Shown in pieces: positions 1 to 43,844 of a DNA stretch of 43,844 nucleotides. The notes beneath the pieces are model-generated. The model was not told where the DNA came from, ran no database searches, and saw only the letters and a program-made list of their open reading frames with translations. The position numbers and the translations under genes are program-made. Source of the DNA: a virus; IMG/VR virus record IMGVR_UViG_3300020205_000681, positions 1 through 43,844 of that record; one strand, 5' to 3'. Each line of letters begins with the position of its first letter. The first letter of the stretch is position 1.

Positions 1-29
1 AAGATTCAACAATGGATGGAGAAGTTCTG

Positions 30-158
30 ATGTTCACGATTCGCTACTTTACACCTTATCAACAACAATGGAGAACGCAAACTTTCTCTACACTAGAGGA
101 AGCAAATCGTATGATTGAGTTTTATAAATCGTGTGGAAGTCCTGCTGAATTAGTATAG
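30..158 (+). CDS. Small conserved phage protein, function unknown (5' end uncertain)
   Basis: Frame is open from base 3, so the gene could begin before the window. The ATG at 30 is preceded by GGAGAAG at 18-24, five bases away, which makes a complete 42-residue protein likely; an in-frame ATG at 12 is the alternative. The product starts MFTIRYF, has a basic/aromatic first half and ends ...FYKSCGSPAELV. It resembles short cyanophage hypothetical proteins with a FTIRYY...FYRSCG pattern, from memory only. Its stop TAG overlaps the GTG start of the next gene (TAGTG), suggesting translational coupling. No function can be assigned. Confidence 0.6.
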   Translation: MFTIRYFTPYQQQWRTQTFSTLEEANRMIEFYKSCGSPAELV

Positions 159-340
159 TGAATTACCAAAAACAAATTGACTTTCTCATTGCTGACACTC
201 TAGAGAAAGTCCAACACTTAAATCCTGATCTTTATGGTCAATGGTATAGCAAACTCTATGCTCCTCATGGTGATATTAAGAACTGGAATGTAAAGACGCT
301 TCATACACTCGAACAACTCATTATTGATTATACAAATTGA
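158..340 (+). CDS. Small hypothetical protein, GTG start
   Basis: A 60-residue protein beginning at a GTG that overlaps the upstream stop codon by two bases (TAGTG). No ATG lies early in the frame, so GTG is the reasonable start. The sequence is rich in Tyr, Leu and Asn (MNYQKQIDFLIADTLEKV...), has no signal peptide or membrane segment, and looks alpha-helical. I do not recognise a family. It lies between two other small genes read in the same direction and probably shares their transcript, ending at the terminator at 593-618. Confidence 0.55.
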   Translation: MNYQKQIDFLIADTLEKVQHLNPDLYGQWYSKLYAPHGDIKNWNVKTLHTLEQLIIDYTN

Positions 341-345
341 ACACA

Positions 346-582
346 ATGTTACTCTCTAAACAGTCATTCAACGATCAACAAGTTCTCCCTTTCATTGTAA
401 AGAAAGAGAAGGAAAGAAGTGAGGATGGTAGTTACTCACTGCACCTATTCTCCCGAACTGTTATCACCAAGGAAGGAAAGAAGTATAGGTATTTGCCATT
501 ACGATTTGAAGGTGAAGAAGCACGATTCCGCAAACGTAGCGATGCAGAGGATTATGCTCGGTACAGATTAGCACTTGATTGA
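346..582 (+). CDS. Small basic hypothetical protein
   Basis: A 78-residue protein starting MLLSKQSF. An in-frame TTG at 337 overlaps the previous stop, but the ATG at 346 is the more ordinary start; neither has an obvious Shine-Dalgarno sequence. The middle carries a charged stretch (KKEKERSEDG) and a central strand-like region (YSLHLFSRTVITKEGKKYRYLPL), ending in an alpha-helical DAEDYARYRLALD. It may be a small beta-strand plus helix fold. Function is unknown. It is the last gene before a strong intrinsic terminator, eleven bases after its stop. Confidence 0.55.
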   Translation: MLLSKQSFNDQQVLPFIVKKEKERSEDGSYSLHLFSRTVITKEGKKYRYLPLRFEGEEARFRKRSDAEDYARYRLALD

Positions 583-592
583 TATAGTATAG

Positions 593-618
593 AGGCACCA
601 CATAAGGTGCCTTTTTTT
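593..618 (+). terminator. Rho-independent terminator
   Basis: A perfect 7-bp stem AGGCACC (593-599) and GGTGCCT (606-612) with a 6-base loop is followed directly by a run of seven T. It closes the small-gene block 30-582. A TATAGTATAGAG box lies immediately upstream (583-594). Confidence 0.9.
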
Positions 619-703
619 ATGTCTAAAAGCATAAAATAACGTTAAAAAGTGTTTTTTTATTAAATAAATGTCTTTTTAAATATAAACGTGTGTGTTAGAT
701 TGC

Positions 704-752
704 TGATAATGATTAGTATTAAAAGGTGATAATGATATGAATTCGTATCATT
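704..752. repeat. Direct repeat pair and near-palindrome
   Basis: TGATAATGAT occurs at 704-713 and again at 727-736. The second copy runs into an inverted repeat, AATGATA (731-737) and TATCATT (746-752), around a centre containing GAATTC with one mismatched pair. The arrangement looks like an operator or a cruciform-forming site in the spacer; no function is proven. Confidence 0.5.
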
Positions 753-833
753 TAAAGACCTATTTGTACCCTTTTAATGTCTCTGGGTCTTGTGATCTTA
801 CCCGACGTTAACACAGAACCGCACTTTTGTCAA

Positions 834-898
834 CCCCAGGGTCACAAAATCCCCACAATCCCCCCGCAAAAATCCACCACCCCCGCATAAATACCCCC
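834..898 (-). other. C-tract cluster (G-runs on the minus strand)
   Basis: Five runs of C (834-837, 851-854, 860-865, 880-884, 894-898) stand in a spacer of an otherwise AT-rich genome. On the minus strand these are G-runs separated by 9, 14, 5 and 13 bases, so a G-quadruplex with long loops, or an i-motif on the plus strand, is possible. They lie just upstream of the promoter at 905-933. Confidence 0.5.
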
Positions 899-904
899 AA
901 GACC

Positions 905-933
905 TTGACATCAATGCCCAGAAGACTTATAGT
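905..933 (+). promoter_or_regulatory. Sigma-70-type (early) promoter
   Basis: TTGACA at 905-910 is followed by a 17-base spacer and TATAGT at 928-933. A start near 940 leaves about 20 bases of leader containing AGGAG (950-954) before the ATG at 961. This is a near-consensus bacterial housekeeping promoter, as expected for phage early genes read by host polymerase. Confidence 0.85.
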
Positions 934-960
934 ACTCTCATAACACACAGGAGCGCACTT

Positions 961-1134
961 ATGTCCGTTGCATACTCACAAGCACAGAAGCAGCGTTATA
1001 GGATTACTCTGGATCTATCAGTGTTCGGTGACTTCGATCCGCATCAGATTGACTGGGAGAAGTTATTCAAGTTGGAACCTGCAGAGAAGTGTGATGCTTA
1101 TGTGGAGGACCTAAATGCACCTGATAGATGGTGA
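961..1134 (+). CDS. Small early-type hypothetical protein
   Basis: A 57-residue protein (MSVAYSQAQKQRYRITLDL...APDRW) with a good AGGAG ribosome site (950-954) and a near-consensus sigma-70 promoter just upstream, so early expression is likely. The middle holds FGDFDPHQIDWEKLFKLEPAE, suggestive of a small helical fold with one strand (RYRITLDLSVFG). No transmembrane or signal segment. Codons are richer in GC-ending choices than in the late genes. The family is not recognised; small early proteins of this kind in T4-like phages often alter host processes, but nothing here shows that for this one. Confidence 0.7.
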   Translation: MSVAYSQAQKQRYRITLDLSVFGDFDPHQIDWEKLFKLEPAEKCDAYVEDLNAPDRW

Positions 1135-1166
1135 TTTGGTAGCAATTTATACCACATAAGGCGTTT

Positions 1167-1219
1167 TAGTTTTGTTAACATAATACGCTAAATAATGGGG
1201 GTTTATGTTAACAAAACTA
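1167..1219. repeat. Perfect 17-bp inverted repeat at a start region
   Basis: TAGTTTTGTTAACATAA (1167-1183) is the exact reverse complement of TTATGTTAACAAAACTA (1203-1219), with a 19-base spacer. Each arm contains the palindrome GTTAAC. The spacer contains the ATG at 1195 of the next gene and the right arm reaches its second ATG at 1219, so a hairpin in the mRNA would include the translation start. It could equally be a protein-binding operator. Confidence 0.85.
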
Positions 1220-1395
1220 TGAGACCACTAAAATACAAGAATTTGGGCGAAATGAGCATCATCAGGGTGCCACAGATTACCACTGCTATTCTACCACAAC
1301 TGCAAGACGTTATGCAACAGTTAGAGGAGAACGGTGAGGATAGTCGTGAGGTGATCTTGCAGGTCCTCAGTGACATTGAAGAACGCATAAAATAA
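1195..1395 (+). CDS. Small hypothetical protein, start within an inverted repeat
   Basis: A 66-residue frame from the ATG at 1195; alternative in-frame ATGs lie at 1219 and 1252. No clear Shine-Dalgarno precedes 1195 or 1219, so the start is uncertain. The second half (TAILPQLQDVMQQLEENGEDSREVILQVLSDIEERIK) looks like an acidic two-helix hairpin, typical of small regulatory or partner-binding proteins. The start region lies between the arms of a perfect 17-bp inverted repeat, which may control translation or transcription. Function unknown. Confidence 0.6.
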   Translation: MGVYVNKTMRPLKYKNLGEMSIIRVPQITTAILPQLQDVMQQLEENGEDSREVILQVLSDIEERIK

Positions 1396-1427
1396 AGTTG
1401 CTCACCTTGAAAGTGAGCCTATAGTAT

Positions 1428-1439
1428 AAGGGGCACACA
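1428..1439. repeat. Left copy of a 12-bp inverted repeat around three small genes
   Basis: AAGGGGCACACA here is the exact reverse complement of TGTGTGCCCCTT at 2143-2154. The two copies enclose the genes at 1474-2131. Confidence 0.7.
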
Positions 1440-1473
1440 ACTCACCGCCCCGCTAACACTTAAGACTTACCAA

Positions 1474-1722
1474 ATGACTAACACTTTCCAACGCAATGCT
1501 CTCGACATTTCCTACAACGGTTGGGAGAATTATGAGACCTGGAATGTTGCACTCTGGATCAACAATGATCAGGGTCTGTATGATATCGCCAGTGAGTGCG
1601 GTTCGTATCAAGATTTCGTCTCTTATATCAGGGAGTTTATGACACAAACTCCTGACGGGGTTAAGTTCAACGATCCTGCAGTAAATGTGATCCAGATCAA
1701 TAGCGATCTGTTCGACTTCTAA
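1474..1722 (+). CDS. YETWNV-motif small protein (DUF7249-like)
   Basis: An 82-residue protein with the block NGWENYETWNVALWINNDQG at about residues 15-34, a signature I associate with a widespread family of small phage and plasmid proteins (DUF7249-like; name given from memory). The family has no established function. The rest is acidic and mixed alpha/beta, ending in IQINSDLFDF. No Shine-Dalgarno is visible in the leader. It is the first of three small genes bracketed by a 12-bp inverted repeat and probably part of an early transcript; a possible TTGCTC-N16-TATAGT promoter lies near 1400-1425. Confidence 0.75.
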   Translation: MTNTFQRNALDISYNGWENYETWNVALWINNDQGLYDIASECGSYQDFVSYIREFMTQTPDGVKFNDPAVNVIQINSDLFDF

Positions 1723-1773
1723 GTAACACCAACTCCTGTCGTATGAGTATAAACTAGGCACTCACAGTTCACT

Positions 1774-1800
1774 ACACTTTTCTTCGTTATTATGTCCAAG
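1774..1800 (+). repeat. Identical leader repeat, copy 1
   Basis: Twenty-seven bases, covering an 18-base pyrimidine-rich leader and the first nine coding bases (ATGTCCAAG), are identical to 1955-1981. The leader has no purine-rich ribosome-binding site. Confidence 0.9.
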
Positions 1801-1926
1801 CAAGTTATCCTTTCGATGCTGGCTCAAGGTAACACTGGTGATGAGATTCTCTCCATCCTCGATGTTATCGTCTCCGACATTGAGCAGGAGGGTATTGATA
1901 GTTGCGCCGAAGTCTTTGCCAACTGA
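1792..1926 (+). CDS. Small paralogous protein A (LAQGNTG motif)
   Basis: A 44-residue protein starting MSKQVILSMLAQGNTGDEIL and continuing as an acidic helix (SILDVIVSDIEQEG). It is clearly paralogous to the next gene: both share MSK..(I/M)LS.LAQGNTG.EI.SIL. The pattern suggests two amphipathic helices with a GNTG turn. Similar short proteins, often in several copies, occur in many cyanomyoviruses (from memory); their role is unknown. Translation starts in a pyrimidine-rich leader lacking a Shine-Dalgarno sequence that is identical in the two paralogues, so shared translational control is possible. Confidence 0.75.
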   Translation: MSKQVILSMLAQGNTGDEILSILDVIVSDIEQEGIDSCAEVFAN

Positions 1927-1954
1927 TTAACACTTACTGTTCACACACTAACTG

Positions 1955-1981
1955 ACACTTTTCTTCGTTATTATGTCCAAG
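1955..1981 (+). repeat. Identical leader repeat, copy 2
   Basis: Exact second copy of the 27 bases at 1774-1800, placed 181 bases downstream, again spanning the leader and the first three codons. Confidence 0.9.
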
Positions 1982-2131
1982 ACCGCAATGCTTTCTCTCC
2001 TGGCACAAGGTAACACTGGCAGCGAGATTATGTCCATTCTAAATGCAATCGTCAGTGGTTATGAGTATGTCGAGTCGCCCGTGATTGCGCAGGTGATTGG
2101 TATTCCTACTCTGGCAGAGATTGCCTTCTAA
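1973..2131 (+). CDS. Small paralogous protein B (LAQGNTG motif)
   Basis: A 52-residue protein, MSKTAMLSLLAQGNTGSEIM..., paralogous to the gene at 1792 over its first 30 residues. It differs by a longer tail (YEYVESPVIAQVIGIPTLAEIAF) that is neutral rather than acidic. The tandem pair probably arose by duplication including the leader, with divergence of the C-termini. The function is unknown. It is the last gene before the GC-rich repeat and promoter region at 2143-2185. Confidence 0.75.
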   Translation: MSKTAMLSLLAQGNTGSEIMSILNAIVSGYEYVESPVIAQVIGIPTLAEIAF

Positions 2132-2142
2132 GTGTAACTAAC

Positions 2143-2154
2143 TGTGTGCCCCTT
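2143..2154. repeat. Right copy of the 12-bp inverted repeat around three small genes
   Basis: TGTGTGCCCCTT is the exact reverse complement of 1428-1439. Part of it (TGCCCCT, 2147-2153) also pairs locally with AGGGGCA (2166-2172), placing the -35 box of the adjacent promoter in a 12-base loop. Confidence 0.7.
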
Positions 2155-2156
2155 GG

Positions 2157-2185
2157 TTGACACTGAGGGGCAGCAGTGTTATGAT
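2157..2185 (+). promoter_or_regulatory. Sigma-70-type (early) promoter
   Basis: TTGACA at 2157-2162, a 17-base spacer and TATGAT at 2180-2185. The -35 hexamer lies in the loop of a 7-bp inverted repeat (2147-2153/2166-2172). The first supported gene downstream begins only at 2515, so the transcript would have a long leader or encode something not recognised here. Confidence 0.75.
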
Positions 2186-2232
2186 GGTTTGATATAGTGA
2201 TCTGGCAGTTATTGCGTTGATTGTTTATATCG

Positions 2233-2244
2233 CGCCGCGCGGCG
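2233..2244. repeat. Perfect GC palindrome
   Basis: CGCCGCGCGGCG reads the same on both strands. It lies about 50 bases after the promoter at 2157-2185 in non-coding DNA. No T-run follows, so it is not a standard terminator. Confidence 0.6.
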
Positions 2245-2514
2245 TTGCGTTTATAAAAAACCCAAACTACCCTAACCTACAGAGGTGACAAAACGCGAGA
2301 GAACTATCAATCTCATAAAAAATTTCCGGAAGTATGATAAGATCTCAATACCCCCGCAGAAGAACTCCGTATTGGTCATTCTGGAAGGTTGTATTAGCGG
2401 GCTGGTTGATTCGTTATCCACGTCCTTTTTTTGTCGCACTAGGTTTTTGTGTAGTGTTGATATATAATGCTGTAACAAAATAAAACTGAAAGAAAAAATT
2501 CCGGAGATATTTTT

Positions 2515-2715
2515 ATGACTGCAACGGAACAAATATATCACATATACGCAAAGGATAAGTGTTTGTTTCATTCATTAAAGGAGGAGGAGTTCAGTAATAC
2601 TTGGAGCACACTAAAGAAACTTGTGAATGTATTAGACACGGGTTATGATGAGTGTGATTTAACGTATGAGGAACTTACAGTGAATAAGAGGATGGTATTG
2701 GACTCCTCTCACTGA
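2515..2715 (+). CDS. Conserved cyanophage-type hypothetical protein
   Basis: A 66-residue protein (MTATEQIYHIYAKDKCLFHSLKEEEFSNTWSTLKKLVNVLD...) with GGAG nine bases before the start and a TATAAT at 2463-2468. The pattern (I)YAKD.CLFHSL.EEEF..TWSTLK.LV recalls a short conserved protein of many T4-like cyanophages; this recall could not be checked here. It appears alpha/beta and acidic, with no membrane segment. It is followed 4 bases later by a new sigma-70 promoter, so the glycosyltransferase downstream is at least partly transcribed separately. Confidence 0.75.
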   Translation: MTATEQIYHIYAKDKCLFHSLKEEEFSNTWSTLKKLVNVLDTGYDECDLTYEELTVNKRMVLDSSH

Positions 2716-2719
2716 AATA

Positions 2720-2748
2720 TTGACAAGTCATATATAGACTGATAAAAT
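2720..2748 (+). promoter_or_regulatory. Sigma-70-type promoter before the glycosyltransferase gene
   Basis: TTGACA at 2720-2725, 17-base spacer, TAAAAT at 2743-2748. A start near 2755 leaves a leader of under 20 bases before the ATG at 2772, so the glycosyltransferase block is likely read by host-type polymerase early or in the middle phase. Confidence 0.75.
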
Positions 2749-2771
2749 TGATCTGAAGGTTTATTTAACTT

Positions 2772-3536
2772 ATGACAAAAGGATTTACTGTTAAGGCATC
2801 AGCACCCAAACCCAAAGAAGAATGGGATATTGATGGGATTAAAGAAAGGATGCGAGGTAAGAGTATTGTATTCTGTCTACCTGGACGAGGATGTTCTTAT
2901 ATCTTTCTGAAGAACTTTGTACAACTGTGCTTTGATATGGTACAGAATGGAATGAGTATTCAGATTTCGCAAGACTATAGTTCAATGGTTAACTTTGCAC
3001 GTTGTAAAGTACTTGGTGCAAATGTACTTCGCGGACCTAATCAGATTCCTTGGGATGGTAAACTACAGTATGATTATCAACTATGGATTGATAGTGATAT
3101 TGTTTTTGACACTAACAAGTTCTGGCAACTCTGTGATCTTGCACTCAATGAGGAAGGTGAGGAGAAGGAAATCGTCGCAGGTTGGTACGCAACTGAGGAT
3201 GGTCACACAACTTCTGTCGCACACTGGTTAGAAGAGGATGATTTCCGTAAGAATGGTGGAGTAATGAACCACGAAACTGTGGAATCAATCAGCAAGCGTC
3301 GTAAGCCATTCACTGTAGATTACACAGGTTTTGGTTGGGTACTGATTAAGAACGGTGTATTTGAAAATCTTGAATATCCTTGGTTTGCTCCGAAGATGCA
3401 AGTCTTTGATTCTGGTAAAGTTCAGGATATGTGTGGCGAAGATGTTTCATTCTGTCTTGATGCTAAAGATGCCGGGTTTGAAGTTTGGTGCGATCCTCGT
3501 ATTCGCGTAGGACACGAAAAGACTCGTATTATCTGA
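2772..3536 (+). CDS. Glycosyltransferase-like protein (GT-A fold)
   Basis: A 254-residue protein. Residues 29-45 (GKSIVFCLPGRGCSYIF) look like the first strand and nucleotide-sugar loop of a GT-A fold; W105-I-D107-S-D109 is the DXD-type metal/nucleotide motif; near the C-terminus GEDVSFCLDAKDAGFEVWCDP followed by VGH resembles the ED...DP...GH acceptor/metal region of family-2-like enzymes. Such enzymes transfer sugars from NDP-sugars to protein, glycan or DNA bases; the acceptor here is unknown. It has its own promoter at 2720-2748 and is coupled through TGATG to the next gene. It lies just before the virion block, so virion or DNA glycosylation and host surface change are all possible. Confidence 0.75.
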   Translation: MTKGFTVKASAPKPKEEWDIDGIKERMRGKSIVFCLPGRGCSYIFLKNFVQLCFDMVQNGMSIQISQDYSSMVNFARCKVLGANVLRGPNQIPWDGKLQYDYQLWIDSDIVFDTNKFWQLCDLALNEEGEEKEIVAGWYATEDGHTTSVAHWLEEDDFRKNGGVMNHETVESISKRRKPFTVDYTGFGWVLIKNGVFENLEYPWFAPKMQVFDSGKVQDMCGEDVSFCLDAKDAGFEVWCDPRIRVGHEKTRII

Positions 3537-3688
3537 TGGACAAACACTACAATCTTTTATATAAAGGTCGTACAATTTATAAAGATCTCAGTATAGAAGA
3601 CTGTGCTGAGATTCTTCAAGATCTCTCAGAGCGTTTTTACTCGGGAGAAGATATTGATCCTAATCTAATTGAAATGGAGGAAATCTAA
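3536..3688 (+). CDS. Small hypothetical protein coupled to the glycosyltransferase
   Basis: A 50-residue acidic protein (MDKHYNLLYKGRTIYKDLSIEDCAEILQDLSERFYSGEDIDPNLIEMEEI). The ATG at 3536 shares two bases with the upstream stop (TGATG), and the stop in turn overlaps the next ATG (TAATG), so three genes are translationally coupled. The N-terminal part reads as a short beta hairpin (NLLYKGRTIYKDL) followed by a helix with DCAEILQDLSERFY; this is like small cyanophage proteins of unknown role. A longer upstream start in this frame would overlap the glycosyltransferase by about 50 bases and is less likely. Confidence 0.7.
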   Translation: MDKHYNLLYKGRTIYKDLSIEDCAEILQDLSERFYSGEDIDPNLIEMEEI

Positions 3689-3828
3689 TGACTAAAGGCG
3701 GATCTAATAAGACTATTTTCGAAGCAGGAGCACCTAAGAAAACTCGTCAAGGACGTTCTCCTCGTACATTGTTGAGTGCGACCTCTCGCAATGGACGTAA
3801 GAAAAAGTATCGCGGTCAAGGAAAATAA
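3688..3828 (+). CDS. Small strongly basic conserved protein (MTKGGSNKT)
   Basis: A 46-residue protein, MTKGGSNKTIFEAGAPKKTR...SPRTLLSATSRNGRKKKYRGQGK, extremely rich in Lys, Arg, Gly and Ser. AGGAGG-like sequence GGAGG lies at 3676-3680 before the start. I recall near-identical short proteins next to structural genes of cyanomyoviruses; no function is established. The charge and lack of a hydrophobic core suggest a nucleic-acid-binding or virion-internal peptide. It ends a coupled three-gene unit terminated at 3838-3862. Confidence 0.8.
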   Translation: MTKGGSNKTIFEAGAPKKTRQGRSPRTLLSATSRNGRKKKYRGQGK

Positions 3829-3837
3829 TATAGATAG

Positions 3838-3862
3838 AGCAGGATTTACTCCTGCTTTTTTT
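3838..3862 (+). terminator. Rho-independent terminator
   Basis: Stem AGCAGGA (3838-3844) with TCCTGCT (3850-3856), loop TTTAC, followed by a T-run (3856-3862). A TATAGATAGAG box (3829-3839) lies directly upstream, like that before the terminator at 593. It closes the glycosyltransferase unit. Confidence 0.9.
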
Positions 3863-3872
3863 GTATCTTAAT

Positions 3873-4514
3873 ATGGCATATCTTAATCATAATCTTCCGA
3901 CAATTACTTGCTACATTCGCAATGAGTTTCTTTATAATCACAAAAAAGGTCACGGTGAGGTAACTTTATGCGACGTACACTCTGTAGCGTCCTTAGAGAA
4001 GCACGTACCCCTCTTTGAGGCGTTTCTAGAGAATGGGGTGAACTGGACACGTAGACCCATTCATGCATTTTGTTGGAAACCAGATGCCCCAGTACCTGAG
4101 TTAGAAGAGTGTATGTGGTGGGATTGCTTTTCTCCTTATATTGATGTTCAAATACGTTCAAGATTGGCTAACTTACGTGCTGAACTGATTAACTATCGCG
4201 GAGAAAAGAATGAAGGAACTTACCTATTCACTCTTGATTGGTCATGGGAGTCAAAATCTACTTTGAATACTAACTTTAGTGAGACGCCAGAGCATAAGTG
4301 TGCTCATTTTTTCAAGATGGATAATGGAAACTTCTATGCATATCCCAATAATAAGATTTTATGGTACGATGATGCATGGACAAAGAATAGAATTACCAAA
4401 AATCCAGGTTATGAGATTGATCTAACAGAATATTCAGTCGAAAATCGTCGCAAAATTGAGACATCTGACGATTTTATGTACGAAATTACAAATATCGGGA
4501 TAGCAACCCCGTAA
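3873..4514 (+). CDS. Hypothetical protein, Trp/His/Cys-rich
   Basis: A 213-residue protein starting MAYLNHNLPTITCYIRNEF; the ATG at 3873 lies just after the terminator, and the frame also offers a TTG at 3861 inside the terminator T-run, which I reject. Features include GHGEVTLCDVHSV (about 30-42), WTRRPIHAFCWKPDAPVPELEECMWWDCFSPYIDV (about 74-108) and HKCAHFFKMDNGNFYAYPNNKILWYDDAW. The first part resembles conserved T4-like phage hypothetical proteins with a GHGE...DCFS pattern; I cannot name a domain with confidence. No signal or membrane segment. Ordinary AT-rich coding bias argues that it is real. Confidence 0.75.
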   Translation: MAYLNHNLPTITCYIRNEFLYNHKKGHGEVTLCDVHSVASLEKHVPLFEAFLENGVNWTRRPIHAFCWKPDAPVPELEECMWWDCFSPYIDVQIRSRLANLRAELINYRGEKNEGTYLFTLDWSWESKSTLNTNFSETPEHKCAHFFKMDNGNFYAYPNNKILWYDDAWTKNRITKNPGYEIDLTEYSVENRRKIETSDDFMYEITNIGIATP

Positions 4515-4546
4515 AAAGTTCTGATTTTCAATAATCAGGAGCAAAA

Positions 4547-4708
4547 ATGGATCAAAAAATGCTTAGAGAAATCGCAAATGACGATTTAAATCCAAAAAAA
4601 CACGATTTTTATCACCAAAATGAAATTCACGAAAGAATTCGCAATGATGAAGACTATGATGATTGGGAATATGGAACAGAACCTCTTTATGAATCAAAAA
4701 ATCGGTAA
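4547..4708 (+). CDS. Small charged hypothetical protein
   Basis: A 53-residue protein, MDQKMLREIANDDLNPKKHDFY..., ending in an acidic DEDYDDWEYGTEPLYESKNR. CAGGAG at 4536-4541 is a good ribosome site; it lies on the edge of a small hairpin (CTGATT...AATCAG, about 4521-4538) that could partly mask it. The stop TAA overlaps the NATAAATA late promoter of the next gene. No family is recognised. Confidence 0.6.
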   Translation: MDQKMLREIANDDLNPKKHDFYHQNEIHERIRNDEDYDDWEYGTEPLYESKNR

Positions 4709-4714
4709 TAAATA
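4707..4714 (+). promoter_or_regulatory. T4-type late promoter box (AATAAATA) for gp25 block
   Basis: AATAAATA matches the NATAAATA late box of T4-like cyanophages (T4: TATAAATA). It lies 31 bases before the gp25 ATG and overlaps the stop codon of the previous gene. Confidence 0.7.
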
Positions 4715-4745
4715 AGATAGATTATTAAAATTATCATCATTTCTT

Positions 4746-5147
4746 ATGCCTTCTGAAAGGATAAGCAAAGCATTTAAAGACATTAGTTTATCCTTTCAGG
4801 TTAATCCCCTGAATTATGACTTGATTGCGATTAAAAATGAAACTGCAATCGCACGTTCAATACGTAATCTAGTTTTGACTCAACCTGGAGAGAGATTTTT
4901 CAATCAAAATCTTGGTTCTAAGGTAAATCAGTCTCTTTTTGAAAATATTGATGATATTAGTGCTTCTATACTTCGCGATGAAATCAGAAACACTATTGAA
5001 AATTATGAACCAAGAGTTGATTTAATAGATGTTGTAGTCACCCCAAATTATGATGATTACGAATTTAGCGTAAATGTTAGTTATTACATAGTTGGTGTTG
5101 ATGTATTACCCCAACAGTTAACATTTGCATTACAACCAACACGATAA
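4746..5147 (+). CDS. gp25: Baseplate wedge protein gp25
   Basis: A 133-residue protein, essentially the length of T4 gp25 (132). It shows the family blocks: AIARSIRNLVLTQPGERFF (residues 35-53) and IENYEPRVDL (about 88-97), containing the conserved E-P-R of the gp25/lysozyme-like wedge family, then alternating strands VVVTPNYDDYEFSVNVSYYI. In T4, gp25 joins gp6 and gp53 to form the inner baseplate wedge that anchors the sheath; it has no lysozyme activity in myoviruses. It begins the late baseplate block 32 bases after a late box, and its stop overlaps the gp6 start (TAATG). Confidence 0.95.
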   Translation: MPSERISKAFKDISLSFQVNPLNYDLIAIKNETAIARSIRNLVLTQPGERFFNQNLGSKVNQSLFENIDDISASILRDEIRNTIENYEPRVDLIDVVVTPNYDDYEFSVNVSYYIVGVDVLPQQLTFALQPTR

Positions 5148-7057
5148 TGGCACTAGTTAATTTTACAAACCTGGATTTCGATCAGATTAAAACTTCGATC
5201 AGAGATTATCTGAGGTCGAACTCAAATTTTACTGATTATGATTTTGAAGGATCCAATCTTTCTATAATCTTAGACGTTCTAGCATATAATACATATATTT
5301 CCTCATACAATGCTAATATGATTAGCAATGAGGTTTTTATTGATAGTGCTACGCTTAGAGAGAATGTTGTTTCAATTGCGAGAAGCATTGGATATACACC
5401 AAGATCCAGAACAGCATCAAAAGCAAATATTTCTCTTTTCGTTGATACTTCTACAGCACCTTCTCCACAAAAACCTCTCACGTTAACTCTGAAGAAGGGA
5501 ATTGTATCGACCACTTCAGGTTCATTTAATGGCATAAGTTATGTTTATTCTATTCCTGATGATGTGACCGTTCCTGTCATTAATGGTATTGCTGATTTCA
5601 GTAATGTCGATATCTATGAAGGGACATATATTACAGAAACATATACGGTAAACTCACTAGATCCAAATCAAAAGTTTATTTTAAACAATGCAAATATAGA
5701 TTCCTCACTCATTCGTGTTGAAGTAAGAGATGGATCTCTTGGTCCTAGGAAAAAATATATCCAGTCAAGTAATATTTTAGATATTAACTCAGAATCGAAG
5801 ATCTTCTTTATTCAAGAGATTGAAGATCAGAGATATGAAGTTATATTTGGAGATGGTATCTTTGGTAAGAAACTAATTAATGAGAATATTGTCGATGTTT
5901 CTTATATAATTACAAATGGAGAATCTGCAAACGGAGTTTCTTCTTTTGTTTTCAACGGAACTATTGTTGACAATAATAACTTTGATGTTACAAATGGCAT
6001 TTCTCTTATATCAACTAATATTGCCGCAAGTGGAGGCAAAGAAATAGAATCAATAGATTCTATTAAAAAATATGCAACTAGAATTTATGCGGCACAAAAT
6101 AGAGCAGTAACTTCAAGTGATTATGAAGCAATTATTCCACAAATATATCCTGAAGCAGAGTCAGTTTCTGTATTTGGTGGAGAAGATTTAGATCCACCAC
6201 AATACGGTAAGGTTTTTATTACAATTAAACCCGAGGGTGGTTTCTTTGTTTCTAATGGCGTAAAAGATAATATAAAGAGTGCGCTCAAAAAGTATTCTGT
6301 AGCAGGTATTGTTCCAGAAATATTAGACCTAAAATATCTTTCTATTGAAATTGATAGTACAATATACTACAACAACAATAATGCACCATCTTCAGATTAT
6401 GTCTCAAGTATTGTGTATAATAATATACAAAAGTATGCCAATTCTTCGGAGTTGAACAAGTATGGCGCAAGATTTAAGTATAGTAAGTTCTTGAGAATTA
6501 TTGATGATAGTAATGAATCAATAACGTCTAATATAACAACTGTTCAAATGAGACGTGATTTGAAACCAGTGTTAAATAGTTTAGCAACATATGAAATTTG
6601 TTTTGGAAACCAGTTTCACATTAAAAATATCGATGGTTTTAATATAAAATCATCAGGATTCTATATTAATGGTATTGAAGATCCCGTCTATTTGTCTGAC
6701 GTACCTGATGTAAATGGTATAACTGGCGTTATTAATATTTTTAGACTGGATTCATTAGATCAATATAGAATTATAGTTGCAAATGCAGGAACTATCAATT
6801 ATGTGAAAGGTGAAATTAATTTAGATGCTATTAATATTTTGGATACTGTTAGAAATGAAAATGAACCAATTATAGAAATTTCTGCAATACCAGAATCTAA
6901 TGATATAATCGGTCTACAAGATCTTTATTTAAATTTGAATATTGGTGATGTTACATTGAACGTATTATCAGATAAAATTGCATCTGGCGATGATCCATCT
7001 GGATCTACATATACAAAAACAACAAGTTACAGTAATGGTTCTATCATAAGAGAATAA
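5147..7057 (+). CDS. gp6: Baseplate wedge protein gp6
   Basis: A 636-residue protein (T4 gp6: 660). N-terminal block LVNFTNLDFDQIKTSIRDYL.SNSNFTDYDFEGSNLSIILDVLAYNTY is diagnostic of cyanophage gp6. A gpJ-like segment follows (AQNRAVTSSDYEAIIPQIYPEAESVSVFGGEDLDPPQYGKVFITI, about residues 317-362), then VKDNIKSALKKYSVAGIVPEILD. gp6 dimers tie neighbouring wedges into the hexagonal baseplate ring and drive its contraction. Start overlaps the gp25 stop (TAATG); it ends one base before the giant gene. Translational coupling with gp25 fits their fixed stoichiometry. Confidence 0.95.
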   Translation: MALVNFTNLDFDQIKTSIRDYLRSNSNFTDYDFEGSNLSIILDVLAYNTYISSYNANMISNEVFIDSATLRENVVSIARSIGYTPRSRTASKANISLFVDTSTAPSPQKPLTLTLKKGIVSTTSGSFNGISYVYSIPDDVTVPVINGIADFSNVDIYEGTYITETYTVNSLDPNQKFILNNANIDSSLIRVEVRDGSLGPRKKYIQSSNILDINSESKIFFIQEIEDQRYEVIFGDGIFGKKLINENIVDVSYIITNGESANGVSSFVFNGTIVDNNNFDVTNGISLISTNIAASGGKEIESIDSIKKYATRIYAAQNRAVTSSDYEAIIPQIYPEAESVSVFGGEDLDPPQYGKVFITIKPEGGFFVSNGVKDNIKSALKKYSVAGIVPEILDLKYLSIEIDSTIYYNNNNAPSSDYVSSIVYNNIQKYANSSELNKYGARFKYSKFLRIIDDSNESITSNITTVQMRRDLKPVLNSLATYEICFGNQFHIKNIDGFNIKSSGFYINGIEDPVYLSDVPDVNGITGVINIFRLDSLDQYRIIVANAGTINYVKGEINLDAINILDTVRNENEPIIEISAIPESNDIIGLQDLYLNLNIGDVTLNVLSDKIASGDDPSGSTYTKTTSYSNGSIIRE

Positions 7058-7058
7058 T

Positions 7059-10000
7059 ATGTCAAATACAAGAGTTAAAATTGGTTCAATTGTACAAAAT
7101 CAACTCCCAGACTTTGTACAGGAGGAATATCCGCTTGTAGGTGAATTTCTAAAAGAATATTATAACTCTTTGGAAGGAAAGAGTGGAACACTTGATGTTC
7201 TTCAAAATATTGATCAATATGTAAAGGTTGATAATTTAGCAGAATCTCTTTTCAGCAGAACAGTTACGGTAAAACCAATTTCACCACAGACATACTTCGC
7301 AGTTAGTGGTGGTTTTTCTGTCAATGACCTCATAGTATATAAAAATGGATCTAAGTTAACAAAAAGCGTAGATTATTTTACAGTTCAATCAACTGCAGTA
7401 AGTTTAACCCAACCAGCAGTCAATGGTGACGTTCTGGAATTTGTTGTACAAAGCCCATCTTCGACATTTTTAACTAGCAGTGTCGATTTTGTAGACGAAA
7501 CCATAAATGTGGCTTCTACTTATGGATTTCCAGAAACAAATGGAATAATAAGAATTGATTCTGAGATTATTCTATATGGAGGGAAGACCAGCACTTCATT
7601 TACTAATTGTACAAGGGGATTTAGTGGAATAACCTCATACAGGGCGGACAATAAACCCGATCAATTAGTATTTTCTACTTCTGGAATATCAACTCATTCT
7701 AGCAATTCTAGCGTAGAGAATCTAAGTTCTTTATTATTAAAAGAATTTTTAACTAAACTTAAAAAGCAGATAATTCCTGGATTTGAAAATAGAGAATTTA
7801 CAAATGGTTTAAACCAAAAAACTTTTATAAAGCAAGCAAAGGATTATTATAAGTCAAAGGGAACAGATGATTCTTATAAAATTCTTTTTAAAGCTTTATT
7901 TGGCGAAGATGTTAATGTTTTAAAACCAAGAGATTTTCTATTAAAACCATCTGATGCAAAATATAGAATCACCAGAGATTTGGTAGTAGAATCTATTTCT
8001 GGTGATCCAATGTCTATGGTAAATCGTACCATATATCAAGATGAAGATTCCTTTTTTGATAAGGCATATGGAACTATAACAAATGTCGAAAAAATTCAAA
8101 GATCAAACAAAACATATTACGTGTTAAGTTTAGATGGTGACTATGATAAAGATCTTACTGTAGATGGAACAGTTTTTGGTAATTTTTCAATACACGCTTC
8201 AACAAAATTAACTACAATTGCATTATCTAATAGTCAGGTTTTAGACGTAGATTCAACGATAGGATTTCCTCCATCAGGAACTTTAGTCTATACAGTCAAT
8301 GGTGCAGAATACTCCAGTAGTTATTTTAATGCAAATATAACTCAATTCACACTAGCAAATAAAACTTCCGTAGAAATACCAAAAGGAACTGATGTTAGAA
8401 TAAATGCTTTTGCGTATTCAAATGTTGGAAATAATACAGTAAAAGTAAGAATTACCGGAGTGTTATCTGACGTAACTTATGATCAAGATACATATTTAAT
8501 ATCAAAAGGAGATCCTTTAAAGTCTATTACTCTTGGATCTAGAGCAACCGGTGAATTGTCAAATAATTGGATATTTAATTTAGCTAACAAATTTAATGTA
8601 AAGCAAATTAAAGGACCCAACTCATCAAATTTAACTTTAAACTTATTCTCTTATGAGTTTATAACTTATGATCCTCATACATTTTATCTTGGCGACACTA
8701 TTAACTTAATATTCTCTGACGGGACCAACTTAAATTATAAAGTTGTTAGAGTTAATAATGAGACTTCAGTAAGTGTTGAAGGACCGAAAATAAACAATTT
8801 AAATTTAAAATATATTGCTGAAAGAGCTATCATAAAACCAAAGTTTTCTAACTTTAGTTCATTAAACCAGTATACGGCAAACGTCCAAAATGTATATTTA
8901 AAAAATGAAGGAAATGTCTATGTCGCCGCAAATTGCCTACCAAGTTATTTGGACGAAAACATTGACATAAAATCAACAGATATTGTTTTTTCTGGAATTT
9001 TTGGCGGAGAAACCTTAGATTTAAGTTCTGGTAATCCAAATAATTATCATGGTCTTTACACTGGCGATTCAATAACATATATTGATACATTTAATACTTC
9101 AAACTCTTTAGGAATACTTTCAAAATCTTATTATGTACAAAAAATAGATGATCTGAAAATAAAACTATCAAACAGTAGATCAGATCTATTTAATAAAAAA
9201 TACGTTTCAATTTCTGGGACGCCAACAGTAACTAATAATGTTTTTAGAAAAACAAAAATTCAATTTTTAGATTTTTCTTCTCAGAATTATATTAAGAATA
9301 TAACAACTCCAGTACCAACAAACAATGAAGATAATGCAGAAACTCCATCTGGTCCAGTTGGAGTCTTTATCAATGGAGTAGAAGCTTTTAGTTACAAGTC
9401 TGAAGATAAAGTTTATTATGGCGGAATTCAACAAATTAATGTAATTGATGGCGGAGAAGATTATGATGTTATTAATCCACCTGAGATTTCCATCTATGAT
9501 GTAACTGGTTCTAGTGCTTCAGCATATGTGCAAGTTGAAGGATCTTTAAAAAGAATTGATGTTATTGATGGTGGATTTGATTATGTTGAGGATCCTATAA
9601 TCACTATTTCTGGCGGAAATGGTAATGGTGCCGTAGCAAAACCAAATTTAACAAGTGTAAGACATAAAGTTTCTTTTAATGCAATAGAATCTGCTGGATT
9701 TGTAAACCTAACTACAAATACCATCGGATTTTCTTCTTATCATAAATTTAGAGATTATGAAAAGGTTTTATATCTTACGGAAGGACAAACTTCAGTTGGT
9801 GGAATTTCAACAAATGCTCAGTATTATGTAAATGTTCAAAACGCATATAATGTAAGATTACATAAAACTTTAGATGATGCGGTTTCCGGAATTAACACTG
9901 TAGATTTGACTTCGTATGGTGTTGGAACTCATATTTTAGAGTCATTTGCACCAAAGAGATCAATAAAAAGTTTTAGTGTTTTAAACGGGGGAACTAATTA

Positions 10001-13000
10001 CTCAAACAAAAAAGTTTCTTGCACTTCTTCGGGTATTAATACTGCATCAAACACTATCAATATAGTAAATCATGGTTATCAAACGGGAGAAGTAATTAAG
10101 TATACTTCTACCGGATCTGTTATTGGCGGATTATCAAATAATTCATCATATTATGTCGTAAAAGTGAATGATAATCAGTTTAAACTGACTCAAGTTGGAA
10201 TTGCAACCACCAATAAAGATTTTTACTTTAATACTAATCAAACTGTAAGTCTGACTTCTATTGGGTCATCTTCTCATATATTCAATTATCCAGAAATCAC
10301 TGTATTGGTAAAAGGAAAAATTGGCGTTTCTACATTAACTGGTCAAGATTTTAATGCGATAGTTCAACCTGTTTTCAGAGGACCCATCACAAGTATATTT
10401 GTAAGTAATTCTGGAGTTGGATATGGATCTTCTGAAATTATTAATTATGAAAGGCAACCTAAAGTAGTTTTAGGTATAGGTTCTCAATCTCAACTTTCTC
10501 CTATTGTCAATAATGGACAAATAAAACAAGTTTTAGTTTTAAATGGAGGTAGTAATTATATTGCAGCGCCAACTATTAATGTATTAGGTATTGGTACTGC
10601 TGCTGTTTTAACTCCAGTAATCAGTAATGGAAAAATAGTTGATGTCAAAGTTGTAAATGGTGGTGTTGGATTTAATACAGTCGGAACAGCATTAGAAGTT
10701 ATTCCAGCAGGTAAGAATTTTAAACCAGAATGCAAGATAAAGTCTTGGACTATCAATAAAGTAGAGAAAAATTTAAACTCTAATAAAATATTAGATGATG
10801 ATGGAGTTATTGATACCTCATCCTATACAAATAATGGATTGCAGTATTGTCACCTGTACGCACCAAGAAAACTTAGAAGAACTGTTTTTAGTATAGATTA
10901 TGTAAATGGCAAAAAAGTTTTTATTCCCGATCTAAACATCAATGGAAACAGAGAAGTTACTTCCAATATACATTCTCCTATAATTGGATGGGCATATGAT
11001 GGAAATCCAATATATGGACCTTATGGATATTCTACTCCATCAGGAGGAAACGTTAGGGAAATGATTCCTGGGTACATTTCTCAAGTCTCTTCAGAAAGAC
11101 CAGATCCAGTTTCATCTTTGGGGCAAAAGATTTATCCAGAAGGATTCTTTGTTGATGATTATCAATTTAATAATTCTGGAGATCTAGATGAGCACAATGG
11201 AAGATTTTGTGTAACTCCAGAATTTCCAAATGGAACTTATGCATATTTTGCAACTATTAACAATGGATCCACTGAAACTTCTGGGACATTCAAAAACTTC
11301 AAAAAACCCTCTTTTCCATATCTAATTGGAAATACTTTTAAATCTGTTCCAAATCAAGAAAATTATAGTAGAGAATCTACAGATCAAAGAATATTCTCAT
11401 TTGAAACTAATGATCTACTGAGAAATACGACTCCCTATAACTTAACAAGTGGAAATTCTCAATATGATTTTGTCTTTAATCCAATTAAAGTAAAAGAACC
11501 TTCAGTAAAGGTAAAATCTGTTTTATTATCTGGATTAAGCGATATCGGAATTACTACTGGCGGTAGTGGATATAAAATAGGGGATAAGGTTGTATTTAAT
11601 AACACAAACACAAGTGGTTCTGATGCATATGCCGAAGTTTCATATTTAAAAGGAAAAGAAATTAATTCAATAAGTTTTGCATCAACTTTTGCACAGAATG
11701 TAGAATTTTATCCAATAAATGCCACAGGAAAGTTTATTGGTTTTTGTTCAACACCACACAGTCTCATAAACAAAGATATTATATCAATCTCTGGTCTTAA
11801 TACATCGGTCAGTTCTTTTAATGAGTTCTTCCAAGTAGGCGTAAGATCAGATACTCTTTCTCTTTCTGGTCCTGTTGGCAATTCTACTGCAACTGGAATT
11901 ATTACATATTTTAATGTAAATGGTTCTCTTGAGTTTCCAAATATAAGAGAAAATGATGTTTATCATATTGAAAATGAAAAGGTGAAGATTTTATCAATTG
12001 ACAAATTATCTTCTAGAATCAAAGTTTTAAGATCTTACGAATCTACCTCTGGATCTGCACATACTACATCTACAGTTTTATACGAAAAAACTAGAAAGTT
12101 TACTTTTGACAACTCAAAAGGTGTAAACATTGATTATAACTTAAATAGAGAGATATACTTTAATCCCGCAGAGTCTGTCTCTTTAGGAACAACTACGGGC
12201 ATTGGGGTAGGATCAACACTGTATTTCTCCAATCCAGGAGCAGGAATCACAAATATTTTTGTTCCCACAAAGACCATTTATATACAGTCTCACAAATTAG
12301 AAACTGGAACGGAGTTAATTTACTCTAATAATGGAGGATCTTCATTATTTGTTTCAGATGACGGTGTAAGCAGTTTCCAATTATCCAATAACCAATCAGT
12401 TTATGTTGCTAAAGTTTCTGATGATTTAATTGGAATTTCTACAAATAAAGTTGGATTGGGTTCAACTGGTTCCTTTGTTGGCATTAACAGTAGTATTACA
12501 ACTTCCACTTTGTTCTTTACAAATATTGGTTCTGGTACTAATCATAGCTTTAAAACTACTTATCCTAATGTTTTAACGGGAGAATTTGTAAAAAATACCG
12601 TTACTGTCTCTACAGCATCGACTCACGGATTAAAATCAAATGATCTCGTATATCTTGATGTCTTGCCTGGAATTACAACTACTATTTTTGTAAAATATAA
12701 TGATAAAAATAGAAGACTGGTTGTTAATCCAAGATCTTTTGATGCATCTGATGTTAATATTACAAATAATATTATTACAATTCAAAATCACGGTTATCAG
12801 ACTGGCGAAAAGGTAATTTACAATGCGACTGTTGCAATTGGTGGTTTAACTAATGATGAAATATACTATGTTGTAAGATTTAACAAAGATTCTATTAAAC
12901 TATCTTCTACTTATTATAATGCTATCAAAGACATTCCAGAAGTAATTGATTTTACTAGTGCTTCATCAGGATCTATTTCTCTGGTTAATCCAAGAATTTT

Positions 13001-16000
13001 TGCCATCTCAAATCAGGTTATTAACTTTGATCTGTCAGATAGTTCACTATCTTACTCTAAAGGATCTATTTCATATCCAGCTTTTGATTTTAAATTATAT
13101 ACAAACTCAGATTTCACTGAGGAGTTTAATAAGGCAGAAAGTTCAACAAAATTTGATGTAGTAAAAACTGGAACAATTGGCGTAACTTCAACATCTTCAG
13201 TCACTTTAACAACAGAAAATCTTGATTTTGATTTATATTACAATTTAGTCCCCGTTGATTTAAAAGATAATCTTATTTCAAAAAAAGAAATTATTGTAGA
13301 TAATGATAATATTAGCGCAAATAATAGATTAATTGTATCTCAAAGTTCTTATTATGGATTCCACAATATAGTTGGTGTTGGTCAAACAACCTTTACTTTT
13401 AATATTTTAGATTATCCGGAAAGTTTATCTTATACAAAATCTGATGGGAACTTTCAGTATTACACTGACTCTAAAAACACGACTGGAGAAATTAAAGCAG
13501 TTGAAATTAAGTCTGCAGGACGATACTATAATACTTCTCCTGGAATAACATCAGTATTTTCCACTACAGGACGTGGAGCTATTTTAGATGCATTTACAAA
13601 TTCTATTGGAAAGGTTAATAGAGTAGAAATAGAGGATATTGGATTTGACTATCCAGCAGACTCAACTTTACGTCCATCTTCCAAGTTACCCCAAATATTA
13701 AAAGTAAATCCACTTTCAATTTTTAAGAGTGTTGGTGTTTCTTCTGTTGGAATTGATTATAGTATTTCTCCTGATTTAGTCGTAATTGACTCTTATACTG
13801 ATAAAGTTGTCAATGATGTCGAATTACGATACAACATAAATTCAAAAACTGTTGAAATTATAAAAAATACCGAAGGAATTTATAATTCTAAACCAACAAT
13901 AATTCCAATTAACAATTCAAATGGAATCCCAATTAAAAATATTACATTTAACAGCACAAACAAAGTTGTAACCGTTGAATTAGACGTAAATTACAGTTTT
14001 GGGCAAATATTCCCATTTAATGTAGGTGATAGAATTTTAGTTGAAAGTGTTAGTGTTGGAACTGCTGTAACTTCGAAGGGATATAACTCTAAAAATTATA
14101 ATTACGCTTTATTTACTTTGACCTCAGCAAATCCACAATATGGTGGTTCTGGTGCAAATATTGTTTATAGTCTTTCAAATTACTTGTCAAATTCAGAATC
14201 CCCCGGAACCTTTGATGTTGAAAATTCTGCAGGTATTGTTGTTCCAGAAAAATATTTCCCAATATTTGATCCGATTTTAGAAAAATATAAATTCTTTAAA
14301 GGGGAAAAAGTAGACTCTAATTCTTCAAGTGGAATAGTATTAAATTGGAATGAATACACAGAAGAATTAAAATTGTCTTCTGGTGATACTTTTGAAGTTA
14401 ATTCAGTAATTAAAGGAGAGACATCAAAAGCAAAAGGTTCAATTATCACAGTTGATGATTTTGATGCGATTTATTCTGTGAGTGCATCTTCAGTCGTTAA
14501 GAAAGGATGGCAGTCCGAAAGTGGATTTTTAAACAATCAATTCCAGGTTACTTCTGATAATAACTACTATCAAAATTTTTCATATTCAATAAAATCTAAG
14601 GTTGATTATGAAACTTGGAATGAGTCAATAGGCAACCTTAACCACACTTCTGGATTTAAGAAATTTAGTGACTTGGTTATTGAGTCGGTAGATTTCGGTT
14701 TTACTGGAATAACAACCTCACAAGATAGTGGAGATTTCTCTGGACTAGCAGACTTAATAACTGAAATTGACTTGAATTGTACTTATGATTTTGATCTTGC
14801 TAGAGAGAAGACTTTGAATATTGATTCAGAATATTTCTCAAAGGAAATTATTTTAAATTCTGTTTCATTACAAGATGAATTCCAATCAATAGGAAATAGA
14901 GTTCTTACAATAGATGATGTTAGTGAGCAATTCTCCAATCTTCCATCTGAGCAAAATTATTCCAATATAGATTCATTTAGATTATCTGACATTAGATCAA
15001 GAAAGTATATAACCTATGTAAGAGATAAAAGATTTACTGGCGTTAGACAAATATACTTGGTTTCATTGATGCACGATGGATTAGAAGGATATTTGAATCA
15101 ATATGCAAGATCAGAAACTAGTGTTGATTTGGGATCATTTGATTTCTCTATTTTTGGAACAGAAGGAACTCTAGAGTTTCATCCTCTCAGTTATCTCTAT
15201 AGTAACTATGATATTAGTGCCATATCATATGGTATTAGAGATACTTCTTCAGGTATTGGAAGCACTTCTTTTGGAAGATTAGTTGATGTGAGGTCATCAA
15301 CGACTACTGTTTCTGCTGGCACTACAGCAAGAACAAATATCGTTGGCATTGGTTCTACCTATGTGGCATCAAAGGTCTTGGTTCAGTTCTCCTCTACAAA
15401 TGGCACATATTATCAATTTGACGAATTGACATTGCTGAATGATGGAACGGAAGTGAGCATTCTTGAATATGGTCGTTTATCAAATACAAGTAGAGTTAGA
15501 TATGTGGGTGATGGAATAGGAACTTATTCTGCATATATTTCTGGTTCAAATGTTAACCTAGATTTTACTCCAAATGTTGGTTTAGGAACAACTTATGTCA
15601 TCAATACACTTAGGGTTTCTATCGCAAGTACAAATGTTGGTATTAGCACTGCATCATTATCATTTGGTACTTCTGAAATAAGATCTAGTTATGTTTCTAT
15701 TTCTTCATCTCCAACACCAACTCAAACTGGTATAGCAACATATTCTAAAGAATATGGAGCTTCATACTACATTGCAGTTGTCGAAGACACCACAAATGAT
15801 GAATGTCAAGTTTCTGAAATAGTTGTCGTTGATGATGAAACTGAAGCATATATGACAGAATTTGGAATTATAGAGACTTCTTCCGGATTAGGAACTTTTG
15901 GAGTTGGTGTTAGCACCATAACAGGAACTACTTTAACTTTTACTCCAAATCCAAATATTTCTGCAGAGGTTAAAGTATATCAAAATTCAATGAAAGTTGT

Positions 16001-19000
16001 TAGTACTGGAAATACTTTAGAAACTTATGATTTTACAAATGCAAACATAGATATATCTTATGGTGGATTTGAAGGAATTTACAATTCTATTAAGAGATCT
16101 TTTGATTTGAAGCACAAGCAAACTCCAATTTTCCAAAGAATTTTTAACGCATCGAATCCAACAATTGTAAACGTTGCAAATAATTCTGTAAGAATTCCAA
16201 AACATTTTTATGTTACTGGTGAAGAAATAGTTTATAGTGAGGGAAATGGAAATCGTATTGGAATTGCAACAACATCAATTCCTGGAATTGGGTCTACAGA
16301 TTTACTCCCATCATCAGTATTTGTAGTTAAAGTAAATGATTTAGATATAAGATTAGCGGCAAGTGCAGAAAATGCTCTCAAAGCAATTCCCGAACCTCTT
16401 ACGATCACTTCTGTGGGAATAGGGACAACACACTCGTTTACTTCTAAGAAGCAAAATACAAAATGTTTAGTGACTATTGATAATTTTATTCAGTCTCCAA
16501 TTGTTTCCACTTCAACAACTACAACTCTAGCTGCGACAGCTGCTTTTAATATAGTTGATCTAACTCTGTCTGGGATTAGTTCTATCTTTGGTGGAGACTT
16601 GTTAAAAATTAATAATGAAATTGTAAAGGTTAACACCGTTGGTTATGGTTCTACTAATGCATTATTGGTTGATAGGGGTTGGATGGGAACAAATCCAGAA
16701 AATCACTCTATTGGATCAACAGTTACAAAAATTGTCGGAAACTATAATATTGTAGATAACACCATTCACTTTGTAGAGGCTCCATATGGAAATTCTCCCA
16801 TTGGAACTATAACGAACAGACCCGATGATAGAGATTATACTGGAATTACAACTCGATCTACATTTGACGGTAGGGTATTTTTAAGATCAGGAATAGAGGA
16901 TGATACAAGCGAATCATATAGTAAGAATTATGTTTTTGATGGGTTGTCCGAACAGTTTACTGGCATAAACACAGAATTTATTCTCAAGTCTTCAAAATCT
17001 AATATTACTGGTATTTCTACTGGAGGAATGGTTCTATTAATCAATAATGTATTCCAAGAACCACAAAGACTTGGATCTGTTAATATTGGTGGCGACTACA
17101 AACTATCAGAAAATGCAGGAATAACAACACTTGGATTCACTGGAACTATATCATCAACATCATATGACATTAACACTGCTAGTGTGCCCCGAGGTGGTGT
17201 TATTGTCTCTGTTGCTTCAACTCAAGGATTTGGTTACCAACCTCTAATTTCCGCAGGTGGAACTTCAATAGTCTCTGTTGCAGGAACTATTTCCGCGATT
17301 AGTATTGGTTATTCTGGATCTGGTTACAGATCTTCGAATAGTTATGAAATCGTAACCGAGACTTCCTCGACAATTAGTTCAGGAAGTACAATTATTCCAG
17401 TAAATAATCAAAATGGAGTTCTCAATAAACTACAGTACTCGTCTTCAAACACATTAGGAATTGGATCGATATTCCAGAATGTCTCTATTGTAGGCGTTGG
17501 TGCAACTTATGTTCTTATAGGTTCTGGAAGTACTTCCAGTCAGTCTGTTGATTCGGGAACTTCTGTTCTAATAAGTTTAAATTCTCCTACTGTAGGATTA
17601 GTTGATGTTGGCGTAAAAACAGCAAGCAATGGAATTGTAAATTATGAGTTTATTGGATTCACTACTATTTCTTCTGGAAGAATTTCTAATAATGTAACTA
17701 TTACAAATCCAGGTTCAGGTTATACAACATCAAATCCACCAACGGTTGTTTTTGATTCGCCAAATAGTTATGACAACATCCCCTTAGTTTACTCATCGGG
17801 GTCTTCTGGAATTGGGACCCAATCTACAATTAGCATTGTTGTTGGTCAGGGATCAAGTATAGTTGATTTTGAAATTAAAAATCTAGGTTATGCATATAAG
17901 GTTTCCGAAGTTCTTACTATTCCCACCGGAGGTTTAGTAGGAATCCCAACAGATTCTTCAAAACCATTTAGAAAATTTGAACTAACTATCGATCAAGTAT
18001 TTGCAGATCTTTTCTCTGGATGGTCTGTTGGTGATTTCCAAGTACTTGATAAAATAGAAAGTTTATTCAATGGAAGCAGAAGAAACTTCCCAATTAAAAT
18101 AGATGGAGTACAAACTTCAATTAGGGCAAGATTTGGTTCAAATATTGATGTACAATCTGTATTACTAATATTCATTAATGATATTTTACAAGTTCCTGGA
18201 TCTGGTTATACATTTAACGGGGGAAGTACATTTACTTTCTCAGAACCACCAAAAGAAGGTGACACTTGCAAGATACTGTTCTATAAAGGAACTGGATCTG
18301 TTGATGTCGTGTTCAATGATATCTTAGAGACTATTAAAATTGGAGATAGTGTTAGATTGAATAGTGATATTTTATCACAAAAAGAAGATGAAAGACTAGT
18401 AACTGACATTGTTTCATCTGATATTATTCAAACCAATCCCTATAATGGATATGGGTTAACAACTGACGAAACTCTATCTAGACCTTTAATTTGGTGCAGA
18501 CAGACTGAGGATGCTATCATCAGTGGGCAAGAAGTTGGAAAAAATAGAGAAATATATGAACCTCTCATTCAACCAACTACCAATATAATTCAAAATGTAG
18601 GTTCTGCATCTACTGAAATATTTGTCGAGAGTGTAAAGATCTTCTTTGACGATAATAGAGAAAATTCAACAACTCCATTTAAAACAAAAATAATTATAAC
18701 TTCTCAGGATGTTGTAGTTGGAGCATCTGCGACTGCTGTAGTTTCTGCAGCAGGCACTATTTCTTCATTGAGTCTTTCCAATGGTGGTTTAGGATTTACA
18801 ACAAACCCAACTGTAGTTATTGCAAGACCTGTTGGAGTAGGAACAACATCTACTGCCACAGCGTCAATAACTTCAGGAATTGTGACTTCTCTTACAATAA
18901 CAAATCCAGGATCTGGATATACATCATCAAAACCACCTCAAGTTTTAATTGAGTATCCTTCTCTCAAATCAGAAAGAATTGAAGATGTTTCCTATGAGGG

Positions 19001-19547
19001 TGATTTTGGAATAGTTGTTGGTGTTTCTACAACTTCCGTTGGAGTTGCATCAACTGGAATTGTATTTGATCTATTTGTTCCAACGGATTCTTACTTGAGG
19101 AATACTAATATTACAGTTGGAGTTGCATCAACTGGAATTAGTGGAATAAAAACTGATTACTATTTTACAATATTTAATTCTAATATTGGATTTGGAGTAA
19201 CTTCACTGGACTCCACAAATTCAGTCGTTGGTGTTGGAACATCTTGCCTTGATAACGTTTATAAGGTTGCTTCAGTTTCCATAGCACAAACAAGTGTTCC
19301 TGGAGTTGGATTGACCAATGTTTCTAGAGTTACAGTCAAGGTTTTAAGTTATAATGGTTTAACTGGAACAGGATATAGTAACTTCTATGGTCAATTTAGT
19401 TGGGGTAAGATAAACACTACCACAAGAAAGAAACCTTTAAGTTTCAATTCTTATAATGATAATGGAGTTTCTGGATTGTCCACAAGTGCAGTTATTCAAA
19501 GAATAAATCCATTGAGATATATTGGTTATTCTACCAGTGTTCAATAA
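7059..19547 (+). CDS. Giant virion structural protein in gp7 position (baseplate/tail appendage)
   Basis: A 4162-residue protein between gp6 and gp8, where T4 has gp7 (1032 aa). The N-terminus (SNTRVKIGSIVQNQLPDFV...YPLVGEFLKEYY) is the conserved cyanophage opening of this gene. Visible modules: an (I)D.EII...RG domain at about 145-190; at least seven repeats of an H.Y.TGE.(I/V).Y...GGL...YYV.KV pattern (near 540, 663, 895, 1004, 1744, 1911, 3048); about a dozen GG.GY...P.(I/V) repeats (near 800-1210, 1500, 2150-2190, 3420-3610, 3908-3950); a YHYH-type domain (about 1304-1400: GWAYDGNPIYGPYGY...LDEHNGRF); two related EYG domains (about 2769-2985); and a conserved end with SNFYGQFSWGKI. No signal or membrane segment. 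Probably an extended baseplate wedge plus receptor- or glycan-binding projections. Homology to T4 gp7 itself is positional only. Confidence 0.85.
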   Translation: MSNTRVKIGSIVQNQLPDFVQEEYPLVGEFLKEYYNSLEGKSGTLDVLQNIDQYVKVDNLAESLFSRTVTVKPISPQTYFAVSGGFSVNDLIVYKNGSKLTKSVDYFTVQSTAVSLTQPAVNGDVLEFVVQSPSSTFLTSSVDFVDETINVASTYGFPETNGIIRIDSEIILYGGKTSTSFTNCTRGFSGITSYRADNKPDQLVFSTSGISTHSSNSSVENLSSLLLKEFLTKLKKQIIPGFENREFTNGLNQKTFIKQAKDYYKSKGTDDSYKILFKALFGEDVNVLKPRDFLLKPSDAKYRITRDLVVESISGDPMSMVNRTIYQDEDSFFDKAYGTITNVEKIQRSNKTYYVLSLDGDYDKDLTVDGTVFGNFSIHASTKLTTIALSNSQVLDVDSTIGFPPSGTLVYTVNGAEYSSSYFNANITQFTLANKTSVEIPKGTDVRINAFAYSNVGNNTVKVRITGVLSDVTYDQDTYLISKGDPLKSITLGSRATGELSNNWIFNLANKFNVKQIKGPNSSNLTLNLFSYEFITYDPHTFYLGDTINLIFSDGTNLNYKVVRVNNETSVSVEGPKINNLNLKYIAERAIIKPKFSNFSSLNQYTANVQNVYLKNEGNVYVAANCLPSYLDENIDIKSTDIVFSGIFGGETLDLSSGNPNNYHGLYTGDSITYIDTFNTSNSLGILSKSYYVQKIDDLKIKLSNSRSDLFNKKYVSISGTPTVTNNVFRKTKIQFLDFSSQNYIKNITTPVPTNNEDNAETPSGPVGVFINGVEAFSYKSEDKVYYGGIQQINVIDGGEDYDVINPPEISIYDVTGSSASAYVQVEGSLKRIDVIDGGFDYVEDPIITISGGNGNGAVAKPNLTSVRHKVSFNAIESAGFVNLTTNTIGFSSYHKFRDYEKVLYLTEGQTSVGGISTNAQYYVNVQNAYNVRLHKTLDDAVSGINTVDLTSYGVGTHILESFAPKRSIKSFSVLNGGTNYSNKKVSCTSSGINTASNTINIVNHGYQTGEVIKYTSTGSVIGGLSNNSSYYVVKVNDNQFKLTQVGIATTNKDFYFNTNQTVSLTSIGSSSHIFNYPEITVLVKGKIGVSTLTGQDFNAIVQPVFRGPITSIFVSNSGVGYGSSEIINYERQPKVVLGIGSQSQLSPIVNNGQIKQVLVLNGGSNYIAAPTINVLGIGTAAVLTPVISNGKIVDVKVVNGGVGFNTVGTALEVIPAGKNFKPECKIKSWTINKVEKNLNSNKILDDDGVIDTSSYTNNGLQYCHLYAPRKLRRTVFSIDYVNGKKVFIPDLNINGNREVTSNIHSPIIGWAYDGNPIYGPYGYSTPSGGNVREMIPGYISQVSSERPDPVSSLGQKIYPEGFFVDDYQFNNSGDLDEHNGRFCVTPEFPNGTYAYFATINNGSTETSGTFKNFKKPSFPYLIGNTFKSVPNQENYSRESTDQRIFSFETNDLLRNTTPYNLTSGNSQYDFVFNPIKVKEPSVKVKSVLLSGLSDIGITTGGSGYKIGDKVVFNNTNTSGSDAYAEVSYLKGKEINSISFASTFAQNVEFYPINATGKFIGFCSTPHSLINKDIISISGLNTSVSSFNEFFQVGVRSDTLSLSGPVGNSTATGIITYFNVNGSLEFPNIRENDVYHIENEKVKILSIDKLSSRIKVLRSYESTSGSAHTTSTVLYEKTRKFTFDNSKGVNIDYNLNREIYFNPAESVSLGTTTGIGVGSTLYFSNPGAGITNIFVPTKTIYIQSHKLETGTELIYSNNGGSSLFVSDDGVSSFQLSNNQSVYVAKVSDDLIGISTNKVGLGSTGSFVGINSSITTSTLFFTNIGSGTNHSFKTTYPNVLTGEFVKNTVTVSTASTHGLKSNDLVYLDVLPGITTTIFVKYNDKNRRLVVNPRSFDASDVNITNNIITIQNHGYQTGEKVIYNATVAIGGLTNDEIYYVVRFNKDSIKLSSTYYNAIKDIPEVIDFTSASSGSISLVNPRIFAISNQVINFDLSDSSLSYSKGSISYPAFDFKLYTNSDFTEEFNKAESSTKFDVVKTGTIGVTSTSSVTLTTENLDFDLYYNLVPVDLKDNLISKKEIIVDNDNISANNRLIVSQSSYYGFHNIVGVGQTTFTFNILDYPESLSYTKSDGNFQYYTDSKNTTGEIKAVEIKSAGRYYNTSPGITSVFSTTGRGAILDAFTNSIGKVNRVEIEDIGFDYPADSTLRPSSKLPQILKVNPLSIFKSVGVSSVGIDYSISPDLVVIDSYTDKVVNDVELRYNINSKTVEIIKNTEGIYNSKPTIIPINNSNGIPIKNITFNSTNKVVTVELDVNYSFGQIFPFNVGDRILVESVSVGTAVTSKGYNSKNYNYALFTLTSANPQYGGSGANIVYSLSNYLSNSESPGTFDVENSAGIVVPEKYFPIFDPILEKYKFFKGEKVDSNSSSGIVLNWNEYTEELKLSSGDTFEVNSVIKGETSKAKGSIITVDDFDAIYSVSASSVVKKGWQSESGFLNNQFQVTSDNNYYQNFSYSIKSKVDYETWNESIGNLNHTSGFKKFSDLVIESVDFGFTGITTSQDSGDFSGLADLITEIDLNCTYDFDLAREKTLNIDSEYFSKEIILNSVSLQDEFQSIGNRVLTIDDVSEQFSNLPSEQNYSNIDSFRLSDIRSRKYITYVRDKRFTGVRQIYLVSLMHDGLEGYLNQYARSETSVDLGSFDFSIFGTEGTLEFHPLSYLYSNYDISAISYGIRDTSSGIGSTSFGRLVDVRSSTTTVSAGTTARTNIVGIGSTYVASKVLVQFSSTNGTYYQFDELTLLNDGTEVSILEYGRLSNTSRVRYVGDGIGTYSAYISGSNVNLDFTPNVGLGTTYVINTLRVSIASTNVGISTASLSFGTSEIRSSYVSISSSPTPTQTGIATYSKEYGASYYIAVVEDTTNDECQVSEIVVVDDETEAYMTEFGIIETSSGLGTFGVGVSTITGTTLTFTPNPNISAEVKVYQNSMKVVSTGNTLETYDFTNANIDISYGGFEGIYNSIKRSFDLKHKQTPIFQRIFNASNPTIVNVANNSVRIPKHFYVTGEEIVYSEGNGNRIGIATTSIPGIGSTDLLPSSVFVVKVNDLDIRLAASAENALKAIPEPLTITSVGIGTTHSFTSKKQNTKCLVTIDNFIQSPIVSTSTTTTLAATAAFNIVDLTLSGISSIFGGDLLKINNEIVKVNTVGYGSTNALLVDRGWMGTNPENHSIGSTVTKIVGNYNIVDNTIHFVEAPYGNSPIGTITNRPDDRDYTGITTRSTFDGRVFLRSGIEDDTSESYSKNYVFDGLSEQFTGINTEFILKSSKSNITGISTGGMVLLINNVFQEPQRLGSVNIGGDYKLSENAGITTLGFTGTISSTSYDINTASVPRGGVIVSVASTQGFGYQPLISAGGTSIVSVAGTISAISIGYSGSGYRSSNSYEIVTETSSTISSGSTIIPVNNQNGVLNKLQYSSSNTLGIGSIFQNVSIVGVGATYVLIGSGSTSSQSVDSGTSVLISLNSPTVGLVDVGVKTASNGIVNYEFIGFTTISSGRISNNVTITNPGSGYTTSNPPTVVFDSPNSYDNIPLVYSSGSSGIGTQSTISIVVGQGSSIVDFEIKNLGYAYKVSEVLTIPTGGLVGIPTDSSKPFRKFELTIDQVFADLFSGWSVGDFQVLDKIESLFNGSRRNFPIKIDGVQTSIRARFGSNIDVQSVLLIFINDILQVPGSGYTFNGGSTFTFSEPPKEGDTCKILFYKGTGSVDVVFNDILETIKIGDSVRLNSDILSQKEDERLVTDIVSSDIIQTNPYNGYGLTTDETLSRPLIWCRQTEDAIISGQEVGKNREIYEPLIQPTTNIIQNVGSASTEIFVESVKIFFDDNRENSTTPFKTKIIITSQDVVVGASATAVVSAAGTISSLSLSNGGLGFTTNPTVVIARPVGVGTTSTATASITSGIVTSLTITNPGSGYTSSKPPQVLIEYPSLKSERIEDVSYEGDFGIVVGVSTTSVGVASTGIVFDLFVPTDSYLRNTNITVGVASTGISGIKTDYYFTIFNSNIGFGVTSLDSTNSVVGVGTSCLDNVYKVASVSIAQTSVPGVGLTNVSRVTVKVLSYNGLTGTGYSNFYGQFSWGKINTTTRKKPLSFNSYNDNGVSGLSTSAVIQRINPLRYIGYSTSVQ

Positions 19548-19551
19548 TAAC

Positions 19552-19559
19552 TATAAATA
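19552..19559 (+). promoter_or_regulatory. T4-type late promoter box (TATAAATA) for gp8 block
   Basis: Exact T4 consensus TATAAATA, 17 bases before the gp8 ATG and 4 bases after the stop of the giant gene. Confidence 0.8.
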
Positions 19560-19576
19560 GATAAAAAACGACAAAA

Positions 19577-21133
19577 ATGTCTGCGATTATAACTGATCAA
19601 CTTAGAATATTAAACGCTAAAAACTTTGTTGCAACGGCAACTTCGAGTTCTAATAGTTATTATGCATTTGTTGGATTGCCAAATGCATCTAATTATGATG
19701 CAAATTGGGATTCTCTACCTCCTGCACCAAAAGATAATTTTGATCAGGAAAATGATTATTGGGACACGATGATTGCTTTGAAAAAAATTACAAGCGGTGA
19801 TGTCAGGCAAGTAGTTAGAAAAGTTACTTGGACTTCTGGAGCGGTCTATGATATGTATAGACACGACATTAGTAGAACTAGTCTGTCTGTTCCATCAAAT
19901 GCGACCAACTTATATTCTGCAAACTTTTATGTTGTAAACAGCGATTACAGGGTTTATGTTTGTTTGTATAATGGCATTGATCCAGAAAATCCAACTGGAA
20001 AACCCTCTTTAGATGAGCCAACATTTACTGATTTGGAACCAAGAGCAGCAGGTGATAGTGAAGATGGTTATGTATGGAAGTATTTGTATACCATTAAACC
20101 AAGTGAGTTAGTTAAATTCGAATCTACTAACTTTATTCCTGTCCCTTCAGATTGGGAAACCAACTCTGATTATGCAGCAGTCAGAAATAATGCCTTAACT
20201 AGTGGTCAAATTAAAATTGCTCAAGTTTTAAGTAGAGGTGTTGGTATAGGAACTGCAAATAGAACATATACTGACGTTCCAATTTATGGTGACGGTTCTG
20301 GTGCCAAATGTACAATTGTAGTTAATAGCGATTCAAAAGTAGAGTCTGCCATTATTACTAATGGAGGTTCTGGATATAGTTATGGTACTGTAAATTTAGT
20401 TGCGGGCGGTGTTCCAACAGGAACAACTACTCCAACTTTTAAAGTCATTATTCCTCCCCAAAAAGGTCACGGATATGATATTTACAGAGAACTTGGAGCA
20501 TATAGAGTATTAATTTATTCAAGAATTGAAAATGATACTGAAGATCCAGATTTTATTGTAGGCAATCAAATTGCAAGAGTTGGTATTGTGGAAAATCCTC
20601 TAGCATATTCTTCAGATTCAGTATTAGTAAAAAATAAAGCAAGCGCATTATCTGCATTAAAACTAGTTGGAACTGGATATAGTACTGCCAATTTTGCAGC
20701 AGACTCATTTATTACTCAAACAGTTGGTCTTGGTTCAACTGCAGTAGGTAGAGTAGTATCTTATGATAAGAATACTGGTGTTTTAAAATATTGGCAAGAT
20801 AGAACAGTAGTTGGATTTAATAGTGATGGTACATCAAATTCAACTCCTTTATACGGATTTAATTTAAATAGATTTACTGCATCACCCGACACAGGAGGAT
20901 CTGTAACTATTTCCGCTTCAGGTATAAGTGGACTGGGTATTGATACATCCTTTACTGGTGTATCTACCACAATAAATAATAGAAGATATTATTTGGGGCA
21001 AACATTTGCCAATGGCGTGTCTAATCCAGAAGTAGAAAAATATTCTGGAAACATAATTTATGTTGACAATAGACCTTCAATAACAAGATCATCAAATCAA
21101 AAAGAAGATATCAAAGTCATTTTGCAGTTCTAA
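19577..21133 (+). CDS. gp8: Baseplate wedge protein gp8
   Basis: A 518-residue protein, longer than T4 gp8 (334) but like cyanophage versions. Diagnostic parts are TDQLRILNAKNFV near the N-terminus, YAFVGLPN, VRKVTWTSGAVYDMYRHDI (about 80-98), DGYVWKYLYTIKPSELVKF and GHGYDIYRELGAYRVLI (about 298-314). gp8 dimers bridge gp7, gp10 and gp6 in the wedge. A GG.GY module (TNGGSGYSYGTVNLV, about residues 257-271) of the type repeated in the giant protein sits just before the conserved GHGYDIYRELG block. Preceded by an exact late promoter box; 6 bases separate it from the next gene. Confidence 0.93.
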   Translation: MSAIITDQLRILNAKNFVATATSSSNSYYAFVGLPNASNYDANWDSLPPAPKDNFDQENDYWDTMIALKKITSGDVRQVVRKVTWTSGAVYDMYRHDISRTSLSVPSNATNLYSANFYVVNSDYRVYVCLYNGIDPENPTGKPSLDEPTFTDLEPRAAGDSEDGYVWKYLYTIKPSELVKFESTNFIPVPSDWETNSDYAAVRNNALTSGQIKIAQVLSRGVGIGTANRTYTDVPIYGDGSGAKCTIVVNSDSKVESAIITNGGSGYSYGTVNLVAGGVPTGTTTPTFKVIIPPQKGHGYDIYRELGAYRVLIYSRIENDTEDPDFIVGNQIARVGIVENPLAYSSDSVLVKNKASALSALKLVGTGYSTANFAADSFITQTVGLGSTAVGRVVSYDKNTGVLKYWQDRTVVGFNSDGTSNSTPLYGFNLNRFTASPDTGGSVTISASGISGLGIDTSFTGVSTTINNRRYYLGQTFANGVSNPEVEKYSGNIIYVDNRPSITRSSNQKEDIKVILQF

Positions 21134-21139
21134 AGAATT

Positions 21140-24100
21140 ATGCCACAACAAACTAATTTAAATGTATCTCCATACTTTGACGACTTTGATAGGGAAGATC
21201 AATATTATCGTGTCCTATTTAAACCAGGTTATCCAGTTCAGGCGAGAGAACTTACAACTCTCCAATCAATGCTCCAAAGTCAAATTGAGCAGGTTGGTGA
21301 TCACCTATTTAAAGAAGGTTCAGTAGTAATACCAGGAAATATTAATTATATTGACAATTACTATGCAGTAGAACTGCAAGATAGTTATCTTGGTATTGAT
21401 ATTTTATCATATCTTCCATATTTAATTGGAAAGACAGTTAGAGGTGCTAATAGTGGTGTTAGAGCTGCCGTTGTAGGAGCGTTGAGTTCTGAAGATTCTG
21501 AAAGAGGAAATAATACAATCTATGTGAACTTTTTAAACTCTGATGTTGGTTCAAATAGTTATCAGGGTTTTTCTGCAAATGAAGTTTTACTTGTAGAAAG
21601 TGGAGTATCTTCACCGAATGCTTTAGATATAGAGAAAAATACTATCCTTCAACCAAATGAAGGTTTTGCGGTAACAATCTCTTCAAATCCAAACTCAATT
21701 GGTTCTGCTGTTAGTCTTTCTGAAGGTGTTTATTATTTAAGAGGGCACTTTGTAACAGTAGATGAGCAAACAATAATTCTTGATCAATACTCAAATAATC
21801 CAAGCTACAGAGTTGGATTGGATGTTTTTGAAGTAATAGAAACTCCAGACGACAATATAGATCTAAATGATAATGCTCAAGGATTTTCTAACTATGCAGC
21901 ACCTGGAGCAGATAGACTTTCTATAGTTGCGATTTTAACTAAAATCCCCATTAATGATCCAAATCCAGTAGCAACTCCTAATTTTGTTCAGTTGCTAGAA
22001 GTTAGAAATGGTATTCTTCAAAGGCAGATTAATAATCCAGATTATAATGTAATTGAAAAAGAACTAGCAAGGAGAACATATGATGAGTCGGGAAACTATT
22101 ATGTAAAATCTCCTTCTGTTTCGGTAAAAGAAACTCTAGATGACCTAAAAGGAAATGGTGGTGTTTTTAAAGAAAACCAGTTAACATATAATAATAATAA
22201 AGCATCAGATGATTTATCTACCTACACAATTTCTCCCCTCAAAGCTTTTGTGAGTGGTTATGAAATAGATGTTGTAGGAACTACTTACCTTGATTTTGAA
22301 AAACCAAGAACAACAAAGTTATTGGAAGATCAAAGTATAAACTATGTTACGGGTCCAACTTATACCCTCAACAGAGTATATGGATCGCCAGCATTGGGCA
22401 TTTCAACTTCATATTCTTTAAGTCTGAGAAATTCTAGAGTTGGATCTAACTCTATTACTGCACCAGGAAAAGAGATTGGTGTTGCTAGAGTATACGATTT
22501 TGCATTAGAGTCTGGATCATACAATACATCAACTCCAAATACAAATGAGTGGGATATTGCTTTATATGATATTCAAACTTATACAGAAATATCTTTAAAT
22601 GAACCCATCACATTAACAACTCCAACTTATATTAAAGGCAAATCAAGTGGAGCGGTAGGTTTCTTAAGATATAATGCGTCAAACTCCGGAATCATTACCG
22701 CATATAATACTAAAGGAAATTTTGTAGTTGGTGAAAAGTTCATTTTTGATGGTATAGAAAATACCAGAGTTTCTACTACAGTAACTGCATATTCTACTAA
22801 TGATGTAAAATCTCTCTATGGCATAGTTGGTAGTGCTTCTACATTTACAGCAGATGTCAAGCAGTCTGCATTGGCAAATGTCGGTCAGGTTCAAATTAGT
22901 GCTACTGGCGGTGGAATAAGCACAGTAACTTCAGCAGACTTTATTTTTACGGGAATTGCAACCGTAGGCAATATTGTTGCTTTTTCAAATCCAGGATTAT
23001 CTGTAAATACTTTCGCAAAAATAGAAACAGTATCTCAGAGTGCAATCACAATCTCTGGAATTACCACAGTAACTGGAGTTTGTGATGGTGGTTTGCCAAC
23101 ATCGACTATTAATCCAAGTGATTTTAGAATTCTATTTTCTAACTTCCAATTGTCTGTAGATAACACATTATACACTACTTTACCAAAAAGAAATATTGCA
23201 TCTGTAGATCTAACAAATTCTACACTAACTATAAGAAAACAGTACAACGTAACCATATCTGCAAATTCAACGAATACTATTATTGCAGAATCCGATGAGA
23301 CATTTTTACCATATGATGAAGAAAGATATGTTCTTATTGCAGATAGTGGTACTACAGAAAGTCTAAGTTCAGATAAGTTAGTATTTTCTAGTGGCGGAAG
23401 AGAGATAACAATAAATGGATTAACAACTTCTTCTGGTACCGGAAAACTAATTGCAACTCTAAGAAAAGTTGATATTGATTCAAAAGTAAAAAATAAGAAT
23501 AGAATCCAAGCATTAATAGTTGATAAGTCAAAATATCAGTATTCTGGAATCGGAGCGACAACTAATAATGATGGTCTGACATATGGCACTTATCCATACG
23601 GAACAAGAGTTCAGGATGAAGAAATTTGTCTGCTGCAACCAGATGCAACAGTATTGTATGGAATTTATGAGTCTAATGATACTTCAGATGCAGAACTGCC
23701 GAGTTTAACTCTAACAACTATCAATGGACCAACAGCGAAAACTGATGATTTATTAATTGGTGAAGAGTTTGTAGGATCACTTAGTGGTGCAGTTGGGGTA
23801 TATGCAGAAAGACTAAATGCATTACAAGTTTCTTATGTTGCAAGGAATTCTAATAAATTCCAAGTCAATGAAGTTGTAACTTTTAAAGAATCTGGGATTA
23901 CTGCAACCATTACTGCAGTCAATGGCGGAGATAATAATATTATTTCTAATTATATCTTTGACAACGGACAAAGAGAAACAATCTATGATTATGCCAGAAT
24001 TATCAGAAAAGCGTCTGCAAAAGAACCAACAAGAAAACTAAAAATTATTTTTGAATCTGCAAGTTTCTCATCATCAGATACTGGAGATTTAACAACCGCA

Positions 24101-26800
24101 AGTTCTTACAATCAATTTGATTATTGCGATATTCAATCGGTTAATGGTATAAGAAATACAGACATTATTGATATCAGACCAAGAGTTTCTAACTTTACTG
24201 TAACTACTTCTTCATTATCTCCATTTGAGTTTAATGCAAGATCATTTACTTCGAGTGGCAATTCTGCTTCTAGTATTTTAGCATCTGACGAATCTATCTT
24301 ATTTGACTATTCATATTATCTACCAAGAATAGACAAAATCTATCTAACTAAAGATGGAGTTTTCCAACTAAACAAAGGAGAACCCGCAGATAATCCTCAA
24401 CCACCAATTGATATTGATGATGCACTTGATATTGCAACTATTACTTTGCCAGCATACTTATGCAATGTTAATGATGCAAGTTTAAACCTTGCAGAGCACA
24501 AGAGATATAGAATGAAAGACATTCATTCTCTTGAGAATAGAATTAAAAATCTAGAATACTATACTTCACTATCACTTTTAGAGTCTGACACATCAAATCT
24601 ATTTGTTAGAGATGTAAACGGTCTTAATAGATTTAAGTCCGGATTCTTTGTAGATGATTTTTCCACAACTTCGACTCAGAAAAAAGTAACTATTGTAAAA
24701 AATAGTATTGATGTCATTAATTCCGAATTAAGACCTGCGCCATATACAACAGAAGTTGACCTAATTTTGGGTTCAAACTCTCTTATTGGATTGGGAGTTA
24801 CTTCAACAAATGTAGATCCAAACTTTGTAAGTGATTTGATAGGTACAAATGTCAAAAAGACTGGTGGACTTATTACTCTAGATTATTATGAAGTTGAAGA
24901 AATAAATCAACCATACGCAACAAGAGTTGAATCTGTTGCTCCATACCGTGTTGGTTATTATGGCGGAACTATTAATCTTACTCCATCTTCTGATATTTGG
25001 GTTGATGTAGTAAGATTGGCAGCAAACAGTACAGAAGTTGCCACAAACTACATTCAATCAGAATCCCAAATTGTTGCTTCAGAACTAGACAGTCAAAGTG
25101 GATTTGGTCCAGTAACTTGGGGTTCTTGGGAAACTGTTTGGACTGGATCTACAAAAGCGGTAGATTCCAGAACAGTTAATGTTGGATATTATATTATTAA
25201 GGAAGATCTGGAAACGGTAACTAAAACGGGAACAACCACAAGGTCTGGTGTTAGAAAAATCACTAAAGAAGAGTTGAAGAATGTTTCGCTAGGGGATACT
25301 GTACTAAGCACCGATATTAGTTCCTTTATGAGATCTAGAAACATTGAGTTTGTTTCTAGAAGATTAAAACCATTTACTAGGGTTTATACCTTCTTCAATG
25401 GGATTGATGTTAATAAGTTTGTTACTCCCAAACTACTTGAAATCACAATGACTTCAGGTACTTTCCAAGTTGGGGAAACAATTGAAGGTAATATTGAACT
25501 TTCCACTGCACCTGGATTCGCCAACTTAAATGTTGCGCCGGTTAAACCAGATCCCAAAATAACGTTTAGGGTTGCAACATCAAATCACAAGTATGGACCA
25601 TTTAATGCACCAACTGAAGTATTTACTGCAAACCCATACAACTCATCACAACCCATACCAGAAACTTATTCTTCAACTTCAACCATTCTAAACGTAGATA
25701 CATTTAGTCTTTCTCAACAAGCACAAGGTGATTTCTTTGGTTACGTCCAAACAGGAATGAAACTAAGAGGTCTGACAAGTGGTGCCGAAGCAGTAGTTTC
25801 TAATATCAGATTGATTACAGATACTATTGGTGTCTTAATTGGATCTTTTTATATTCCAAATCCAAATGTTTTTGGAAATCCAAGATTTGAAACAGGTTCT
25901 AAATTGTTTAGAATTACTAATAGTCCTTCAAACTCACTTATTAATTCGACTACAACAAGTGCAGAAGAGAAATTCTATTCGGAAGGTAAGATTAATAGAG
26001 TTCAAGAAAATATTCTTTCTGTCAGAACAGTAAGAACAGAAACTCAAACTGTGACAGAAAGTAGAACCGAGAGTCTCACGGGTCCAACAGCAGTCGTTGC
26101 CACCACTATTGTTGGCAATACACTACCTCCTTATGTACCACCAGCTCCTCCTGTAGTGCCCGCAGAACCACCAACACAAGTAGATTACGAGCAAGAACCT
26201 GCACCATCTTCTTATTCTCCAGTTCAAGATACTCCATTCTTTGGAGGAGATGAACAACAAGTACCAGGACCATTTATTGGTTCTGGAGATCCCGAAGTTC
26301 TCACACCAACAACTTCCGTTAACCCAGAACCACCAACAGTAACAAGAGAAAAACAAAAAGGTTGTAAACCAGGTATGGAATATCTTAATGCATCAACAAC
26401 GATTGGATCATATAGATATCAGAGTACTATTAATCCGGGAAATACAACAGCATTCTCTGTTCCACTTCAAACTGCTTGTGGCAAGACTTGGGCGCAAATT
26501 GCAGATAAGAAAGGCAAAAAAGCAGCAAATAAAGAATTTAAGAATGCTGGCATAAAACCAACCACTACAGACAAAACAACTGCTTTACAACAAAAAGCAA
26601 TTAATTTCAAAACAACTAAAAAGCAGAAAAATGAATTGCCGTTGAAAGGTGCTCCTGGCGCTGCTGGTGCTGCTAGAAAACAACTAGAACAAGATAGAAT
26701 TATTAAACCACAAAAAACAAGAGGACCAGGAGGATTACTATCAATTACCCCAACGACAATAAATAATGTTCCTGCAGGTAAAGGTAAGAAGAAGAAATAA
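21140..26800 (+). CDS. DUF4815-type baseplate/tail structural protein (N-terminal part of a split protein)
   Basis: An 1886-residue protein. The start PQQTNLNVSPYFDDFD...YYRVLFKPGYPVQARELTTLQSMLQ...EQVGDHLFKEGS is the signature of the DUF4815 family, found in the gp9/gp10 region of cyanomyoviruses. Core family blocks continue (RRTYDESGNYYV..., EHKRYRMKDIHSLENRIKNLEYYTSLSLLE at about 1115-1144, RSRNIEFVSRRLKPFTRVYTFFNGIDV at about 1397-1423). From residue 1660 on it is low complexity: a proline-rich hinge (PPYVPPAPPVVPAEPP), an acidic stretch, then a Lys-rich tail with GAPGAAGAA and ending GKGKKKK. In relatives I recall, the family sequence runs on into a DPLAQSF domain, which here is encoded by the next gene, so the protein seems to have been split. 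Confidence 0.85.
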   Translation: MPQQTNLNVSPYFDDFDREDQYYRVLFKPGYPVQARELTTLQSMLQSQIEQVGDHLFKEGSVVIPGNINYIDNYYAVELQDSYLGIDILSYLPYLIGKTVRGANSGVRAAVVGALSSEDSERGNNTIYVNFLNSDVGSNSYQGFSANEVLLVESGVSSPNALDIEKNTILQPNEGFAVTISSNPNSIGSAVSLSEGVYYLRGHFVTVDEQTIILDQYSNNPSYRVGLDVFEVIETPDDNIDLNDNAQGFSNYAAPGADRLSIVAILTKIPINDPNPVATPNFVQLLEVRNGILQRQINNPDYNVIEKELARRTYDESGNYYVKSPSVSVKETLDDLKGNGGVFKENQLTYNNNKASDDLSTYTISPLKAFVSGYEIDVVGTTYLDFEKPRTTKLLEDQSINYVTGPTYTLNRVYGSPALGISTSYSLSLRNSRVGSNSITAPGKEIGVARVYDFALESGSYNTSTPNTNEWDIALYDIQTYTEISLNEPITLTTPTYIKGKSSGAVGFLRYNASNSGIITAYNTKGNFVVGEKFIFDGIENTRVSTTVTAYSTNDVKSLYGIVGSASTFTADVKQSALANVGQVQISATGGGISTVTSADFIFTGIATVGNIVAFSNPGLSVNTFAKIETVSQSAITISGITTVTGVCDGGLPTSTINPSDFRILFSNFQLSVDNTLYTTLPKRNIASVDLTNSTLTIRKQYNVTISANSTNTIIAESDETFLPYDEERYVLIADSGTTESLSSDKLVFSSGGREITINGLTTSSGTGKLIATLRKVDIDSKVKNKNRIQALIVDKSKYQYSGIGATTNNDGLTYGTYPYGTRVQDEEICLLQPDATVLYGIYESNDTSDAELPSLTLTTINGPTAKTDDLLIGEEFVGSLSGAVGVYAERLNALQVSYVARNSNKFQVNEVVTFKESGITATITAVNGGDNNIISNYIFDNGQRETIYDYARIIRKASAKEPTRKLKIIFESASFSSSDTGDLTTASSYNQFDYCDIQSVNGIRNTDIIDIRPRVSNFTVTTSSLSPFEFNARSFTSSGNSASSILASDESILFDYSYYLPRIDKIYLTKDGVFQLNKGEPADNPQPPIDIDDALDIATITLPAYLCNVNDASLNLAEHKRYRMKDIHSLENRIKNLEYYTSLSLLESDTSNLFVRDVNGLNRFKSGFFVDDFSTTSTQKKVTIVKNSIDVINSELRPAPYTTEVDLILGSNSLIGLGVTSTNVDPNFVSDLIGTNVKKTGGLITLDYYEVEEINQPYATRVESVAPYRVGYYGGTINLTPSSDIWVDVVRLAANSTEVATNYIQSESQIVASELDSQSGFGPVTWGSWETVWTGSTKAVDSRTVNVGYYIIKEDLETVTKTGTTTRSGVRKITKEELKNVSLGDTVLSTDISSFMRSRNIEFVSRRLKPFTRVYTFFNGIDVNKFVTPKLLEITMTSGTFQVGETIEGNIELSTAPGFANLNVAPVKPDPKITFRVATSNHKYGPFNAPTEVFTANPYNSSQPIPETYSSTSTILNVDTFSLSQQAQGDFFGYVQTGMKLRGLTSGAEAVVSNIRLITDTIGVLIGSFYIPNPNVFGNPRFETGSKLFRITNSPSNSLINSTTTSAEEKFYSEGKINRVQENILSVRTVRTETQTVTESRTESLTGPTAVVATTIVGNTLPPYVPPAPPVVPAEPPTQVDYEQEPAPSSYSPVQDTPFFGGDEQQVPGPFIGSGDPEVLTPTTSVNPEPPTVTREKQKGCKPGMEYLNASTTIGSYRYQSTINPGNTTAFSVPLQTACGKTWAQIADKKGKKAANKEFKNAGIKPTTTDKTTALQQKAINFKTTKKQKNELPLKGAPGAAGAARKQLEQDRIIKPQKTRGPGGLLSITPTTINNVPAGKGKKKK

Positions 26801-26803
26801 ATA
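26796..26803 (+). promoter_or_regulatory. T4-type late promoter box (AATAAATA)
   Basis: AATAAATA overlapping the stop codon of the DUF4815-type gene, 38 bases before the next ATG; it would allow separate expression of the split-off C-terminal protein. Confidence 0.65.
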
Positions 26804-26841
26804 TATGATATTGGATCCAATCAGAAAGGTAACAAAATAAA

Positions 26842-29343
26842 ATGAAAATAATAGATCCTTTGGCTCAATCTTTTTATATTGAACCGGAAAGTGGCATTTT
26901 TGCCACCTCTGTTGACTTATATTTTTATTCAAGAGACCCAGAACTTCCAGTAACTATTCAGTTAAGACCCATGCAGTTGGGTCTTCCAACTAGTGAGGTT
27001 TATCCATTTAGCGAAGTGGTAATTGACCCAAAGGATATTCAAATTTCCGAAGATGCATCTTTACCAACTAGAGTTACTTTTGAGTCTCCCGTTTATCTTG
27101 CAGGAAAACAGTTTCATGCATTAGCAATTTTATCAAACTCAAGTGTTTATAATGTTTGGATATCAAGATTAACAGAAGTTGACGTTAGTACTAGTGCTCT
27201 CGCAGAGCAAGAGCAGGTTTTAGTTTCTAAGCAACCATTAAGCGGATCATTATTTAAATCACAAAATGGTTCTACTTGGACTCCAAGTCAATTTGAAGAC
27301 TTAAAATTCAAGTTAAATAGAGCAAACTTTGTAGGTGGCGGAAATATAAACTTCTACAATCCAAATCTTAGCGTTGGTAATAATCAAGTAGCAACACTAG
27401 TTAGAGATTCTTTAGAGGTAACTTCCAAAAAAGTTAAAGTTGGAATTGGGACAACAATTGCAACAACAATGTTACCTACCTTGGGGAATACGATTATTCA
27501 AAGAAATAGTAATGCTACTGGCAATTTTGTTGGATATGCAGGTTCTGCTTTTGGGACATTAGGACTCATTAATTCTGGAATTGGATACACTCCATCTTCA
27601 GGATCATTTGTTTTTAATAATGTTGTTTTAAATACAATAACTGGAGATGGTAGAGATGCTAGAGCAAACATTACTATATCCAATGGTGTTGCAGTAGCAG
27701 CAACTATTTCTAATGGAGGAACTGGATATTCGGCAGGTGATGTACTAGGAATATCAACAATTGGAACACAAAATCTTGGCAGAAACTTGAGGTTATCTGT
27801 TTCAGAAGTTTCTGGTGTAAATCAACTAATCATAGATCAAGTTCAAGGTGATTATGTTACTGGTGTAGGAAATACTTTAAGGTATATTAATAATGTTGGC
27901 GTTTCTACAGATTTAAATGGAACTGGGGGAAATGTCATTGTTCCCGCTAATGGAATAGAAACATTATCAGATGGATTGCATATCAAGGTTTATCATAAAA
28001 ATCACGGAATGAATTCATCTCAAAATTTAGTAACAATAAGTAATGCAATATCTGATTTAAAACCAACCAAACTTTTTAGTGACTATTCATCAACTTCAAC
28101 AGACAGTATTCCGGTAGAAAGTATTTCTATCGCTAATTTTGATACTTTTGAAAATGTTTCTGTTGCATCTACAAATCCAGGATATATTAGGATTGATAAT
28201 GAGATTATTTCTTATACTGGAGTAAATACATCAGTATCACCACCACTTTTAACTGGTATAACTAGAGCGATTGATCAAACAAAATCATTCAGTTACAGTG
28301 CAGGAACTTTGGTTTATAAGTATGAACTTGCTTCTGTTTCCTTACGTCGCATTAACAAAACACACGATTTAGCAGATGCAACAGTTGCAGAACCATATGA
28401 TCTAGATTACTATCACGTCAAGTTAGATATGAGTGATCAAAGTTCTACAATGACAAATAGAACTTTATCATCTGGTCATCCAAAGTTATTCCTTAACCAA
28501 ACAAAATCAACAGGTGGTTCAGAAATAAATGCAACTCAGAATATACCGTTTGAAATTGTTAAACCAGTTGTCCAAACAATGTCTCTCAGAGGCACTAATA
28601 TCAATGCTTCATTGAGAACTGTTAGTGGAAGTAGTGTTGATGGAAATGAAATACCTTTCATTGACCAAGGATTTGAGCAAATTAACCTCAATGCAACAAA
28701 TTATTTAAGCACCCCTAGAGTTGTTGCATCAAAGATAAATGAGAACTCAAAAACAACGAATTTGCCTGCCAACAAATCTCTGACTTTAAATTTAAATCTT
28801 TCAACAACAAATGCATATGTATCTCCAGTAATTGACTTGGATAGAGTTGGAATGATTTTCACTTCCAACAGAGTAAATAATGCAATATCCAATTATGCCA
28901 CGGATGATAGAGTATCAACTTTAAAAGATGATCCATCATCTTTTGTTTATGCAACAAAGCCAATTTCATTAGAAACTCCAGCATCATCTATAAAAGTAAT
29001 ATTAAGTGCATATATTAATACTTATAGTGACATTAGGTGTTTATATACAATAACTGATGACCCTAATTCGGATTTAATCTACTATCCTTTCCCAGGATAT
29101 ACCAATTTAACTTCAAGTGGAGATATAATAAGTTTGTCTGATAGTAATGGATTACCAGACAAAATGGTTTCTAAAACTGATTTGATTGGATTTGATAGCG
29201 ATATCCTTGACTTTAGGGAGTATGAATTCACTATCGATAATCTACCAGCATTTAGATATTTTGGTATCAAGCTTGTTGGAACCTCAACAAATCAAGCATA
29301 TCCACCAAGATATAAAGATTTGAGAATTATAGCATTGGCATAA
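26842..29343 (+). CDS. Virion structural protein carrying the DPLAQSF domain (C-terminal part of a split DUF4815-type protein)
   Basis: An 833-residue protein starting MKIIDPLAQSFYIEPESGIFATSVDLYFYSRD. This DPLAQ.F...E..G.F.TSVD.YF block normally lies inside cyanophage DUF4815-type proteins (from memory), followed, as here, by ITIQLRPMQLGLPT-like, YPFSEVVIDP and HALAILSNSSVYNVWISR-like segments. Residues about 240-305 hold GG.GY modules, and about 427-497 an IDNEIISY...TRA module also seen in gp15. The C-terminal half (SLRRINKTHDL... to RYFGIKLVGTSTNQAYPPRYKDLRIIALA) is a beta-rich domain typical of these proteins. Likely part of the baseplate periphery or tail-fibre connector. A late promoter precedes it. 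Confidence 0.85.
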   Translation: MKIIDPLAQSFYIEPESGIFATSVDLYFYSRDPELPVTIQLRPMQLGLPTSEVYPFSEVVIDPKDIQISEDASLPTRVTFESPVYLAGKQFHALAILSNSSVYNVWISRLTEVDVSTSALAEQEQVLVSKQPLSGSLFKSQNGSTWTPSQFEDLKFKLNRANFVGGGNINFYNPNLSVGNNQVATLVRDSLEVTSKKVKVGIGTTIATTMLPTLGNTIIQRNSNATGNFVGYAGSAFGTLGLINSGIGYTPSSGSFVFNNVVLNTITGDGRDARANITISNGVAVAATISNGGTGYSAGDVLGISTIGTQNLGRNLRLSVSEVSGVNQLIIDQVQGDYVTGVGNTLRYINNVGVSTDLNGTGGNVIVPANGIETLSDGLHIKVYHKNHGMNSSQNLVTISNAISDLKPTKLFSDYSSTSTDSIPVESISIANFDTFENVSVASTNPGYIRIDNEIISYTGVNTSVSPPLLTGITRAIDQTKSFSYSAGTLVYKYELASVSLRRINKTHDLADATVAEPYDLDYYHVKLDMSDQSSTMTNRTLSSGHPKLFLNQTKSTGGSEINATQNIPFEIVKPVVQTMSLRGTNINASLRTVSGSSVDGNEIPFIDQGFEQINLNATNYLSTPRVVASKINENSKTTNLPANKSLTLNLNLSTTNAYVSPVIDLDRVGMIFTSNRVNNAISNYATDDRVSTLKDDPSSFVYATKPISLETPASSIKVILSAYINTYSDIRCLYTITDDPNSDLIYYPFPGYTNLTSSGDIISLSDSNGLPDKMVSKTDLIGFDSDILDFREYEFTIDNLPAFRYFGIKLVGTSTNQAYPPRYKDLRIIALA

Positions 29344-29349
29344 TAAATT

Positions 29350-29577
29350 ATGAAATATTCTAAAGTTAACGGTCACTCTAATTTAATTAGAGATGAAGAA
29401 ACTAAAGCAATTATCAACACAAATATGACAGATTACAATAACTACATTATGCAAAAAAGAATAAAAGAAAAAGAAAATCAAAAATTACAGAATCTTGAGA
29501 AAGATTTTGTTAATATGAAAGAAGATTTAAATGAAATCAAATCTTTGCTCAGGAGTTTAATTGATGGACCCAAATAA
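29350..29577 (+). CDS. Small coiled-coil protein
   Basis: A 75-residue protein, MKYSKVNGHSNLIRDEETKAIINTN..., followed by a charged helix from about residue 27 to 70 (YNNYIMQKRIKEKENQKLQNLEKDFVNMKEDLNEIKSLLRSLI), a strong coiled-coil candidate. The opening resembles a short conserved cyanophage protein found after the large tail proteins. It might be a virion assembly factor or adaptor. It starts 7 bases after the preceding stop and overlaps the next gene by 14 bases. Confidence 0.75.
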   Translation: MKYSKVNGHSNLIRDEETKAIINTNMTDYNNYIMQKRIKEKENQKLQNLEKDFVNMKEDLNEIKSLLRSLIDGPK

Positions 29578-29746
29578 TATAGACCTTGAAAATTTAAGTA
29601 AAAGTTTTGAATACTTTAAAGTTGCTTCTGAGATAGATAGTATAGATGATATTAACGATTTGAAGAATATTGCAAAATGTTATTATAAGTTATACTTAAA
29701 ACAACAAGAAGTAATTTCCAGTTTAGGTATTTTAAATGGCAGATAA
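29564..29746 (+). CDS. Small acidic helical protein
   Basis: A 60-residue protein from the ATG at 29564, with AGGAG at 29551-29555 (8 bases spacing); the TTG at 29561 is less likely. MDPNNIDLENLSKSFEYFKVASEIDSIDDINDLKNIAKCYYKLYLKQQEVISSLGI is predicted by eye to be nearly all helix. It overlaps its upstream neighbour by 14 bases and its downstream neighbour by 11, so the three small genes are translated together. Function unknown; similar short helical proteins occur at this place in cyanophage genomes. Confidence 0.7.
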   Translation: MDPNNIDLENLSKSFEYFKVASEIDSIDDINDLKNIAKCYYKLYLKQQEVISSLGILNGR

Positions 29747-30122
29747 AAGAATAACTTTTGACACGACTTCTGGAACTCCAAGTTCAGTTAATTTAACTAT
29801 TAATACTGGATCAACTTTTTCAGCAAATTTTTCAGTAGTAAACACATCAAGTTCTGCCTTTAATTTCTCTGGGTGGACTGGATCTTCTCAAATGGCAAAG
29901 AGTGTTTCTATCGGATCAAGTTCTTATGCGGTAGCAACATTCAACGTTGGTTTTTCTACTTCTACTCAGGGTAGATTTAATATTTCTTTGGGATCAACAC
30001 AGACAAGATCTTTAAGGGAAGGAAGATATGTTTATGATGTTCTGGTAAGTTCGGGTTCGACTGTTTATAGAATTGTTGAGGGAAATATTTTAGTAAGACC
30101 CGGTATTTCTTCTGCACCATAA
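29736..30122 (+). CDS. Small beta-sandwich virion-type protein
   Basis: A 128-residue protein starting MADKRITFDTTSGTPSSVNLTINTGSTF and made of short Ser/Thr-rich strands (FSANFSVVNTSSSAFNFSGWTGSSQMAKSV), with a conserved-looking LREGRYVYDVLVSSGSTVYRIVEGNILVRPG at the end. The pattern GRY.YDV....G....I.EG...V.P is common in small phage tail and baseplate-associated proteins, which supports a structural role, perhaps an upper-baseplate-like domain. Its stop codon is contained within the CATAAATA late box of gp13. Confidence 0.75.
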   Translation: MADKRITFDTTSGTPSSVNLTINTGSTFSANFSVVNTSSSAFNFSGWTGSSQMAKSVSIGSSSYAVATFNVGFSTSTQGRFNISLGSTQTRSLREGRYVYDVLVSSGSTVYRIVEGNILVRPGISSAP

Positions 30123-30125
30123 ATA
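30118..30125 (+). promoter_or_regulatory. T4-type late promoter box (CATAAATA) for gp13 block
   Basis: CATAAATA, 19 bases before the gp13 ATG, containing the TAA stop of the previous gene. Confidence 0.7.
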
Positions 30126-30144
30126 TTCTGAGAGGTACTAATAA

Positions 30145-30996
30145 ATGGCGCAACCATCTACTAGACAAGAGTTAATAGATTACTGCAAGAGAAAACTGGG
30201 AGCGCCAGTTTTAGAAATTAATGTTGCCGATGAGCAAATTGAAGATCTTGTAGATGATGCTGTCCAGTTTTTTCAAGAAAGACATTTTGATGGTGTTTAT
30301 CCTACATTTTATAAGTATAAAATAACAGCAGATGATATTGCTCGTGGAAGAGCAAAAGGACTTGATGTAAATAGCAATGTTGGCATAGTTACAACAACGG
30401 TAAATACAAATATAGTAGGGACAGCGGTATCATTTAATTATACCGAAAACAGTAATTATCTACAGGTTCCACCTAATATTATTGGGGTAAATAAGGTTTT
30501 TAGTTTTGATAGTTCAAACACAATCACCAATAATATGTTTAGTGTAAAATATCAATTATTTTTAAATGATATTTACTATTGGGGAACTACTGAGCTATTA
30601 AGTTATGCTATGGTTAAGACCTATTTGGAAGATTTGGATTTTCTTCTGAATACTCAAAAACAAATTCGTTTCAATAAAAGACAAGATAGACTATATCTAG
30701 ATATTGATTGGGGCACCGTTAGTGAAAATAATTATTTTGTTATTGATTGCTACTCTACTCTAGATCCAAATGATTATTCAAGAGTTTGGAATGATTCTTT
30801 TATAAAACCATATTTGACATCTTTGATTAAAAGACAATGGGGACAGAATATGATGAAATTTACCGGAGTAAAACTACCCGGTGGAGTTGAATTAAATGGT
30901 AGACAAATGTATGATGATGCACAAAGAGAAATTGACATTTTAATGGAAAAAATGTCCAATACTTATGAACTCCCACCATTTGATATGATCGGGTAA
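30145..30996 (+). CDS. gp13: Neck protein gp13
   Basis: A 283-residue protein (T4 gp13: 309). The N-terminal RQELIDYCKRKLGAPVLEINVADEQIEDLVDDAVQFFQERHFDG and the later WNDSFIKPYLTSLIKRQWGQNMMKF are hallmarks of T4-like gp13. With gp14 it closes the head after packaging and joins it to the tail. GAGAGG lies at 30130-30135 before the start. It ends one base before gp14, so the two are very likely co-translated. Confidence 0.95.
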   Translation: MAQPSTRQELIDYCKRKLGAPVLEINVADEQIEDLVDDAVQFFQERHFDGVYPTFYKYKITADDIARGRAKGLDVNSNVGIVTTTVNTNIVGTAVSFNYTENSNYLQVPPNIIGVNKVFSFDSSNTITNNMFSVKYQLFLNDIYYWGTTELLSYAMVKTYLEDLDFLLNTQKQIRFNKRQDRLYLDIDWGTVSENNYFVIDCYSTLDPNDYSRVWNDSFIKPYLTSLIKRQWGQNMMKFTGVKLPGGVELNGRQMYDDAQREIDILMEKMSNTYELPPFDMIG

Positions 30997-30997
30997 A

Positions 30998-32374
30998 ATG
31001 TTAAATCCATTTTTTCTTCAGGGGTCTTCCTCCGAACAAGGTTTAATGCAGGATCTGATAAATGAACAGATCAGAATGTATGGAGTTGAAGTATATTATA
31101 TTCCAAGAAAGTATATTACTGAAAAAACTGTAATAAAGGAGGTAATACAGTCGAGATTTGACAATGCTTATCCTTTAGAAGCATATGTAAACAGTTATGA
31201 TGGTTATGGTGGAACAGGAACTATTCTATCAAAATTTGGCATTCAGGATCTTGATGATTTAAGTTTAATAATTTCTAGAGAAAGATTTGAAACTTATATT
31301 AGTCCTTTAATAAAAAACTTGAATGATATAAAATTATCCACAAGACCCAAAGAAGGAGATTTGATTTACTTTCCTTTGGGAGATAGATTATTTGAGATTA
31401 AATACGTAGAACACGAGCAACCGTTCTATCAACTCCAAAAGAATTATGTTTATGAATTGAGATGCGAACTCTTTAGATATGAAGATGAAGTTGTTGATAC
31501 TAGTATTGAAGAAATAGACGATAATATTCAAAATCAAGGTTATATACAGACATTAACTGTAGTTGGAGCAGCGGTGACTGCGACAGCACTCACAAACATT
31601 GTAAATGGTGGTGTTAGATTTGTTAGAGTAACCAATAGAGGAGGTGGATTTAATACGCAACCAAAGGTGGCAATATCTTCTGCTCCATCTGGTGGATATA
31701 CTGCGGTTGGCGTTGCAACTATGATTGGCAACCTGATTGATTGCAATGGAACATCATCACTGAAAGTCCAAGGTGTTGAACTTGTTAATTCTGGATATGG
31801 TTATACTGTCACACCAGCAATTGCTTTTATTGGTGGTGGTGGAAGTGGTGTTGCTGCAACAGCAGTAATTGGTGATGGTGTTGTCGGAATCGTTACCATA
31901 ACAAATGGTGGTTCTGGATATTCAACATCACCAACGGTAACATTCAGCGGTCCAGGAATAGGAACTACAGCAGTTGGTTACGCTGTTGTGAGTGCCGCCG
32001 GAACTATTACCCAAATAAGACTCAGAGACGCAGGTATAGGATATACAGCAGCACCAACTATTACAATAGCAAGTCCAGGTTCAAGTGGAACTGGATCATT
32101 TAAGTACAACGAAATAGTAACAGGATCAATTTCTGGAACAACTGCAAGAGTAAATTCTTGGGATTCGGATAATAATAAACTTGAAGTTTTTATTGTCAGT
32201 GGATCTTTTGCATCAGGAGAAACTATTACAGGATCTACAAGTGGAGCATCATATAAATTAAGAACACTAAAATCTGATAACCTTGTTGATCCTTACGCTC
32301 AAAATGACATCATAGAGGAAGAAGCAGATAAGGTTATTGATTTTAGCGAGGCAAATCCTTTTGGTACTTTGTGA
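30998..32374 (+). CDS. gp14: Neck protein gp14 with inserted GGxGY repeats
   Basis: A 458-residue protein, much longer than T4 gp14 (256). Residues 1-180 are conserved neck sequence (NEQIRMYGVEVYYIPRKYI..., RPKEGDLIYFPLGDRLFEIKYVEHEQPFYQLQKNYVYELRCELF). Residues about 188-430 are an insertion of Gly-rich modules (GGGFNTQPKVAIS, NSGYGYTVTPAIAF, NGGSGYSTSPTVTFSGPG, DAGIGYTAAPTITI and a GSISGTTARVNSWD piece). The last 28 residues (DPYAQNDIIEEEADKVIDFSEANPFGTL) return to a family-like C-terminus. The same modules occur in the giant baseplate protein, so the neck seems decorated with shared surface domains. Confidence 0.92.
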   Translation: MLNPFFLQGSSSEQGLMQDLINEQIRMYGVEVYYIPRKYITEKTVIKEVIQSRFDNAYPLEAYVNSYDGYGGTGTILSKFGIQDLDDLSLIISRERFETYISPLIKNLNDIKLSTRPKEGDLIYFPLGDRLFEIKYVEHEQPFYQLQKNYVYELRCELFRYEDEVVDTSIEEIDDNIQNQGYIQTLTVVGAAVTATALTNIVNGGVRFVRVTNRGGGFNTQPKVAISSAPSGGYTAVGVATMIGNLIDCNGTSSLKVQGVELVNSGYGYTVTPAIAFIGGGGSGVAATAVIGDGVVGIVTITNGGSGYSTSPTVTFSGPGIGTTAVGYAVVSAAGTITQIRLRDAGIGYTAAPTITIASPGSSGTGSFKYNEIVTGSISGTTARVNSWDSDNNKLEVFIVSGSFASGETITGSTSGASYKLRTLKSDNLVDPYAQNDIIEEEADKVIDFSEANPFGTL

Positions 32375-32378
32375 CTTA

Positions 32379-32386
32379 AATAAATA
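32379..32386 (+). promoter_or_regulatory. T4-type late promoter box (AATAAATA) for gp15 block
   Basis: AATAAATA, 23 bases before the gp15 ATG and 4 bases after the gp14 stop. Confidence 0.7.
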
Positions 32387-32409
32387 TTATATAAAATTTA
32401 AATAATAAA

Positions 32410-33411
32410 ATGTTTGAATATTTTTACAACGAAATTTTTAGAAAGACAATTGTGTCTTTTGGATCGTTATTTAATGATATTACTATAAAACATAAAGATA
32501 GTTCAGGTTCTAATGTTAGTGTAATAAAAGTTCCTTTAGCTTACGGTCCAACTCAAAAATTTCTAGCTAGATTAGAACAATCTCCAGATTTAAATAAACC
32601 AGTTCAAATAACATTACCAAGAATGTCTTTTGAACTGGTCGGTATATCTTATGATGGTTCTAGAAAATCTTCAACCGTTCAAACATTTCTATCCCCATCC
32701 GTTTCCGATAAAACTCAGCAGAGAAAAACATATCTTCCAGTACCATATAATCTTGATTTTGAACTGAGCATATTTACAAAGTTAAACGACGATATGCTCC
32801 AAATCATAGAGCAAATATTACCATACTTTCAACCAGCATACAATATTACGGTTGATTTAGTTTCTGAAATAGGAGAGAAAAGAGACGTACCAGTTATTCT
32901 GAATAGTGTGTCTATGAGTGATGACTATGAGGGTGATTTTTCTCAAAGAAGATCTTTGATTTACACTTTGAGATTTACTGCAAAAACGTACCTCTTTGGA
33001 CCAACATCTTCTGTTTCTACAGATATTATCAAAAAAGTTTCTATTGGTCTTATTTCTGGAGATTCTACAGCAACTCCAACAAGAGAAGTTGTTTATTCAA
33101 TAGAACCAAGAGCAACTAAAAATTATACTGGTAACGTTACAACAAATCTATCCAAAAATCTATCCGACACTGACACATTAGTTGAAGTTAATGATGCATC
33201 ATCTATCACAGTTAATACGTATATTTACGTAGATGAAGAAGAAATGTATGTTGATAAAAAAGCAGGTAACGTACTTACTGTTACAAGAGGCGCAGACAGT
33301 ACAACGGCATCCTCTCACGTCTCTGGGTCTGCCGTTTATAGAATAACTGCTGAAGACAATGCCTTGATTCAAACTGGAGATGACTTTGGATTTAGTGAGA
33401 ACATCTTATGA
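32410..33411 (+). CDS. gp15: Tail completion/sheath stabilizer gp15 with inserted domain
   Basis: A 333-residue protein (T4 gp15: 272). Conserved parts: MFEYFYNEIFRKTIVSFGSLFNDI, VPLAYGPTQKFLARL, LPRMSFELVGISYD and YLPVPYNLDFELSIFTKLNDDMLQIIEQILPYFQP. gp15 caps the tail tube and sheath and binds the neck. Residues about 237-318 hold an extra module (NDASSITVNTYIYVDEEEM...TVTRGADSTTASSHVSGSAVY) seen also in the giant protein and the 833-residue protein; the final LIQTGDDFGFSENIL looks like the native C-terminus, so the module is an insertion. Its stop overlaps the gp16 start (ATGA). Confidence 0.93.
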   Translation: MFEYFYNEIFRKTIVSFGSLFNDITIKHKDSSGSNVSVIKVPLAYGPTQKFLARLEQSPDLNKPVQITLPRMSFELVGISYDGSRKSSTVQTFLSPSVSDKTQQRKTYLPVPYNLDFELSIFTKLNDDMLQIIEQILPYFQPAYNITVDLVSEIGEKRDVPVILNSVSMSDDYEGDFSQRRSLIYTLRFTAKTYLFGPTSSVSTDIIKKVSIGLISGDSTATPTREVVYSIEPRATKNYTGNVTTNLSKNLSDTDTLVEVNDASSITVNTYIYVDEEEMYVDKKAGNVLTVTRGADSTTASSHVSGSAVYRITAEDNALIQTGDDFGFSENIL

Positions 33412-33845
33412 AAATGACAAAAAAATTTGATGAGATTAATAAAACTTTTAATGTTGATGCTGATATAGATATAGTTCCGGTTGAAACCGAAAAAGTTTCT
33501 GCTGAAATTGAAAAGATATCTTCTACTGCGGATGATGTTAAAAAGGATTATGAATATACGAGAGGAAATCTCTATTCGATTATAGAAAAAGGTCAAGAAG
33601 CAATCAATGGGATTTTAGAACTAGCACAAGAAAGTGAAATGCCAAGGGCATATGAAGTTGCTGGACAATTGATTAAAAACGTCGCAGATGCAACCGATAA
33701 GTTAATGGATTTGCAGAAGAAACTTAAAGATATTGAAGAAGAAAAAGTTGGTAAAAGTCCAACAACAGTCAATAATGCTTTATTTGTTGGATCTACTGCA
33801 GAGTTAGCTAAACTTTTAAAGAACAATGATTTAGACAAAAAATGA
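33408..33845 (+). CDS. gp16: Terminase small subunit gp16
   Basis: A 145-residue protein (T4 gp16: 164), helical, with the family block DYEYTRGNLYSIIEKGQEAINGILELAQESEMPRAYEVAGQLIKNVADATDKLMDLQKKLKDIEEEK (about 45-110), the coiled central domain that forms the oligomeric DNA-recognition ring. It regulates the gp17 motor and initiates packaging. Start overlaps the gp15 stop and its stop overlaps the next start, both as ATGA. Unlike T4, gp17 does not follow directly: three genes over 3.2 kb lie between. Confidence 0.93.
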   Translation: MKMTKKFDEINKTFNVDADIDIVPVETEKVSAEIEKISSTADDVKKDYEYTRGNLYSIIEKGQEAINGILELAQESEMPRAYEVAGQLIKNVADATDKLMDLQKKLKDIEEEKVGKSPTTVNNALFVGSTAELAKLLKNNDLDKK

Positions 33846-35092
33846 AAACGGAACTTCAAGAATTTTTTTCTCTAGTAGGTAAAGCAAAAAAAGAAAAAGA
33901 TGATGAATTCAAGTCTCTTGTCGGGGAAATCAATATTGATTCTATTTTTACCCAAGTAAAGGAGTCTGTAAAAGAAGAAAAGATAAAAAAAGAAAAAAAA
34001 CAAAAACAACTTGACCGTCAAGTTAAAGCTTTAGAGTCTTGGTTATATTCGGAACCAATAACAAAAGAAAATAAAAAAATTGATGTTGAAGATAATCAAA
34101 AAGAAGAAATAAATTTATTAGAAGTAAATCAATTAGATATAGTTCAAATATATGAAAATAATGAATCTGTTATTTTAGAAACTGAGATAGTAGAAGAATT
34201 TGAACCAAAAGTAGAAGATTTAGAAGAAAGTGATGATGCTATAGATAGTGCTCTTAAAATTTTAGAACAGTTAACGACTAAAAAAGAGGTTCAAGAAAAT
34301 ACTAATGATCCAGAAATAATCAAAATAAGAAGAGAACTGGAGTACCTGAGAAACGTCGTTAACGCTCAAGGTGGAGGTGGTGAAGTTCGTCTAGAATTTT
34401 TGGATGATATTGATAGAAACACTGCAAAAACAAACAATTATTATTTAAAATATAATTCTTTACTCGATAAGTGGGTTGGAGACCCAGGCAGTGGTGGTGT
34501 TGGAACACAGAATTTAAATCAAACTCTTGGATATGGTAACACTTCAGATATTGGAATGTCTGTTGGGGTTGTCACCGCAACTTATTTTGTAGGAGACGGA
34601 TCTTTATTAACCAATCTCCCAGGTAGCGGAAACAGTGGATATGCAAATACTGCAGGAATTGCTACTTATGCAGTAAATGCCGGAGTAAGTACCTATGCAG
34701 CATCAAGTGGCATTAGTACTAATGCGGTAACTGCCGGGTATGCAACGACATCTGGTATTTCAACAATTTCTCATGGACTGACCGGAACACCAAATATTGC
34801 TGTAGGTACATTGACAGCATCCTCTTTGGGTTTAGATGCGGGAACAATAATTTCTGGAATCGTAACTACTACAACAACATCAGAAACAGCAATTTCTTCG
34901 ATTAATTCAACAATTTTCAGATCTGCCACATATCAGATCCAAATTACCGAAGGAACTAACTATAATATGACAGTAGTTAATACTATTCACGATGGTTCCG
35001 CCACATACATATCAGAATATGGAACAATTAATCAACCAGTAGGAATAGCAACATTTTCGACGGACCTTAATTCTGGATTTCTGAGACTTTAG
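33842..35092 (+). CDS. Fibre-like virion protein with probable frameshift near the C-terminus
   Basis: The frame encodes 416 residues. Residues 1-175 form a charged coiled coil (FFSLVGKAKKEKDDEFKSLVGEINIDSIF..., KALESWLYSE); then IRRELEYLRNVVNAQGGGGEVRLEFLDDIDRNT, a GDGSLLTNLPG linker, about four 9-residue repeats (GIATYAVNAG, VSTYAASSG, ISTNAVTAG) and a C-terminal EYG domain. The frame stops at 35092 within that domain. In the -1 frame, 21 more residues follow (L-AYPSSSNATTFKVILTAIKL) to a TGA at 35152-35154, which overlaps the next ATG as ATGA, as with the two upstream gene pairs. One missing T in the TTT at 35088-35090, or programmed -1 frameshifting, would give a 437-residue product. Probably a fibre or whisker-like neck/tail protein. 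Confidence 0.85.
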   Translation: MKTELQEFFSLVGKAKKEKDDEFKSLVGEINIDSIFTQVKESVKEEKIKKEKKQKQLDRQVKALESWLYSEPITKENKKIDVEDNQKEEINLLEVNQLDIVQIYENNESVILETEIVEEFEPKVEDLEESDDAIDSALKILEQLTTKKEVQENTNDPEIIKIRRELEYLRNVVNAQGGGGEVRLEFLDDIDRNTAKTNNYYLKYNSLLDKWVGDPGSGGVGTQNLNQTLGYGNTSDIGMSVGVVTATYFVGDGSLLTNLPGSGNSGYANTAGIATYAVNAGVSTYAASSGISTNAVTAGYATTSGISTISHGLTGTPNIAVGTLTASSLGLDAGTIISGIVTTTTTSETAISSINSTIFRSATYQIQITEGTNYNMTVVNTIHDGSATYISEYGTINQPVGIATFSTDLNSGFLRL

Positions 35093-35150
35093 CATATCCA
35101 AGTTCTTCGAATGCAACGACTTTTAAAGTTATTCTTACTGCAATTAAATT

Positions 35151-35306
35151 ATGAAATCATTCAAAGAATTTCAAGAAGAGTGGACTAATAAATATAAAAA
35201 GAGTATTGATTGTTCAAATCCAAAAGGATTTTCTCAACGTGCCCATTGCGCGGCGAGGAGAAAAAGAGCAAAAGGTGAGCAGACTAAATCAAAACCAGTT
35301 GAGTAA
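35151..35306 (+). CDS. 51-residue basic protein with capsid-targeting-like N-terminus
   Basis: MKSFKEFQEEW at the start resembles the capsid-targeting sequence of T4 internal head proteins (MKTYQEFIAEA), and also the start of the gene at 43795 (MKSFKQFISES). The remainder, KKSIDCSNPKGFSQRAHCAARRKRAKG, is a Cys- and Lys/Arg-rich motif (CSNPKGFSQ.AHC) that I recall from many small phage proteins. The ATG overlaps the stop of the extended -1 frame of the upstream gene, and its own stop overlaps the next ATG (TAATG). A DNA-bound internal head protein is a plausible role, but the match to the T4 signal is by eye. Confidence 0.75.
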   Translation: MKSFKEFQEEWTNKYKKSIDCSNPKGFSQRAHCAARRKRAKGEQTKSKPVE

Positions 35307-37048
35307 TGCCCAAGTTCAAGTCACATAAAACAGTTGAGCAAATTGCTAAGAAGCATCGTCTTGATGTTTCTTTCATACAAAAGCAACTTGATATGGGGGA
35401 ACCTATTGAGCATGAACATACCAAAGATCATGACTTAGCAAAAGATATTGCTCTTCAGCATTTGGATGAAATTCCAGATTATTATACTCGTTTGAAAAAA
35501 ATGGAAGCAGATGCCAAAAAGCACCATAAAAAGTTTAAAGATGTAAGCGAAGAAGGTCTTCGTGATTGGTTTGGAAAATCTAGATCAAAAGATGGAAAAT
35601 CTGGATGGGTTAATGTTGTAACTGGCGGAACATGCGCAAGCGACGAACCAGGAGAAGGAGTTCCTAAATGCGTTTCTTCTTCCAAAAGATCCAGCATGAC
35701 ACCAGCAGAAAGACGTGCGGCAGCAAGAAGAAAAAAAGCAACAGATCCTGGACAGCAACAAAAAACAGGAGCTGCAAAACCAACTTATGTATCCACAGAT
35801 TCACCTAGAAAGAAAATGAAAGAAGAAATGGATGTACAAGAAGCAAAGGATAAACCAAGTAAAGGTAGTGGAAAAAAAGATGCTTGCTATCACAAAGTAA
35901 AGTCAAGATATGATGTTTGGCCAAGTGCATATGCTTCTGGAGCACTAGTTAAGTGTCGTAAAGTTGGTGCAGCAAACTGGGGAACTAAATCAGAAGAGAT
36001 GATGCAAGAGGAAGAAAGATATTGTCCATTATGTGACAAGAGAGAAACTAGATCTCAATGTTCTTACGGCGAAAAGGCATGGGATAAAGTTTCTGTTAAA
36101 GATGAAGAATACTCAATGGCAAGGTCAGAATTTAAAACTATTGAAGATGCAGTAAAGAGACTTAAGGCAAAAGTTGGCAAAGGTGAAGGTGATTTGGAAG
36201 CATGGGTTCAATCAAAAATAACAAAAGCAGCAGATTACATTGATACCGCAGCGGATTATATTGCAAGCGGAGAAATGGAAGAGCAAAGATTGGTCGATAA
36301 AATTATGGATGAAATGAAGTGTTGGCCAGGATATAAAAAGAAAGGAACTCAAAAGTTATTTGGCAAAACTTATAATCGTTGCGTAAAAGAAGAGGATGTA
36401 ACTATTGAAGATGCTAATGGAAATACTTTTGCCGAGATTGTTGATTTGATTAAACCGGAACCGATTAAAGGATTTAAATCTCAAGTACAAGAAGCAACAA
36501 GACTTCAAGCGCAAACTGGTAACGTTATTGCAGTTACCCTTTCTTGGAAAGGAAAATATTATGCTCTTAAGATGTTTTTCCCTCAAGTAAAAACACCAAC
36601 TAAAAAGGAAATAAACGATGAACTCCAAAAAGTTTATCCCGGATCTATAGTTTTATATCACACTGTTTCACAAATTCAACCAGGTCAACCACTTATCCAA
36701 GTATTTGGTCCACAAGGTGGCAGTTCTGGCAGTTTGGGTCCAAGTAGAGCATATGTAAAAACATACGGAGAACAGGTTGAGTTTGATGAAGACTGGCAAT
36801 CAGTAAATAGAAAAGATAAAATCGATGGATTAAGTCAAAAAGCAGTTGATACTTATCGTCGTGAGAATCCAGGTTCAAAACTTCAAACTGCAGTTACTGA
36901 AAAAAATCCAGATGGTAAAAGAGCAAAAAGACGTGCTTCATTTTGCCGTAGAATGAAAGGTATGAAATCAAAACTGACTTCAGCAGAAACTGCTAGAGAT
37001 CCAGATAGCAACATTAACAAAGCACTTCGTCGTTGGAACTGTAACTAA
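35306..37048 (+). CDS. Multi-domain Cys/Lys-rich virion-associated protein
   Basis: A 580-residue protein made of small domains that also occur singly in other phages. In order: a DUF5661-like helical domain (1-75, HTVEQIAKKH-type, EHTKDHDLAKDIALQHL); GLRDWFGKSRSKDGKSGWVNV...GTCASDEPGEGVPKCVSS...MTPAERRAA (about 83-145, DUF6321-like, name from memory); DACYHKVKSRYDVWPSAYASGALVKC (about 192-217); CPLCDKRETRSQC (240-252), a possible zinc site; AWVQSKITKAADYIDTAADYI (about 299-319); CWPGYKKKGTQKLFGKTYNRC (339-359); a TGNVIAVTLSWKGKYYALKMFF segment (about 405-426); and a basic C-terminus (GSKLQTAVTEK...RASFCRRM...ALRRWNC). No enzyme motif seen. Placed just before gp17; its stop is 15 bases from the gp17 start. 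Confidence 0.75.
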   Translation: MPKFKSHKTVEQIAKKHRLDVSFIQKQLDMGEPIEHEHTKDHDLAKDIALQHLDEIPDYYTRLKKMEADAKKHHKKFKDVSEEGLRDWFGKSRSKDGKSGWVNVVTGGTCASDEPGEGVPKCVSSSKRSSMTPAERRAAARRKKATDPGQQQKTGAAKPTYVSTDSPRKKMKEEMDVQEAKDKPSKGSGKKDACYHKVKSRYDVWPSAYASGALVKCRKVGAANWGTKSEEMMQEEERYCPLCDKRETRSQCSYGEKAWDKVSVKDEEYSMARSEFKTIEDAVKRLKAKVGKGEGDLEAWVQSKITKAADYIDTAADYIASGEMEEQRLVDKIMDEMKCWPGYKKKGTQKLFGKTYNRCVKEEDVTIEDANGNTFAEIVDLIKPEPIKGFKSQVQEATRLQAQTGNVIAVTLSWKGKYYALKMFFPQVKTPTKKEINDELQKVYPGSIVLYHTVSQIQPGQPLIQVFGPQGGSSGSLGPSRAYVKTYGEQVEFDEDWQSVNRKDKIDGLSQKAVDTYRRENPGSKLQTAVTEKNPDGKRAKRRASFCRRMKGMKSKLTSAETARDPDSNINKALRRWNCN

Positions 37049-37063
37049 TAAGTAGGTTTTATT

Positions 37064-38710
37064 ATGTCTGATGTTTATCTTGGTAATCCGCTTTTAAAAA
37101 AAGCAAATACCCCCATTGAATTTACTCAAGAACAAATTATAGAATTTGTTAAGTGTAAAGATGATCCGGTTTATTTTGCAAATAATTATGTAAAGATTGT
37201 GACCCTGGATCATGGTCTACAAACTTTTAAACCATATCATTTTCAAGAGAAGTTAATCAATAATTTCCACAATAACAGATTTAATATCTGTAAGATGCCT
37301 CGTCAGACTGGTAAGTCTACTACTGTGGTATCTTTTTTGCTACATTATGCAGTATTTAATGATAACGTAAATATTGGCATTCTTGCAAACAAAGCAGCAA
37401 CTGCAAGGGAACTTCTTGATAGATTACAAACTGCGTATGAGAATCTACCAAAATGGATGCAACAGGGCATTATATCTTGGAACAAAGGTTCTCTAGAACT
37501 TGAGAATGGTTCAAAGATTTTAGCAGCATCTACCTCCGCATCTGCTGTCCGAGGAATGTCTTTTAACATTCTGTTTCTGGACGAATTTGCGTTTGTTCCA
37601 AATCACATTGCAGATTCATTTTTTGCGTCGGTTTATCCTACGATTACTTCAGGTAAACAAACCAAAGTTATCATAGTTTCCACACCTCACGGTATGAATC
37701 ATTTCTACCGTATGTGGCACGATGCGGAGAAAGGTAAGAATGAATATGTATTTACAGATGTTCATTGGTCAGAGGTTCCAGGTAGAGATGAGGAGTGGAA
37801 AAAACAAACTATTGCAAACACGAGTGATCAACAGTTCAAAGTTGAGTTTGAGTGCGAATTCCTTGGTTCTGTTGATACTCTTATTGCACCATCTAAACTC
37901 AGAACCCTCGTGTATGATGCCCCTAAGACCCGTAGCGCGGGTTTAGATGTTTATGTGGACCCAGAGGAGAATCACGACTATCTAATCACTGTAGACGTTG
38001 CTAGAGGTGTAGGAAACGATTACTCAGCATTTGCTGTTGTAGACATTACAGAGTTTCCACACAAGGTAGTTGCAAAATATAGAAATAATGAAATAAAACC
38101 AATGCTGTTTCCAAGTGTAATTCACGAAACTGCAACAGCATATAATGACGCTTACATATTGTGTGAGGTAAATGATGTTGGCGACCAGGTTGCAAGTATT
38201 CTCCAATATGATCTTGAGTATAATAATCTTTTAATGTGCTCTATGAGAGGTAGGGCAGGTCAAATAGTGGGACAAGGTTTTTCTGGAAAGAAAACCCAAC
38301 TTGGAGTAAAGATGTCCAAGACCGTGAAAAAGGTTGGATGTCTTAACCTCAAGACAATGATTGAAGAAAATAAACTTTTCTTGAATGATTATGAAATAAT
38401 TGCAGAACTTACAACATTCATCCAAAAACATAATTCATTTGAGGCGGAAGAGGGGTGTAATGATGATTTGGCAATGTGTTTGGTGATTTATGCTTGGTTG
38501 GTCGCACAAGATTATTTTAAGGAACTTACAGATCAAGATGTAAGGAAAAGGTTATATGAGGAGCAAAAAAATCAGATTGAACAGGATATGTCTCCATTTG
38601 GATTTATTTCCGATGGATTGGATAATAATGCAAGTTTTGTTGATAATGAAGGTGATAGATGGCATGTTGATGAATATGGAGATAGAGCATATATGTGGGA
38701 ATATATGTGA
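37064..38710 (+). CDS. gp17: Terminase large subunit gp17
   Basis: A 548-residue protein (T4 gp17: 610), the ATP-driven packaging motor and headful nuclease. Walker A-type P79-RQTGKS-T86 (the T4-like RQxGK form), Walker B I169-LFLDEF with D173 and catalytic E174, and the coupling segment VIIVSTPHGMNHFYRMWHDAEKG. The C-terminal nuclease shows ITVDVARGVGNDYSAFAVVD with D311 as first metal ligand, E368 in ILCEVND, and D467-D468 near the end (GCNDDLAM), matching the three-acid RNase-H-like site of T4 gp17. All expected catalytic residues are present. The stop overlaps the next start (TGATG). Confidence 0.97.
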   Translation: MSDVYLGNPLLKKANTPIEFTQEQIIEFVKCKDDPVYFANNYVKIVTLDHGLQTFKPYHFQEKLINNFHNNRFNICKMPRQTGKSTTVVSFLLHYAVFNDNVNIGILANKAATARELLDRLQTAYENLPKWMQQGIISWNKGSLELENGSKILAASTSASAVRGMSFNILFLDEFAFVPNHIADSFFASVYPTITSGKQTKVIIVSTPHGMNHFYRMWHDAEKGKNEYVFTDVHWSEVPGRDEEWKKQTIANTSDQQFKVEFECEFLGSVDTLIAPSKLRTLVYDAPKTRSAGLDVYVDPEENHDYLITVDVARGVGNDYSAFAVVDITEFPHKVVAKYRNNEIKPMLFPSVIHETATAYNDAYILCEVNDVGDQVASILQYDLEYNNLLMCSMRGRAGQIVGQGFSGKKTQLGVKMSKTVKKVGCLNLKTMIEENKLFLNDYEIIAELTTFIQKHNSFEAEEGCNDDLAMCLVIYAWLVAQDYFKELTDQDVRKRLYEEQKNQIEQDMSPFGFISDGLDNNASFVDNEGDRWHVDEYGDRAYMWEYM

Positions 38711-38940
38711 TGGACATAGATAAGCAATTAAAACTTGGACATCTTCTGTTGACAGATAGAAAATGTAGATCTTGTGGAGAATTAAAAAATCTAGTAGATG
38801 AGTTTTATAGAACAAGAAAGAATAGAGGTCCAGTTGCTTCTTCTTATTCTTATGAATGTAAAGATTGTACTATAAAAAGAATTTTGAAGGATAGAAAAAA
38901 AGAAAGCGATAAATCTCACTGGGAATATCCAGATTGGTAG
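38710..38940 (+). CDS. Small zinc-finger protein (HNH-associated type)
   Basis: A 76-residue protein starting at the ATG that overlaps the gp17 stop. It holds two CXXC pairs: CRSCGELKNLVDEFYRTRKN...SYECKDCTIKRILKDRKK. This CxxC...FY....R.........C..C pattern is the zinc-binding module often found at the N-terminus of phage HNH-type endonucleases. No H-N-H catalytic half follows, so it may be a remnant or a stand-alone DNA- or RNA-binding finger. It lies between the terminase and the tail sheath, with a weak hairpin downstream (38941-38964). A longer start at 38695 would overlap gp17 by 16 bases. Confidence 0.8.
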   Translation: MDIDKQLKLGHLLLTDRKCRSCGELKNLVDEFYRTRKNRGPVASSYSYECKDCTIKRILKDRKKESDKSHWEYPDW

Positions 38941-38976
38941 TTCACGTCACGTTTCCCCCGTGAAAAGTAACTTTTT

Positions 38977-38984
38977 AATAAATA
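38977..38984 (+). promoter_or_regulatory. T4-type late promoter box (AATAAATA) for gp18
   Basis: AATAAATA, 34 bases before the gp18 ATG, following a small hairpin with TTCACG (38941-38946) and CGTGAA (38959-38964). Confidence 0.75.
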
Positions 38985-39018
38985 TTTTTTAGATAAACTG
39001 AGATTTACGGAGAAAAAC

Positions 39019-41205
39019 ATGGCGACTCCTCAATTATCTCCCGGTGTACTTACGAGGGAAGTAGATTTAACAGTTGGGAGAGCTGAGAACGTATTAGATA
39101 ATATTGGTGCTATTGCAGGACCTTTCGCAATAGGACCAGTAGAAGAAATTATTGACATCAGCACGGAACAAGATTTAGTCAATAACTTCGGAAAACCAAT
39201 CTCAACAGATGCTCAGTATGAGTACTGGATGAGTGCAGCATCATATCTCTCATATGGCGGTATTCTTAAAGTTGTAAGAACTGACGGAAGCACTCTTAAT
39301 AACGCAAACGCTGGCGTTGGAATTGCTTCAACCACTTCACTGAAGATTAAAAACTACGATAACTACAACTCTAGTTTTATTGATGCTACCAACTTTACAT
39401 ATGCTGCAAAAACCCCAGGTAAATGGGCGAATAATCTAAAGGTTTGCACCATCGATGATTTGGCAGACCAAAGAGTTGCTATTACCACTACTAATCCTGG
39501 AGCACTAGGTGCTGTTATTGGATATGGAGTAACAACGGTAATTTCTAATGCAGTTTTACCTGGAGCTGGAACAACATCACTATTCAATGGGTATCTAAAA
39601 GGTATCATTACTGGCATTACCACAGATGCTACCAACGCCAATAGCACCATTGATATTAAGGTGCTGTCCAGAGTTTCTGCTGCAGGTACTGAAACACCAG
39701 TTACTTATGCACAAGGAAACTCAATCCAATCATTTGAAGCAACTGATACTCTTTATTTTGTAAACAACTCTGGTATCAATACTGGTTCTACAGCATCGGC
39801 AGTAACAGTAGTTGATTGGTACGATCAACAAACTCTTGGTCTCACAAACTCAATCATTTATTGGAAGTCCATTGCTCCCAAGCCAGCATCAAACAACTAT
39901 TCCGTCCAAAGAAACGGAAAGAATGATGCGATGCACATTGTTATTGTTGATGATACTGGTTCTATCACTGGAATTCAAGGAAACATCCTTGAGAAGCACA
40001 TAAGTGTTTCAAAGGCATCCGATTCGGTTTCCTCTGTAAATTCTCCACAGAAGATTTGGTACAAGAACTATCTCGCCAACTTCTCACAATACATTTATGC
40101 TGGTTACAACCCATCGTTTGCAAAAGATTCTCAATGGGGATCCAATCCAGTTGCTACTGGATTCTCAACTGCTTTCACTCCATACACCCTACCTCAAGGT
40201 CAGTGGGGACAAGCAGCACAGGGAGTAACCTTCAGTGCCATCGGAAACGTTGCATATAACTTCGGCGGAGGAGTTGATTACTCGGCAAATGGGGGAATGC
40301 TAGCATCTCTTGGAGATCTTGTAACTGCATATGATCTATTCTCCAACAAAGATAGAGTTGCAGTTGATTTCATAATCAACGGACCAGGACTAGCAAATGA
40401 GTCTGATTCCCAAGCAAAAGCAAATAAGATGATTTCTCTTGCAGAGGGAAGAAAAGATTGCGTTGCAGTCATTTCTCCACATAGAGCAAATGTGGTCGAT
40501 CTAACAAATACAACCACACAGACAAATAATGTAATTAGGTTCTTTAGTGCATTATCCTCTTCATCTTATGCAGTCTTTGATAGTGGTTATAAGTATACCT
40601 ACGACAGATTTAACAATCTGTTCAGATATGTTCCTTGCAATGCTGACATTGCTGGTTTGATGATGAGAACAAACATCAACTCATATCCTTGGTATTCTCC
40701 TGCTGGACAACAAAGAGGAGTTCTGAACAATGCAATTAAACTTGCATATAACCCATCCAAGGATCAAAGAGATCTACTTTATACTTCAAGAGTTAACGCT
40801 ATTATTAGTCAACCTGGAATCGGAATTTATCTCTTCGGAGATAAAACTGCTCTAGGATATGCATCAGCGTTTGATAGAATCAACGTTCGTCGTCTGTTCC
40901 TGACCATTGAACAATCACTTGAAAAAGCATCTCAGGCACAACTCTTTGAACTCAACGATCAGATTACACGAGCAAACTTTGTTAATATCGTTGAACCATA
41001 CTTAAGAGATGTTCAAGCAAAGAGAGGTCTATATGACTTCCTAGTAATTTGTGATGAGACTAATAACACTCCAGATGTAATTGATAATAATGAATTCAGA
41101 GCTGACATCTTCCTGAAGCCAACAAAATCCATTAACTATGTAACTCTTACGTTCGTTGCTACCCGAACAGGTGTTAGTTTTGAAGAAGTAGCAGGTAGAG
41201 TTTAA
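39019..41205 (+). CDS. gp18: Tail sheath protein gp18
   Basis: A 728-residue protein (T4 gp18: 659). The N-terminus TPQLSPGVLTREVDLT is the standard opening of phage sheath proteins, and the C-terminal RADIFLKPTKSINYVTLTFVATRTGVSFEEV is the conserved core strand domain that interlocks neighbouring subunits. The middle (DRFNNLFRYVPCNADIAGLMMRTN..., SPAGQQRGVLNNAIKLAYNPS, INVRRLFLTIEQSLEKASQAQLFELND) is also typical. Six-fold rings contract to drive the tube. CGGAG precedes the start. The gene uses more C-ending codons (AAC, TTC, ATC) than the baseplate genes, in keeping with a very abundant product. Confidence 0.97.
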   Translation: MATPQLSPGVLTREVDLTVGRAENVLDNIGAIAGPFAIGPVEEIIDISTEQDLVNNFGKPISTDAQYEYWMSAASYLSYGGILKVVRTDGSTLNNANAGVGIASTTSLKIKNYDNYNSSFIDATNFTYAAKTPGKWANNLKVCTIDDLADQRVAITTTNPGALGAVIGYGVTTVISNAVLPGAGTTSLFNGYLKGIITGITTDATNANSTIDIKVLSRVSAAGTETPVTYAQGNSIQSFEATDTLYFVNNSGINTGSTASAVTVVDWYDQQTLGLTNSIIYWKSIAPKPASNNYSVQRNGKNDAMHIVIVDDTGSITGIQGNILEKHISVSKASDSVSSVNSPQKIWYKNYLANFSQYIYAGYNPSFAKDSQWGSNPVATGFSTAFTPYTLPQGQWGQAAQGVTFSAIGNVAYNFGGGVDYSANGGMLASLGDLVTAYDLFSNKDRVAVDFIINGPGLANESDSQAKANKMISLAEGRKDCVAVISPHRANVVDLTNTTTQTNNVIRFFSALSSSSYAVFDSGYKYTYDRFNNLFRYVPCNADIAGLMMRTNINSYPWYSPAGQQRGVLNNAIKLAYNPSKDQRDLLYTSRVNAIISQPGIGIYLFGDKTALGYASAFDRINVRRLFLTIEQSLEKASQAQLFELNDQITRANFVNIVEPYLRDVQAKRGLYDFLVICDETNNTPDVIDNNEFRADIFLKPTKSINYVTLTFVATRTGVSFEEVAGRV

Positions 41206-41241
41206 TTAATTTTATAATAACCACATAAGGAGGAACTAAAA

Positions 41242-41895
41242 ATGTCTAGTCTCAGAACAATCACAGGATTCAAAGAAAGACTTGCTGGTGGCGGTGCAAG
41301 ACCCAATCTATTTGAGGTTGAAATCCCCTCTTTCCCAGCACCTATTACCAATCTATGGAAGGCAGGTGCCGGTCAAGAAATTGACACCTTCAAGTTCTTA
41401 TGCAAGGCAGCAGCACTTCCCGCATCAAACGTTGCACCCATTGATGTTCCATTTAGAGGACGTATTCTAAAAGTTGCTGGCGACAGAACTTTTGATACTT
41501 GGACTATTACGATTATCAACGATGAAGACTTTAAACTAAGATCTGCATTTGAACTTTGGATGAATAATATTAGCAAACTGGATAATAACAGTGGTGCTAC
41601 TAATCCAAATTCTTATATGACTGATGCTTATGTTCATCAACTCGGAAGAGGTTATGATAAGGGCAAATTTTCTACCACAAATAATGGAGGAAATGATGCA
41701 ACAATTGAAACTAATATTAATCCACTAAGAACTTATAAGTTCCATAGCATCTTCCCAACAAACGTTAGTGCAATTGATCTTTCTTATGATTCTTCAGACA
41801 CCATTGAAGAGTATAGTGTAGAATTCCAAGTTCAATACTGGACTGCCGGAAAGGGTGCGAATAAGAATGATGCAACCAACACTTTGATTAGTTGA
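41242..41895 (+). CDS. gp19: Tail tube protein gp19
   Basis: A 217-residue protein (T4 gp19: 163). Family blocks: GGGARPNLFEVEIPSFP, FLCKAAALPASNVAPIDVPFRGRILKVAGDRTFDTWTITIINDEDFKLRSAFELW (about 52-106) and YSVEFQVQYW at the end. It forms the inner tube inside the sheath. AAGGAGG (41226-41232) gives an unusually strong ribosome site, fitting high expression. No late box was seen in the 36-base gap after gp18, so the two are likely on one transcript. Its stop overlaps the late box of gp20. Confidence 0.96.
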   Translation: MSSLRTITGFKERLAGGGARPNLFEVEIPSFPAPITNLWKAGAGQEIDTFKFLCKAAALPASNVAPIDVPFRGRILKVAGDRTFDTWTITIINDEDFKLRSAFELWMNNISKLDNNSGATNPNSYMTDAYVHQLGRGYDKGKFSTTNNGGNDATIETNINPLRTYKFHSIFPTNVSAIDLSYDSSDTIEEYSVEFQVQYWTAGKGANKNDATNTLIS

Positions 41896-41901
41896 TAAAT
41901 A
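41894..41901 (+). promoter_or_regulatory. T4-type late promoter box (GATAAATA) for gp20
   Basis: GATAAATA overlapping the gp19 stop codon, 26 bases before the gp20 ATG. Confidence 0.7.
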
Positions 41902-41927
41902 TTAGAATAAGACCAATCAAATAAATT

Positions 41928-43607
41928 ATGGCAAGACTATTTGGATTCTCTATTGAGGATAACGAACCATTATCTCCAACTACGGTCAGTCCTGTTCCTC
42001 CAAATAACGAGGACTCGACTGACCATTATTTGAGTAGTGGTTTTTTTGGTTCGTATGTTGATATTGAAGGAGTTTACAGGACAGAATTTGATCTAATCAA
42101 AAGATATCGCGAGATGGCACTTCACCCAGAGTGTGATAGTGCCATTGAGGATATTGTAAACGAAGCAATTGTATCGGATACAAACGATACTCCGGTAGAG
42201 ATTGAACTTTCAAATCTCAATGCCAGTGATGGTATTAAGAAAAAAATCAGACAAGAGTTTAAATATATTCTCTCACTTTTAGACTTTGATAAAAAGTCTC
42301 ACGAAATCTATAGGAATTGGTATATTGATGGAAGAATCTATTATCATAAAGTAATTGATCTTAAGAATCCCCACGAAGGAATTCAAGAGTTGCGTTACAT
42401 AGACCCAATGAAAATGAGGTATGTAAGGCAGCAAAAGAAAAGTGATAAAGACAAATATAGACTAGCAAATGTAAATGTAGATAATCCTATGGATTTTGAA
42501 TTTCCTCAAATTGAGGAATACTTCATTTACAATCCAAAATCAACTTATCCTGCAGGTAGTCCATCATCTATGGGCGGATCTGCTGGCATCAAAATGGCTA
42601 GAGATTCTGTAACTTATTGCACCTCTGGTCTCGTAGATAGAAATAAGGGATCAACTCTTTCATATCTCCATAAAGCAATCAAGTCACTCAACCAACTGAG
42701 AATGATTGAAGATAGTCTTGTAATCTACAGACTATCTCGTGCTCCAGAACGTAGAATTTTCTATATTGATGTGGGCAATCTACCAAAGGTAAAGGCAGAA
42801 CAATACCTACGTGATGTTATGATGCGTTACCGCAACAAACTTGTGTATGATGCAAACACGGGCGAAATTCGTGACGATAAAAAGTTTATGGCAATGCTTG
42901 AGGATTTCTGGTTGCCAAGAAGAGAAGGTGGTAGAGGAACTGAAATTTCTACTCTTCCCGGTGGACAAAATCTTGGAGAAATCACAGATATTGAGTACTT
43001 CAAGAAAAAACTTTTCCGCTCACTGAATGTTCCACCTTCAAGAATGGACGGTGAAGGAGGATTTAACCTCGGTCGTTCTTCTGAAATTTTAAGAGATGAA
43101 GTTAAATTCAGCAAATTTGTTGCTCGTTTGAGAAAGAGATTCTCTTATATGTTCCACGATATGCTTAAGACTCAACTGATTCTTAAAAATATTATAACTC
43201 CATCAGACTGGGATATTATGCAAGAGCATATTCAATATGATTTCTTGTATGATAATCATTTTGCTGAACTCAAAGATGCGGAACTTCTGAATGAAAGATT
43301 AAATATGGTTCAAATCGCAGAACCTTATGTTGGTAAGTATTTCTCACAAGATTATTTGAGAAGAAAGATTCTTCGCCAAACTGATGAGGAAATTCTTGAG
43401 CAAGATAAGATTATGAAGAAAGAAATTAAAGATGGCATTATCCCAGATCCAAGTATTCCAGTGGATCCACAAACAGGACTACCACTTGATCAGACTTCAC
43501 AAATGGATCTTGGTCAACCAGTAATGGAACCTAACTTAGATGCTCAAGGTGCTGCAACTGAGGCTGATGGAAAAATTGCTGAAATGCCCAAGGGCGGTGA
43601 GATATAA
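41928..43607 (+). CDS. gp20: Portal protein gp20
   Basis: A 559-residue protein (T4 gp20: 524). Diagnostic blocks: YREMALHPECDSAIEDIVNEAIV (about 61-83), HKVIDLKNPHEGIQELRYIDPMKMR, LNQLRMIEDSLVIYRLSRAPERRIFYIDVGNLPKVKAEQYLRDVM (about 250-295), FWLPRREGGRGTEISTLPGGQNLGEI and FRSLNVPPSRMDGE. The dodecamer forms the DNA gate at the head vertex, docks gp17 and nucleates the prohead. The region around 250-295 is the one widely used as a cyanomyovirus gene marker. It ends in an acidic, Gln/Pro-rich tail; its stop lies in the next late box. Confidence 0.97.
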   Translation: MARLFGFSIEDNEPLSPTTVSPVPPNNEDSTDHYLSSGFFGSYVDIEGVYRTEFDLIKRYREMALHPECDSAIEDIVNEAIVSDTNDTPVEIELSNLNASDGIKKKIRQEFKYILSLLDFDKKSHEIYRNWYIDGRIYYHKVIDLKNPHEGIQELRYIDPMKMRYVRQQKKSDKDKYRLANVNVDNPMDFEFPQIEEYFIYNPKSTYPAGSPSSMGGSAGIKMARDSVTYCTSGLVDRNKGSTLSYLHKAIKSLNQLRMIEDSLVIYRLSRAPERRIFYIDVGNLPKVKAEQYLRDVMMRYRNKLVYDANTGEIRDDKKFMAMLEDFWLPRREGGRGTEISTLPGGQNLGEITDIEYFKKKLFRSLNVPPSRMDGEGGFNLGRSSEILRDEVKFSKFVARLRKRFSYMFHDMLKTQLILKNIITPSDWDIMQEHIQYDFLYDNHFAELKDAELLNERLNMVQIAEPYVGKYFSQDYLRRKILRQTDEEILEQDKIMKKEIKDGIIPDPSIPVDPQTGLPLDQTSQMDLGQPVMEPNLDAQGAATEADGKIAEMPKGGEI

Positions 43608-43610
43608 ATA
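43603..43610 (+). promoter_or_regulatory. T4-type late promoter box (TATAAATA) for prohead core genes
   Basis: Exact TATAAATA containing the gp20 stop TAA, 26 bases before the ATG at 43637. Confidence 0.75.
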
Positions 43611-43636
43611 AAGAAAAATATTATTAGGTATTAAAA

Positions 43637-43798
43637 ATGGATGATCTTTTAGATATGATTGCTGCTGACGAATCACCTTCACAGATTAGTGATAAGATTA
43701 AAGAACTTTTATTTACAAAATCTGCCGAAAAAATTGACGATTTTAGACCAGCAGTAGCAAACTCAATGTTTAATAGCGAAACAGAAGAGGAAGAATGA
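43637..43798 (+). CDS. gp67: Prohead core protein, gp67-like
   Basis: A 53-residue protein, MDDLLDMIAADESPSQISDKIKELLFTKSAEKIDDFRPAVANSMFNSETEEEE. Size, location immediately after gp20, a helical body and an acidic tail match gp67 of T4 (prohead internal scaffold, cleaved during maturation), and cyanophages carry a short version here. The sequence match to T4 is weak, so the call rests mainly on position and composition. Its stop overlaps the next start (ATGA). Confidence 0.75.
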   Translation: MDDLLDMIAADESPSQISDKIKELLFTKSAEKIDDFRPAVANSMFNSETEEEE

Positions 43799-43844
43799 AA
43801 TCCTTTAAGCAGTTCATCTCAGAGTCTGTAAATATTTCCGGAGA
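43795..43844 (+). CDS. Start of a prohead core/internal protein gene (cut by window end)
   Basis: Only MKSFKQFISESVNISG and part of the next codon are visible before the window ends. The ATG overlaps the upstream stop (ATGA). The opening resembles T4 capsid-targeting signals (MKTYQEFIAEA) and the gene at 35151; a gp21-type protease site would fit after ISE. Position suggests a gp68-like or other core scaffold protein, or a protein processed by gp21. The identity needs the following sequence. Confidence 0.6.
   Translation, partial: MKSFKQFISESVNISG

Follow-up and report, generated by a model that had tools for sequence, protein, structure and literature searches.

A 43,844-base virus record (IMGVR_UViG_3300020205_000681; hereafter the window), a fragment of a T4-like cyanophage genome with partial similarity to S-SCSM1, Bellamy, S-SM2 and other phages, encodes a 51-residue basic protein (35151-35306, forward strand) that is most likely directed to the capsid by a non-canonical relative of the T4 capsid-targeting sequence (CTS) and probably remains uncut. 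We assign a probability of about 55% to this reading of the gene, as one encoding a small basic head-cargo protein that is targeted by its CTS-like N-terminus without being cleaved. Judged from its sequence, the protein would belong with the T4 internal proteins (IPs) by its mode of action and not as their homolog. A short helix bearing F4 and F7 would bind the scaffold core, as the T4 CTS does, and the protein would therefore be enclosed during prohead assembly and stay uncut in the head. Its body, which belongs to a set of interchangeable basic Cys modules shared with the neighboring mosaic protein, would then sit on the packaged DNA and possibly enter the host with it.

A conserved short gene between the terminase subunits

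The open reading frame at 35151-35306 translates as MKSFKEFQEEWTNKYKKSIDCSNPKGFSQRAHCAARRKRAKGEQTKSKPVE and contains 10 Lys, 4 Arg and 2 Cys, its 14 Lys/Arg standing against six Asp/Glu; the basic 51-residue protein of the original prediction was thus placed exactly. This 51-codon frame is a real gene, with orthologs in Bellamy and in 80 IMG/VR loci. The latter are the best, by full-length similarity, of at least 587 relatives recovered in a scan of IMG/VR, and all 80 encode proteins of 51 residues with the N-terminal consensus MKTFKQFQE[E/D]W, of which the MKSFKE start in the window is an outlier variant. Among these best 80 of at least 587 relatives, positions 1, 2, 4, 7, 9 and 11 are invariant, F4 and F7 being kept in 80 of 80; position 8 is Gln in 75, Arg in three and Lys in two, and position 10 is Glu in 42 and Asp in 38. 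The original prediction depended on conservation of the N-terminal motif among homologs, and this conservation is borne out.

Three segments can be distinguished in the protein, namely the CTS-like N-terminus (residues 1-10, MKSFKEFQEE; 35151-35180), a mobile Cys module (residues 11-33, WTNKYKKSIDCSNPKGFSQRAHC; 35181-35249) recognized by its copies in large cyanophage proteins, and a basic C-terminal tail (residues 34-51; 35250-35303). Across 74 distinct genes pN/pS is 0.083 for codons 2-10, 0.071 for codons 11-33 and 0.194 for the tail, which is the least constrained part; the gene is under purifying selection, and strongly so in residues 2-10. Searches of Pfam and PHROG recovered no match to the protein, and those of PDB sequences no meaningful one. 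AlphaFold2 predicted helices at residues 4-15 and 27-40 with a mean pLDDT of 74.5, a modest confidence that makes the model too weak for a fold search; the predicted helix 4-15 is compatible with an N-terminal helix bearing F4 and F7 but proves nothing.

On the forward strand the gene follows the terminase small subunit gp16 (33408-33845, identified by its C-terminus and synteny) and a tail-fiber-like gene (33842-35092, phrog_30742), which is missing at this position in most relatives. Its stop codon is overlapped by the start of a gene for a 580-residue mosaic protein (35306-37048) with DUF5661, DUF6321 and further Cys modules detected by Pfam and PHROG. Downstream of this lie the terminase large subunit gp17 (37064-38710, profile match), an endonuclease-VII-like gene, and the tail sheath, tail tube and portal genes. 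The 51-residue protein corresponds directly to gp122 of Bellamy, encoded in the same genomic place, SynMITS9220M01 possesses a 39-residue form, and S-SM2 has a 142-residue protein with the corresponding segment at its C-terminal end. In 41 of 51 relatives tested an upstream ORF overlaps the start of the gene, and among those of the 41 that were listed this ORF has a gp16-type C-terminus. Two further observations concern the flanking genes. The endonuclease-VII-like gene (38695-38940, 81 residues, phrog_4723), situated between gp17 and the sheath gene, is kept in related cyanophages. The tail-fiber-like ORF (33842-35150 region) ends at 35092, 59 nt before the 51-residue gene, whereas its homologs overlap the ATG of that gene; another frame in the window carries the C-terminus of these homologs (TTFKVILTAIKL) up to a TGA overlapping the ATG, and the fiber gene therefore seems to be frame-shifted near its end, either in reality or by assembly.

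The N-terminus and the T4 capsid-targeting sequence

Truncation and suppressor tests on T4 IPIII assigned residues 4 and 7 of the CTS to targeting and residues 8 and 10 to processing by gp21, which cleaves at L/I-x-E; Asp at position 10 stops processing while still allowing targeting (PMC9026906). In the sequences that we compared, IPI begins with MKTFKEFTST and both IPII and IPIII with MKTYQEFIAE. MKSFKEFQEE is identical to the latter at five of ten positions, in keeping with the resemblance first proposed, and to the MKTFKEF of IPI at six of the first seven. The 51-residue protein also shares with the T4 IPs a small body of basic net charge and an aromatic residue at each of positions 4 and 7. 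The invariance of these two residues in 80 of the best 80 relatives supports the N-terminus as a conserved CTS-like element. Each T4 CTS, however, is terminated by a gp21 site (I-A-E; in IPI, I-T-E at residue 19), and the 51-residue family has none at residues 8-10 or shortly after; in the protein from the window no I/L-x-E is found anywhere. The bodies are likewise without detectable likeness, Pfam, PHROG and PDB-sequence searches recovering no homology to IPI, IPII or IPIII. In T4 itself, a 54-residue ORF beginning with MKTFKEFIKEDMVAGDSGG (position 19110, minus strand; locus L130, 1501) is a further CTS-like candidate besides IPI-III.

These differences bear on whether the protein, once targeted, could be processed by the prohead protease in the manner of the canonical internal proteins. 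The cut would fall either behind E9, placing F7 at P3 (F-Q-E), or behind E10, and the product would start with [E/D]WxNKYKKS or WxNKYKKS, respectively. Such cleavage would be in line with the invariance of E9 and W11 in the best 80 of at least 587 relatives, with the [VIM]xE that precedes the same Trp in embedded copies of the module (see below) as if it were a cleavage boundary, and with the occurrence of Val, Met and Phe besides Ile and Leu at the P3 place of cyanophage CTS-like N-termini. Against it, the T4 L/I-x-E site (PMC9026906) is absent, residue 8 is Gln, Arg or Lys in all of the best 80, and residue 10 is the processing-blocking but targeting-compatible Asp in 38 of them. As residue 8 is non-hydrophobic and residue 10 often Asp, cleavage at the T4 position is improbable, and we regard a cleaved product as distinctly unlikely; strict gp21 cleavage, which had also been envisaged, is rejected by residues 8 and 10. 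The capsid-targeting interpretation is thus partly supported, by positions 4 and 7 and by the presence of other motif carriers in virions, but fails with respect to the canonical gp21 site.

A comparison of MKSFK-type N-termini across cyanophages was made by scanning DNA for M-K-[S/T..]-[F/Y/L..]-x-x-F-x-x-E, with the reversed pattern as control. The pattern has 35 matches in 18 cyanophage records, its reverse has none, and by this measure the resemblance of the N-terminus to the T4 CTS exceeds chance. Sorted by what follows residue 12, these carriers represent at least 11 families, a lower bound since some families were joined by single linkage through low-complexity bodies, and nearly all carriers other than the 51-residue family have Ile, Leu, Val, Met or Phe at position 8. 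One of the proteins with such an N-terminus is a 67-residue protein of S-SRM01 (locus L104, 1501-1704; MKSFQEFLFE) with a CxxC...C...C pattern. This pattern is similar to that of a high-potential iron-sulfur protein, and the protein might possibly be a head-cargo redox protein. In the open literature searched we found no paper tying capsid-targeting sequences to cyanophage proteins, nor any on the CTS-like N-termini described here or on DUF5661/DUF6321.

Motif carriers in cyanophage virions

The virion proteome of S-CREM2 comprises 52 proteins detected by mass spectrometry (MS; PMC10665884 Table 3), although its authors consider carry-over possible in the CsCl preparation (PMC10665884). We applied the full motif,.{2,5}[FYLW]..F[ILVMF].[ED], to the translated N-termini of all 219 annotated S-CREM2 genes and obtained five matches, against 0.45 expected by permutation: the SAM hydrolase gp6, gp13, the kinase gp14, gp136 and the cytidylyltransferase gp154. 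Each of the five was MS-detected in virions (Fisher p = 6.5e-4), an enrichment that is to be read as a strong lead and not as a blind test because some of the sequences were already known when the motif was broadened. Like the 51-residue gene, gp136 is situated between gp16 and gp17. The S-SCSM1 genome record flags as MS-detected the NMNAT gp91 (MKSFLQFLKE) and gp31 (MPFKNFLWDE), in which the motif is perhaps incidental, but not the carrier gp30 (S-SCSM1_30, MKTFKQFMSE). In the part of S-SZBM1 examined, the cytidylyltransferase 140 (MRFRQFIIE) is virion-detected, while the carrier S-SZBM1_191 (MKSFKSFLSE) and the near-match S-SZBM1_192 (MKTFKQYITE) are not.

The N-terminus of these virion-associated enzymes (NMNAT/cytidylyltransferase, SAM hydrolase and kinase), MK[ST]FxxF[LI]xE, follows the same pattern as that of the 51-residue protein. 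The enzymes differ from the latter in being large, and a hydrophobic residue 8, present in the proven T4-type cargo motif and in every virion-detected carrier, is missing from the 51-residue family; with Gln at this position, the protein from the window has only the targeting half of the full motif. A Lys/Arg-rich peptide of 51 residues could easily be missed by tryptic MS. Separately, the virion-detected S-CREM2 gp12, annotated as Cas9/Csn1 (locus L140, 7704-10313, minus strand), carries, at about residues 19-26 of the annotated sequence, a CTS-like FASFMAEA and then a DGHG segment resembling that of NMNAT proteins; the true start may lie downstream of the annotated one.

The same data speak to a further alternative, under which the N-terminus is a convergent Lys-rich amphipathic start with no role in the head, the protein acting in the infected cell. 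The motif is indeed short, but neither the absence of matches to the reversed pattern nor the excess over permutation in S-CREM2, with every match found in virions, is what such convergence predicts, and we consider it improbable.

A mobile Cys module shared with mosaic proteins

The body of the 51-residue protein, WSxKYKKSIDCxNPKGFSQ[KR]AHC, is also found within large mosaic proteins of P-TIM68, S-PRM1, S-CAM9, S-SCSM2R, S-SRM01 and DSL-LC02, and on these sequence matches it is a mobile module. The Cys/Arg/Lys-rich body had originally been seen as a peptide suited to DNA; it is no known dedicated DNA-binding peptide and is instead common to mosaic proteins of the neighboring gene's kind. In several phages it is shared by the DUF5661/DUF6321 mosaic proteins of the gp16-gp17 interval (phrog_727, phrog_3477), which are about 200-1400 residues long, combine many modules, and usually display WSxKYKKSIDC..HC after [VIM]xE[GDES] and not after MKTFKQF. 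The fetched loci contained 147 distinct copies of the module. MK[ST]F..F directly precedes 71 of these, in stand-alone genes (two with longer upstream frames); the remaining copies either form internal parts of longer ORFs, in most cases behind [VIM]xE[GDES] just ahead of the module's Trp, or start such ORFs as MGW. Six module copies also turned up on contigs of marine or aquatic MAGs in a genome-contig scan in which viral origin was assumed (loci L144-L149; bins of Euryarchaeota, Puniceispirillum, Porticoccaceae, Pelagibacter and Rickettsiales), and these are probably phage contigs inside the bins.

This distribution raises the alternative that the 51-residue protein is a detached portion of the mosaic protein with no targeting signal of its own, FxxFxE being just the module's opening helix, and that it acts with the mosaic protein, e.g. 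in packaging functions beside gp16 and gp17. Besides the presence of the module in mosaic proteins, in most relatives the gene overlaps both neighbors, gp16 on its upstream and the mosaic gene on its downstream side, and six fused copies retain K.F..F.E internally, which counts against a purely N-terminal signal since such a signal needs no internal copy. Most embedded copies, however, lack F..F, which is therefore not part of the module fold, and the same N-terminus is borne by many unrelated genes, several of which encode virion cargo. We accordingly hold a split-off piece to be unlikely, if less so than the cleaved or convergent versions.

The gene at 43795-43844 (forward strand), which starts with MKSFKQFISESVNISG and runs past the end of the window, resembles the 51-residue gene in its start, as had been noted. 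Its earlier designation as a prohead-core gene (gp67/gp68) is rejected; full-length relatives of about 105 residues match phrog_1742, a family of unknown function, and are similar to mosaic-protein residues 401-449 (BLASTP E 2e-6). Like the 51-residue protein, the phrog_1742 proteins combine a CTS-like N-terminus with a domain also found in the mosaic protein, but they are longer, have an unrelated body and possess an I/L/M-S-E site. As both domains recur in mosaic proteins, both MKSFK genes of the window consist of a CTS-like N-terminus joined to a mosaic-type domain.

Module boundaries were examined in 77 mosaic ORFs for [VILMF]xE within nine residues upstream of eight module types. Six of the eight show it in 62-100% of distinct upstream sequences, compared with 13-16% of random windows and 23-44% of shuffled ones, though related sequences are not independent and there are fewer separate events than these percentages suggest; two of the eight do not show it to this extent. 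S-SCSM1_29, a homolog of the 580-residue mosaic protein, is annotated as a virion protein, and S-CREM2 gp137 and gp160, both with such modules, are virion-detected; the S-SZBM1 mosaic protein 194 is absent from the detected list. The boundary sites and virion annotations are compatible with the hypothesis of a polyprotein cut by the prohead protease. In S-SZBM1_194 (locus L143, 33253-35376, minus strand) an internal TYREFIAEG, nearly a T4 CTS, lies ahead of a domain that another contig (L121) encodes as a separate gene with its own CTS-like start; the domain is also similar to part of the virion protein S-CREM2 gp6.

A broader proposition, which we advance tentatively, is that one N-terminal code loads varied cyanophage head cargo (NAD enzymes, a kinase, SAM hydrolase and small basic peptides). 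Under it the mosaic proteins would be polyproteins of DUF5661/DUF6321 basic Cys modules, cut by the prohead protease at [VILMF]xE into internal peptides, and the 51-residue protein a free tagged module.

Cyanophage virion proteomes repeatedly show enzymes with no explained route of entry into the particle, and a short N-terminal code derived from T4 genetics singles out such proteins in S-CREM2. The tag of the 51-residue protein may be part of a general head-loading code of cyanophages; should this code prove valid, sequence would allow candidate head cargo to be listed. The 51-residue family would then offer a natural example of a protein that is targeted but not cleaved, and its kinship with the mosaic proteins hints at a way for internal peptides to shift between free and fused forms.
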